From: a virus
Reading direction: 5' to 3' (one strand)
IMG/VR virus record: IMGVR_UViG_3300030085_004299
Coordinates: 1 to 50,739 of that record
Length of the DNA stretch: 50,739 bases
The notes below the pieces were generated by a model. It saw nothing but the letters and a program-made list of their open reading frames with translations. It did not search any database and was not told the origin of the DNA. A program made the translations under genes and the position numbers. Shown here one piece after another: positions 1 to 50,739 of this stretch. Positions within the stretch are counted from its first letter, which is position 1. Every line of letters begins with the position of its first letter.

Positions 1-2267
1 AGACCTCTCTTCGCTTGAACGTCACGGAGGTAAGGTTCGACGATGTTCACGAAATTAGCTCTCGTGTTTGCATCATTTAGTTCGAAGAGTTGAGTGTTAG
101 CAGCTCCTTCAAGTGACTGTTCAACTGTGAGGAACAGTCTCCTGACGTTGATTCTGTCAAACGCTGAAGCATAACCCAGTGCTGTCTTATCACCGAAGAG
201 TAAAGTGCCTGCACCTCTCTGAGTAATAATTGAGTTGATTCTATCACCGTAGAGTTGATCTCTTTGGTTCTTAGTTGGGTTGAATGCCAGTTTGATCGCG
301 TTGTTCAGAATACCTCTCTGGAGACCAGCAGGTGAGAACCAAGGATATGCCTCGATTGAAGTTCTGACACAAAGACCAGCAACGTCACCGTTAGTTGGAA
401 TATAACGGAATTGATTGTTGAATCTGTCGAAGGTGTACTTGTAACCCGAATCCAAGATCGCGTAGGACGAAGATGCGATTGGAGCGTAGTACTGCAGGAC
501 GTTTTCTAACTGAGTATTTGAATTTGTGACGTTTACAACGTTTGCTCTGTGTGGAGAAATTGTTGCGACACAATCCTTTCTATCTTCAGCGACTGAGATC
601 AGGTAATTAGCCTTAGCTTGTGACTGACTTTCGACACCCAAACCAGGACCCATGATCAGATAATCGACTTCGATTTCATCTCTATTAGAGAAGTATCCAT
701 AACCTGTGATCAGATCACCAAGTGAGGCTTCCATTCCACCATTTGCCTGGTAGTCAACACCACCACCAAGTGAGTAAGAAACAGAACCAAGAGCAGCGAA
801 GTGATTGTTTGCTGCGGTTTGACCCCACAGACCCTGAGCATTTGTATATGGTGTGAAGCTGGTAGAGAAACCAGAAGCAACAGGGAGTGTGTTGTAATAA
901 GTATCTTCTTTGATTGATGGGTTGTAACCAGCGAAGATGTATTGTGAATTCAGTGCCAGGTAATCTTTATAGAATGTCTTGGTAGGTGCATCTGCATCTG
1001 CCTCAGCATCAGAAGCTTTAGACAGTGAGAGGAACTTCTCAAGAATGTTACCCTGAACACCAGTTACATCACCCGTGTCGTCTACAACGACAATGTGAAG
1101 TGCGTCATTGCTACCTTTTCTTTGAACAGCGTACTGAGTATCAACTGGTCTAGGAGCAATGTTCTTCCAGAACAATGTTGAATTGGACAGTCCCAGTGTC
1201 TGAAGACCATACCAGTCTCTTACAGTACCTGCAGTAACTGTAGTAGAATGTGCGACTCCAGTTGAAGGAGTAATTGTTAAAGTATCTGCGGTTTTGAAGG
1301 AAGCACCGTCAAAGGATTGCTGATAAGTAACAGGAGTGACTGTGCCAGCAGTTGAAACTCGATTTAAGAATGTAACTGCAGAACCAACACCTTCACCACC
1401 ACTAACTTGGTCCGCAACTGTTACTGACGTTGTGCCAAAACCTGTGACCCTTTTGAGATCATTATTATTGACAAGTTGTATGAACTGAGTACCTGCGTTA
1501 ACAAAGGCAGTTGACAAGCCTGCATCACTGTTGATAGAGACTGTGACACCAGTGCTAATACCTGCAGAAGAGGTTGTAATACCAGTTGTCTGGTAATCAT
1601 CAATTCTTGGGAATACTCTTTCGAGAACTCTTACTTCAATTGAACTATTTGAGTTCTGAGCATCGGTGTTAACACCAGTGATGATACCTTTAAGGTGACC
1701 AGTGAAAGTATTGACCGCACCATTACCAGGAAGGTTGATGTTCGATCTTGCAACAGAAACACCAGCACCAACTACAAGGTTTAATGAACCAGGGTTGGTC
1801 GATGCAATACTAATCTGTTGATCAGCTTTGTTATCAATGGTGCAAACCTTCAGACCGTTACCCCATCTACCAGGGTTTCTGGTTGAGTAATAGTAAGAAG
1901 TGTCTGTCAGATGATTAAGTTCGTAATCATCCTTGTTCTCAATCAGTATGGTTGTACTTGCAGTGCCAACAGCAGCATTAGCGTTATTCAGGCTACCACC
2001 AGCAACTCTGACAACTTTGAGGATTCCGCCGTAAGAGAGGAATGAACTACCTGTCATCCAGTACTCGTACTGTCTATCAGTGCCGATTGGTTGTCCAAAA
2101 GTATCCAGGAACTGTTGTTGAGTCTCGATAGTGATTGCTTCATTTACAGGTCCGATTGAGAATGGACCAGCAATTGCACCAATGTTGTCAAGAACATTTT
2201 CAGCTCTTCCAACTGTAAGGTCAACCTCCCTGATTAATACTCCTGGAGATAATTGAGGAGTAGGCAT
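1..2267 (-). CDS. gp18: Tail sheath protein gp18, 3' end cut by window edge
   Basis: Contractile tail sheath subunit, which polymerises around the tail tube and contracts at infection. The frame opens at ATG 2267 behind a good ribosome site (AGGAGA, about 9 bases upstream) and stays open for 755 codons to base 1, where it leaves the window without a stop. The N-terminus MPTPQLSPGVLIREVDLT is the typical gp18 start. The last visible residues, VEPYLRDVQAKRGL, match the conserved sheath C-terminal region, so only a few dozen residues should be missing. It is longer than T4 gp18 (659 aa), as expected for cyanophage sheaths. It lies downstream of terminase gp17, as in T4, with one small gene between them, and has its own late-promoter word at 2304-2310. 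Confidence 0.93.
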   Translation of the reverse strand, partial: MPTPQLSPGVLIREVDLTVGRAENVLDNIGAIAGPFSIGPVNEAITIETQQQFLDTFGQPIGTDRQYEYWMTGSSFLSYGGILKVVRVAGGSLNNANAAVGTASTTILIENKDDYELNHLTDTSYYYSTRNPGRWGNGLKVCTIDNKADQQISIASTNPGSLNLVVGAGVSVARSNINLPGNGAVNTFTGHLKGIITGVNTDAQNSNSSIEVRVLERVFPRIDDYQTTGITTSSAGISTGVTVSINSDAGLSTAFVNAGTQFIQLVNNNDLKRVTGFGTTSVTVADQVSGGEGVGSAVTFLNRVSTAGTVTPVTYQQSFDGASFKTADTLTITPSTGVAHSTTVTAGTVRDWYGLQTLGLSNSTLFWKNIAPRPVDTQYAVQRKGSNDALHIVVVDDTGDVTGVQGNILEKFLSLSKASDAEADADAPTKTFYKDYLALNSQYIFAGYNPSIKEDTYYNTLPVASGFSTSFTPYTNAQGLWGQTAANNHFAALGSVSYSLGGGVDYQANGGMEASLGDLITGYGYFSNRDEIEVDYLIMGPGLGVESQSQAKANYLISVAEDRKDCVATISPHRANVVNVTNSNTQLENVLQYYAPIASSSYAILDSGYKYTFDRFNNQFRYIPTNGDVAGLCVRTSIEAYPWFSPAGLQRGILNNAIKLAFNPTKNQRDQLYGDRINSIITQRGAGTLLFGDKTALGYASAFDRINVRRLFLTVEQSLEGAANTQLFELNDANTRANFVNIVEPYLRDVQAKRG

Positions 2268-2303
2268 TTTTTATCTCTCCTAGGGTCTCAGTTTAACTAA
2301 TAA

Positions 2304-2310
2304 TATTTAG
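2304..2310 (-). promoter_or_regulatory. T4-type late promoter for the sheath gene
   Basis: CTAAATA on the minus strand, about 37 bases upstream of the gp18 ATG, in the gap after the small zinc-finger gene. It matches the TATAAATA/CTAAATA late element of T4-like phages. Very similar words occur in most other gaps of this window, which supports the reading. Confidence 0.6.
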
Positions 2311-2348
2311 AAATTTGACTGTTTTGAGAGGGTAAACATGACGTAAAC

Positions 2349-2579
2349 TTACCAATCGGGATATTCCCACCGAGACTTTGGACACTTATCCTTCTTTCTT
2401 ACTTTGACACCTTCAATAAAACACTCTTTACAGATATAAGAATATGAAGACGGAACCGCTCCTCTATCCTTTCGTGTTCTATAGAACCCATCAACTAAAT
2501 TCTTGACCTCCCCACAACTCTTACACTTTCTATCGGTCAGAAAAAGATGGTTTAATTCAAGTTGTTCATCTAGATCCAT
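2349..2579 (-). CDS. Small zinc-finger-like conserved phage protein
   Basis: A 76-residue protein of unknown function. It has two CxxC pairs (CKSC at about 19-22 and CKEC at about 50-53) separated by 27 residues, which looks like a small zinc ribbon, followed by a Lys-rich tail ending RWEYPDW. The spacing resembles the metal-binding front half of some HNH-type phage proteins, but no HNH catalytic core follows. I chose ATG 2579 because it overlaps the gp17 stop as TAATG, giving translational coupling. An in-frame ATG at 2600 would add seven residues inside gp17. The gene sits between gp17 and gp18. A DNA-binding or packaging accessory role is inference only. Confidence 0.75.
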   Translation of the reverse strand: MDLDEQLELNHLFLTDRKCKSCGEVKNLVDGFYRTRKDRGAVPSSYSYICKECFIEGVKVRKKDKCPKSRWEYPDW

Positions 2580-4243
2580 TAGTAATCCCAGAGCGTCCAA
2601 CCACCTGCAGTATTTCCATATTCATCCATCGTAGGTGAGGTCGTCCATCTGTCACCTTCACTATCAACAAAACTACCTTCACTCAGACCGTCATTCAAGA
2701 ATCCAAATGGAGCCATGTCCTGTTCGATTTGATTCTTCTGTTCCTCGTATAATCTCTTACGAACATCCTGGTCAGTCAGTTCTTTGAAGTAATCCTGTGC
2801 AACTAACCATGCATAAATGACAAGACACATTGCCAAGTCATCATTACATCCTTCTTCTGCTTCGAATGAATTACCTTTCGAAATGAATGTAGTTAATTCT
2901 GATATAATCTCGTAGTCATTCAACAACAATTTATTTTCTTCAATCATTGTCTTCAGGTTGAGTGATCCCACCTTTTTGACAGTCTTGGACATCTTGACAC
3001 CAAGTTGTGTTTTAGTTCCAGAGAACCCTTGTCCAACAACTTGACCTGCTCTACCTCTCATTGCACACATGAGTAGATTCTGATACTCTAAGTCATACTG
3101 AAGAATTGAAGCAATCTGATCTCCGATATCATTGACCTCACATAGAATGAATGCATTGTTATATGACTTGGCAACTTCCCAGATGATGTTTGGGAACAAC
3201 ATTGGTTTGATCGTATTATTACGATACTTGGCTACTACCTTATGGGGGAACGTTGTAATATCAGCAACGATGAATGCAGAGTAATCCTCTCCGACACCTC
3301 TAGCAACGTCAACCGTAATTACATAATCATTTTCCTTCTTAGGTTGTTCGTGGACATCAAGTCCAGCATTTTGTGTCAGAGGATTATCGTAAACAAGTGC
3401 TTTTAATTTACTAGGTGCAATCAGAGTATCAACAGATCCAAGGAATTCACACTCAAACTCAATCTTGAACTGTTGTTCCGATGTGTTCTTGATGGTCTGT
3501 TCTTTCCAGACCTCATCTCTACCTGGTACCTCTGACCAATGAACGTCTGTCGGTATATATTCATTTGCACCCTTCTCCGCATCATGCCACATACGGTAGA
3601 AGTGATTCATACCGTGTGGGGTAGAGACGATGATTACCTTCGTTGATTTACCAGAAGTAATAGTAGGATAAACAGAGGCAAAGAACGCATCTGCAATATG
3701 GTTTGGAACGAAGGCAAATTCGTCGAGGAAGAGAATGTTAAACGACATGCCTCGGACAGCACTTGCAGACGTAGAAGCTGCCAATATCTTACTGCCATTT
3801 TCTAATTCGATGTTTCCTTTATTCCAGACCAGGATTCCTTGTTGCATCCATGTCGGGAGGTTTTCATATGCTGTGGCAAGTCTTGCAAGAAGTTCTCTAG
3901 CAGTCGTTGCCTTGTTTGCCAGGATACCTATATTAACACTATCATTGAAAATTGCATAGTGTAAAAGATAAGACACACACGTAGTAGACTTACCAGTCTG
4001 TCGTGGCATCTTACAGATATTGAATCTGTTCTCGTGGAAGTTGTTAATTAACTTTTCCTGAAAGTCATAGGTCTTGAATGGTTGTAGACCATGGTCCAGG
4101 GTTACAATCTGGACGTAATTTTGTGCAAAGTAAACTGGATCATCTTTACATTTAATATACTCTTCAATTTGTTCTTTTGTAAACTCAATTGGAGTATTCG
4201 CCTTCTTCAGAAGGGGATTACCCAAATAAACATCACTTGCCAT
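2579..4243 (-). CDS. gp17: Terminase large subunit gp17 (packaging ATPase and nuclease)
   Basis: Motor of the DNA-packaging machine: an N-terminal ATPase pumps DNA through the portal and a C-terminal RNase H-like nuclease cuts the concatemer. Visible motifs are Walker A MPRQTGKST (about 79-87), Walker B ILFLDE (170-175) and the coupling motif STP (207-209). The nuclease acids are D312 in VDVARG, E369 in CEVND and Asp at about 468-469 in CNDDLAMC, matching the order of the T4 gp17 triad. At 554 residues it is a little shorter than T4 gp17 (610). It starts 14 bases after the preceding stop. Its stop overlaps the start of the small zinc-finger gene. Its small-subunit partner gp16 lies about 11 kb upstream rather than adjacent. 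Confidence 0.96.
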   Translation of the reverse strand: MASDVYLGNPLLKKANTPIEFTKEQIEEYIKCKDDPVYFAQNYVQIVTLDHGLQPFKTYDFQEKLINNFHENRFNICKMPRQTGKSTTCVSYLLHYAIFNDSVNIGILANKATTARELLARLATAYENLPTWMQQGILVWNKGNIELENGSKILAASTSASAVRGMSFNILFLDEFAFVPNHIADAFFASVYPTITSGKSTKVIIVSTPHGMNHFYRMWHDAEKGANEYIPTDVHWSEVPGRDEVWKEQTIKNTSEQQFKIEFECEFLGSVDTLIAPSKLKALVYDNPLTQNAGLDVHEQPKKENDYVITVDVARGVGEDYSAFIVADITTFPHKVVAKYRNNTIKPMLFPNIIWEVAKSYNNAFILCEVNDIGDQIASILQYDLEYQNLLMCAMRGRAGQVVGQGFSGTKTQLGVKMSKTVKKVGSLNLKTMIEENKLLLNDYEIISELTTFISKGNSFEAEEGCNDDLAMCLVIYAWLVAQDYFKELTDQDVRKRLYEEQKNQIEQDMAPFGFLNDGLSEGSFVDSEGDRWTTSPTMDEYGNTAGGWTLWDY

Positions 4244-4257
4244 AAAATTTAATTAGA

Positions 4258-5829
4258 TCAACACTTCCACTTTCTTAACGCCAAAGCCTTACGAGTTGGT
4301 CTTCCCTTCTCGTCCTTCATGGGTCCTTTCATTCCACCCATACGAGCACAGAATGATCTTTTTCTTGGACCACCTTCAGGTTGAGGTGCCTTGAGATCAG
4401 AACCTGGATTTTCTCTTTCGTATGACTTACGACCCTTCTCGTTCAAACCACCAGAGGGATTCTTTCCCTCCTTTCTCTGCCATGCTGCTGACTTCTCTTG
4501 AAGTGGTTCTGGTTTAATTAAATCCGTTGATTCAATCTCCATCGGTACATAATCATCTTTCCAATCAGTTGTATCAACCTCTTCACTCACACCAACATTT
4601 AAAACAGAATCTTGAGGTTGGAATGTTGTAGTATCAAATCTAAGAAGATTACAACCAGGATAGAACTTATCAAGTGCATCCTGTATTTCATTTCTAGTTG
4701 GCTTTCTTACCTCAGGGAAGAAAAGTTTCATATTCATATACTTTCCTCTCCACGAGAATGAAATCAAATAGATGTTTCCAGTTTTAGGAGGAATTCTTGT
4801 TGCTTCTTCAAGTGTAGGACACTCTTTCTTTCCGTGAATAGGGCACTCTTCACCTTTCTTATTTCCCATACATGTTACTTCTTCATTCTTGGGAACACAA
4901 TTAGGAACCATACGGTTACCCTTCTTTTTCATACCCACTTGCTTATGAGAATCCCAGCAAGGATCACCATCACCCTCTTTAACTTGTTCAGTCTCTTCTT
5001 TCTTGACACAGTTTGGATATCTCTTACCAAACATGGTCTTCATACCTTTCTTCTCATATCCCTTCCAGCACTTCTCGTCAATTACCTCAACTTCAATACC
5101 AGCAGCTCTCATTGCACTGATCTGGATGTCGGTAAATTCTGGAAGAGCCATGTACTCTTCTTTCTTAGTTGAGTTACCCCAGTTAGCCGCACCAACTTTA
5201 CGACACTTCACCAATGCACCAGAGGCATATGCAGATGGCCAAACAGAGTAGCGTGACTTGACCTTATGATAACAAGCATCTTTAGTTCCAGAACCCTTAC
5301 CCTTCTTGTCCTTTGCTTCGTTAATGTCCATGTCCTCTTTTACCTTACGGTCAGTTTTAACATTTGTTGGTTTTGAAGCTCCAGACTTTTTCTGTTGACC
5401 TGGGTCTTCTCTTCTCTTAGCAGCCTGTGCTGCAACTCTTTCCTTCTTGGACATACTTGCCCTTTTAGCAGAAGATACACATTTAGGAATACCTTCACCA
5501 GGTTTGTCACTTGCACAGGAATCTCCTGTTACAACATTTACCCAACCTTTCTTACCATCTTTTGATTTGGACTTACCAAACCAATCACGAAGGCCCTCTT
5601 CACTTACAGTTCCACCGTTTCCATTACCATTTCCGTTTCCATTACCATTTCCGTTTCCATTACCATTTTTATTGGTATCGGTTTCAGACTCATCATCTAC
5701 TGAATGACCATTCTCCTTTCGGAGCATACCCGCACGACCCACAACCTTAAATCCTGCAGGAATTGGTTTACATTTTTTATCTGTATAACAGTAGTAATAC
5801 CCTGCTTTACACTTACCGTTCTTAGCCAT
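4258..5829 (-). CDS. Cys/Lys-rich multidomain phage protein (DUF5872/DUF6321-like modules)
   Basis: A 523-residue protein of unknown function built from short modules. In order: a Cys-rich N-terminus (GYYYCYTDKKCKPIPAGF, about 10-27); an Asn-Gly repeat (54-72); a basic block with DWFGKSKSKDGKKGW and PKCVSSAKRASMSKKERV (about 82-160) resembling DUF5872; YHKVKSRYSVWPSAYASGALVKCRK (split across about 187-211), resembling DUF6321; and two copies of a CW...GMK...PNCV motif (253-275 and 291-312). A mixed domain follows at about 355-410, then a C-terminal segment with SFCARMGGMKGPMKDEKGRP. DUF names are from memory. It is strongly basic, suggesting nucleic-acid or capsid contact, but function is unproven. 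It lies directly upstream of gp17. Confidence 0.85.
   Translation of the reverse strand: MAKNGKCKAGYYYCYTDKKCKPIPAGFKVVGRAGMLRKENGHSVDDESETDTNKNGNGNGNGNGNGNGNGNGGTVSEEGLRDWFGKSKSKDGKKGWVNVVTGDSCASDKPGEGIPKCVSSAKRASMSKKERVAAQAAKRREDPGQQKKSGASKPTNVKTDRKVKEDMDINEAKDKKGKGSGTKDACYHKVKSRYSVWPSAYASGALVKCRKVGAANWGNSTKKEEYMALPEFTDIQISAMRAAGIEVEVIDEKCWKGYEKKGMKTMFGKRYPNCVKKEETEQVKEGDGDPCWDSHKQVGMKKKGNRMVPNCVPKNEEVTCMGNKKGEECPIHGKKECPTLEEATRIPPKTGNIYLISFSWRGKYMNMKLFFPEVRKPTRNEIQDALDKFYPGCNLLRFDTTTFQPQDSVLNVGVSEEVDTTDWKDDYVPMEIESTDLIKPEPLQEKSAAWQRKEGKNPSGGLNEKGRKSYERENPGSDLKAPQPEGGPRKRSFCARMGGMKGPMKDEKGRPTRKALALRKWKC
5615..5668 (-). repeat. Three perfect 18-bp tandem repeats coding Asn-Gly
   Basis: Three exact head-to-tail copies of ccgtttccattaccattt (plus strand) at 5615-5632, 5633-5650 and 5651-5668. 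They encode part of an alternating Asn-Gly linker in the Cys/Lys-rich protein. Perfect identity at third codon positions points to recent slippage. Confidence 0.9.
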
Positions 5830-5850
5830 TCAACTAAAGAGTATTTGTTA

Positions 5851-8800
5851 TTATTTATTTGCTTTGAGATGTTCCACTTCAAACTTCAGTTCTTGAATTG
5901 CTTTGACAAGCATTGGAACTAACTTTCCATATGAAGCCTCAAGTCGATCAGGATTTTCGTCCATCACTAAGTTCAAGTAATCAGCATCAACATCATGTTG
6001 TAAGGATTGTAACTCTTGTGCAATGAAACCAGCCTCATAGCTTCCATCCTTGCTATTACCGTCACGGGTCTGCCATTTGAACTTGACAGGATTCAACTTA
6101 CTGATGAAGTCCAAACCTTCTGGTAATTCTTGTACATCAGTCTTGTCGCGTGCATCAGACAAACTGCTAATGGTTTGCGTATTACACCTAAGAGTTGCAA
6201 CGCTGCTATTTCCAAGAGTTATTTCATTATTTACAGTTCCACTACTTGCAGTGGCTTGATATCCAATGCAAGTATTATTGGCACCCGTAGTAATATCGTC
6301 ACCTGCGAAAGCACCAACTGCTGTGTTATTGTTACCAGTGGTGAGGTCTCTGAGAGTATATGCTCCAAAACCAGTTGCATAGTCTGCAGTTGTAGAATCC
6401 TCAACTGCCTGATATCCCACGGCGGTAGATCTTTGTGCACTGGTGTTTGACTTTAACGCATAATAACCAACAGCAGTATTGTCCGATCCGTCAGTATTAG
6501 CGACAAGCGCCTCTTTACCGACTGCAGTATTTGCATTTCCACCAGTAACTACTTTTAATGCTTCATAACCAACACCAGTATTATCAGCACCATCAGATAC
6601 TCCATTAGAACCAACCGAATAATGACCAATTGCTGTATTTCTAGCACCTTGGTTCCACTTACCTGCTTGGTAACCTAAACCACATGCAAGTGTGTGTCCC
6701 GATCTTTCAGCGAAACAGTCATATCCAATTGCTATTTCACTATCATTATTAGCAGTCGTAAGTGCTCTATAACCAATAGCGATGTTATATGAACCTGTTG
6801 TTAATGAACCTAATGCACTATGACCAAGAACACAGTTGTTTGATCCCGTAGTGCATGAATCCAATGCCTCATAACCAACCGCGACATTATCCATGCCCGA
6901 AGTTACTCTCCGTAGAGATCTGTATCCAACAGCAGTGTGATCATTACCAGAAGTGAGCTGCTGCATGGATTTTTCACCCACGGCCACATTATTACTGCCA
7001 CTTGCTGATCCGTCCGTACCTTGCCCCGCACTATAACCAAGGAAAGTGTTTGTACTACCAGTTACATAACGACCTGCATATATGCCAAAGGCTGCAGATT
7101 GAAAATTAGTGGTTATTTTTGATAATGCTTCGTTACCAACAGCGCAGTTAAAATTACCTGATGTTTGGTCGTTAAGAGCATCTTTGCCGATTGCAACAGT
7201 GTTATTGCTCCCACCATCAGCAGCAAGTGTACCACTACCTAAACCAAGGGCAGCACCAGAATTATCTGTCTTTGCATCCGATAATCCATTAATCTCAGAT
7301 GCTCCACCACCGCCACCTGAAGCAGCTGCTAAAGTAATATTACCATTGCTTGAATTGTAAGTAAGGACATCTCCATCAGACGCTCCAGATTGCAAACCAG
7401 GAATACGAAGGCTAGTGATACTGCTATTTCCAAGAGTAATTTCATTTGATACGGTCGCACTACTTGCGTCAGCAGTATTGCCAATAACAATATTGTTAAT
7501 TCCTGTCGTAATATTATCACCAGCACTCTTACCTAGTGCTGTGTTGTTACTACCAGTAGTAACTAACTGTAAAGCTTCGTATCCAACAGCAGTACAACCA
7601 CCAGCTGTTGTCAATGACGCGGCTACGTTTGAACCAACCAAAGTACATGATGTACCACCAGTAGTTGCTGCAGTCGCAGCGTTATAACCGATTGCAACTA
7701 TATGATAAGGTGTGGTCATGTTCATTGCTGCCTGGTGACCTATTGCCACAGCATAGCCAAGAATACCTGCATATCCTGTATAATCCTCAAGTGCTTTATA
7801 TCCAACTGCAGTAAGACTTCCCATGGTGGTCGTTGATTTTAAAGCATTTCCACCGAGTGCAACACTGTGTGATGCTGTAGTGGCTGCATCAAATGCTGAT
7901 GTACCCACAACAACATTGCTGTTTCCAGTTGTCTGATTCTGACCAGCTAGACTACCGATTGCGATATTAGAACCACCAGAAGTTAAATCATAGTGAGCAA
8001 AGTAACCTATTGAAACATTGCTACTTGCAGTTGATTTTCTTTGAGCGAGTCTACCAATCGCAACAGCTTCTTGAACACCTGTGCCGGTGTCATGCATCGC
8101 CTGATATCCTATGGCGACGTTAGAGTGACCAGTAGTAATGTCTTTTAACGCCTGATAGCCGAGGGCAACATTTAACGATCCACTTGTATTTGCATTAAGT
8201 GCTTGATAACCAACTGCAGTATTTAAGTTATCAGAACCATCATCATTGGCCAAAGCTCCCGTGCCTAAACCAAGACCTGTTCCACTGTCGATAGTAACTG
8301 CGTCTGACAAATCATTGATCTCAGATGCACCTCCACCACTAATTCCAGTCAGATTAGAACCATCACCATATAAAGTATCAAAATATCCGTTAGCAAACCT
8401 GGTACTATTTGTTCCTATGTCAATAGCACTATCAGAACTTGCTTTTATATCTCCATCAAAAGTAAATGTAGCACTACCTTGGACCGTCCAATTACCACCT
8501 TCAAGTTTTAACTTATCATTACCATTATGATGGAAGTAGATTCCACCGCCGGAACCACCGTACATATCAATGACACTTTGATTATTTGCCCTTAAGAATA
8601 CACCACCACTAAGTGATGTAAGATAAACTTGATCCTTTGCTCTAAAATTTAATTGACTGGAAGTTGATGAGGTTTTTGGATCAATGGTCAAACTAGTTCC
8701 ATTAAAATACATATGCATATCTTGATCATCACCAAACTGCAACCTATCGTCGGTTGAACCACCACTATCACCAAATTGAATTAGATTACCATTGGTGTCT

Positions 8801-11800
8801 AATGTTCCACCAAGTTGTGGAGTTGTATCCTCTACAACATTAGAGATTCCACCACCCGAAGCAGCAGCAAGAGTGATATTACCATTGCTGGAGTTGTAAG
8901 TTAAAACATCTCCATTACTTGCACCAGATTGTAAGCCAGGAATCCTGAGGCTTGTAATACTTGCATCACCTAAAGTAATTTCGTTAGTTGCAGTAGCAGA
9001 ACTTGCATCAGCACCTGAGCCAATGACAATGTTGTTGGTTCCTGTGGTGATGTTGTCACCAGCATTCTTGCCGACAGCAACGTTATAACCACCCGTTGTT
9101 ACTGATCCAAGGGCGTTGTATCCAATAGCAGTAACTTCAGCAGCAGTTGTTAAACTCTGTGCTGCTAAACCACCTATTACAGTAGATGTAGAACCACCAG
9201 TTGTGGCAGTATACATTGCTCTATTACCGATTACAGTCAAATCGGTTGGAGTTGTTGCAGCCTTTGCCGCCTGATAACCCATCGCGGTGGTTCGTCCGTT
9301 AGTATCATTACCAACGTATGCATCAAGACACTCATAACCAACACCAGTTAATTGGTTTGGTATTGTGACTGTTTTTAGACAATTATATCCGATAGCAACA
9401 TGTGCACCTCCAGAAGTAGCAGCTGTCAACGCCCCATAACCAAGTGCGACACTACCACTACTTGTAGATGCTGACTTTAACGCTTGATAACCTATTGCAG
9501 TATGTGAACTTGCACCAGTTCCACTACTTCCCATGGCCTGATAACCCATGGCAACGTTGTACTGACCTGACGTAATTGCATCTAAAGCCTGTCGTCCAAC
9601 ACCAGTGTTTCGACTACCTGTAGTACATTCAAACCCGGCTTCAATACCTAAAAAAGTATTGTTGGGACCTGTAGTGATTTTTTGCCCAGCACTGGCTCCA
9701 ACTAACGTGTTTTGCGTTGCAGTTGTTTGTGCTTCTCCCGCCTTCCAACCAATAGCTGTGTTGTAGCTTCCAGAAGTAAGTGCAGTAAAAGCGTTTAAAC
9801 CCAGGGCTACGTTTTTGTTGTCCGTACCATCATTATTTGCAAGGGCATTTAATCCTAAACCGATCGAAGATCCATTACTATAAGTAACTGCATCAGATAA
9901 ATCACTGATAGAACTAGCACCACCGACAGATGCAAGTGTGATATTACCATTGCTGGAGTTGTAAGTGAGAACGTCTCCGTTAGACGCTCCAGATTGTAAG
10001 CCTGGGATGCGAAGGCTGGTGATGCTGCTATTGCCTAGTGTGATTTCATTAGCTGCTGTGGCAGAGCTTGCGTCAGCCTGATTTCCAATAACAATGTTGT
10101 TATATCCAGTTGTTATGTTGTCTCCAGCTTGATAACCAATGCCCGTGTTTCTGTATCCTGTTGTTACAGCATTAAGTGCGGTATACCCAGAAGCCGTGTT
10201 TCGATAACCTGAAGTTATGTTTTGACCGGCTTGATCGCCTAAAAGAGAGTTTTGGTAGCCAGTTGTTACATCTTGTCCAGCCAAATAGCCTACTGCTGTG
10301 TTGCTATTACCTGAAGTATTTGCATTCAGTGCGTTGTATCCCAACGCCGTGTTTTTATTGTCGGTACCATCATCATTGGCAAGGGCATTTAATCCTAATC
10401 CAATAGTAGAACCGTTTGAATTGGTTGTGGCATCAGATAAATCACTGATAGAACTAGCACCACCAACACCAGTCAGATTAGAACCATCACCACTAAATGA
10501 TGTTGCTGTTAGAACACCAGTGACAACAGCACCAGAGGATGTGGTTTTAAATTTTTCATTTCCACTATGATAAAGAAGAACATTATTAGAATTTGCTCTA
10601 AGCTTATACTGATTACCAGATTCATTTAATACTGCCCACGTACTGTCAGTTTCAAAGAAAATACTGTGGTCGGATTCAAATCTACTATTACTACCATCAT
10701 CATAGATTCTTAAAGAATCTGTTGTATTGTTGGAATCAAATCTAAGTTGAACGTTTGCTGGCAAATGTACTGTGTCATTGAAAGTAGAACCACCAGAAAC
10801 ACTTAAAGTATCTGTATCAGTAAGTCCAGTTACATCAATACCAGTAGACTTAGTAGCAAGTTTCTGAGAACCATAGTGGTACAGACCAACCTCACCAATG
10901 TCTCCTTCACATCTGATGTAGTTAGTAAGGTTACCAGAACCGTCATCTGTCTGAATAATAACGTCACGGTCGTTAGTAGTATTCCTAAGAATAAGGTCGC
11001 CTGTACTTGTTTGCTCAACGACAAGATGACCTAGTGTGGTATTAGAAACATAGGAGTTGGTGCCGTCATGATAGATTTCTAAATCATCACCAGTTCCAAG
11101 GAGGATTTTATGATCATCCTCCATATCTAATCCATCGGCAGTAATAGTTCCAGTTACATCAATACCAGTAGATTTGGTAGCAAGTTTCTGAGTACCATAG
11201 TGGTAAAGAATAGCCTCACCAGTGCTACCATCAGCACGGAAATAATCAACAACAGCAGTACCTACAGAACCATTATCAGACAGGATGACGACATCTGCAT
11301 CATCAGTCGTGTTTCTAATGAAAAGATTGCCATTGCCTCCTTGACTTACATAACTATCAGCACCGTTATGATAAATTGATAAATCTTGAGAAGCACCAAA
11401 CTGCAACCTATCATCGGTTGTACCAGAACTATCACCAAATTGAATTAGATTACCATTAGTATCTAATGTTCCACCAAGTTGTGGTGTAGTGTCTTCTACA
11501 ACATTAGAGATTCCACCACTAATTCCAGTCAGATTAGAACCATCACCATATAAAGTATCAAAATACCCGTTAGCAAACCTAGTGCTATTTGTTCCGATAT
11601 CTACGGTGCTATCAGAAGCTGCTAATATATTTCCAGTGAAAGTAGAGTCACCAGCAACACTGAAATCAGTACCATTCAAAAGCATCAATTCCGTGCTTTT
11701 AAATCTTGCACTAATGTTTTGAGAACCTGCCTTAATATGTGCAATCTCAATGATACCATCTTCAGTACCATTACTTGCATCTGAAATCTTACCACTTATC

Positions 11801-12429
11801 TTGGCATAGTTTCTTTCTACACCAGTGTCACTTTCTCCGGCAAACTTAATCTGTCCAATGTAATCTGCATCTGCAGGAGACGAACTGTTCCTATACAGTT
11901 TTAATTCTGGACCTGCAGAACTACTAGTATCAGTGCTTATAAATGTTGCTACTGAAGTGCCACTATCAATTTTAAATAATTCAGTACCAGAACTCTTTAC
12001 TATGAAATCACTAGTATTGCTACCATGACGATTGAGATTCATAGATATATGATTACCTGCAATCACCCCTATTTCTAATCCATCACTTGCAGGAATAAGT
12101 GATCCTTTCGTGGTTCCATCATATTGAATGTTTATAGCAGGATTCGTTGTTGTGCTATTAGCATTAATTGCATCTTTAGCAGCAGAGAATGTAGAAACAC
12201 CAGTAACAGATACATTTCCACTATAAGCTATACCCGTTGATCCATAGTTTTCAGTCCATGGATTTACCGTACTTACAGTGGTAGCAATACCTACACCACT
12301 AGTGTCCCGTCTAACAAATAACTTTCCATCGTAAGTATTAAGAGCTAACTCGCCTAACTCTAAATTTGCGAGCGAAGGGCGTTTTGAAGCGACAGCCGAT
12401 CGCTTTAACTTTACCTTTGGACTTGCCAT
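5851..12429 (-). CDS. Giant tail fibre with repeat shaft and C-terminal S74 chaperone domain
   Basis: A 2192-residue fibre-like protein, probably trimeric and host-contacting. The N-terminus (VKLKRSAVASKRP, then LGELALNTYDGKLFVRRD) resembles phage fibre attachment domains. The middle has YGDGSNLTGISGG linkers, then a long shaft (about 690-2060) of 14-residue-type repeats such as NTAVGYLAGQDVTTG, like the left-handed beta-roll of YadA-type adhesins. A cassette ending TSLRIPGLQSGAS recurs at least three times. The C-terminus has SDARDK (Ser at about 2091, Lys five residues later), LDFISKLNPVKFKW and AGFIAQEL. This is the peptidase S74 intramolecular chaperone, which trimerises the fibre and then cleaves itself off, here about 102 residues. 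It sits between gp16 and gp17 with its own late promoter. Confidence 0.9.
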   Translation of the reverse strand: MASPKVKLKRSAVASKRPSLANLELGELALNTYDGKLFVRRDTSGVGIATTVSTVNPWTENYGSTGIAYSGNVSVTGVSTFSAAKDAINANSTTTNPAINIQYDGTTKGSLIPASDGLEIGVIAGNHISMNLNRHGSNTSDFIVKSSGTELFKIDSGTSVATFISTDTSSSAGPELKLYRNSSSPADADYIGQIKFAGESDTGVERNYAKISGKISDASNGTEDGIIEIAHIKAGSQNISARFKSTELMLLNGTDFSVAGDSTFTGNILAASDSTVDIGTNSTRFANGYFDTLYGDGSNLTGISGGISNVVEDTTPQLGGTLDTNGNLIQFGDSSGTTDDRLQFGASQDLSIYHNGADSYVSQGGNGNLFIRNTTDDADVVILSDNGSVGTAVVDYFRADGSTGEAILYHYGTQKLATKSTGIDVTGTITADGLDMEDDHKILLGTGDDLEIYHDGTNSYVSNTTLGHLVVEQTSTGDLILRNTTNDRDVIIQTDDGSGNLTNYIRCEGDIGEVGLYHYGSQKLATKSTGIDVTGLTDTDTLSVSGGSTFNDTVHLPANVQLRFDSNNTTDSLRIYDDGSNSRFESDHSIFFETDSTWAVLNESGNQYKLRANSNNVLLYHSGNEKFKTTSSGAVVTGVLTATSFSGDGSNLTGVGGASSISDLSDATTNSNGSTIGLGLNALANDDGTDNKNTALGYNALNANTSGNSNTAVGYLAGQDVTTGYQNSLLGDQAGQNITSGYRNTASGYTALNAVTTGYRNTGIGYQAGDNITTGYNNIVIGNQADASSATAANEITLGNSSITSLRIPGLQSGASNGDVLTYNSSNGNITLASVGGASSISDLSDAVTYSNGSSIGLGLNALANNDGTDNKNVALGLNAFTALTSGSYNTAIGWKAGEAQTTATQNTLVGASAGQKITTGPNNTFLGIEAGFECTTGSRNTGVGRQALDAITSGQYNVAMGYQAMGSSGTGASSHTAIGYQALKSASTSSGSVALGYGALTAATSGGAHVAIGYNCLKTVTIPNQLTGVGYECLDAYVGNDTNGRTTAMGYQAAKAATTPTDLTVIGNRAMYTATTGGSTSTVIGGLAAQSLTTAAEVTAIGYNALGSVTTGGYNVAVGKNAGDNITTGTNNIVIGSGADASSATATNEITLGDASITSLRIPGLQSGASNGDVLTYNSSNGNITLAAASGGGISNVVEDTTPQLGGTLDTNGNLIQFGDSGGSTDDRLQFGDDQDMHMYFNGTSLTIDPKTSSTSSQLNFRAKDQVYLTSLSGGVFLRANNQSVIDMYGGSGGGIYFHHNGNDKLKLEGGNWTVQGSATFTFDGDIKASSDSAIDIGTNSTRFANGYFDTLYGDGSNLTGISGGGASEINDLSDAVTIDSGTGLGLGTGALANDDGSDNLNTAVGYQALNANTSGSLNVALGYQALKDITTGHSNVAIGYQAMHDTGTGVQEAVAIGRLAQRKSTASSNVSIGYFAHYDLTSGGSNIAIGSLAGQNQTTGNSNVVVGTSAFDAATTASHSVALGGNALKSTTTMGSLTAVGYKALEDYTGYAGILGYAVAIGHQAAMNMTTPYHIVAIGYNAATAATTGGTSCTLVGSNVAASLTTAGGCTAVGYEALQLVTTGSNNTALGKSAGDNITTGINNIVIGNTADASSATVSNEITLGNSSITSLRIPGLQSGASDGDVLTYNSSNGNITLAAASGGGGGASEINGLSDAKTDNSGAALGLGSGTLAADGGSNNTVAIGKDALNDQTSGNFNCAVGNEALSKITTNFQSAAFGIYAGRYVTGSTNTFLGYSAGQGTDGSASGSNNVAVGEKSMQQLTSGNDHTAVGYRSLRRVTSGMDNVAVGYEALDSCTTGSNNCVLGHSALGSLTTGSYNIAIGYRALTTANNDSEIAIGYDCFAERSGHTLACGLGYQAGKWNQGARNTAIGHYSVGSNGVSDGADNTGVGYEALKVVTGGNANTAVGKEALVANTDGSDNTAVGYYALKSNTSAQRSTAVGYQAVEDSTTADYATGFGAYTLRDLTTGNNNTAVGAFAGDDITTGANNTCIGYQATASSGTVNNEITLGNSSVATLRCNTQTISSLSDARDKTDVQELPEGLDFISKLNPVKFKWQTRDGNSKDGSYEAGFIAQELQSLQHDVDADYLNLVMDENPDRLEASYGKLVPMLVKAIQELKFEVEHLKANK
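5852..5858 (-). promoter_or_regulatory. T4-type late promoter word
   Basis: ATAAATA on the minus strand, overlapping the stop region of the 2192-residue fibre gene and 22 bases upstream of the ATG at 5829. Placement just before the Cys/Lys-rich gene supports a late promoter. Confidence 0.45.
8339..8416 (-). repeat. Near-identical DNA repeat in fibre gene, copy 1
   Basis: About 78 bases differing at only a few positions from 11519-11596 in the same gene. It encodes the YGDGSNLTG linker and the following strand. Near-identity at silent sites suggests recent duplication or gene conversion. Confidence 0.8.
11519..11596 (-). repeat. Near-identical DNA repeat in fibre gene, copy 2
   Basis: Partner of 8339-8416, about 3.2 kb away in the same orientation. 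A shorter related piece occurs near 10465-10490. The upstream flank (NVVEDTTPQLGGTLDTNGN-coding sequence) is also repeated, near 8787-8850 and 11447-11510. Confidence 0.8.
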
Positions 12430-12439
12430 TATGATACCT

Positions 12440-12450
12440 GGTATATACCT
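12440..12450 (-). promoter_or_regulatory. AGGTATATACC box before fibre start
   Basis: AGGTATATACC on the minus strand, ending 10 bases before the fibre ATG. The same 11 bases occur 9 bases before the gp15 ATG (16738-16748). The core GGTATATACC is a perfect palindrome. It may be an extended ribosome-binding element or a regulator site. Confidence 0.4.
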
Positions 12451-12453
12451 TTA

Positions 12454-12469
12454 ACACTTATATAAGTGT
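12454..12469. promoter_or_regulatory. 16-bp perfect palindrome upstream of fibre
   Basis: ACACTTATATAAGTGT is a perfect palindrome between the late promoter word (12475-12481) and the fibre start. It would lie at or near the transcript start, so it could be an operator or a 5' stabilising hairpin. Confidence 0.45.
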
Positions 12470-12474
12470 ATTAA

Positions 12475-12481
12475 TATTTAT
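12475..12481 (-). promoter_or_regulatory. T4-type late promoter for the giant fibre
   Basis: ATAAATA on the minus strand, 45 bases upstream of the fibre ATG at 12429 and overlapping the 3' end of the small coiled-coil gene. Confidence 0.55.
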
Positions 12482-12714
12482 TCGAAAGATCCACCATCAC
12501 CAGGTGTCTTCTTAGATCTGGTTGTTTTTGGTTTCTGGTTTGTCGATTTTAAAGACTCTATCTCTGCTTCCTGTTCCTTTACTTTCTTCGTCAAAGCTTC
12601 AACTAAATCAGTTAATTGTCTAATCTTTGCATTAGTTGCAATTGACTGAGTAAACAAGTCATTAGAAGTGTTTTGATAAGATGAAATCAAATACTTTACA
12701 TCACTTTCATTCAT
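12478..12714 (-). CDS. Small coiled-coil protein ending GDGGSFE
   Basis: A 78-residue protein, not assigned to a named family. From ATG 12714 it reads MNESDVKYLISSYQN, then a heptad-like coiled coil (TDLVEALTKKVKEQEAEIESL), a basic Lys/Thr linker and the C-terminus GDGGSFE. That C-terminus resembles the ends of its three upstream neighbours. A GTG at 12732, with GAGGG just upstream, would add six residues, but it lies in the loop of a strong hairpin, so I prefer ATG 12714, although that ATG has no clear ribosome site. A late-promoter word sits at 12741-12747. A small structural role linking to the fibre is inference from position. Confidence 0.72.
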   Translation of the reverse strand: MNESDVKYLISSYQNTSNDLFTQSIATNAKIRQLTDLVEALTKKVKEQEAEIESLKSTNQKPKTTRSKKTPGDGGSFE

Positions 12715-12740
12715 AAAAAAAGAGGGTATCACTACCCTCT
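12715..12740 (-). terminator. Intrinsic terminator with GUGA tetraloop
   Basis: On the minus strand, an 8-bp perfect stem (AGAGGGTA with TACCCTCT) closes a GTGA loop, a GNRA-type tetraloop, followed by a T run (12721-12715). It follows the 523-residue structural gene (stop at 12763). The loop GTG is also an in-frame start for the small coiled-coil gene, and a late-promoter word abuts the upstream arm. Confidence 0.8.
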
Positions 12741-12747
12741 TATTTAT
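12741..12747 (-). promoter_or_regulatory. T4-type late promoter abutting the terminator
   Basis: ATAAATA on the minus strand directly before the hairpin's 5' arm. A start 5-7 bases downstream would fall inside that arm, so this promoter's own transcript could not form the full terminator hairpin. Confidence 0.5.
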
Positions 12748-12762
12748 TTTATCATTTTAGAC

Positions 12763-14334
12763 TTAGAACGAACCGCCATCAATGGTTGCATTTTCAATCA
12801 GAACCTCACCACTCGAACACTTGATGACTTCCTGAACACCACTACATCCACCAATATGAAGAGAGCCGATTTCAAGTGCACCTGCTGTAGCTGAAGTCAG
12901 AACACCTGAAGATTCGGACACATCAGATGAAACAACGATTCTTGAAGTTGAGTCATCCCAGTATACTGCAGCTTTCTTAGCAGAAGACGTGTAGTAGTTG
13001 AAGATAACACCGATATCCTTATTCAGGTCAGATGATGGTGCAGAACCATCAACCATACCCAGTTCCAGGAGTTGGTCTTCAATGGTTGTTTGTGAAGTAT
13101 TGACCTGTGTAGTAGAACCATTAACGGTCAGATTACCTGTAACCGTAAGGTTTTGAGCACATGAAACCGCACCAGTGGAGTCGGTAATTGTGATAGCAGA
13201 TGTACCATCTCTAGCTTTTACATTCGTTACTTCAATAGTAGGAACGTCGATTTTTGTTGTTACATTGACTGTATTTGGTAAACCAATTGTAATGGTTTGA
13301 TTAGATGCTGAGGTTTCAATCTCATTCGATGTACCGGCAATAGTAAGTGACTGTGAATCAAGGTCAACAGCACCTGTACCAGAATCACCAGCAATATCTA
13401 AATCCTCTCCAGTAACTGTACTGTCAACGTAATCTTTAACAGCAGCTGATGTTGGGATGGTTGTGTCATTGTCATTATTAGCAATGCCCTCAGATTCTAT
13501 AACGATTGCAGCTGCAGCAAAGTCTGCGACTTCAATATTAGAAATTGAGTTACCAGTACCATTAGCATCAAAAGTTTTATTTGTAAATGTTGTAGTTGAT
13601 GATGCTGTAGTGAATCCTGAATTAGCATTACTGTAGTTGTGAAGATCATTATCAACTACGAGATCAATAGTACCATCATCATCTTGATAGGTTGCAGTAA
13701 TCAGAGTTTCAGTATTACTACCAAACATTGCACCAGCAATGTCCTGAATTCTTTCTGCATTTAAAGTTACATCACCAGATGTAACAGTAAAGTCTGTACC
13801 ATCGAAAGTGGCGATACCTTTGTTGGTTTCAGTTGCATCTTCTGCGGCAATAGTGATAGTGTTATTACTAACGGCAGTATCAATACCCTCGCCACCAGTA
13901 AATGTGAGAGTCTCGCCAGTAGTAAATGTGTCGTTAGAACCAGAGTCAGCAGCAATAGTAAAACTTCCAGATGGAACTGCAGCGTATGCAAGTGTATGGA
14001 CGTTTCCACTTACACTAGAAATTTTCAAAAACTCGTCTTGACTGCCAGATGCAGGCATCACAAATGTCGTGACTCCAGATAAACTATTTGGAGATTTAAG
14101 CGTAATAGAATGGGTACCGTTATTTGTACCCTCTACAAGTTTTACACCACTACCAACAGTAGCAGTATTTACCTGCCAATATCTACCAGAACCAACAAAT
14201 TGGTTGTTATTTGTGGTAGAGTCAATACCAACATAGAGATCATAAGAATCAGTTGCAAAGCCTGGTTCGCCTGCTCTGAGTGCAGGAAGGTTGGCTAATA
14301 AACCTCTTTTAAACTGAATTACTGGTGATGCCAC
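12763..14334 (-). CDS. Fibre-like virion structural protein ending TIDGGSF
   Basis: A 523-residue beta-rich structural protein, probably a small fibre, whisker or decoration. The start codon is GTG at 14334 (GTG GCA TCA), supported by GAGGGAG upstream and a late-promoter word at 14377-14383. The N-terminus MASPVIQFKRGLLANLPAL, then RAGEPGFATDSYDLYVGID, resembles attachment domains of phage tropism and fibre proteins. The middle is Thr/Ser/Asn-rich with fibre-like repeats (for example SGDVTLNAERIQDIAGAMFG and LTVTGNLTVNGSTTQVNTSQ). The C-terminus is TIDGGSF. Its stop is followed by a strong intrinsic terminator. Exact location in the virion is unknown. Confidence 0.85.
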   Translation of the reverse strand: MASPVIQFKRGLLANLPALRAGEPGFATDSYDLYVGIDSTTNNNQFVGSGRYWQVNTATVGSGVKLVEGTNNGTHSITLKSPNSLSGVTTFVMPASGSQDEFLKISSVSGNVHTLAYAAVPSGSFTIAADSGSNDTFTTGETLTFTGGEGIDTAVSNNTITIAAEDATETNKGIATFDGTDFTVTSGDVTLNAERIQDIAGAMFGSNTETLITATYQDDDGTIDLVVDNDLHNYSNANSGFTTASSTTTFTNKTFDANGTGNSISNIEVADFAAAAIVIESEGIANNDNDTTIPTSAAVKDYVDSTVTGEDLDIAGDSGTGAVDLDSQSLTIAGTSNEIETSASNQTITIGLPNTVNVTTKIDVPTIEVTNVKARDGTSAITITDSTGAVSCAQNLTVTGNLTVNGSTTQVNTSQTTIEDQLLELGMVDGSAPSSDLNKDIGVIFNYYTSSAKKAAVYWDDSTSRIVVSSDVSESSGVLTSATAGALEIGSLHIGGCSGVQEVIKCSSGEVLIENATIDGGSF

Positions 14335-14376
14335 AGATAATCTCCCTCTCTGACGTTTTTATACCATTATAAGAAT

Positions 14377-14383
14377 TATTTAG
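14377..14383 (-). promoter_or_regulatory. T4-type late promoter word
   Basis: CTAAATA on the minus strand, directly after the 78-residue gene and about 43 bases before the GTG start at 14334. Confidence 0.5.
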
Positions 14384-14620
14384 TTAAAAATCGCCTCCAT
14401 CTATACTAAATAGACTGATATTTGATAAATTTACCTTGTCCTCAATTTGATCAACAAATTCTTCAGGGACATTGTTATCTTCAGCACTCTCTGAAAATAC
14501 CTTATCTGCATCAATATTTCTAATTACGAATTTTTTTGATGAGTCATCATAAGCTATGTAATTTTTATCATCACCATCTTGTGGACTGTTAGCTAAAAGA
14601 TCTCCGAATCTTGTTGGCAT
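14384..14620 (-). CDS. Small acidic protein ending SIDGGDF, paralogue of its neighbour
   Basis: A 78-residue acidic protein of unknown function. It has the same plan as the 107-residue gene just upstream: a YD.S..KFV strand (YDDSSKKFVIRN), a short helix E(D/E)FVDQIEDKVNL and the end SIDGGDF. Its ATG overlaps the upstream stop as TGATG, so it is translationally coupled. Placed among virion genes, it is probably a small structural or assembly component, which is inference. Confidence 0.75.
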   Translation of the reverse strand: MPTRFGDLLANSPQDGDDKNYIAYDDSSKKFVIRNIDADKVFSESAEDNNVPEEFVDQIEDKVNLSNISLFSIDGGDF

Positions 14621-14943
14621 CAGAATGCACCCCCATCTACATCTCCAATTGCAACCTCTCCAAGGTCAAGTTGAGACTCTACTACATCAATAAAATCTTG
14701 TGGAAGATTTTCATCTTCAATAGATCTTGTAACTACAGTATCTGCATCAACTAATACAAATTTATCTGTACTTGCATCATATGACAACAAAAATCCATCT
14801 TGAGCAGGACCTAAAGATGAAATTGAAGTGTCTCCCATCTCCTCAATAGTTGATGGTTGTCTCGTAGACCTTACTGATGATCCTGCAGCTGATTTTTTAG
14901 CAATCCTTTTTACGGCAGAAGATGCCTTTCTAATGTTTGCCAT
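14620..14943 (-). CDS. Small protein ending DVDGGAF, paralogue of its neighbour
   Basis: A 107-residue protein of unknown function. The first 35 residues are basic and Ser-rich (KASSAVKRIAKKSAAG). The remainder parallels the 78-residue downstream protein: YDASTDKFVLVDAD, then LPQDFIDVVESQLDLGEVAIGD in two short segments, and C-terminus DVDGGAF. ATG at 14943 lies 2 bases from the previous stop. Tight packing with the Ig-like gene and the coupled downstream paralogue suggests a late operon. The basic N-terminus could bind nucleic acid or an acidic partner, which is inference. Confidence 0.75.
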   Translation of the reverse strand: MANIRKASSAVKRIAKKSAAGSSVRSTRQPSTIEEMGDTSISSLGPAQDGFLLSYDASTDKFVLVDADTVVTRSIEDENLPQDFIDVVESQLDLGEVAIGDVDGGAF

Positions 14944-14944
14944 A

Positions 14945-15280
14945 TTAGGTGGTAATACCTGCGGTTACTAAAGCCATACCTTCAACCATTCTCGACACAG
15001 CACCAGATGTTGATGTCAATACTACATCATAGTAATACCTTCCAGGTTTCAGATCTACAGTTTTTCCTGAAGTCATAGCAATAGAAACCTCACCAGTTGC
15101 TCCAGTAACTGTGACTGAGAATGATTTAGATGAAGTTGATGTTGAATGTTTTTTAATCTTTGATGTGCCTGTATACCCTACCAAATTAGATGCAGATCCA
15201 TCAGATTCAGTAGAATTAAAAGTTTCACTAAAATCTGCTCCTTGAGCAATAACTATATTTACACTAGGAGTTACAGCCAT
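14945..15280 (-). CDS. Small Ig-like or beta-sandwich virion protein
   Basis: A 111-residue protein, mostly predicted beta strands, beginning MAVTPSVNIVIAQGADFSET and containing LKPGRYYYDVVLTSTSG. This pattern is common in small phage baseplate or tail Ig-like and BppU-N-like domains, where a polarised strand pair follows an N-terminal IxxGxDF motif. No catalytic motif is visible. A late-promoter word (15298-15304) lies upstream inside the end of gp16. It heads the run of small structural genes inserted between gp16 and the fibre. The exact role is unknown. Confidence 0.75.
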   Translation of the reverse strand: MAVTPSVNIVIAQGADFSETFNSTESDGSASNLVGYTGTSKIKKHSTSTSSKSFSVTVTGATGEVSIAMTSGKTVDLKPGRYYYDVVLTSTSGAVSRMVEGMALVTAGITT

Positions 15281-15292
15281 CTTTCAATCTTT

Positions 15293-15718
15293 TTAAGTAT
15301 TTAGATCTTTGTTGACGTTCTTTAACATCTTTTGAAGATCTGCGGTCGAACCAACAAACAATGCATTATTAGTCACATTTGTAGGACCTTTATCTTTCTC
15401 TTCATTCACATCTTTTAATTTTTTCTGCAGATCCATCAACTTATCTGTGGCATCAGACACGTTTTTAATAAGTTGTCCTGCAACTTCATATGCCCTAGGC
15501 ATCTCACTCTCTTGAGCAAGTTCAAGAATACCATTGATTGCTTCTTGACCTTTTTCAATTATTGAATACAAATTACCTCTAGTATATTCATAATCTTTAC
15601 GAATATCCTCATTTGAATTTTCAAACTTAGAGATTTGTTTTTCAATACTCTTTACTTCTTTCTTAACCTCAATAGGTTCAACATCAAACGTTTCATTGAG
15701 CTTTTCATACTTATCCAT
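15293..15718 (-). CDS. gp16: Terminase small subunit gp16
   Basis: Recognises phage DNA and stimulates the gp17 ATPase. It is a 141-residue, largely helical protein. The core DYEYTRGNLYSIIEKGQEA, then INGILELAQESEMPRAYEV, then the coiled helix TDKLMDLQKKLKDV, and the tail NVTNNALFVGSTADL are characteristic of T4-like small terminases. It is slightly shorter than T4 gp16 (164). I chose ATG 15718 because GAGG lies about 7 bases upstream, overlapping the gp15 stop. An upstream TTG (15724) would add two residues. It follows gp15 as in T4 but is not followed by gp17, which lies 11 kb further on. Confidence 0.93.
   Translation of the reverse strand: MDKYEKLNETFDVEPIEVKKEVKSIEKQISKFENSNEDIRKDYEYTRGNLYSIIEKGQEAINGILELAQESEMPRAYEVAGQLIKNVSDATDKLMDLQKKLKDVNEEKDKGPTNVTNNALFVGSTADLQKMLKNVNKDLNT
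15298..15304 (-). promoter_or_regulatory. T4-type late promoter word inside gp16 3' end
   Basis: CTAAATA on the minus strand, 17 bases before the ATG at 15280 and overlapping the last codons of gp16. Confidence 0.45.
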
Positions 15719-15726
15719 ATTCAACC

Positions 15727-16728
15727 TCAGAATACACTACCATCAAACCCGAAATCATCTCCGAGTTCAATCTGAGCATTATCAGCAGCATTGATATTAA
15801 AGACCTTTGATCCACTGACATGATTTTGAAGAGGTGTCTTATCTTGAGCTCTTCTGACAACAATCTTATTATCTGCTATTGTTTCAATATACATCTCTTC
15901 TTGATCAACGTAGATATATGATCCTTCAGTCAGCGCAGATCCATTATCAACATCAATCACAGTTTCATTCATATCAACATTTTCAGCCAACAATGTAGCA
16001 ACTACACCATCATAATCTTTGAGTGCTCTTGGAGTAACTTGATACGTAAGATCTCTTTCGTACTTACTACCATCCTTACTACCAGCAACATAACCAATAG
16101 AAACTTTCTTGATGATATCCCCAGAAACATCCTTGAGAGGTCCGAAGACCATGGTTTTGACGGTAAATGTAAATGTGTAAAGAAGAGCTCTTCTTGTATC
16201 AAAGTTCCCTTCATATTCGTCAGACATATCAATGTTGTCAAGAACAACTGGAACATTTCTTACCTCATTGAAATTCCCAAGAAATTTGATAGGAAGTGTA
16301 TAACCTGGTTGAAAATATGGGACGATTTGTTCTACGATTTGAAGCATATCATCATTCAGTTTTGTATAAACTGAAAGGACAATCGTCATATTGTATGGAA
16401 CAGGAAGATATGTTTTTCTTTCTTCAGTACCGTCAGATGATTTGATAACCATCTGTTGTGTTTGAGTTGTTTTACGAGAGGGGTCGTAAGCAAGATTTGT
16501 GAATTCAAATGACATCCTAGGAAGAGTCATTTGAGTCGGATGATTCAAATCGGGATTTTGATTCAACCTTGCGAGAAACTTTTGGGTGGGACCATAAGCT
16601 AGAGGAACCTTGATGACACTTACGGTGTCATCTGAGTCATCCTTATGCTTAATCTGTATACCGTTAAACATTGATCCAAAACCAATGATAACAGATCTAA
16701 AGATCTCGTTGTAAAAATACTCAAACAT
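15727..16728 (-). CDS. gp15: Tail sheath stabilizer and completion protein gp15
   Basis: Caps the tail tube and sheath and provides the head-joining surface in T4-like phages. The N-terminus MFEYFYNEIFRSVIIGFGSM and the body (LPVPYNMTIVLSVYTKLNDD; RRALLYTFTFTVKTMVFGP) are typical of gp15. At 333 residues it exceeds T4 gp15 (272) by a C-terminal extension (about 255-320). That extension carries an acidic strand module (YIYVDQEEMYIETI, then VVRRAQDKT and NHVSGSKVF) also found in the gp7-position and DUF4815 proteins. It ends GFDGSVF. An AGGTATATACC box lies 9 bases before the ATG and a TTAAATA word just upstream of that. Confidence 0.93.
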   Translation of the reverse strand: MFEYFYNEIFRSVIIGFGSMFNGIQIKHKDDSDDTVSVIKVPLAYGPTQKFLARLNQNPDLNHPTQMTLPRMSFEFTNLAYDPSRKTTQTQQMVIKSSDGTEERKTYLPVPYNMTIVLSVYTKLNDDMLQIVEQIVPYFQPGYTLPIKFLGNFNEVRNVPVVLDNIDMSDEYEGNFDTRRALLYTFTFTVKTMVFGPLKDVSGDIIKKVSIGYVAGSKDGSKYERDLTYQVTPRALKDYDGVVATLLAENVDMNETVIDVDNGSALTEGSYIYVDQEEMYIETIADNKIVVRRAQDKTPLQNHVSGSKVFNINAADNAQIELGDDFGFDGSVF

Positions 16729-16737
16729 TATTTTACA

Positions 16738-16748
16738 GGTATATACCT
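16738..16748 (-). promoter_or_regulatory. AGGTATATACC box before gp15
   Basis: Identical 11-mer, at almost the same distance from the start codon, as the box before the giant fibre (12440-12450). On the minus strand it directly follows TTAAATAG. Confidence 0.4.
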
Positions 16749-16749
16749 C

Positions 16750-16756
16750 TATTTAA
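16750..16756 (-). promoter_or_regulatory. Late promoter-like word upstream of gp15
   Basis: TTAAATA on the minus strand in the 38-base gap between gp14 and gp15, 21 bases before the ATG. Confidence 0.35.
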
Positions 16757-16766
16757 CAGTTTTGTA

Positions 16767-18236
16767 TCAAGGCATTCCAAATGGATTGGTTTGAGAGAAA
16801 TCTATAATAGTATCTGCTTCTATCTCTATATTATCATTATCAGCATATGGATCAACAATATCATCGGTGTTAATACTTCCGACAGTATACTTTGCTCCAG
16901 ACTCAGAACCAGTTAATACCTCACCCTCGGTAAATGAACCACTTATAACTCCGACTTCCATAACGTCTGTAACACCATTCCATTCTTTAACTCTTGCAGT
17001 CGTTCCAGAGATTGATCCAGTGACTATCTCATTGAATACAAACGTTCCTCCAATACCTGTTTCTCCACTTACATTAGGAGCACTAATTGTTATAACAGGT
17101 GCAGAACCGTAACCCTCACCACCATCTAAGATGTAGATAGCTGTCACGATACCAGATGCATTTATTGTAGCAATACCTATTGCATCTCTCGTCGGAGGTG
17201 CACCGGCACCATTACTAAAGTCTTCTTGATTAGTACTGAATCTAATGGTATTTGAACTAAATCGAACACTACCTTGAGTAACACCAATTGATACAGTTGG
17301 TGCAGTTACATATCCAGATCCACCATTCGTAACTGTAAAGGTTTGAATAGAACCGTTTGTTGAAATACCAGTGGTCGCTGCAAATCCAGATCCACCACCA
17401 CCAAGAACAGTGATTACAGGTGCTACTGTATATCCACAACCTGCGTTTGTTATATTAATCGCAGATACTTTACCAGATTTACCATCACAAGCAGGATAAG
17501 TATAATTTACTGATGCAATACCAACCGCAGTTGTCTCTCCACTCGGAGCAGATGAGAATCCAACCCTTGGTTGAGCAGTGAAACCTCTTCCCATATTTGA
17601 GAGGTAGATCTTATTAACTGCTCCAGAAGAACAAATAGTTGCTGTAGCAGTAGCTGTTGTACCAGCACCGATTAGATTTAATGTTTGAATATAACCAATT
17701 TGTTCGATTTCATCATCAATCTCGGTAATATCCGTGTCAATTACCTCATCTTCATATCTGAAGAGTTCACATCTTAATTCATATACGTAAGTCTTCTTGA
17801 GTTGGTAGAAGGGTTGTTCATGCTCAACAAACTTAATTTCAAATAATCTATCTCCCAGTGGGAAATAAATTAAGTCTCCCTCTTTAGGTCTCGTGTTTAA
17901 CTCAACACCAGTTAAGTCTCTTGTAAGTGGGGAGATATAATTTTCAAATCTTTCTTTGGAGATGATAAGTTGAAGATCATCTCTATTTTCAATACCAAAT
18001 TTTGAAAGAATAGTTCCCTGACCAGTATATCCTTCATAATTATCAATATATGCTTCTAGAGGATATGCATTTTTGAATTCAGATTCAACTACCTCTTTTA
18101 TGACTTTATTTGTAGTTGCGTATGTCCTTGGAAGATAATGTACCTCCACACCATACATCTGCAACTGTTCGTTTACAAGACTCTGGATTAGGTTTTGTTC
18201 GGATCTAGTACCGTTAAGAAAAAAGGGATTTAACAT
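16767..18236 (-). CDS. gp14: Neck protein gp14
   Basis: Head-completion (neck) protein that, with gp13, closes the portal and joins the tail in T4-like phages. The N-terminus MLNPFFLNGTRSEQNLIQSL, the segment EVHYLPRTYATTNKVIKEVV and the strand KKTYVYELRCELFRYEDE are typical of gp14. At 489 residues it is nearly twice T4 gp14 (256). The excess lies at about 185-450 and consists of GxGY..xPxVxI repeats (NAGCGYTVAPVITV, NGGSGYVTAPTVSI, DGGEGYGSAPVITI), then an SGTTARV/SGAKYTV pair. The same repeats occur in baseplate proteins here. The C-terminus IDFSQTNPFGMP returns to the neck family. AGGGTGA at the end of gp13 is its likely ribosome site. Confidence 0.93.
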   Translation of the reverse strand: MLNPFFLNGTRSEQNLIQSLVNEQLQMYGVEVHYLPRTYATTNKVIKEVVESEFKNAYPLEAYIDNYEGYTGQGTILSKFGIENRDDLQLIISKERFENYISPLTRDLTGVELNTRPKEGDLIYFPLGDRLFEIKFVEHEQPFYQLKKTYVYELRCELFRYEDEVIDTDITEIDDEIEQIGYIQTLNLIGAGTTATATATICSSGAVNKIYLSNMGRGFTAQPRVGFSSAPSGETTAVGIASVNYTYPACDGKSGKVSAINITNAGCGYTVAPVITVLGGGGSGFAATTGISTNGSIQTFTVTNGGSGYVTAPTVSIGVTQGSVRFSSNTIRFSTNQEDFSNGAGAPPTRDAIGIATINASGIVTAIYILDGGEGYGSAPVITISAPNVSGETGIGGTFVFNEIVTGSISGTTARVKEWNGVTDVMEVGVISGSFTEGEVLTGSESGAKYTVGSINTDDIVDPYADNDNIEIEADTIIDFSQTNPFGMP

Positions 18237-18242
18237 ATGTCA

Positions 18243-19115
18243 TCACCCTATCATGTCAAGAGGTGGTAACTCATATGTACTCAACATTCTCTCCTGTATA
18301 CGATCGAGTTCTGCTTGTGCGTCATCATATAACTGTCTTCCGTTGAATTCAATACCACCAGGTAGTTTGACTCCTTGGAACTTTATCAAATTCTGACCCC
18401 ACTGTTTCTTTATAAGTGCTGTCAGATATGGTTTTAAGAAAGAATCATTGTAGACTCTTGGATAATCATTGGGATCAGCAGTTCTCCAACAATCAATAAT
18501 AATAAACTCACCAACTTTGAGATTACTCCAATCAATATCAAGATACATTCTATCTTTTCTTTGATTGAATCTAATTTGTTTATGTGTATTCAGAAGGAAA
18601 TTCATCGATTCCAAATACGACATAGCCATTGAGTAACTCAACAAATCTGTGTTACCCCAATAGTAGATATCATTTAGGAACAGTTGATACTTGAAACTGA
18701 ACATGTTCGATGAGCTAATTGATTGAGCATCATCGTATTGAAATACTTTGTTAATCCCGATGACATTAGGTGGGATTTGAAGAAAGTTACTATTTTCATA
18801 ATATGTAAATGTAGTTGCAGTTCCTACGATAGTTGTACTTGCCGCAGTTGAAGCAATACCAACCGATGGTCGCCCAGAACCTTGAGCAGGAGCACCAGGT
18901 GGTCTTGCCTTACCCCTATCAACATCAGCCTGAGTTATCTGATACTTGAGGTATGTTTGACCCACACCATCAAAATGTCTCTCTTGAAAATATTGAATTG
19001 CATCGTCTACAAGGTCTTCAATCTGTTCATCAGCCACGTTGATCTCCAATACAGGAGCACCCAACTGTCTTAAACAATAATCAATAAGTTCTTGTCTAGT
19101 ACTAGGCTGTGCCAT
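18243..19115 (-). CDS. gp13: Neck protein gp13
   Basis: Head-completion protein that binds the portal and gp14. At 290 residues it is close to T4 gp13 (309). Family features are the helical N-terminus (RQELIDYCLRQLGAPVLEIN, then DEQIEDLVDDAIQYFQERH), the central strand region ending SFKYQLFLNDIYYWG, and the C-terminal LTALIKKQWGQNLIKFQGV with LPGGIEFNGRQLYDDA. It sits directly upstream of gp14 with a small gap; its stop region provides the gp14 ribosome site. ATAAATA lies 25 bases upstream (19141-19147). Confidence 0.94.
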   Translation of the reverse strand: MAQPSTRQELIDYCLRQLGAPVLEINVADEQIEDLVDDAIQYFQERHFDGVGQTYLKYQITQADVDRGKARPPGAPAQGSGRPSVGIASTAASTTIVGTATTFTYYENSNFLQIPPNVIGINKVFQYDDAQSISSSNMFSFKYQLFLNDIYYWGNTDLLSYSMAMSYLESMNFLLNTHKQIRFNQRKDRMYLDIDWSNLKVGEFIIIDCWRTADPNDYPRVYNDSFLKPYLTALIKKQWGQNLIKFQGVKLPGGIEFNGRQLYDDAQAELDRIQERMLSTYELPPLDMIG

Positions 19116-19139
19116 CTATAATTAGACCTATCTATATGT

Positions 19140-19373
19140 CTATTTATTTAATAAATCGGTGATGGTATGAAGCATATTCTTTATGTCATTCACATCACTT
19201 TTCAGATTTGTCACTTCATCCTGTAAATTGACAACTTCTTGTTGTTGTTCATTTAATTTTTCACGACGTTTCAAATATGATTTAAAGTCATCATTATTCT
19301 TATTAACAATAGCACCTGAATGGGTATCTCTATAATACCCATCCATGCCCTCAACAGGAATCATTTTACTCAT
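19140..19373 (-). CDS. Small coiled-coil protein, conserved in T4-like marine phages
   Basis: A 77-residue protein of unknown function. The N-terminus MIPVEGMDGYYRDTHSGAIV is a compact beta motif seen in small proteins of marine T4-like phages. The rest (about 28-77) is a charged coiled coil (NLQDEVTNLKSDVNDIKNML). Its ATG overlaps the stop of the DUF4815-type gene (TAATG), so its translation is coupled to that baseplate gene, and it precedes neck gene gp13. A scaffold or linker role would fit but is not shown. Confidence 0.78.
   Translation of the reverse strand: MSKMIPVEGMDGYYRDTHSGAIVNKNNDDFKSYLKRREKLNEQQQEVVNLQDEVTNLKSDVNDIKNMLHTITDLLNK
19141..19147 (-). promoter_or_regulatory. T4-type late promoter for the neck genes
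   Basis: ATAAATA on the minus strand at the end of the 77-residue gene, 25 bases before the gp13 ATG. An overlapping TTAAATA occurs four bases further upstream. Confidence 0.5.
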
Positions 19374-22300
19374 TATGCTAATGCAATACCTCTCAGATTT
19401 CTAATCATCGGCGCAACTGCTTGATCTGTAGATGTACCAATGATTTTAATTCTAAATGAACTGAAAGAAACCAAGTCATCAATACTATACTTATATTCTC
19501 TAAACATGTCTACAGTAGGAAAAGGTTCGAAAGAATCAACTTTAGGAATTAATTGATCTGGAGTTCCATTACTCTTACCACGTTCAAGGACTGAACCATT
19601 TACGTCCAAGTTTTTAAATCCAGGGAAAGGAACAAAAATTGTTTCATCCACTGGTTTATCTTGATCAAGTGCAAAGAATACTCTGATGTCATTCTTTGTT
19701 GAACAATATGCATCGAATAATACTTGTAAAGATGTTGCAGGATTTTCTAACCTAATGTTCTTGGATACGTAGACGAATCTGTTTGGATCATCTATCGTCC
19801 CAGAAACTTTGAAGTCACCAGCATAATTTGTAATTGGTTGATTAATTCTATTACTTGTGAATACAACAGATGCATTATCAAGATCAATAGCAGGAGATAA
19901 TCTTGTATCTACCGTAGTTAAATCACACGTCAAGGTGAATGATCTTTTACCTGGGAATAAATCGGAATTAAGTAAAAGTTCTTCATTTCTTCCAGAAGCA
20001 AGCATCCTGAGAGAATCAAAATAATTTGGTTCAAATAGATTTACCTCTTGGAATCCCTGATCAACCATATTCTCTTGATTACCAGATACACTGGATGCAC
20101 TGACAGTTCTTACCTGAGAAATCAAATTAGTTCCAAGAGGTGTAATATTTGTAATTCTTGGAATAATCATGTGGAATGGTATATTATGAGTACTTTGTAC
20201 AAGAGGACCACCTGCAACCTTTTTATCATTAAAGTAAAGTGGTGGGAAACCTTCTGAGTTAGCAGGTGCTCTGTTAGTACCATTTGCATTCATTAAAACT
20301 TTTACATAATAATAATCAAGACCAATAGCAGGTTCATCGAGTTCTGATTCTACAACATTGGCTAATTGATGTTCTCTGTTGATTCTCCTTAGAGATACAC
20401 CATCTAATTCATACTTATAGATCAACTCACCTAAAGAATGGGTAGAAAGTGTCGTATTATCAACACCTCTCGTAATTCCAGTAAGTGTCCTTCCATTTAC
20501 ACCTGTATAACTTATAATCTCATCACCGATTCTTACATAACCTGGGTTTGTGCCTGCAACCCCAATATTTTCAAATGTTTTGAAAATTTCTGAATCACTT
20601 TCAAGAGTGATGAATGAGGTAGTATCAAATGGATAGTCTTGTGCTAAATTATTTGTAACTACATCACTTTGTACATTTTCAATTGTAGCTCTGTTTGTAT
20701 TAGAGTATAATCCATGATTTCTCTTAAATACTTTCATGTAATCACCTTGATGTGCAACTGTTATAGGTGATAAAGGAATTACGTCTCCACCTACACCGTT
20801 GAGTTCTGTAGTAAAACCAACGTTGTTTTCGTAGTAAAGTGGATATGCAGAATTTGTAGAGAAATTACCCTGAACATTTTCAAGAACAAGAGTGTTGTTT
20901 CCAAGTAATTCTTGTACTGAAAGCTGTATTCCAGATCCAAGATCAAGAGAACCAACACTGACTGGAGTCAATACATCACCAACCACATAACCAGAACCAC
21001 CAGCATTAATGGTTGCGGCAACTGCAACCCCACCATTAATTGTAATGTCTACAGTACCGTTAATACCCTTACCAGTAATTGCTGTGAGTGCAACACCAGT
21101 GTAAGTGAAACCACCCAATGATGGTGTAAAACCAGAACCCACATTTGTGAGTGAAAGATCGCCCGTTGCAGAACCAGCAAATGCTACAAGAGTACCTTGT
21201 GCTCCAATACTTAACTGTTTGACCGTGTTACCAACCTGTAAAGGATGAGGAACATCACTATCATGATTGACAGTGGTTCCAAGTCCAACTCTTAACTGTC
21301 TTGGTTCAAGTGAAATACCATTTGGATCCACAGATGACCCTGACCTAAAGGCCTTAGTGAATCCTGGATTATAGAATGAAACTGAACCAGATGTACTGAA
21401 TTCTGCCCTATAAAGTTTAAATTTAAGATCTTCATATTGACTTGGTGTCCAGACAGATGCATTTTGTGATTTGAACAGAGAACCAAGAAGAGGTTGTTCA
21501 GAAACAATTACTTGATCTGATTCACCCCCTCCCAAGGTTGTAATATCAACTTCACCCAATCTGCTTATGTAGACACTGTAATCTGTTGAATGACTCTTGA
21601 GAACCATTGCATATTCTTTACCTGCCTCAAGGTAAACTGGTGATTGGAAAGTAAAAGTTGTTACTGCAGAACCATCATCACTAAGTTGTACTTGATTTGG
21701 ATTTAATGTAACTTGAGAGAATGGAAGAATTTTTTCAGATGGTGTACCAAGATATGTTTCCCTTATTTCGAATACAACTGGAACTCCATTATCTGACTTA
21801 GTTCTAAAGTAAATATCAACCTTCGTTACAAAAATACCAGTATCATCATCAATCAAAAATGTCTGTGCTAAAGGATCTGGATCTGGTAATGGTCTTGGAG
21901 CCGGCCGCGGGGGTCGTGGTCTAGGTCTAGGTCTTCTTCTTATTTGTCTGTCAACATCAACATCAACATCAGTTTCTGTATTTACAATTGTAAACGATAT
22001 TTCCTCCGTTTCTGCACTGTCACTTAGAGTTCTTGTATCAGTAAATTCTTGTCGTCCAACTCTAGCATTCCTGAGTGACAAAGTGGTTTCTTGTGTAGTT
22101 GTAAGATCTCCTTGAGAATAGAAAATTGATTCACCCGATGTGGTAACTGTTCCTTGAATAGAACTATTAGTACTACTGCTTGTAAGTCTAAATAAAGATC
22201 TTCCTGTTTCAAATGATGGGTTAGATGAATTTCCAGATTCTGGCACTCTAAATGAAGCCAGCAGAGTTCCGACTCTATCAGTTACAAGTCTCTTTCTTCT

Positions 22301-25300
22301 TACTCTTGCTTGAGCACCACTGGTTTGACCAGTTAATATCATATTCGTTTCAACACGTCCAAAATATTGTGGGAAGTCTGTAGATTGAAGACTAAACAGA
22401 TCCACATTTAATGTTGAAGATGAAGAAGAATACAGCTCAGGAATTTGATTATCACGACTGTATGGATTAGATCCATAAAAGTCTGTAGGGGAAGTATAGG
22501 GACCAAATTTGTGATTTGAATTTGCTACTCTAAATCTAGCTCGGGGCGAACTGTCCGAATTGAACATTTGTACACCACCATTATTCATATCACCAAGAAC
22601 ATCCTCTCCAGGTAGGAATGTTCCGTGAATCATTTCAATTTCAATAAGTTTTGGAGTACAGAATTTAGTGACCGCAACTCCATCAAAGAAAGAATAAACT
22701 CTGGTAAATGGTTTTAATGACGATCCTTTGACAGTAATATTACGAGATCTCATAAAGTTGATGATCTCAGTATTAACTACAAAATTACCAAGTGTTTCGG
22801 TATTAATTTGCTCATTAACTGTAAACTGAGTACCAGTTCTCTGTTGATTAAGTGAAACAGATGATGTTGCTGAGATATTATGATCGTTGGTCGTAGTTGT
22901 TGTAGTTTCTGTAGTTGTAGTGTTCTCAGTTATTATCCGAGCACCTCTATCGCGTACTCTAGTTCTGGTATTACTATTCGATGTTGAAACTGATGAACTT
23001 TGTGATCGGTCTGACAACGATAGGTCTAAGTTAACACCAGTAGTTTCCCAAGAATTCCAGATTGTTGGAGTCACACCAACACTCTGACCATCAGCGTTTG
23101 TAGTAACTTCTGCACCAAGTGCTTCTGCAATTCCTTGGAAAGAACCTTCCATCATTACATTATTAATTTCTGCCTGGGTGGTGTCAATCCAAACATCAAC
23201 TTCTGGTGTCAATTCAACATTTCCTTGCCAGAATTGTACAAGGTATGGTGTCACACTTTCAACTCTTGTTGCATAAGGTTGATTCAACCATTCAACATCA
23301 GTATAATCGAGAGTAACAGTTTGACCAGTTTTTCTTACATTTACACCAATAGGATTTGCAAATTCAGTATCTAAACTTGTATTAGATTCATTACTAACAC
23401 CATCTATTACACGAGTGCTAAGTTGAAGATTTAATGCAGTGGTGTGATGTGATGGTCTAAGGATTCCATTTCTTCTATCAATACTATTTCTAATACCAAT
23501 CGAGGTATCCTGAGGTTCAAGACTTGAGAAGTTGTCAACAAATACTCCAGACTTAAATCTGTTTAGTCCATTAGCATCCTCTACGAATGAATTGAGTGTT
23601 TGTGATTCGAGTTGATTGAGAGATGTATAATATTCTAGATTTTTAATCCTTTGCTCAAGTTTTGCTATATCAGTCATCTGATATCTCTTATGTTCAATAA
23701 ATTTGACTTCAGCGTCAGAGACATTATAAAGGAATGGTGGTAGATATATCGTAGCAATACTCATAGTATTACTAATAGCCGGAGGCATTTTTGGATCGTC
23801 TTCTGCAGCACCCTCAGTTAAACCTAAATTTCCTTCAGTATCAATAAATATTCTATCTACTCTACCCAAGAAATAAGCATAATCTAAAGTCATTGACTCA
23901 TCAGATGCAATGACGTGAGGTGCACTATGTAGTCTTCCACTTTGACCGTCTGCAAAACTTCTTCCACTAAATTCAAATGGTGAATTTGCACCTTCAGATA
24001 CTGAGTAATCAGCAACTCTTGGTCTCACATCAATAATATCAGAAACTCTAAATCCATCTATTGCACCAAGATCTTTACCATAATCAAATGCTTCATATGA
24101 ACCTATTGTTGTAATGTCCCCATCATCAGAATTTTGATATCCTGCAGATGCGTAGTAAATACGAATTTTTTTAGAAGGGGCTTGAACTTCTGCTCTTCTT
24201 ACGATACGAGAATAATCGTAAATAGTCGATCTTTGTCCATTGTCAAATTTAAAGTCAGATGTTATATTTTTTGAACCAAGTTTTACTAAAGATGAGACAC
24301 CACTTACGGATGAAGTTTGGAATTTAATTTCCTCATTATTCAAGAACGATGTATCGTTCAAATAAGAAAAATAGATATTTGTATCGTCAAGTTTTTGTAA
24401 ATAAATTGCCTTAGCACCACTTGTTTGACCAATCAAAGTTTCTCCAATGATTAAATCATTAGTGGTTGCAGTATTGCCGTTAAGTTGCCCTAATGTCATA
24501 TAAGGAGCAGTGGGATCAGTGGTATCTTCTGATTCAAAAATACCATAAATTTTATATACATCTGGTGTGTTCAATGAAATTTGATCATCTTGAACTCTTG
24601 TTCCATAAGGATATTCACCGTACTCAAGACCATCATTAAGTGTGGTTGATCCAATACCAGATGCAGCATCTCTAGACTTATTGATAATAATATCTTTCGA
24701 GATATTTTTTATTTTTGTTTTTGCTTTAACTTTACTTTTTCTTATAGTAGTGATTAATCTTGAACCCGTATCATTAGCTCCAAGACCGTTGATCTGTAAA
24801 GTAGTTGAACCATTTGTTAGTGAAAATCTATCTTCCGACAAAATTTCAGTATCACCATTTGATCTTATAAGAATATATCTTTCCTCATCATAAGGTAAAA
24901 ATACTTCATTTTCTCCTGCATTAATAGAAGAAGTTGAATTATCTGTAATAGATGTAGTATATTGTCTTCTTATTATAATGTCAGAATTAATAAGATCTAC
25001 TGATTCAATGTTTACTTTAGGTAAACTTGTAAATAATGTATTATTACCAGAAGTGTTACCCGACCTTTGACCACCAGCCAGTTTTGTTGTGATTAATTCA
25101 AGATTTTGAACTGTCTCAACTGATGTTGGAAGAGCACCATTACATACTCCAGTTACCGATTCAACGGCCTCAATTGCAAAATTAGTTGCTCCAACACTTA
25201 CAACTCTACCAAGACTTTGAATATCAAAAGCATTTCTTGAATATCTAACTATATTTCCTACAGTTACAATACCAACAAAACTAAAACCAGGGTCTGCTGG

Positions 25301-27067
25301 AATTGAAACTAATGATTGAGAACCACTCTCTGCTGCTACATTTGCAGAACCAAAACTACGAACCTTTGACTGGATTGTATCACCAGAGAATGTGTTAGCA
25401 GTTCCCACAATACCGTGAACTGACTTAACATCTGATAATGAATAATTTGTATCACTGGTTACAAATCTTGAATCGTCAATGACACCATTAAACAGAAGTC
25501 TCTCACCTTTATGGAAGTTTCCATTAACGTTGTATGCAGTAAGAGCTGTTCCTGCAGAAACATTATACTTTAAGAAACCTTCAGCACCACTTGACTCACC
25601 CTTAATATGAGTTGATGTGTTAAGAGTGACCGGCTCATTAACTGAGATATCAGTATATACTTGAACATCAAACAATGAAAGATCCCATTGGTTGATGTTT
25701 GAATTATTTAAATCATATGCACCCGACTCAAGAGCAAAATCATATACTCTTGCAATACCAACTTCTTTACCTGCAGCAACTAATGCATTACTTCCTACTC
25801 TTTTATTTCTTAAACTTAATGTTAAACTTGTGTTGATACCAATAGTTGCAGAACCATTAACATTGTTTAATCTGAGAGTAGACCCAAAATCAAAACTAAC
25901 AGCATGTTGTTCGACTCTCTTTACAGTTCTTGGTTTAAAGAAGTCAAGAAGAGTTGGAGCTATTTTTTCAACCTCATATCCTTTCACGTAAGCCTTTCCA
26001 GGACTTATTTTGTATATTCCTATGTCATCACTAGGAGTTTGGCCATTATTGGTACTTTGACCCTCTTCGAATATACCTCTATTTCCCTGATTATTGTTTA
26101 GACTATCTCTTACAGCAGTTCTAAAAGATTTGACATAATAATTTCCAGATTCGTCAAATGTTCTTCTTGCAAATTCGTCACCAATAAAGTTGTAGTCTGT
26201 ATTTTTATTTACTATTCTTAGTTCACCATTTTTTACTTCTGATAATTGTACAAAACTTGCATCTTCAAAATTATCAAGTGATTTTTTTGCAAGATTTGTA
26301 CTAATCTTCAATCGATCAGCACCTGGAGCAGTAAAGTTATTAAAACCTTGAGCATTGTCACTAAGCGATTCATCAATATCTGAAGATATAATCTCCTCAA
26401 TAATATCTAAACCAATTCTATATGAAGGACGGTTATTATATTGATCAAGAATAAGAGTTTGAGCACTTACATTAACAAAATAACCTCTTAAAAAATATAC
26501 ACCATCAGCTATGTTAAATGATGAACCTATGATTGGTGCATTTTGTGGAATTGTAGCTGCAAAACCTTCTCCACTAGAGATAAAGGTTGATGCATACGTA
26601 ATATTCTTACTAGTTGTTAAAACTTCTCCACTTAAAAAAGTATCCAATTCCTCATCCGTAGTTGAAGAATTTTCATAGTTCAAATAAAGAGTAAATGTAT
26701 TTCTTTCTGATTCTTGATCGGTGATATACGTTACAACTTTTGCTGTTACACCAGAAGTTGCACCAGTTATAGTTGTACCAACAATCTGATCAAGATAGAT
26801 ACCAACAGGGACACCTAAAAATTCAGGCTCAATCTGAACACCATAAAAATCTCTAACATAAGTCAGATCGCCGGGAATAACCTTTGTGCCTTCTTTGAAG
26901 AAATGGTTTCCCATCTCTTCAACTTGATTCTGCAGAATGGACTGCAGACCAGTTAGTTCTCTTGCCTGAACTGGGAAACCAGGTTTAAATAAAACCTTGT
27001 AGTAATTTGATTGTGAGTCAAAGTCGTCAAAATATGGAGCGACATTGAGATTAGTTTCCTGTGGCAT
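19373..27067 (-). CDS. Giant baseplate or tail structural protein (DUF4815 type), gp9-gp10 position
   Basis: A 2564-residue virion protein between gp8 and gp13, where T4 has gp9-gp12 and wac. The N-terminus (NVAPYFDDFDSQSNYYKVLF, then PGFPVQARELTGLQSILQ) and first ~450 residues match DUF4815 as I recall it. Next come TSGAxA modules (for example ITGATSGVTAKV, LIGQTSGAKAIY, LTGQTSGAQARV), a Thr-rich run at about 1390, and an Arg-Pro run at about 1705-1725 followed by DPDPLAQTFLIDDDTGIFVT. That leads a beta domain with FRTKSDNGVPVVFEIRE, common in phage fibre-attachment proteins. Later come GSGF/GSGY repeats and an IGDEIISYTG module. It probably organises the baseplate periphery or fibre attachment, by position only. 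Confidence 0.88.
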   Translation of the reverse strand: MPQETNLNVAPYFDDFDSQSNYYKVLFKPGFPVQARELTGLQSILQNQVEEMGNHFFKEGTKVIPGDLTYVRDFYGVQIEPEFLGVPVGIYLDQIVGTTITGATSGVTAKVVTYITDQESERNTFTLYLNYENSSTTDEELDTFLSGEVLTTSKNITYASTFISSGEGFAATIPQNAPIIGSSFNIADGVYFLRGYFVNVSAQTLILDQYNNRPSYRIGLDIIEEIISSDIDESLSDNAQGFNNFTAPGADRLKISTNLAKKSLDNFEDASFVQLSEVKNGELRIVNKNTDYNFIGDEFARRTFDESGNYYVKSFRTAVRDSLNNNQGNRGIFEEGQSTNNGQTPSDDIGIYKISPGKAYVKGYEVEKIAPTLLDFFKPRTVKRVEQHAVSFDFGSTLRLNNVNGSATIGINTSLTLSLRNKRVGSNALVAAGKEVGIARVYDFALESGAYDLNNSNINQWDLSLFDVQVYTDISVNEPVTLNTSTHIKGESSGAEGFLKYNVSAGTALTAYNVNGNFHKGERLLFNGVIDDSRFVTSDTNYSLSDVKSVHGIVGTANTFSGDTIQSKVRSFGSANVAAESGSQSLVSIPADPGFSFVGIVTVGNIVRYSRNAFDIQSLGRVVSVGATNFAIEAVESVTGVCNGALPTSVETVQNLELITTKLAGGQRSGNTSGNNTLFTSLPKVNIESVDLINSDIIIRRQYTTSITDNSTSSINAGENEVFLPYDEERYILIRSNGDTEILSEDRFSLTNGSTTLQINGLGANDTGSRLITTIRKSKVKAKTKIKNISKDIIINKSRDAASGIGSTTLNDGLEYGEYPYGTRVQDDQISLNTPDVYKIYGIFESEDTTDPTAPYMTLGQLNGNTATTNDLIIGETLIGQTSGAKAIYLQKLDDTNIYFSYLNDTSFLNNEEIKFQTSSVSGVSSLVKLGSKNITSDFKFDNGQRSTIYDYSRIVRRAEVQAPSKKIRIYYASAGYQNSDDGDITTIGSYEAFDYGKDLGAIDGFRVSDIIDVRPRVADYSVSEGANSPFEFSGRSFADGQSGRLHSAPHVIASDESMTLDYAYFLGRVDRIFIDTEGNLGLTEGAAEDDPKMPPAISNTMSIATIYLPPFLYNVSDAEVKFIEHKRYQMTDIAKLEQRIKNLEYYTSLNQLESQTLNSFVEDANGLNRFKSGVFVDNFSSLEPQDTSIGIRNSIDRRNGILRPSHHTTALNLQLSTRVIDGVSNESNTSLDTEFANPIGVNVRKTGQTVTLDYTDVEWLNQPYATRVESVTPYLVQFWQGNVELTPEVDVWIDTTQAEINNVMMEGSFQGIAEALGAEVTTNADGQSVGVTPTIWNSWETTGVNLDLSLSDRSQSSSVSTSNSNTRTRVRDRGARIITENTTTTETTTTTTNDHNISATSSVSLNQQRTGTQFTVNEQINTETLGNFVVNTEIINFMRSRNITVKGSSLKPFTRVYSFFDGVAVTKFCTPKLIEIEMIHGTFLPGEDVLGDMNNGGVQMFNSDSSPRARFRVANSNHKFGPYTSPTDFYGSNPYSRDNQIPELYSSSSSTLNVDLFSLQSTDFPQYFGRVETNMILTGQTSGAQARVRRKRLVTDRVGTLLASFRVPESGNSSNPSFETGRSLFRLTSSSTNSSIQGTVTTSGESIFYSQGDLTTTQETTLSLRNARVGRQEFTDTRTLSDSAETEEISFTIVNTETDVDVDVDRQIRRRPRPRPRPPRPAPRPLPDPDPLAQTFLIDDDTGIFVTKVDIYFRTKSDNGVPVVFEIRETYLGTPSEKILPFSQVTLNPNQVQLSDDGSAVTTFTFQSPVYLEAGKEYAMVLKSHSTDYSVYISRLGEVDITTLGGGESDQVIVSEQPLLGSLFKSQNASVWTPSQYEDLKFKLYRAEFSTSGSVSFYNPGFTKAFRSGSSVDPNGISLEPRQLRVGLGTTVNHDSDVPHPLQVGNTVKQLSIGAQGTLVAFAGSATGDLSLTNVGSGFTPSLGGFTYTGVALTAITGKGINGTVDITINGGVAVAATINAGGSGYVVGDVLTPVSVGSLDLGSGIQLSVQELLGNNTLVLENVQGNFSTNSAYPLYYENNVGFTTELNGVGGDVIPLSPITVAHQGDYMKVFKRNHGLYSNTNRATIENVQSDVVTNNLAQDYPFDTTSFITLESDSEIFKTFENIGVAGTNPGYVRIGDEIISYTGVNGRTLTGITRGVDNTTLSTHSLGELIYKYELDGVSLRRINREHQLANVVESELDEPAIGLDYYYVKVLMNANGTNRAPANSEGFPPLYFNDKKVAGGPLVQSTHNIPFHMIIPRITNITPLGTNLISQVRTVSASSVSGNQENMVDQGFQEVNLFEPNYFDSLRMLASGRNEELLLNSDLFPGKRSFTLTCDLTTVDTRLSPAIDLDNASVVFTSNRINQPITNYAGDFKVSGTIDDPNRFVYVSKNIRLENPATSLQVLFDAYCSTKNDIRVFFALDQDKPVDETIFVPFPGFKNLDVNGSVLERGKSNGTPDQLIPKVDSFEPFPTVDMFREYKYSIDDLVSFSSFRIKIIGTSTDQAVAPMIRNLRGIALA

Positions 27068-27072
27068 ATCTC

Positions 27073-28632
27073 TTAAAATTGCAAGATAACTTTAACGTCT
27101 TCTTTCTGTGAAGTGGATCTAGTAACTGAAGGTCTATTGTCAATATAGATGATGTCACCAGAGTATTTTTCAGACTCTGGATTAGAAACTCCGTTAAAGA
27201 ATTCCTGACCCAAGTAGTAGGTACGACTATTTATTGTAGTTGAGATACCTGAAAAATTCTGGTGAATATTTAATGTATTACCAGATGTGGGAGTGATAGA
27301 AACAGAACCACCAGATGTAGGACTTGCAGTAAATCTCAGTTGTTCAAACCCATAAGTAGGATTTACATTCTTTGTTCCGTCCGTATTAAAACCTGCAGTT
27401 CTTCTATCTTGCCAATATTTTAAAATTCCCGTTTGTTGATCATAAGAAACCACTCTACCAATAGCAGTAGAACCTAGACCTACGGTTTGAGTAACAAAAC
27501 TATCTGCTGTAAATATAGCTTCACTATAACCAGTACCTACTAATTTCAATGCATATACTGCACTTGCTTTATCTAATGTCAGATTCGTTGTAGAACCAAA
27601 GTTTTTTGGATTTTTGACAATACCAACTTGAGCAAATTGATTACCAGTAATAAAATCTGGATTTTGAGTGTCATTCTCAAATCTTGCATAAGATAAGACG
27701 TTGTATGCACCTAATTCACGGTAAATATCTGCACCATGACCACCATTAGGTGGAATAATCACGTCAAATACTGGTGCAACTGTTCCAGTTGGAATTCCAC
27801 CACCCTTAAGATCGAGTGTACCAAATGTATATCCACTTCCACCTTTAGAGACAGTTACTGATTCTATCTTCGAGTCATTATTAATAACAACAGTTGCTTC
27901 ACCACCTCTACCATCACCAAGAATCGGAACTCTAGTATAGGTTGTGTTGGCTGGTCCAATATTAACACCACGATTTCTAATCGTAACAATCTTCAATTGA
28001 CCACCAGAAGCCGCATTTTCTCTTACGGATTGATAAGATGAATTTGTGTCCCAGTCAGTTGGTATTGCAATATAATTTGTTGAATCAAATTTAATAATTT
28101 GATTTGGTTTGATGGTGTAAAGATATTTCCAGATATATCCATCACCACTACTTCCAGCTTCTCTTGGTTCTAAATCAGTGAAATTAGGTTCGTCAAGAGA
28201 AGGACCACCCCTAAAACTGTTTTCTGGATTTGCATTATTATATAAACAAATATAAACCTTATACTCACTATTCATAACATAGAAATTTGAGTCATAGATA
28301 TCAAATGACCCAGATGGTTGAGATGGATTATCTCTATCAATATCATTTCTCCACATATCATATGTGGTACCAGACTGCCAAGAAATCTTTCTTATAACTT
28401 GACTTACATCCCCACTATTGATTTTTTTAAGAGCAATCATAGTGTCCCAATAATAATTGGAATCATCTAAACTGTCTTTTGGTGCAGGTGGAGTTGAATT
28501 CCAATCACTCTGAAACTCAGGAGCATCTGGAAGACCAATCCATGCATAATATGAATTTGAAGAATCTTGTACAGAATCGACAAAATTCTTCGCATTCAAA
28601 ATACGCAGTTGATCAGTAATTATCGCAGCCAT
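27073..28632 (-). CDS. gp8: Baseplate wedge protein gp8
   Basis: Wedge subunit that, with gp6, gp7 and gp25, builds the six baseplate arms. Family marks are the N-terminus (ITDQLRILNAKNFVDSVQDS and YYAWIGLPDAPEF), NSEYKVYICLYNN, and SSGDGYIWKYLYTIKPNQII. It is 519 residues against 334 in T4. The extra includes a GxGY repeat (KGGSGYTFGTLDLKGG, about 265-280), the type seen in gp14 and the gp7-position giant. It ends DVKVILQF. It starts after a CTAAATA late word (28653-28659), and its stop lies 6 bases before the DUF4815-type ATG, whose ribosome site AAGAGAT overlaps that gap. Confidence 0.92.
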   Translation of the reverse strand: MAAIITDQLRILNAKNFVDSVQDSSNSYYAWIGLPDAPEFQSDWNSTPPAPKDSLDDSNYYWDTMIALKKINSGDVSQVIRKISWQSGTTYDMWRNDIDRDNPSQPSGSFDIYDSNFYVMNSEYKVYICLYNNANPENSFRGGPSLDEPNFTDLEPREAGSSGDGYIWKYLYTIKPNQIIKFDSTNYIAIPTDWDTNSSYQSVRENAASGGQLKIVTIRNRGVNIGPANTTYTRVPILGDGRGGEATVVINNDSKIESVTVSKGGSGYTFGTLDLKGGGIPTGTVAPVFDVIIPPNGGHGADIYRELGAYNVLSYARFENDTQNPDFITGNQFAQVGIVKNPKNFGSTTNLTLDKASAVYALKLVGTGYSEAIFTADSFVTQTVGLGSTAIGRVVSYDQQTGILKYWQDRRTAGFNTDGTKNVNPTYGFEQLRFTASPTSGGSVSITPTSGNTLNIHQNFSGISTTINSRTYYLGQEFFNGVSNPESEKYSGDIIYIDNRPSVTRSTSQKEDVKVILQF

Positions 28633-28652
28633 TTGTTAGAGGACTTTTTTCT

Positions 28653-28659
28653 TATTTAG
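28653..28659 (-). promoter_or_regulatory. T4-type late promoter for gp8
   Basis: CTAAATA on the minus strand, 20 bases before the gp8 ATG, in the 35-base gap after the fibre gene. Confidence 0.55.
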
Positions 28660-28667
28660 ACGTTAAT

Positions 28668-31600
28668 TTAGACTGTGAACAGGTTTGGATATACCACAAC
28701 CGTTCCACCCATTCCAGAGTGAGATGTACACTGATAGTACAGTGTGTTTGGAGCGTCAAAAGGAACTGCAAAAGTCACAATTCCACTAGATGCTCCATTG
28801 TTAGATACGCCAGTGTTGTATGCAGAACCACCATTACTTTGTCTAATTTGGAATGGGTGAGCACCCATATTATTGACAAATTCGTATGATTGACCTCTTG
28901 CAAGGTATATAACTGGATCGTTAGTATTACTTAATCCACCTGGACCTGTGAATGTATAGTGATTAGAACCACTCGCACCTAGAGTCCATCTAGATGTTAT
29001 TGCATTTGATAAATCACCTTCAAGTGCCTTGGCAGTTACAATACCAGTGGAGATAACACCTCCTCTGGAAATTGTAGTTGCGGCACCAGTGGGGCTAATT
29101 CCCTCTACTCTGATAGATGTATTAGCTCTTACTTTTGTTGATACGAGTGTATCACCACTATAAGTTAAATTAGCAGAGTCAGCTAATACCCCCCCTGTAC
29201 TTGAGAATACTATGGCACCAGATCCCAATAAAGAGGATATGGTTGTAACACCTGAAACAACCAAATCATCAATTTTAGCACCACCAACAACATCAAGTTG
29301 TGCTGTTGGATTAGTAGTTCCTACTCCAACATTACCTAAAGTATGAATACCAGCATCAGTTTGGACCCAATACGAATCTGAACCACCACCTGATGATGTA
29401 GATGTAATTATAAAATTACCTGTAGGACTTTCTAGGATGGTAATATTTGATCCTGCCTCAATACCCGTTACAATACCAGTCAAGTTAGAACCATCACCAT
29501 AATAAGTTACGATACCACTTGTAGCAGTTACAATACCAGATACTGCTACTCCAATACTAGTGGTTTCAAATTTCTTTACATCATCGTAGTAAAGTTCTAC
29601 GGCACCATCTGCAATTCCTCTGATAATATCATCATATCCATCACCCTCTTTTTGAACAACAAATCCACTGGCACCGCGAATATAAGAATACCCAGTGGTA
29701 TTAGTCCAGAAGGCAGAACTACCATTGTGATCAAGTTTTACTTGATTGGAAGAACCAATATAGAGATCTGATGTATTATTTCCCGCATTTAAATAAAGAG
29801 AAGATTGAACATTAACAGCGCTATTGAACGTAGAAATACCAGTTACGTTTATACCATCAGAACTTACAACGACTCCAGACCTTGCTGTTACAATACCGAT
29901 TGAATCAACATTTGTTACGTCATCATAAGTCAGTGTTCCTGCAATTGAAACATTCCCACTAAAAGTAGAATTACCAGTAAATGTAGAAATACCACCTACT
30001 TCTAAGGTACCATTTAGAATGCGTACTGCACCATTACCACCATTACCATATTTTACACTGAATAACTCAGTACTTCCACTTATACTAGGGAAGTAAGATT
30101 TGACAATAAGACCACCATGTGCTGCACCTGGAACACCACCATAAATGGTTGTATCATTGGACCCAGAAATCCAAAGAGTTCCACTACCTCCACGTCTTAT
30201 ATTTGCAGGTGTATTTTCTAATCTTAAATCATTAGAGAGAAATGCATTACCTGTATAAAGCGATGCCGATGTCAATATACCAGAGACATTTAACTGTTCA
30301 GCAGTTAAGTTGGTTGTAGAAGTAACCCCAAGTGTAGAGACACCAGAGACGTTTAAGTTATCTAACTCAGTGTGACCATCGATATCAACATCACCGTTAA
30401 AGTCGGCAGTACCAGTAAATGTAGAAACACCTGATACATTTACGTTATCTAACTCAGTGTGACCATCAACATCTATATTACCAGTGAATCCAGAAGTACC
30501 AGAGACAACTAATGTTTGAGTCTCAATAGTTCCAAAGATAGTAATACCAGCGCCAGTTGTTGATAATTTCTTATTATCATTATGATAAAGATCTACAGAT
30601 CCATCTTCGGTAAAGGTTGCGTATGATTTATCTCCCTCTACATTTGTCCAGGAATTTGTACCATCACCTCTAATGGTAATTCCACTTGTTCTACCAATAA
30701 TTTCAAAACTTGCGTTGTCTTGGAATATTTCGGAGGTTGAGAATTTAACTCTGTTATTATTTGTACCAGTGCTTTCTCCCAGTACAATATTTGTATCTGA
30801 TATATTGACTTGACCCGAGAAAGTTGAAACACCAACAAAGGTTGATACTCCAGACACATTAAGATTATCTAATTCGGTGTGTCCATCTACATCAATATCC
30901 CCATTGAAATCAGCAGCACCAACAAAGGTAGAAACACCTGATACGTATAATTGTTCGGCAGTTAAGTTGGTTGTAGAAGTAACCCCAAGTGTAGAGACAC
31001 CAGAAACAACTAAAGTATCAGCACTAATATTTGCAGTCGTTATACCACTACCACCAGATTGTGCGACCCAATCATAATCAGATCCAGTCCAACTTAAGAC
31101 TTCACCAGAATTAGCACTTGAAATGTTTAGATGAGTATCTACACTAGAGTCTGAATATCCACCAGCAAGACCATTACCATAATCAGAAATCATGGAAGTG
31201 GTAATACCACTAAATGTCGTTGCAGTGATAACACCACTGACATTAACATTGTCTAACTCAGTATGACCATCAATATCAACATCGCCATTGAAGTCGGCAG
31301 CACCAGTAAAGGTTGATACTCCAGAGACATTTAATGTATCAGTTTCAGTATGCCCTGTTACATCGATACCAGAAGCAGTGGTTTCAAATTTCTTCGCAGT
31401 ATCAGTATGATAGATTCCTACACCACCAGTACCAGTAATATTAACTCGACCACCAACATTTGTCTCTAATTGAATATCTCCATCACTACCACCACTATTA
31501 TTAGCTGCTATTTTTACATTTTCAGCACCATTAGTTGAAATAACTAATTCACTACCACTACTTCGTATCTGACGATTAGGGTTACCAAAACTAATACTTG

Positions 31601-32237
31601 TATTACCTGCTAGAGTTACATTATTAAAGGTAGAGACACCAGAAACAACTAAAGTATCAGCACTAATATTTGCAGTGGCGAGACCACTTGAAGCAGCAGT
31701 GATACGACCTTGAGCATCAACAGTAATATCTGCTGCAGTGTAAGAACCTGCAGAAACTGTTGTATCTGTAAGAGTGATTGTTGTAACACCAGCATTTACA
31801 GTGGTGGCATCAAATTGAGCACCAAAATTTAATGTTCCTGCGGTACCAACTGAACTACCCTCTTTTTGAACTACAACACCAGCACCAACACCAGTAAGTC
31901 CAGTTAAATTGGAACCATCACCATAATAGGTTCCACCTGTAACTACACCGAGTGTTGATATACCACTAACCTGAAGATTACGAGAAATAACAACATCAGT
32001 AGTGGCGATTGATACTGGAGTCGTTGCCGATATGGTGACATTACCAGTTGATGTATTGATCGCAACATTATCACCTGCAGTGATGACTGTTACAACACCG
32101 ACCGCCAAGGTGGAACCATCACCAATAAGATTATATAACTCCGAAAAGTTACTATTGATTTTAACTCCACCCCCAATTAAAGTATCACCTGTTCCATCAT
32201 TTGGGGTAGTTCCAGTGTTAATACCTTGGTATGCCAT
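28668..32237 (-). CDS. Fibre-like protein with C-terminal cupredoxin-like domain
   Basis: A 1189-residue fibre or spike-like protein between the gp7-position gene and gp8. The N-terminus (GINTGTTPNDGTGDTLIGGG, then KINSNFSELYNLIG) is a recurring attachment domain of marine phage fibres. The shaft has many copies of LNVSGVSTFTG and GDVDIDGHTELDN, with YYGDGSNLTG linkers. The last ~108 residues (from about 1082) form a cupredoxin-like domain. Candidate copper ligands are H1127 (GAHPF), C1170, H1173 and M1176 in CTSHSGM, the C-x2-H-x2-M spacing of amicyanin-type sites. Copper binding and its use are unproven. A late word (32264-32270) lies upstream. Confidence 0.88.
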   Translation of the reverse strand: MAYQGINTGTTPNDGTGDTLIGGGVKINSNFSELYNLIGDGSTLAVGVVTVITAGDNVAINTSTGNVTISATTPVSIATTDVVISRNLQVSGISTLGVVTGGTYYGDGSNLTGLTGVGAGVVVQKEGSSVGTAGTLNFGAQFDATTVNAGVTTITLTDTTVSAGSYTAADITVDAQGRITAASSGLATANISADTLVVSGVSTFNNVTLAGNTSISFGNPNRQIRSSGSELVISTNGAENVKIAANNSGGSDGDIQLETNVGGRVNITGTGGVGIYHTDTAKKFETTASGIDVTGHTETDTLNVSGVSTFTGAADFNGDVDIDGHTELDNVNVSGVITATTFSGITTSMISDYGNGLAGGYSDSSVDTHLNISSANSGEVLSWTGSDYDWVAQSGGSGITTANISADTLVVSGVSTLGVTSTTNLTAEQLYVSGVSTFVGAADFNGDIDVDGHTELDNLNVSGVSTFVGVSTFSGQVNISDTNIVLGESTGTNNNRVKFSTSEIFQDNASFEIIGRTSGITIRGDGTNSWTNVEGDKSYATFTEDGSVDLYHNDNKKLSTTGAGITIFGTIETQTLVVSGTSGFTGNIDVDGHTELDNVNVSGVSTFTGTADFNGDVDIDGHTELDNLNVSGVSTLGVTSTTNLTAEQLNVSGILTSASLYTGNAFLSNDLRLENTPANIRRGGSGTLWISGSNDTTIYGGVPGAAHGGLIVKSYFPSISGSTELFSVKYGNGGNGAVRILNGTLEVGGISTFTGNSTFSGNVSIAGTLTYDDVTNVDSIGIVTARSGVVVSSDGINVTGISTFNSAVNVQSSLYLNAGNNTSDLYIGSSNQVKLDHNGSSAFWTNTTGYSYIRGASGFVVQKEGDGYDDIIRGIADGAVELYYDDVKKFETTSIGVAVSGIVTATSGIVTYYGDGSNLTGIVTGIEAGSNITILESPTGNFIITSTSSGGGSDSYWVQTDAGIHTLGNVGVGTTNPTAQLDVVGGAKIDDLVVSGVTTISSLLGSGAIVFSSTGGVLADSANLTYSGDTLVSTKVRANTSIRVEGISPTGAATTISRGGVISTGIVTAKALEGDLSNAITSRWTLGASGSNHYTFTGPGGLSNTNDPVIYLARGQSYEFVNNMGAHPFQIRQSNGGSAYNTGVSNNGASSGIVTFAVPFDAPNTLYYQCTSHSGMGGTVVVYPNLFTV

Positions 32238-32263
32238 CTACTGAGGATCCTTTTCTATGTTTT

Positions 32264-32270
32264 TATTTAT
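32264..32270 (-). promoter_or_regulatory. T4-type late promoter for the cupredoxin fibre
   Basis: ATAAATA on the minus strand, 26 bases before the ATG at 32237, in the short gap after the gp7-position gene. Confidence 0.5.
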
Positions 32271-32271
32271 T

Positions 32272-35200
32272 TTAAGTGAGATAGTTCACAAATTTAAGTG
32301 GTCGGAACCTTTGAATCAGTGGAGATGTGGAGAGTCCAGAATATCCATTAGGTGTAAAGGTAAGTGCATTTGATGCAGATCTATTCTTGAACTTAATTCT
32401 ACCCCATGAGTATTCTCCGAGTGATTGAACTCTTTCAAAACCAGAACCAGTAACAGCAAATCCTACATTTTGTACTTCAACTCTTCTAATTGCAGTTGTA
32501 CCAAGACCAACCGTTGTCAAATCGGTTACAAAGTCATAAGCCTTATATGCACGATAGATTCCATCACTTGTATTTGTGGATAATCCGAAGTGGGAAAGAT
32601 TTACAACAAACAAATCACCTTCCTGAACAGTACTCAGAGTTATCGCTGTACCCACAATATTTGGATCTCTCATGTAAGAATCCTGAGGAATATAAAGTTC
32701 AAGAGTTCCTAATGCACCTGCTGACTGAGCAACACCAACTATAATACCCTGATCACCGAAATAAGAATCAACACCAACCTCTTCTCTTCTTGATTTTGGA
32801 ACTTCAACTAGAATCTGTGGAGGATTAGCCGCAGAATATCCGGCACCAGCATTGGTAATTGTAAATCCAGTAATTGTTCCTCCAGCACTCACTGAAGCTG
32901 TGGCAGTTGCTCTTGTTCCACCTACAATATCAACAGGTTGTGATATGGAAACAGATGGTGAACCAGAATAACCAGATCCTACATTACTTATTGTAAATCC
33001 TGTAACTGTTCCAGCAGAACTTACAGATACCGTAGCAACTGCACCCACAATTGGTGATTGATCAATAATTGTTACTCTATCAGTGTAATCAAGAAGTGAA
33101 GTTTCATTCGTTGAGTTGAAGAATGGTCTTGTAGTATCAACATATGCATCTGTAGTATTCACACCAACATATTGAGTAAGGTATGCTGCAGGATAAATTG
33201 ATGGTTCGTATAAAATTCTATCTTTCGTTACGACCTCACCATTGATAGTGATATCATCAGTTTGTTTACACCATGTCAATGGTCTAACCAATCCTTTATT
33301 AGTTGTGATACCAGGTCCATCATAAGCAAAAGTTCTTACGGTATCCAGAGTTGTGATTCCAGTCACAATTCTTTCTTCCTGAAGTAATCCGAATGTTTGA
33401 CCCTTACTAGAATCATTTTTCAACTGTAAAGAGTCACCAATTTTGATGGTTTCGAGAATATCAACAAATACAACGTCAACACCAGGAGTACCCTTATAGA
33501 ACATAATTTTTGCAGTATCTCCTTTCTTAGGTGCTTCTGTAAATTCAATAATAGTACCACCAGTGAACTTGTATGAAGAATTAGGTACCTGAAGAATATC
33601 ATTAATGGTGATAATTAAACATTGTGCGATATTGATATTGGACCCATCAGCAGTTTCGATGGCAAACAGGTTATTATCAATCTTTAATTGGAACCTCGTC
33701 TCAAAACCATCAAATTGATCATCGATTTGATCGAATACATCAATTTCACCGATTGTGAATCCATTAAACGTGTCACGATATACGTCGGAAACAGTAAGAA
33801 TAAATGGATCATAAGAACTGGTTGTCTGGATTCCAGTAGTTCCTCCGATGGAAAGTCTAAGTTCCTCACTTTCTTTATATCCAAATCCACCACTTACAAT
33901 TTCAAAATTAATTATACTGGATCCTTGACCAACCATTACATCAACTTTTGCTCCTGTTCCTACTCCAGTTGTTCCATCTGCATATACAAGTGGGATACTA
34001 GAATATGGAAGTGGGGCATCAATCACGACTAATGGTGGATTATTTTCTTCAAGATTTGATCCAAAGAATGATGTATTAATTGCTACAACTTCACCATTTT
34101 GTACAGTTGCAGTACCAATATTGACCACTGTAGAGAAACCAATATTAGTTGTAATAATTCCAACTTGAACTGTTTGTACTCCTACTCTGTAACCAGAACC
34201 AGGATTACCAATAACAACTGATGTTATTGTACCTGCCGAAGATACAAAACATGATGCACCTGCGGAGATGAGTGGTTGGAATCCAAAACCAGGTGTAGAT
34301 CCCACTGATATAATTGTACCACCCCTTGGAATAGATGATTTATTTGGATCATCCTCAGAAGAAACACTGTCACCTAAGTAAGTAATACTTGTTACACCTG
34401 CATGTTCAATAAGTGTGAAGTCACCAGTTGTTCCTTGAGCACCTTGTGGTTCTTGAAGAATGTTTGAATTTAGAATGATAGCTTGATTAGTTGCAAATCC
34501 AGTAATATTATTTCCATTTTGTAAAAGGGTGAAATTTTTGGTTTGACCATTGAAATCTTTTCGAATATTATCGAAAGTATAATTACTACTATATGTACTA
34601 TTATCATCATTTGCAACACCACTTCTCATGAATGTTCTACCTTGGAATGTAGAATGAGTCGTGATACCTGACCAGTCTAAATTATCGGGACCAGCTGTGT
34701 CTGTACCAATAGGAATACCTCCATAAGGTGCTGATGCGAAATGAACTGTATTATCAACAATATTGTAGTTTCCGCCAAGAAGTTGAACAGTAGATCCATT
34801 GGCGTGAGTACCAATACCCGTTCCCATCTGTGCTCTAATAACCTTGAAGTTATTGGTTTTACCAACACCAATGTTCTGAATTAACATAATTTCGTCATCA
34901 ATCTTGATGAAATCATTAGATTTAAATGATCCTATTCCTGTTACTTCGAAATTGAGGTCAAATATAACCTCTTGATCAAGAGTGGTAGAAATATTTTCTT
35001 CAGTTATTGGTGCTTGAATCATATTATCAATTGCCATCAATGCTCTAGCATTTTGGTTTGTTGATGTGAATTTATGGAACGTACCAATACCAACTCCAGA
35101 TAAAATAATAGTATCTGGGTTTGGTTTTAATGCAGCTGCTGCGTTTGTTGCAAGACCAACTGAAACATCAGATAATTTGACAGCATAGACTTCTGTAGGA

Positions 35201-38200
35201 AGTTTGTCAGTCGAAATACCACCAATCGATTGAGTTGGAATACTAATAGCATTAGTAGATTCTTGTAACGAATTTTCATAACTATAAACAATCTTTTCAC
35301 CAGTTACGAAATAATGATCAGGTAATTTAATAGAATTATTTGTCAGATCTACTACAGAAGGATCATTTCCAAGGAAAGTTTTTTCAAAGATTGGTAAACC
35401 ATTATGATTGAGAGCAAAAGCTTTTTTAGTATCAAGTTTTGTACCAGTGTAAGTACCATGATTTGAAAATAGAATATTATTATCAAGATCACTAATAGAT
35501 GTGATGCCGGTAATATTATTGTAATTCTTAAGACCGATACCAAAAGTTCTTACATCAACAGCAATATTTGCGTTTGGTGTAAAGTTCAAACTTACTGCAC
35601 TTCCTGTCTTCGTCATTCCAACAGTACCAAGACCCACTCCAGATACAGTATCAATATTGGCATACTTATTAATATTTTTATTATTTGCATCAAGAACATG
35701 GCATTCAAACAGTTCATATTCATTGTTTGTTGTATCATGAACGGTGACCATGAAATACTCACCAGCAAATGGATCATTGTAAGAAGCAATTTCAACTGCA
35801 GTTGGTGAACCAGATGATGAAATAGACTTATGATATGATGAAAGGTTGGTAACAATCATTCCAGTGGTGTCAACACCAGTATTTGTTCCATGAGTTTCAA
35901 TTGATAAAATATTCGCCGTTACTGCTGTTCCCACAGTTGGATGAATTTTGATTATAATGTCACTACCACTTATGTCTGCGGTGTAAGTTCCAAATCCCAA
36001 TGATGGACCTTCGGTTGTATCAACATCACCATATTGGAGAAGTTGTACATTAGTTCCATTGTGAAGAACGTTAAGTTCATTATAGAAATAGTTGTCATTT
36101 CCATCTTCTAGTTGTATATGAAGTTTTGCAGATCTAGTTGCAGTCGGAATCTGTAAGATAGTGGTTGCAGTTCCAGCAGAAACAGCAACAGAAGATGATG
36201 CGATCGAAACAACACTACCAATTGAAGTTGAACCAATACCAGTTACATTTTCTAAACCAGCAAAATTAAAGTAGGAAATTTCATAATTATTGAATTCAAA
36301 CAGATTTGGATACCACTGAAGTCCGAACTGACTTGTACCAATACTGATATAATCAAATGATCCAAGCGGCATATTTGTATCAAGTGTACCGTATTGATTC
36401 AAATAACCCTCTGAACCATTTTGAAGAAGAGTTACAATACCAAATTGTTTTCTATCATTTAACTCGGTATCTTGAACAAGAGTGAAAAACTTATTCCATG
36501 CATATTTGTTATCGAAGAAACTTACGATAGAATAGGGAGTGTCTCTTGGATCACTATTAAACTGATCACTAAAGTCATCAATCTTAAGAACTCTATTTCC
36601 TCTTGATTCAAAGTAATCGGAAAGTTTTTTACTTTCAAATACAATCTCGTGGGAAATGATTCTTCCATCAGAAACATCTATAGTTCTTTCTGTAGCACCA
36701 TCATAATCGGGGAAGCAATAGAGAGACTCTTCACCAATCAGATCAACAACAGTCGAAATTTCAATGTCTGCAGTTGTGACAATACCTACTGCATTGTTGT
36801 CAATAACCAAATCTGCAAACTTTTGGAAACCTGCAGTATGATTTAGTGAACTTACTGTATCATCCCAAGTTTCAAGAGCAACTCTCGATTTAAGGGAGTA
36901 TGAGAAGTTTTGATAATATTCATTATTAGGAATAACTTGAAGATTGTCATTCAAGAAACCTGAATTGTTTTGCCAACCATCAATTACTGTTGCACCAACT
37001 CCTAATTCAATTGTAGAATTAAACTTAAAGGTATCAAGGACGTTACATTTCACACCAGATGATGTAGACTCAACAATTGATCCAATTGGGAAATCATCCT
37101 CAGCTGATACAAACAGATATCTACTTACATTATCAAATCTCTCGACAATACCAGTTCTTTCACCATTAACAACTTTCTCACCACTCAACAATTCTTTTGT
37201 TACAATAATTGGATTAAATGTCGGGAAAAAGGTTTTGGGAGTAACTGATCCAGATATAATGGTAGTTACATTTCCAGGACGTTCTTCTGGTGCAAGATCA
37301 TCGGTAAGATCATACTCTACATAAGAACCACTACCACCCAGATTACTATCAAGTCCCGTGACTTTAAAAAGTTTGTAACCATAGTCTTCGGAGTTGTAAC
37401 CCGTTCCTGTTGTTCCAAAACCGACAGCGACATTTTCTACGAGAATTTCTTCACCAATCTTAAATGGCCAATCTTTAGCATCACTGAATTGTTTAGTGAA
37501 ACTTAAACGAACAATTTTGGTCGTATTATTATATGTGATTGAACTAATACTAAAGCCGTTTGTATTTTGAAGAGGAATAATTTGCGGTTCAACATTATTT
37601 AAAGATTGTGTGTTTCTAATGATATCCAGGAAATTATCATCAGCTCTATTGAATTTCAAGTCAACATCAGTAATCTGTTTTCCCGTCAAACCATCGAGAA
37701 CAACTAATTCTGGAGGTTGACTATAATTTACGCCAGCTGATGTAATACCAATTGATTCGAATGAACCAAGAGGGTCTACTTTAAGAACCTGTGGAAGATT
37801 TCCTACAGCATTAAGAGTACTGTCTGAAGGAAAACCAAATCCAATGTAGTTTATTTTCTGCTTAAGAACTGAACCAATAGTCGAACTTCTTGGTTCTAAT
37901 ATTGCACCAGATCCCTTTACACTTCTTACAGATGTAAATCCAGGAAGAACTTTGTATCCACTACCACTATTAACAACTTTTACTGTCTGTATGGGTCCTT
38001 CAGCAGTCGAAGATGTAGTGTAATATTTCATCGTTGTATTTGTCGAATCGTAAGAAGTTACAGTATCGACATTGTATGGGATATTATATTCATAAGTATC
38101 TGATGTTACTCCAGAGATTGTGTAGACACCATCAAATTTATTAGGTACAATTTCTATACTATTATTTTTATCAACATCAGTGTCCTCAAATATTCTTAAT

Positions 38201-41200
38201 TTGACAGGAGGTATGATATTGAGATTATCTGGTTCAAAAGCATAATAAAGATTTCTTGGTAGATTATCACTTACCTTCAAAGTAAGATTTGCAGATGCAT
38301 CAATACCAATTTTTCCATTGCTTGTAACTTCAAAAGTTCTTCCTGTTTGTGAAGTAAAGAACTCATTTATTTTTTGACTGTCACTAAAAATTGACATTTT
38401 AAATGCAGAGTAAGTAATACCCTTATCCACAAATGATAAAGAAGAATCGGAAAGATCAAATTTAATGTCCTGATTTTCCTGAACTTCAATCCTTGGATTT
38501 ATTTTTGAAATACTTCCTGTCGAAGTTGATTTTATATTAACAAATTCTGGATTTTCATCAAGTAGCTGATACTTCTCATTTACAAGTTTGATGGTGTTTT
38601 TATCAAAGACGTACACATAATACATTCCAGATGCAGTTAAACCCTCCGATGGGGATGTAGAAGTATAGATGATTTTTTCACCCGTTCTATACTTGTTCTC
38701 AGGAACAATTAATGTGTTATTCGTCGTGTTTATACCAGTTGGTTCAATTGTATCTTTATCAAATACGATTCTTCTGTTATAGTCATCATACTCTACTTTT
38801 AAAGTTGTAGTTGTAGTTGAATTAACGTCAATAGAAACTCCATCACCTCTCTTCAACCCATGAGTTTCTCCAGTAGAAACTGTCACAACATGTTGAGATA
38901 TTCTACCAGAAAGAACCTGTGGAAGATCTGTTACGAGACTATGAGTAGCTCCAAGACCTGTCGAATTGGTGAAATATAATAACCCGCCTTTAGATGAATC
39001 AACTCCAACATAAAGTCCAGTTACTGTACTTATAGCAACTCTGTCTGTAGCCAAACCAATAATATCTTTTGTGATCGGAGCAGCAAAAAGATTCCTTGTT
39101 TCGGTAAGATTATAAATTGGGCTATTTTCAACACCACTCCAAACCTCTAACGATGTTCCATCAATTGCATAATACTTAAGTGGATCATTTAGAGAAAGCC
39201 CGTGATTGGGATACAATAATTGTTGCTGTTTGAGTTCGACTTGCGTTCTTCCTACACCAGGGTTTGAGAATGTAATAGTTGTTGCAGTGCCAGTTGTTTC
39301 AGTACCAAGACCTACCGATTCATTCGGCATAAAGTAAAGAGTTTTATTTTTAATGAGAGGTTTGTTGGTATTGATTCCAACTGTAGTAAATCTAACTCTT
39401 CTGGGATCATCTCTTACAATAGTCCCAGCGGAATGAACAACTTGAAGTGTATTGTTGTGACCTCTCTGTACTCTAATTCTTCCAGATTGTTTATCCAAAT
39501 TCAAGACTTTAAATTGTTCAGAATCAATTCTTAAAATATCATTGGGTTCAATTGTCCTAGGATTAATAATACCATTAAGATAAATGAATGTGACAATACC
39601 TGTTGCTGTACCTGTTGCAATACCAACTGATGTATACCATCTCTCACTCGTTATACCCACACTATAGGGTCCTGTAAACCCTTTATAGAACTCTGACAGT
39701 CCATCGATAAAGATTATATCACCTGTCAATAAGCCATGTGGTGTTGATGTTATTCCAACAAATTTATTTTGAGCTACGTCTCCAGTAAACTCACAATTTT
39801 CAAATACTGTTGTTGCAAGACTTACCTGATTAATCTCCTTTCCTTTAATTGCAGAAACTTTCCATTTTACTCCTCTTCCATCAGTATTAGATGAATCAAA
39901 AGTAACTTTGTCATCTACCTTATAATCATCACCAGGATCTTTGATTTCAAGAATATCAACACCACCAAAAGTTGTTGAAGTTATATCAATTGATGAATTT
40001 CTGATTAAATCTGAATTAAAAATATAGTCGTAACCGTTATTTCCACCATTAGTGAAGTAGAAGTATGTATTTCTCAACCACTTATTTTTTACAATGTCGT
40101 ATTCAGTTTGATTTGATGATGCTTTAAAATTAAAATCGTTAGGTAAAGATTTAAATTTATTACCAATTACATATGGGAACTGTGGAAGTCTAAAGTTGTT
40201 AAATGGTCCAGATGATTCAATATCATCACTTATGGTGCAGAAATATGCATATACACCATTGGGGTAATCTGGTGTTACACAGAATCTACCATTATATTCG
40301 TCAAGGTCACCGTCACCTACATACTCATAATCATTTACAAAAAATCCATTACTAAACGCAGAGTAAGATGGTCTGTTTTTTGAAGTGATCTTCAGTTTAT
40401 AACCACTCCTCATCCTTCTGATGGATCCAGAACCGTCTATCTTATCGAACGAATATGGACCATAAATGGGATTCCCGTCATATGCCCATCCAATAATAGG
40501 AGAGTGGAATCCACTTGATGTCTCCTCACCACCTGAATCGAGTTGTAAGTCAAAAAGACCATATTGAATATTATCATCGTCAAATCCATTAATTGAATTT
40601 GAAATTGATCTAAGGGGTCTAGGTGCATAGAAAGAAGCAAACTGTAATGATGTATTTGAAATATTATCTACTATGACAGTATCATCGTCACCCAAATTTT
40701 GGAAGTTCTTTTCGAACAGATTTACATTCCATGATCTGATATTAGTTTGAACTCTTCCACCACTACCGGCAGGAATTACATCAATGGATGTTTTCCCTTG
40801 AGTATACCCCACTCCACTCTTTTGGATAATTACACTATCAATTTGACCATCTTTAATAATTGGAACAAGAATTGCAAAATCACCCTTGTCATCTAAACTC
40901 CTTATAATCAAATCTGGTGGTGAATTATATCCACTACCAGGAGAAAGTATAATTACCTCTGTAATTTTTCCATTATTAACAATTGGAGTCAGTCTCGCAC
41001 CTGTTCCAGATTCAAAAGTGACCTCAGGTTGTCTGTTGAAATCAATGATCGTTGATGCACCATACCCAACACCACCAGAAACATTATCGATTGAATTTAT
41101 AGAACCTCTAAAGACTGGTTGTAATTTTGCTTTGTATTCACGAATATTACCAATAAATGGGTAGTCACTGATAAGCCAATGAGTACCTTCACTTATAGTA

Positions 41201-44200
41201 ACCATGTATTGCATATCTTGGAAGCATGGAGTATGTCCTGAGTCACTTCCTTCAGGAGATTCAAGTAATGCTTCTGTCTCTGTCCAAGCAAGAACTCTTT
41301 CTGGTGTGGTGATGTTCTCTTCAACTGGAGATTCAATAATGAATAATTCCTCAAAATCTTCAACAAATGTTTTATCGTAAGATGCTGGAGTACCTTCTAC
41401 ATCAACTGTGATTGGAGGATAGTTAAAGGAACCTCTTCCTGCATTTACAAAATCAACTATTATATTTCTATCGAAATAATATGATGATTCTAAATCACCA
41501 GTTCCCGCTTCTGATAATGAAAATTCATTTTCATTTATTCTATGAACATAGTAATCTTTTCTTTCAGATAAACCTTTTACTGAAGGAAGAGAATCATCCT
41601 TCGTATATCTTACAATTTCCTTATCTCTATAACCATGGTTAATAATTTCAACCCTATTCGAAACAGTATTTACACCAACAGTTGGAATAGTTCTTTTTTT
41701 ACTTTCATATCCGACTCCAGGATTTGTAATAACAACACTAGAGACAACCGATTTTAGTTCAGATGCTGTGAGATATTGGATACCATCTCCATATTCGTCA
41801 AAAGTAATTGTATTGATGCCTGCTATTGCATCAGCTGATGTTGGGTGAAGTGTGAGTTTTTTATGAGTTGTGACAAACACATAATATTCAGAATCAGTGG
41901 TCAGTCCAGTTATTGCCTTTGTTCCACCTGTTTTATAAATGACACTTTCGCCATCCATAAATTTATGATCATCATCAAAAACAAATTCATTTGTTGTCAG
42001 ATTTAAGTTAGAAGAAGAATTTGCATTGAATGAATTTTCATGAACTATGGAAATCATTCTAGGTTCTGCTGAAGCACCAAATCCATTTCCACCCTTTATT
42101 GTGATGGTAGGTCGTGTATAATAACCCAATCCACTATCAGTGACATCAAGTCTAACCAAATTACCAATAATATTAGCGGTAGCAGTTGCACCAGTTCCTA
42201 CTTCATCAGAAATTTTAACAATAGGTGGATTAATAATATCGTAATCTTGTCCACCTCTCGTTACGGTAAATCCTGTAATGTCACCATAATAAACACTATT
42301 TGTGGATTTGTAGTTTAAAAGTTCAACACCGTTGTTCCAAATACCAATAGAACCAGCCTTTGTAAGTTGATCATCAGCTCTATTGTTTATGGGTTCAAGT
42401 ATTTGTCTATAAATCCCTTGAGGTTTGATATTTTTATTATAAAATTCAAGTAATGTCAGAGAAGCATTTGTGACAGAACCATTGAAAGTTACATATGTTT
42501 CTCTAAAAAGATCAGCTTTACTTCTTGCAAAACTAATTTGACTTTCATTTATTCTTTTTACAAAATATGATGCAGTCGGGACATCCTCGAATCCATTACC
42601 ATTCGATTGAAAATATACAGAGTCTCCAGTGTAGAAACCATGGTCAGGAAGAGAAGTGGGATTAGTTGGGAGAGTTAAAACCTTTGTACCTTGTAATGAA
42701 GTTGTAAATGTTACACTATGATTGTAAGTATTACTTAAAACATCATCATATCTGGGTATTGAGTTTGATGCGACCATCACATCACCATTAAATTTGGCAT
42801 ACGTATTCTGTACGTTTGCAACAAATTTTTGTATGTAAGGGAATTTTGTAGAATTTCCCTTAAGAAGTTGATTTTCAATGAAAAATGTTCCATCAAGAGG
42901 AATTTGTTCAGAAAATCTTACATTTACGGTATCATTTGAAATTACCCTAATAACTGAACCCAATAAAGAAACTGATTTAGTTTCATTTTCATATCTAAGT
43001 TGATAGCCCTCATTGTAGAAAGGAGGAGTATAGAACTTAAATTGATAAACGAATGCACTCCCATCAATTACTCTAGTTTCAGCTACTTTGTATTTGGGTT
43101 TGATGTTTAAAAACCAATTATTGCTTTTCTTACCAGATGCCTCAAGGCCTAATGATTTGATCTGAATCGTATCATTAGGTCTAAAATAATTAGTTTTATC
43201 GTTCTGAATAAAATCTTTTAATGTAGAGGTGAAACGAACTTGAATTTCAGTGTCTGTATTAATCCCTACATATGCATATGAATAATCGTCAAGTTTTACG
43301 TCCTTTGTCTTATCTAAGTCTTTTACGACTCCCTCACAATTGAAAAACTGGTTTGAAGTCTTTCCAGTGTATGCAATCGATACTTCTTGACCATCTTCAT
43401 CTTCAATTGTTATTTTTCCAAACTCTGGAAAATCAATAGTTGAATCAACATTGATTATAGAAGCACCAACACTCACATTCTCAAGAAGTTTGGTTAATGG
43501 ATTTGGTTTGAATTCACCAACTATTGAACCAGTTATACTGGTGTTCTCAATACCTTTATCAATACTGACTTGATAGTATTGATAATCCGTGTATGGGATT
43601 TGTTGTACGTTTGTGACAGAACCCTTAGCACCAGTTCTTTTTTGTGTAATTGTAAGATTTTTTAAATCTAAAGGATCACCCTGAACTTTTTCTACAACAT
43701 AGTCTTGGGTAACTCTATAATCTGCATTGGATGGAGTTAAGAGAAGATTAGAGGGTTTGATAATCTCAACATCTTCACCATATAATGCTCTGAATAAAAT
43801 TTCATAAGACTGATCAGTTCCCTTTGAGGAATAAAAACTGTCAGCATTAAATACAAAGTTCTTCTTATTTAAATCACTATAAAAAGTTCTATCATCAAAA
43901 CCAGGAGTAACCTGTTTTTTAAGTTTATTAAAGAACTGTTTTAGAAACAGAATATTTAAATTATTAACTTTTGAACCAGTTGAATGTTTTTTACTTTCGG
44001 TTTGAGTAAATGTCAATTCATCAGGATTACCTGTTGAAATATAAGTCGTTATACCACTAAATCCTCTTTTACATCCAGTGAATGAATTTGTGGTGGTTCC
44101 AGAATAATATACAATCTCATCATCAATTTGAATAATACCATTTTTATCAGGAAAACCAATAGTTGATGAAACAGGAATTTCCGATGATAATAACGTGATA

Positions 44201-44415
44201 TCAGATGTTAAGTTTGTATTATCTACAATATCAAATAATTCTTCTACTTTCACATATTGGTCGATATTATTTAAAATATCAACAGGTCCACTTTGAGACT
44301 CTTGAGAAATATAATATTGCTCTAAAAAATCTGTAAGAAGAGGAAAATCTTCTCTAACGTATCTTGGAAGTTGGCTTGCGACAATTTCCTGGAATTTTAC
44401 TCTATCTACTGCCAT
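32272..44415 (-). CDS. Giant baseplate wedge protein at the gp7 position, with embedded YHYH-like domain
   Basis: A 4047-residue virion protein between gp6 and gp8, the place of wedge gp7 (1032 residues in T4). The N-terminus (RVKFQEIVASQLPRYVREDF, then PLLTDFLEQYYISQE) is the conserved start of these cyanophage giants. The body is beta-rich with at least ten GxGY..P.(V/I).I repeats (for example NVGSGYSGSPSVSI, DSGLGYYTRPTITI) and three IDDE-type modules (about residues 80-135, 1620-1665 and 3160-3210). A YHYH-like domain lies at about 1305-1395 (GWAYDGNPIYGPYSF ... GRFCVTPDYPNGVYAYF). Its ATG is 10 bases after the gp6 stop. Gp7 identity rests on gene order; the giant size suggests absorbed peripheral wedge roles. 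Confidence 0.85.
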   Translation of the reverse strand: MAVDRVKFQEIVASQLPRYVREDFPLLTDFLEQYYISQESQSGPVDILNNIDQYVKVEELFDIVDNTNLTSDITLLSSEIPVSSTIGFPDKNGIIQIDDEIVYYSGTTTNSFTGCKRGFSGITTYISTGNPDELTFTQTESKKHSTGSKVNNLNILFLKQFFNKLKKQVTPGFDDRTFYSDLNKKNFVFNADSFYSSKGTDQSYEILFRALYGEDVEIIKPSNLLLTPSNADYRVTQDYVVEKVQGDPLDLKNLTITQKRTGAKGSVTNVQQIPYTDYQYYQVSIDKGIENTSITGSIVGEFKPNPLTKLLENVSVGASIINVDSTIDFPEFGKITIEDEDGQEVSIAYTGKTSNQFFNCEGVVKDLDKTKDVKLDDYSYAYVGINTDTEIQVRFTSTLKDFIQNDKTNYFRPNDTIQIKSLGLEASGKKSNNWFLNIKPKYKVAETRVIDGSAFVYQFKFYTPPFYNEGYQLRYENETKSVSLLGSVIRVISNDTVNVRFSEQIPLDGTFFIENQLLKGNSTKFPYIQKFVANVQNTYAKFNGDVMVASNSIPRYDDVLSNTYNHSVTFTTSLQGTKVLTLPTNPTSLPDHGFYTGDSVYFQSNGNGFEDVPTASYFVKRINESQISFARSKADLFRETYVTFNGSVTNASLTLLEFYNKNIKPQGIYRQILEPINNRADDQLTKAGSIGIWNNGVELLNYKSTNSVYYGDITGFTVTRGGQDYDIINPPIVKISDEVGTGATATANIIGNLVRLDVTDSGLGYYTRPTITIKGGNGFGASAEPRMISIVHENSFNANSSSNLNLTTNEFVFDDDHKFMDGESVIYKTGGTKAITGLTTDSEYYVFVTTHKKLTLHPTSADAIAGINTITFDEYGDGIQYLTASELKSVVSSVVITNPGVGYESKKRTIPTVGVNTVSNRVEIINHGYRDKEIVRYTKDDSLPSVKGLSERKDYYVHRINENEFSLSEAGTGDLESSYYFDRNIIVDFVNAGRGSFNYPPITVDVEGTPASYDKTFVEDFEELFIIESPVEENITTPERVLAWTETEALLESPEGSDSGHTPCFQDMQYMVTISEGTHWLISDYPFIGNIREYKAKLQPVFRGSINSIDNVSGGVGYGASTIIDFNRQPEVTFESGTGARLTPIVNNGKITEVIILSPGSGYNSPPDLIIRSLDDKGDFAILVPIIKDGQIDSVIIQKSGVGYTQGKTSIDVIPAGSGGRVQTNIRSWNVNLFEKNFQNLGDDDTVIVDNISNTSLQFASFYAPRPLRSISNSINGFDDDNIQYGLFDLQLDSGGEETSSGFHSPIIGWAYDGNPIYGPYSFDKIDGSGSIRRMRSGYKLKITSKNRPSYSAFSNGFFVNDYEYVGDGDLDEYNGRFCVTPDYPNGVYAYFCTISDDIESSGPFNNFRLPQFPYVIGNKFKSLPNDFNFKASSNQTEYDIVKNKWLRNTYFYFTNGGNNGYDYIFNSDLIRNSSIDITSTTFGGVDILEIKDPGDDYKVDDKVTFDSSNTDGRGVKWKVSAIKGKEINQVSLATTVFENCEFTGDVAQNKFVGITSTPHGLLTGDIIFIDGLSEFYKGFTGPYSVGITSERWYTSVGIATGTATGIVTFIYLNGIINPRTIEPNDILRIDSEQFKVLNLDKQSGRIRVQRGHNNTLQVVHSAGTIVRDDPRRVRFTTVGINTNKPLIKNKTLYFMPNESVGLGTETTGTATTITFSNPGVGRTQVELKQQQLLYPNHGLSLNDPLKYYAIDGTSLEVWSGVENSPIYNLTETRNLFAAPITKDIIGLATDRVAISTVTGLYVGVDSSKGGLLYFTNSTGLGATHSLVTDLPQVLSGRISQHVVTVSTGETHGLKRGDGVSIDVNSTTTTTLKVEYDDYNRRIVFDKDTIEPTGINTTNNTLIVPENKYRTGEKIIYTSTSPSEGLTASGMYYVYVFDKNTIKLVNEKYQLLDENPEFVNIKSTSTGSISKINPRIEVQENQDIKFDLSDSSLSFVDKGITYSAFKMSIFSDSQKINEFFTSQTGRTFEVTSNGKIGIDASANLTLKVSDNLPRNLYYAFEPDNLNIIPPVKLRIFEDTDVDKNNSIEIVPNKFDGVYTISGVTSDTYEYNIPYNVDTVTSYDSTNTTMKYYTTSSTAEGPIQTVKVVNSGSGYKVLPGFTSVRSVKGSGAILEPRSSTIGSVLKQKINYIGFGFPSDSTLNAVGNLPQVLKVDPLGSFESIGITSAGVNYSQPPELVVLDGLTGKQITDVDLKFNRADDNFLDIIRNTQSLNNVEPQIIPLQNTNGFSISSITYNNTTKIVRLSFTKQFSDAKDWPFKIGEEILVENVAVGFGTTGTGYNSEDYGYKLFKVTGLDSNLGGSGSYVEYDLTDDLAPEERPGNVTTIISGSVTPKTFFPTFNPIIVTKELLSGEKVVNGERTGIVERFDNVSRYLFVSAEDDFPIGSIVESTSSGVKCNVLDTFKFNSTIELGVGATVIDGWQNNSGFLNDNLQVIPNNEYYQNFSYSLKSRVALETWDDTVSSLNHTAGFQKFADLVIDNNAVGIVTTADIEISTVVDLIGEESLYCFPDYDGATERTIDVSDGRIISHEIVFESKKLSDYFESRGNRVLKIDDFSDQFNSDPRDTPYSIVSFFDNKYAWNKFFTLVQDTELNDRKQFGIVTLLQNGSEGYLNQYGTLDTNMPLGSFDYISIGTSQFGLQWYPNLFEFNNYEISYFNFAGLENVTGIGSTSIGSVVSIASSSVAVSAGTATTILQIPTATRSAKLHIQLEDGNDNYFYNELNVLHNGTNVQLLQYGDVDTTEGPSLGFGTYTADISGSDIIIKIHPTVGTAVTANILSIETHGTNTGVDTTGMIVTNLSSYHKSISSSGSPTAVEIASYNDPFAGEYFMVTVHDTTNNEYELFECHVLDANNKNINKYANIDTVSGVGLGTVGMTKTGSAVSLNFTPNANIAVDVRTFGIGLKNYNNITGITSISDLDNNILFSNHGTYTGTKLDTKKAFALNHNGLPIFEKTFLGNDPSVVDLTNNSIKLPDHYFVTGEKIVYSYENSLQESTNAISIPTQSIGGISTDKLPTEVYAVKLSDVSVGLATNAAAALKPNPDTIILSGVGIGTFHKFTSTNQNARALMAIDNMIQAPITEENISTTLDQEVIFDLNFEVTGIGSFKSNDFIKIDDEIMLIQNIGVGKTNNFKVIRAQMGTGIGTHANGSTVQLLGGNYNIVDNTVHFASAPYGGIPIGTDTAGPDNLDWSGITTHSTFQGRTFMRSGVANDDNSTYSSNYTFDNIRKDFNGQTKNFTLLQNGNNITGFATNQAIILNSNILQEPQGAQGTTGDFTLIEHAGVTSITYLGDSVSSEDDPNKSSIPRGGTIISVGSTPGFGFQPLISAGASCFVSSAGTITSVVIGNPGSGYRVGVQTVQVGIITTNIGFSTVVNIGTATVQNGEVVAINTSFFGSNLEENNPPLVVIDAPLPYSSIPLVYADGTTGVGTGAKVDVMVGQGSSIINFEIVSGGFGYKESEELRLSIGGTTGIQTTSSYDPFILTVSDVYRDTFNGFTIGEIDVFDQIDDQFDGFETRFQLKIDNNLFAIETADGSNINIAQCLIITINDILQVPNSSYKFTGGTIIEFTEAPKKGDTAKIMFYKGTPGVDVVFVDILETIKIGDSLQLKNDSSKGQTFGLLQEERIVTGITTLDTVRTFAYDGPGITTNKGLVRPLTWCKQTDDITINGEVVTKDRILYEPSIYPAAYLTQYVGVNTTDAYVDTTRPFFNSTNETSLLDYTDRVTIIDQSPIVGAVATVSVSSAGTVTGFTISNVGSGYSGSPSVSISQPVDIVGGTRATATASVSAGGTITGFTITNAGAGYSAANPPQILVEVPKSRREEVGVDSYFGDQGIIVGVAQSAGALGTLELYIPQDSYMRDPNIVGTAITLSTVQEGDLFVVNLSHFGLSTNTSDGIYRAYKAYDFVTDLTTVGLGTTAIRRVEVQNVGFAVTGSGFERVQSLGEYSWGRIKFKNRSASNALTFTPNGYSGLSTSPLIQRFRPLKFVNYLT

Positions 44416-44425
44416 TTTTTATTAA

Positions 44426-46471
44426 TTAGTAGGATCTGCCGAATGTGTTAGAAGATACTGTTGAAGGTGTTACCGTTGCTGTTGAAGTTGAATCAGCTTC
44501 AATTTGTTGATCCACATCAACAGCAACAATTGGATTTCCTCTTACCAAACTATTCACACCATAACTTGACGATACAATATAGTTCGTACCAGAGACATCA
44601 TTTCCTGAAGAAATATTGTCAGGTATAGCACTCACTGTTGTATTATTTACATCCAATTGTAGATAGAGATCTTGGAGACCAATTACATCATTTGAGAAAG
44701 GACATGCCGATATTTCTATGATTGGAAAATTTCTATTGACCTGTGTTCCAATCACATTAATTGGGTTTAATCTAATTTCACCTTTTTTATAGTCAATTGT
44801 ACCGACATTTTGTTTTACAACGATCGGTTCGGTTGATGAATTTAATTTGAAAAGGAACAACGAACCTTTTTCTAGATTTCCAGTGGGTTTATCACCAAGA
44901 TACACAACTCCACTAATACCACTCACTGTAAATCCACTTGATTTGATATTATATCCAATTAAATTTCCTTGATAGACTGGTGAATGACCATGATTTTTCA
45001 AATAAAAACGATTTCCGAAGCAAAGTTCATATTCTGCGAAGGTATTCAGTCTAACTTGCATATCCCTTCGAACATTTATCGAAGTTATATTTGACGTTAT
45101 CGATTCATTACTACCATCAACTATTTTTTGAAATTTTGAGTACTTAAATCTTGCACCGAATTGATTCAATTCCGAAGAATTTGAATATTTTGTGATATTT
45201 TGTGTTACCAAATTCTGAACAAATGATGAAGAAGGTGCTTTATTCGTATCATAATAAGTTTCAACATTAGCTTCGACTAAAAGATACTTAAGATCAACAA
45301 TTTCTGGCCTAATTCCTGCAACAGTGAACCTTTTTATACTCTGTTGGATGTTTTGTTTAACACCACTTGTCAAAGTAGTTCCGTTGTATGGTTTAATACT
45401 GATAAAAACCTTACCAAATTCGGGTGGAGTGAGGTCTTCACCTCCAAAAGCAGATACAGATTCTGCTTCTGGGTAGATTTGAGGGACTAATGCCTCATAA
45501 TCTGCTGCTGTTACTGCTCTATTTTGTGATGAATAGATCTTTGGAGCATATTTTTTGATTGATTCAACACTTTCAATCGATTTTCCACCACCAGAAGCAG
45601 AATTTGTTGATACAAGTGAAACTCCTTGGCTCACACTTGCACCATTATTGTCTACGATATTGCCGATATAAGTGAAATTATTGATATTGTTGGCGGCTGT
45701 ACCGTTGGAAATAATGTATGTTGCCTGAATAAAGTTAGAATTATCAAGTTTGACGCCAAAAATTCCATCTCCGAACAATAATTCATACCTCTCCTGCGAA
45801 ATTTCATGAATAAAGTAAGACCTTGTGGTCTTAGTGACGTTAAAGAGACTGTCAAAAAGTTCAAATTTTCTTGAAACTGTCGAAAGTTCAGTATCTTTAA
45901 CGATCACAGACAAAGTATCAGTGTCAATACCTGAGTTTGGTAGGATAAATTTCTGTTGTGGGTCACTAGTATCGACCGTAAACGTCTGAGTTACGAAAGT
46001 TCCCTCATATACGTCGATTGTAAAACGTGCAAAACCGTCTGATTGTACAGGAACGGTGACATCACTAGGTATTGAAAAGATATAGTTCTTATTCTTATCT
46101 GATTGTGCTGATCTTGATGTCAATACAGCACCGGCTTTCAGTGTTAAAGCAACAGCAGTGGTTCCAGATGCATCGACAGCAAAAGATACATTTGCCTTTG
46201 AACTCTTTCTTGACCTCGGTACGTACCCTATATTGCGTGCCAGAGACACCACGTTCTCCCTGAGCGTGGCAGTATCGATGAATACCTCATTAGATACCAT
46301 ATTGGCATTATATGAGGTAATATACGTATTGTATGCTAACGTATCGATAATCGTACTTAGATTAGATCCCTCAAAATCGTAATCCGTGAAATTAGAATTC
46401 GCACGAATATAGTCCTTAATGGACTCCTTGATCTGATCAAAATCTAAGTTGCTAAAATTAACTAGAGGCAT
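44426..46471 (-). CDS. gp6: Baseplate wedge protein gp6
   Basis: Core wedge protein whose dimers form the inner baseplate ring. At 681 residues it is close to T4 gp6 (660). Characteristic features are the N-terminus (FSNLDFDQIKESIKDYIRAN), the segments LSTIIDTLAYNTYITSYNAN and MVSNEVFIDTATLRENVVSL with ARNIGYVPRSRKS (a gpJ-like baseplate signature), and NRAVTAADYEALVPQIYPEA. The ATG follows the gp25 stop without a gap (TAAATG), so gp25 and gp6 are probably co-translated. Confidence 0.95.
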   Translation of the reverse strand: MPLVNFSNLDFDQIKESIKDYIRANSNFTDYDFEGSNLSTIIDTLAYNTYITSYNANMVSNEVFIDTATLRENVVSLARNIGYVPRSRKSSKANVSFAVDASGTTAVALTLKAGAVLTSRSAQSDKNKNYIFSIPSDVTVPVQSDGFARFTIDVYEGTFVTQTFTVDTSDPQQKFILPNSGIDTDTLSVIVKDTELSTVSRKFELFDSLFNVTKTTRSYFIHEISQERYELLFGDGIFGVKLDNSNFIQATYIISNGTAANNINNFTYIGNIVDNNGASVSQGVSLVSTNSASGGGKSIESVESIKKYAPKIYSSQNRAVTAADYEALVPQIYPEAESVSAFGGEDLTPPEFGKVFISIKPYNGTTLTSGVKQNIQQSIKRFTVAGIRPEIVDLKYLLVEANVETYYDTNKAPSSSFVQNLVTQNITKYSNSSELNQFGARFKYSKFQKIVDGSNESITSNITSINVRRDMQVRLNTFAEYELCFGNRFYLKNHGHSPVYQGNLIGYNIKSSGFTVSGISGVVYLGDKPTGNLEKGSLFLFKLNSSTEPIVVKQNVGTIDYKKGEIRLNPINVIGTQVNRNFPIIEISACPFSNDVIGLQDLYLQLDVNNTTVSAIPDNISSGNDVSGTNYIVSSSYGVNSLVRGNPIVAVDVDQQIEADSTSTATVTPSTVSSNTFGRSY

Positions 46472-46873
46472 TTACCTAGTCGGTTGTAATACAAATGATA
46501 ATTGTTGTTGTGGAACTTCGATTCCAACAATATTATATTTGATATAACAATCAAATTCATTATTATCATAATTAGGTGTTACCCTTACCTGTACTAATTC
46601 TACTCTTGGTTCATAATTTACGATCGTAGATTCAATTTCAGTTTGAATTGAACTAGCAGTAAGAACATCAAGATTTTCAAATAACAGATCTGTGACCCTA
46701 GAACCAATATTTGGTTCAAATGGTTTTTCACCAGGAATCGTAAAAATGAGATTACGAATTGAACGAGCAATAGCAGTCTCGTTCTTAATCGTGATAAGGT
46801 CGTAATTCATAGGGTTTATCTTGAACGTTGCACTAACGTCCTTAAACCCTTTACTAATCCTTTGGACAGGCAC
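46472..46873 (-). CDS. gp25: Baseplate wedge protein gp25
   Basis: Wedge component of the inner baseplate and sheath-initiation region, related to TssE of type VI secretion systems. At 133 residues it is the same size as T4 gp25 (132). Key motifs are ETAIARSIRNLIFTIPGEKP, FEPNIGSRVTDLLFE and the conserved EPR in NYEPRVELVQVRV. The start codon is GTG at 46873 (GTG CCT GTC). It has the best late promoter in the window (TATAAATA, 46900-46907) and leads the gp25-gp6-gp7 run. Confidence 0.95.
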   Translation of the reverse strand: MPVQRISKGFKDVSATFKINPMNYDLITIKNETAIARSIRNLIFTIPGEKPFEPNIGSRVTDLLFENLDVLTASSIQTEIESTIVNYEPRVELVQVRVTPNYDNNEFDCYIKYNIVGIEVPQQQLSFVLQPTR

Positions 46874-46899
46874 TTAACTATGTTACAACAATCTAGGGT

Positions 46900-46907
46900 T
46901 ATTTATA
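46900..46907 (-). promoter_or_regulatory. Perfect T4 late promoter for the baseplate genes
   Basis: TATAAATA on the minus strand, an exact T4 late consensus, 26 bases before the gp25 start and outside any recognised gene. Confidence 0.75.
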
Positions 46908-46923
46908 GGGGTATCCCGACAAA

Positions 46924-47079
46924 TTACTCAGTCAAAATTTCAGCTTTATCTTCATTTTCCCAGAAGTCTTTCCAGTCCGCTTCAGACGCTTCATAGAAAC
47001 CATCTTGACGGACTTTCTTCTGGTTCTTTGGTGTTTTTTGATCGTGATTGATCTCTCTTAAAAAGTTCTTATCTTCCAT
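46924..47079 (-). CDS. Small charged conserved phage protein (51 aa)
   Basis: A short frame beginning MEDKNFLREINHDQKTP and ending ENEDKAEILTE, with a central QDGFYEASEADWKDFW segment. It is highly charged, has no membrane segment, and I recall similar proteins in T4-like cyanophages. ATG 47079 follows AAAGAG. ATAAATA lies at 47093-47099. It sits between the 232-residue conserved gene and gp25. Function unknown. Confidence 0.7.
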   Translation of the reverse strand: MEDKNFLREINHDQKTPKNQKKVRQDGFYEASEADWKDFWENEDKAEILTE

Positions 47080-47092
47080 AACTCTTTTTGAT

Positions 47093-47099
47093 TATTTAT
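47093..47099 (-). promoter_or_regulatory. T4-type late promoter word
   Basis: ATAAATA on the minus strand overlapping the stop of the 232-residue gene, 13 bases before the 51-residue gene's ATG. It is close to that start, so it may instead serve a longer leader or be fortuitous. Confidence 0.35.
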
Positions 47100-47794
47100 T
47101 GCGGATCTGCATATCTTCCCTCTTGTGAATGCCAGGTATCAATGTCTTCACGTTCCTTTGCAGTTTTCCAAAAGTACTCATCTTCACGACCCATACCTAA
47201 ACGTTCGAATCCATTCTCTACTTGATAGTATTGAGTTGAAACCTTAAAGTCAGGCATCTTAGGTTCGACAGGAGTCAGACTATTATCATAGATACGCATT
47301 CTATTGTTTGGATACAATGCATACTGTCCATTTTCAAGTTCAATTAAATTATGTGATTTGTGTTCTGCAGGATTTTCACTAGTAGCAGAATCAACTACTT
47401 CTGGATCTTGATGATAGTTGTCGATAGTACAGATATAAGTTCCTTTTTGTATACCGTAGTCTCTAGTATACAATTCATAGTCCATACTACCAATGAATTG
47501 TTTAGTCACTGCTACAACCCCATAATCCATACAATTCCAGAATTGGAGGTTAGGTAGGTTCATATCAGGTGAAGGGGTTTCAGGACTGCTTACGAAGGCA
47601 CTGATAGGTAATTTGTCATACATTGCAGCATACTCTGGTAAGTATGTCTCAAAATAAAAAGTGCGCCCAGGTATCGACTTACACGACACCCAGACGCCTT
47701 TCACGAACTCACCATGACCAGATTGATGATCAGTTAGATATTCTTTTCTTACCCATACTTCAACCGAAGGAAGGTTACAAATTAATGCAGCCAT
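47096..47794 (-). CDS. Conserved cyanophage protein of unknown function (232 aa)
   Basis: A protein I recognise only as widely conserved in T4-like marine cyanophages. Notable segments are the N-terminus MAALICNLPSVEVWVRKEYL, GHGEFVKGVWVSCKSIPGR, FYFETYLPEYAAMYDKLPIS and FWNCMDYGVVAVTKQFIGSM, with a Tyr/Asp-rich C-terminal third (QYYQVENGFERLGMGREDEY). It looks globular, with no signal peptide or membrane helix. GTAAATA at 47817-47823 is upstream. Position beside gp25 suggests a virion or assembly role, which is inference. Confidence 0.8.
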   Translation of the reverse strand: MAALICNLPSVEVWVRKEYLTDHQSGHGEFVKGVWVSCKSIPGRTFYFETYLPEYAAMYDKLPISAFVSSPETPSPDMNLPNLQFWNCMDYGVVAVTKQFIGSMDYELYTRDYGIQKGTYICTIDNYHQDPEVVDSATSENPAEHKSHNLIELENGQYALYPNNRMRIYDNSLTPVEPKMPDFKVSTQYYQVENGFERLGMGREDEYFWKTAKEREDIDTWHSQEGRYADPQ

Positions 47795-47816
47795 TATAAA
47801 CTAATGTAACTGTTTC

Positions 47817-47823
47817 TATTTAC
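47817..47823 (-). promoter_or_regulatory. Late promoter-like word
   Basis: GTAAATA on the minus strand at the 3' end of the 114-residue gene, 22 bases before the 232-residue gene's ATG. Confidence 0.35.
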
Positions 47824-48164
47824 CAAGGATTTGCTCTATTTACCGAAGGTGGAGTAGGTGGATTAAGAACACTATTAATCCAAGAAGTATGATTTGTTTG
47901 AAAACGGGTTTCCATATCAGATAAATTTGAGATCCAACCAAATATAGTAGACTCTGTTAAATCTGCAAAGGCAACGAATCCTGAATCAGTATTAGAAACT
48001 CCATCAGTATTAATATCAAATCTCTCATCACTTTCAATTGTCGTTCCTGCCTGATCAGAATCATCATAAGAAGTAAATATCACCTTTACTTTACAAACAA
48101 TATCATTACTTCCTGAATTTAATACTTGAAGACTTTCAATAGATTTTGAGTGTTGAATTGCCAT
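47820..48164 (-). CDS. Small phage protein ending RANPW (114 aa)
   Basis: A beta-rich 114-residue protein: N-terminal strands (ESLQVLNSGSNDIVCKVKVI), an acidic middle, then SGFVAFADLTESTIFGWISN, an amphipathic helix and NPPTPPSVNRANPW. The FxDLTE..V..W helix and NPP...PW end resemble a family of short phage proteins of unknown function (possibly DUF7936, from memory and uncertain). A late-promoter-like GTAAATA lies at 48191-48197. Role unknown. Confidence 0.75.
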   Translation of the reverse strand: MAIQHSKSIESLQVLNSGSNDIVCKVKVIFTSYDDSDQAGTTIESDERFDINTDGVSNTDSGFVAFADLTESTIFGWISNLSDMETRFQTNHTSWINSVLNPPTPPSVNRANPW

Positions 48165-48190
48165 TTTTATGGGTGTTGTCGTAACGCTTC

Positions 48191-48197
48191 TATTTAC
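48191..48197 (-). promoter_or_regulatory. Late promoter-like word
   Basis: GTAAATA on the minus strand spanning the stop of the 48-residue basic gene, 26 bases before the ATG at 48164. Confidence 0.35.
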
Positions 48198-48340
48198 CTT
48201 CCTTGACCACGATAACGCTTCTTCTTCTTATTAGCAGAAGATGCAGCAAGTTTCGTGTGTTTACCCATACCCTGACGAGTCTTTTTCGGAATCGAGTCGA
48301 TCATCGTCTGACCAGTCAAAGATTTTTTGAGTTTTGCCAT
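48194..48340 (-). CDS. Small very basic protein (48 aa)
   Basis: A short frame starting MAKLKKSLTGQTMIDSIPKK and ending SSANKKKKRYRGQGR. About a third of its residues are Lys or Arg, suggesting nucleic-acid binding. I recall similar small proteins in T4-like cyanophages, but no function. ATG 48340 has AAGGA about 5 bases upstream. The transcript would come from a sigma70-type promoter (48363-48391), unlike the late words before the genes downstream of it. Confidence 0.75.
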   Translation of the reverse strand: MAKLKKSLTGQTMIDSIPKKTRQGMGKHTKLAASSANKKKKRYRGQGR

Positions 48341-48362
48341 AGTTCCTTGTTAACTTGTTTTT

Positions 48363-48391
48363 ACTATACACAAAAAAAGGAGGTCTGTCAA
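48363..48391 (-). promoter_or_regulatory. Sigma70-type promoter nested in a terminator
   Basis: On the minus strand, TTGACA (48391-48386), a 17-base spacer, then TATAGT (48368-48363). The -35 box lies in the loop of the terminator at 48372-48398, and the -10 lies just past its T run. It is well placed for the 48-residue basic gene (ATG 48340). Confidence 0.7.
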
Positions 48392-48398
48392 CCTCCTT
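48372..48398 (-). terminator. Intrinsic terminator after the glycosyltransferase-like gene
   Basis: Minus strand: AAGGAGGT, 6-base loop, ACCTCCTT, then a run of T (48378-48372). The 8-bp stem lies a few bases past the 49184-48405 gene and ends its transcript before the basic small gene. Confidence 0.85.
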
Positions 48399-48404
48399 CT
48401 TATA

Positions 48405-49184
48405 TCAAATCACTCGGGTCTTTTCGTGACCAACACGAATCCGTGGATCACACCAGATCTTATATCCTGCGTCAATTGCATCCAGACAGAACGAAACGTC
48501 CTCACCACACATATCTTGAACAGCACCAGATTCAAATACTTGCATCTTCGGTGCAAACCATGGATACTTCATCTTCTCTGATTCAAAGACACCATTCTGA
48601 ATCATCACCCACCCAAAACCAGTGTAGTCAACAGTAAATGGCTTCTTACGTTTCTGAATACCATCAACCATCTCATGATTCATCACACCACCATTGTTCC
48701 TGAAGTCATCTTCCTCAAGCCAATGTGCAACAGAGGTTGTCCGCCCGTCTTCGGTCGAATACCATCCAGCAACAATTTCCTTCTCTTCTCCCTCAGAGTT
48801 TAACGCGAGGTCGCACAGCTGCCAGAACTTCTCCGTGTTAAAAATAATATCAGAGTCAATCCACAACTGATAATCATACTGAAGTTTGCCATCCCAAGGA
48901 ATCTGGTCAGGCCCTCTCAGTACATTGGCGCCGAGACACTTACAACGTGCGAAGTTCACCATAGACGAGTAGTCCTGACTGATCTGAATACTCATCTGGT
49001 TTTGTACAAGGTCAAAACACAATTGTACAAAGTTCTTCATAAAAGCATATGAACATCCCCTTCCAGGTAGACAGAAGACAATCGCTTTGCCCCTCATCCG
49101 TTCTTTAATGGCTTCGTAGTCCCACTCAGGACCTTTATCTTTTTTCTTTGGTGTTGAAGCCTTTACTGTAAAACCTTTTGCCAT
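48405..49184 (-). CDS. Glycosyltransferase-like protein (GT-A type DSD motif)
   Basis: A 259-residue cytoplasmic protein with a GT-A-like plan: N-terminal strand KAIVFCLPGRGCSYAFMKNF, then YSSMVNFARCKCLGANVLRG, the acidic metal-site candidate LWIDSDIIF (DSD, about 113-115), a strand EIVAGWYSTEDGR, and a C-terminal CGEDVSFCLDAIDAGYKIW, where GED..F is typical of GT-A acceptor or catalytic loops. It could glycosylate a virion protein or DNA base, but the acceptor cannot be told from sequence. A sigma70-type promoter (49213-49241) drives it and a strong terminator follows, so it is a single-gene unit expressed unlike the late block. Confidence 0.72.
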   Translation of the reverse strand: MAKGFTVKASTPKKKDKGPEWDYEAIKERMRGKAIVFCLPGRGCSYAFMKNFVQLCFDLVQNQMSIQISQDYSSMVNFARCKCLGANVLRGPDQIPWDGKLQYDYQLWIDSDIIFNTEKFWQLCDLALNSEGEEKEIVAGWYSTEDGRTTSVAHWLEEDDFRNNGGVMNHEMVDGIQKRKKPFTVDYTGFGWVMIQNGVFESEKMKYPWFAPKMQVFESGAVQDMCGEDVSFCLDAIDAGYKIWCDPRIRVGHEKTRVI

Positions 49185-49212
49185 GAATTAGAATCACTCC
49201 ATTTCAATAATT

Positions 49213-49241
49213 ATTATACCAAGTATGTAGTCGTTAGTCAA
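49213..49241 (-). promoter_or_regulatory. Sigma70-type promoter for the glycosyltransferase-like gene
   Basis: Minus strand TTGACT (49241-49236), 17-base spacer, TATAAT (49218-49213). It is near-consensus for host sigma70, with a short leader carrying GGAG before ATG 49184. Confidence 0.75.
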
Positions 49242-49463
49242 CTACTGTGAGGTATCTGACAGATTACTGATATCCCCTCTATCCTGTAGTACATCCACTA
49301 CTTCATAGGAGAGATCCTCAGCTTGATAGTCAGTCTTCACAAGCCCTACTAGATTCTGTAGGGTCTCCCAACTACTCTTAAAATTTTCCTCTGACAAACT
49401 ATGAAGTACACATTCGTTCTTCAAGTAGATATGATAAATCTTCGAATCTTCGATGGGGGCCAT
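49242..49463 (-). CDS. Small acidic conserved phage protein (73 aa)
   Basis: Begins MAPIEDSKIYHIYLKNECVL, followed by a helical segment (LSEENFKSSWETLQNLVGLV) and KTDYQAEDLSYEVV, with an acidic Ser/Thr tail. I recall this family, especially the MAPIEDSK start, in T4-like cyanophages, with no known function. No clear ribosome site precedes ATG 49463. The leader from the promoter at 49660-49689 would be about 190 bases, unusually long for this genome. Confidence 0.75.
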   Translation of the reverse strand: MAPIEDSKIYHIYLKNECVLHSLSEENFKSSWETLQNLVGLVKTDYQAEDLSYEVVDVLQDRGDISNLSDTSQ

Positions 49464-49659
49464 ATGGAAAATCTTATAGGACGAATTTTTTTATATAGAA
49501 ATTTTTTTTAATCGCGCAAATACTTGTGGCGTTTATGCATACTGCCGTTTGGGGACCTTTGTAGGTTAGGGACTTAGCGATTTCTTATAAGGGGGGGCCT
49601 TTGCGCGGATCGCAATATTATAAACCCACCCAAAATACTGTCGAATTAGCCACACTGTC

Positions 49660-49689
49660 AGTATACCATATTTGCCCTCTAAGTGTCAA
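49660..49689 (-). promoter_or_regulatory. Sigma70-type promoter with long leader
   Basis: Minus strand TTGACA (49689-49684), 18-base spacer, TATACT (49665-49660). No terminator is evident before the 73-residue gene about 190 bases downstream. Confidence 0.65.
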
Positions 49690-49746
49690 GAACTGTAGGG
49701 CCACAATGTATCAGTAACTGTGACCCCACTAAGTGTAGCTAACTGT
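49679..49746. repeat. Spaced direct repeat CTAAGTGT-N4-AACTGT, two copies
   Basis: Copies at 49679-49696 and 49729-49746, offset by exactly 50 bases. The first overlaps the -35 box of the promoter at 49660-49689, so the pair could be operator half-sites or a decayed promoter duplication. Confidence 0.5.
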
Positions 49747-49771
49747 CCTATGAGTTAGCCACTCCTACCTC

Positions 49772-49912
49772 TCAGAATGTGAGCGGTTCGAGTGTACCAT
49801 AGGTCTTCTCAATCTGTGGTTCTTCGTTGTTACAAATGGCGTCCAAGATAGCCAGGACTTCATTACCTGTCTTGCCCTTACGAAGCAGACCAATGAGTAC
49901 AGAACGGGACAT
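49772..49912 (-). CDS. Small conserved phage protein MSRSVLIGLL (46 aa)
   Basis: Reads MSRSVLIGLLRKGKTGNEVL, then AILDAICNNEE and a C-terminal GTLEPLTF. The GNE(V/I)L.ILD pattern is familiar from short proteins of T4-like cyanophages. It is predicted as one helix-turn-helix-sized fold with no membrane segment. The ribosome site is weak. No function can be assigned. Confidence 0.7.
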   Translation of the reverse strand: MSRSVLIGLLRKGKTGNEVLAILDAICNNEEPQIEKTYGTLEPLTF

Positions 49913-49982
49913 GAGAGTTTGTGTTAATTAGTGTGTGTATGTGTGAGCAGTTTATAAGTCTTACTCAGGACTGTAGTTAGTG

Positions 49983-50138
49983 TTAGATATCGTCATTATC
50001 GCCAACAACAAAGCCACTAACCCATCCTTGCCAATAGTTCCCCTCACGGGATGGGTTCAAATTGAAGACCTTACAGATCGCCCATATGGCGGTGAACATG
50101 ATTCCAGTGGATGCTAGGACGGCAAGGGGAGCAGGCAT
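49983..50138 (-). CDS. Small single-pass membrane protein (51 aa)
   Basis: Starts MPAPLAVLASTGIMFTAIWA followed by ICKVF. Residues about 4-24 form one hydrophobic helix. The C-terminal half is soluble with two Trp (NYWQGWVSGFVVG) and ends in acidic DNDDI. No clear ribosome site is seen before ATG 50138. It could be a small inner-membrane effector, for example in takeover or lysis control, but that is speculation. Confidence 0.6.
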   Translation of the reverse strand: MPAPLAVLASTGIMFTAIWAICKVFNLNPSREGNYWQGWVSGFVVGDNDDI

Positions 50139-50221
50139 TGGTTCGTTTATTTGAACTGGGGTTAGTGTTACATAGGGTCTTAAGTTCGCATAGGTCTCCC
50201 TATACCATCAGCCCTATACAT

Positions 50222-50416
50222 TCAGATCAGTGACTGTATACGAGGCACCTCCTTATCACCGTTCCAATTGATATCAACTGTCACCTCATTAACTATAAAG
50301 AATGGGTTCAATTGTTGGCAGATTTCAATGGCCTCTGCCTCGGTGTCTCTGAGATAACAAAGGCACTGGCGCATTTGCTTTCGAGTGTCGTAGCCGTGGA
50401 GATTGTACTTGTTCAT
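50222..50416 (-). CDS. Small conserved phage protein (64 aa)
   Basis: Reads MNKYNLHGYDTRKQMRQCLC, then YLRDTEAEAIEICQQLNPFF and a strand IVNEVTVDINW. The YD.RKQ.RQ..CYLRDT..EA..IC..LNPFF pattern is one I recall from T4-like cyanophage small proteins. It is a compact alpha/beta fold of unknown function. It is the rightmost gene seen, with a gene-free stretch of over 300 bases upstream that may hold its promoter. Confidence 0.72.
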   Translation of the reverse strand: MNKYNLHGYDTRKQMRQCLCYLRDTEAEAIEICQQLNPFFIVNEVTVDINWNGDKEVPRIQSLI

Positions 50417-50739
50417 ACTACATGAGACCTTTGGAGGTTACTAACAATAATGGCGAAATATAAGGGCCTGTTATATGTTTCTGAGGACTCGGAGATTTAT
50501 GACAGATAAGACTTACTGATTTGACACGATTTGGGGGTTGACAATGTGGCAAAGGCCTGATAGATTACGGACTAAGATAACGACTCCTGAGACACTTTAT
50601 GGGGTATTGTAAGGGCCTTCAGAGATACTTTACAGGGCATAGGTACACATTAGCATAAACGGTCAAATACATTTAATTAGCCATTTTTAAACGTTTTTTA
50701 TGGCAAAACCCTGTATTTATGCCATATTTTGGGGCCGAC
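50417..50739. other. Gene-free right end of window
   Basis: No supported gene in 323 bases. It contains several GGCC-centred words, two nearby TTGACA words on the plus strand (near 50519 and 50538), and an inverted repeat, TATGGCA (50699-50705) with TGCCATA (50720-50726), whose second arm overlaps by one base an ATAAATA late-type word (minus, 50714-50720). A gene beyond the edge may be controlled from here. Confidence 0.5.

Follow-up and report, generated by a model that had tools for sequence, protein, structure and literature searches.

A predicted cupredoxin domain with conserved candidate copper ligands at the C-terminus of a cyanophage tail fiber protein

The fiber gene and its baseplate locus

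The window analyzed here is a stretch of viral DNA of 50,739 nucleotides (IMG/VR record IMGVR_UViG_3300030085_004299, positions 1 to 50,739). Its minus strand carries a tail fiber gene flanked by genes encoding gp8 and a gp7-like baseplate protein of 4047 amino acids, and genes for gp6 and for a 2564-aa structural protein lie nearby (Table 1). Because the amino acid sequence of gp8 is ~90% identical to that of the myoviruses S-B43, S-B05, RN05-S, and RB11-B, all phages of Synechococcus MW02, we assign the window to a cyanomyovirus genome, of which it is a fragment.

The fiber protein starts with a fiber-type N-terminus, continues in long VSGVSTFTG-type repeats, and ends in a domain of ~117 residues. 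The family at this end is PHROG 677, which is annotated as "baseplate wedge tail fiber protein connector". Membership is supported by E values of 7e-41 for the domain and 1.5e-38 for the whole protein, by homology over the C-terminal domain, and by the position of the gene at the gp7/gp8 baseplate locus.

A sequence-only reading of this DNA had proposed that the end of the fiber is a cupredoxin-like domain encoded at 28671-28994, with a candidate copper site made up of H1127 in the motif GAHPF and of C1170, H1173, and M1176 in the motif CTSHSGM. Both motifs and all four residues are found exactly at these positions in the open reading frame. The location of the domain likewise stands, whereas its extent had been drawn slightly too short, as the domain covers approximately residues 1073–1189. 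C1170 is the single Cys in the whole 1189-aa protein, ruling out a disulfide within the fiber protein. The fiber also contains no HxH motif, and an iron site of the T4 gp37 type was set aside on this ground.

Two further features were observed in the gp7-like protein. Residues 1304–1395 form a YHYH domain inserted in this virion protein. A separate segment gives a weak match, by a single method, to the HMM of the fiber-domain family and reads LYYAFEPDN where the fiber domain has YYQCTSH; it is possibly a metal-less paralogue in the adjacent gene.

Table 1. Positions of the fiber gene, its C-terminal domain, the candidate ligand codons, and neighboring features in the window
Feature	Coordinates	Strand	Evidence
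gp8 baseplate wedge, downstream neighbor	27073..28632	-	PF09215, PHROG 438
1189-aa tail fiber / gp9-locus protein, cupredoxin domain C-terminal	28668..32237	-	PHROG 677, 6942, 8745 and other tail families; gp7-like and gp8 flanks
C-terminal predicted cupredoxin domain, residues 1073-1189	28671..29021	-	AlphaFold2 model; Foldseek and VIA matches to type-1 Cu domains
M1176 codon, candidate axial Met	28710..28712	-	Invariance; plastocyanin alignment; Met to Ala in S-CAM3
H1173 codon, candidate second equatorial His	28719..28721	-	Invariance; plastocyanin alignment
C1170 codon, candidate Cu thiolate	28728..28730	-	Invariance; sole Cys in fiber
Y1168 codon, invariant Tyr two residues N-terminal of Cys	28734..28736	-	67-member alignment
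H1127 codon, candidate first equatorial His (GAHPF)	28857..28859	-	Invariant in 67 homologues; aligns with plastocyanin Cu-ligand His
gp7-like giant baseplate wedge protein, upstream neighbor	32272..44415	-	PHROG 2885, E about 0
Degenerate cupredoxin-like segment without ligands, inside gp7-like protein	38233..38511	-	Family HMM E 2.5e-4; weak, single method
YHYH domain in gp7-like protein	40231-40506	-	PF14240, E 3.7e-24

Fold of the domain and its relation to type-1 copper proteins

The last 117 residues of the fiber were modeled with AlphaFold2 using an alignment of 45 environmental homologues (IMG/VR loci together with the domain from the window), and the model contains no metal. It consists of nine strands, with a pLDDT of 92.5 and a pTM of 0.85. 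In the model, H1127 lies in a loop preceding a strand, C1170 at the end of a strand, and H1173 and M1176 in the loop that follows. This predicted layout is the canonical cupredoxin arrangement, and the topology and the alignment together suggest that the four candidate ligand side chains would be clustered in space.

Foldseek matches in the PDB were headed by HdNIR, rusticyanin, and plastocyanin. The best structural match was to residues 24–134 of 2dv6, the N-terminal cupredoxin domain of the Hyphomicrobium nitrite reductase (Foldseek E = 7e-6; VIA Z = 10.9, rmsd 2.5 Å over 95 residues). The AlphaFold2 prediction and the Foldseek and VIA matches agree with one another and with the fold first suggested from the sequence, and as modeled, the C-terminus of the fiber is a bona fide cupredoxin domain. 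The top structural matches also include residues 43–183 of small laccase, which we take to be cupredoxin domains without type-1 copper. Since some of the closest folds lack such a center, the fold by itself is no proof of copper.

We also modeled a distant branch of these domains (group D, typical of pelagiphage-like contigs). This second model has the same fold (pLDDT 90.2; 2dv6 at Z = 9.2), and hhalign identifies the two branches as homologous (99.6%, E = 1e-23). The distant branch was joined to the fiber-domain family because profile comparison and fold agree; when it was compared by itself with type-1 proteins at the sequence level, no match was obtained (best E = 0.21). Searches of BFVD returned A0A481Z6J5, A0A481YWX9, and other pithovirus-/marseillevirus-like "beta-sandwich proteins" (E about 1e-7), fold matches hinting at cupredoxin-like domains in giant viruses.

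A single-sequence search of the PDB recovered plastocyanin only at E = 0.18. With a profile of 67 homologues, plastocyanin 2plt ranked first (E = 2e-6), followed by CuNIR, amicyanin, and rusticyanin, and auracyanin was also matched. Among the alignments displayed, those with plastocyanin place the domain's His, Cys, His, and Met on all four copper-ligand positions, and the nitrite reductase alignments have the C-x2-H-x2-M loop in common with the fiber. The amicyanin-type spacing that had been read from the sequence is therefore present, and it maps onto the copper ligands of plastocyanin in the profile alignment.

The domain has both the fold of the type-1 cupredoxin superfamily and its ligand order, H...C-x2-H-x(n)-M. 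Scores against the individual family models are lower than their thresholds. The 117-aa domain scores 17.5 bits with Pfam PF00127 (Copper-bind), below the gathering value of 21.2, with the same region and ligands aligned. The plastocyanin model TIGR02656 gives 13.2 bits against an equivalog cut-off of 87.85, and its ligand loop is C-x2-H-x4-M, compared to C-x2-H-x2-M here. For the amicyanin model TIGR02657, the score is 18.5 bits against an equivalog cut-off of 110.2, and the ligand-loop region alone is aligned, with identical spacing. Falling short of all three cut-offs indicates a separate phage branch and not a captured plastocyanin. A captured petE gene is disfavored by the plastocyanin model score and the loop length, and the same two observations speak against the plastocyanin mimicry that had been raised as an option in the sequence-only reading.

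Conservation, joint loss, and exchange of the domain

The 67 homologues (25–75% identity) come from cyanomyoviruses, the cyanopodovirus P-SCSP2, pelagiphages, and Methylophilales phages. No column of their alignment is invariant other than H1127, Y1168, C1170, H1173, and M1176. The 100% ligand conservation in our first IMG/VR search is biased, as its peptide patterns included the ligand loop. Searches were repeated with the ligand-free N-terminal halves of four family members, and additionally with the half from a metal-less copy. The ligand-free searches found His, Cys, His, and Met kept in the full-length domains of all four sets, with the exception of one clade that has Y, D, T, and M at these positions and has lost H, C, and H together. 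Judged from these alignments, conservation of the candidate ligands is far beyond chance.

The joint behavior of H, C, and H extends to the whole family. All three residues are present in 264 of 314 non-redundant full-length domains and all three are absent from 49, leaving one mixed case. Met accompanies the triad in 263 of the 264 and is replaced by Ala in the remaining one (S-CAM3). A tree built without the ligand columns places three losses (in the FA[TVI]M fibers, in the YDTM clade, and in an additional copy encoded by the gene that follows gp9), in each of which H, C, and H disappear jointly, although the number of events is too low for significance in a sign test. Related fibers of S-B43, RN05-S, and RB11-B have a copy reading GGFPF...YYQASNVAGM, in which the first His is Phe, the Cys is Ala, and the second His is Val, and the remaining family signature of this copy is intact (E = 2e-23). 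Metal-less copies thus keep the signature of the fold, indicating that the ligands are not needed for folding, and persistence of the fold without the triad means that retention of the triad points to a metal site and not to structure. The pattern of joint loss would be hard to explain unless H, C, and H serve one purpose. Met is retained in most metal-less copies and is replaced once while H, C, and H remain, as would be expected if it were a weak axial ligand with an additional packing role in the core. The earlier argument that retention of all four candidate ligands opposes simple decay is borne out by their invariance in intact members and by the all-or-none triad; its suggestion of a dead cupredoxin fold does not suit this domain, though metal-less paralogues do occur in other fibers.

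Two variants deserve mention. In an environmental phage contig (locus L340), the ligand loop is CSTGGHAYM, with a two-residue insertion and with C, H, and M all retained. A widespread cyanophage fiber of 739–782 aa (L433, L434, L436, L438-L500) bears a metal-less cupredoxin, in which the first His is Phe, the Cys is Ala, and the second His is Val, Thr, or Ile; it could serve as a natural negative control for metal function.

Of 81 complete ORFs that were checked, 67, most of them related to this fiber gene, have the domain at the protein end; in the others it is N-terminal or internal, so "receptor-binding tip" does not describe its general role. Synechococcus MW02 is the isolation host of both RB11-B and RN05-S. 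The two phages share 99.3–99.7% DNA identity on either side of the fiber gene and the first ~270 residues of the fiber itself, after which the RB11-B protein ends in the cupredoxin domain and the RN05-S protein in a short unrelated tail. This difference indicates that the domain is swapped at this fiber, as attachment modules are. Since RN05-S grows on that strain although it lacks the tip, the domain is not essential in that background. Both phages have a metal-less copy on another fiber.

The intact domain also occurs in phages of SAR11 and Methylophilales, arguing against a purely photosynthetic role. A strict-pattern scan of 84,980 species genomes gave a single match, in a Bacteroidetes MAG (L106), and with this one bacterial locus a general bacterial origin was not traced. 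The protein encoded there is a collagen-like GPTGPT protein of 1011 residues that carries the domain with all ligands and has no evident phage context. In S-SCSM2R, a short structural-looking protein (L082 4815-5321, a 168-residue CDS) is annotated as PetE and is actually a domain of the fiber type, not a plastocyanin. Photosynthesis-gene surveys may miscount such domains.

Proposed role, alternatives, and comparison with known systems

The computations show that the domain is modeled as a cupredoxin with the expected ligand topology, that all four ligands are invariant, that H/C/H is kept or lost as a unit, and that fibers gain and lose the domain as a module. From the conservation pattern, we consider a functional metal site in the domain probable, with type-1 copper as its most likely form. 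Because related phages keep or lose the metal-binding residues all together, the virus probably bears a copper atom on its attachment apparatus. Our preferred explanation, which we hold to be reasonably likely, is that the His-Cys-His(-Met) site is under selection for metal binding, with type-1 copper the most likely form, and that the domain is an exchangeable module for attachment or joining that has a copper clamp.

A possible mechanism would begin with synthesis of the domain in the cytosol, where the metal site would be preformed but empty. Copper would be acquired as the cell lyses or later, either from the lysate or from seawater. Once bound, the metal would lock the GAHPF loop to the C-x2-H-x2-M loop, stiffening both at one end of the barrel. 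As in cupredoxins, by analogy, the result could be a rigid docking face that carries a solvent-exposed His ligand. Where the domain is C-terminal on a fiber, as it is here, this face would dock on a host surface structure, and where the domain is internal or N-terminal, on a neighboring fiber or baseplate protein. Overall, the domain would serve for attachment or joining, with copper as its built-in clamp, and not as an electron carrier for photosynthesis.

Free copper is scarce in the cytosol, where fibers assemble, and the all-or-none triad would suit any metal. These points favor an alternative in which the site holds Zn(II), Cu(I), or another soft metal as a structural staple, in a use other than that of type-1 copper and with no redox role, much like the HxH iron of T4 gp37. 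Iron bound by HxH motifs at the T4 fiber tip, and HxH sites proposed in marine phage fibers, provide a precedent (PMC11705849). However, H...C-x2-H-x2-M in a cupredoxin fold is specifically type-1 copper geometry, the axial Met is almost always retained, and the fiber is devoid of HxH motifs; we view a purely structural metal as unlikely. A dead cupredoxin fold used for protein–protein interactions only, its four residues retained by chance or for packing, finds some support in the three metal-less groups of paralogues, but it predicts one-by-one drift of the residues instead of the observed 264 domains with the whole triad, 49 with none of it, and one exception, and is strongly disfavored.

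The C-terminal, exposed position of the domain in most relatives of this gene and the metal limitation of the ocean would be compatible with a copper Trojan horse, in which a host surface protein for copper or metal uptake acts as the receptor for copper at the tip. Marine picocyanobacteria, however, often face copper toxicity and not copper limitation, the receptor has no known candidate, and some copies of the domain are internal or N-terminal instead of C-terminal. The analogous iron-based Ferrojan Horse has been proposed (PMC11705849), and its copper equivalent seems quite improbable to us. Given that electron transfer is the role of type-1 sites and that light-dependent adsorption has been reported for several marine cyanomyoviruses (PMC2984593), Cu(II)/Cu(I) at the tip might instead sense or exchange electrons at the host surface, for example aiding such adsorption. 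The intact domains in phages of the nonphotosynthetic SAR11 and Methylophilales and the lack of a known redox partner make such a device very improbable. The chance that the domain is a plastocyanin mimic or a captured host petE appears close to nil: plastocyanin is the best sequence-profile match and the S-SCSM2R copy is annotated PetE, but the score of 13.2 bits against 87.85 and the C-x2-H-x2-M loop do not fit, and genuine cyanophage petE forms a different gene cluster of its own (PMC3037559). Nothing in these data supports redox use, copper piracy, or light dependence, though each is possible.

A search of 5.39 million open papers found no description of a cupredoxin, blue copper, or plastocyanin-like domain on a phage fiber. 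Cyanophage proteomics and genome papers name petE and do not name this domain. A coevolution study of S-PM2d names baseplate and fiber mutations, none of which could be tied to this domain. The fold may already be flagged in databases beyond those searched, as one copy is automatically annotated PetE (S-SCSM2R). Metal on phage fibers is a known concept for iron in HxH motifs, and we found no report of a cupredoxin used on an attachment apparatus.

If the site is loaded, tailed phages would bear a blue-copper center on their attachment apparatus, cyanophage fibers of the gp9 locus would acquire testable chemistry (color, metal content, chelation), and a previously unexamined link between marine copper and adsorption would be suggested. 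RB11-B and RN05-S offer a natural experiment, with the same Synechococcus strain as host, >99% identity around the fiber, and a different tip. The presence or absence of H, C, and H as a set also provides a simple sequence rule by which copies in viral genomes can be sorted into metal-bearing and metal-free. A more far-reaching but doubtful possibility is that the fibers of marine phages, chiefly of the abundant cyanophages but also of SAR11 and Methylophilales phages, bear redox-active type-1 copper that is involved in attaching to the host, whether as a switch dependent on copper or gated by redox state or as a copper Trojan horse. If true, such fibers would be the copper equivalent of phage tails that bear iron, and viruses would carry a pool of copper ligand in the sea.

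With the type-1 cupredoxins (plastocyanin, amicyanin, rusticyanin, pseudoazurin, and the cupredoxin domain of the three-domain CuNIR 2dv6), the fiber domain has in common a predicted Greek-key β-sandwich and the order and topology of His, Cys, His, and Met. Those proteins are soluble or periplasmic electron carriers, whereas the fiber domain sits in the virion. In plastocyanin, the first His ligand is followed by Asn; the fiber domain has Pro in this place, and the second sphere therefore differs. The cyanophage "gp9 baseplate wedge tail fiber connector" proteins (PHROG 677, T4-GC 398) share the C-terminal domain (E = 7e-41) and the gp7-gp8/gp9 locus, while the protein in the window is distinguished by its length of 1189 aa with a long repeat shaft. 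The PHROG 677 annotation gives the position in the virion and mentions neither cupredoxin nor metal. Cyanophage PetE (T4-GC 225) is likewise a cupredoxin encoded by cyanophages, but it is the product of a free metabolic gene of 324–369 bp and not a virion domain (PMC3037559). Finally, the iron-bearing HxH tips of T4 gp37 and those proposed in marine phages (PMC11705849) resemble the fiber studied here in placing a metal site, predicted in our case, on a phage fiber. In those tips, HxH pairs recur along the fiber and hold iron, whereas here each domain has one H/C/H/M site in a predicted cupredoxin fold.
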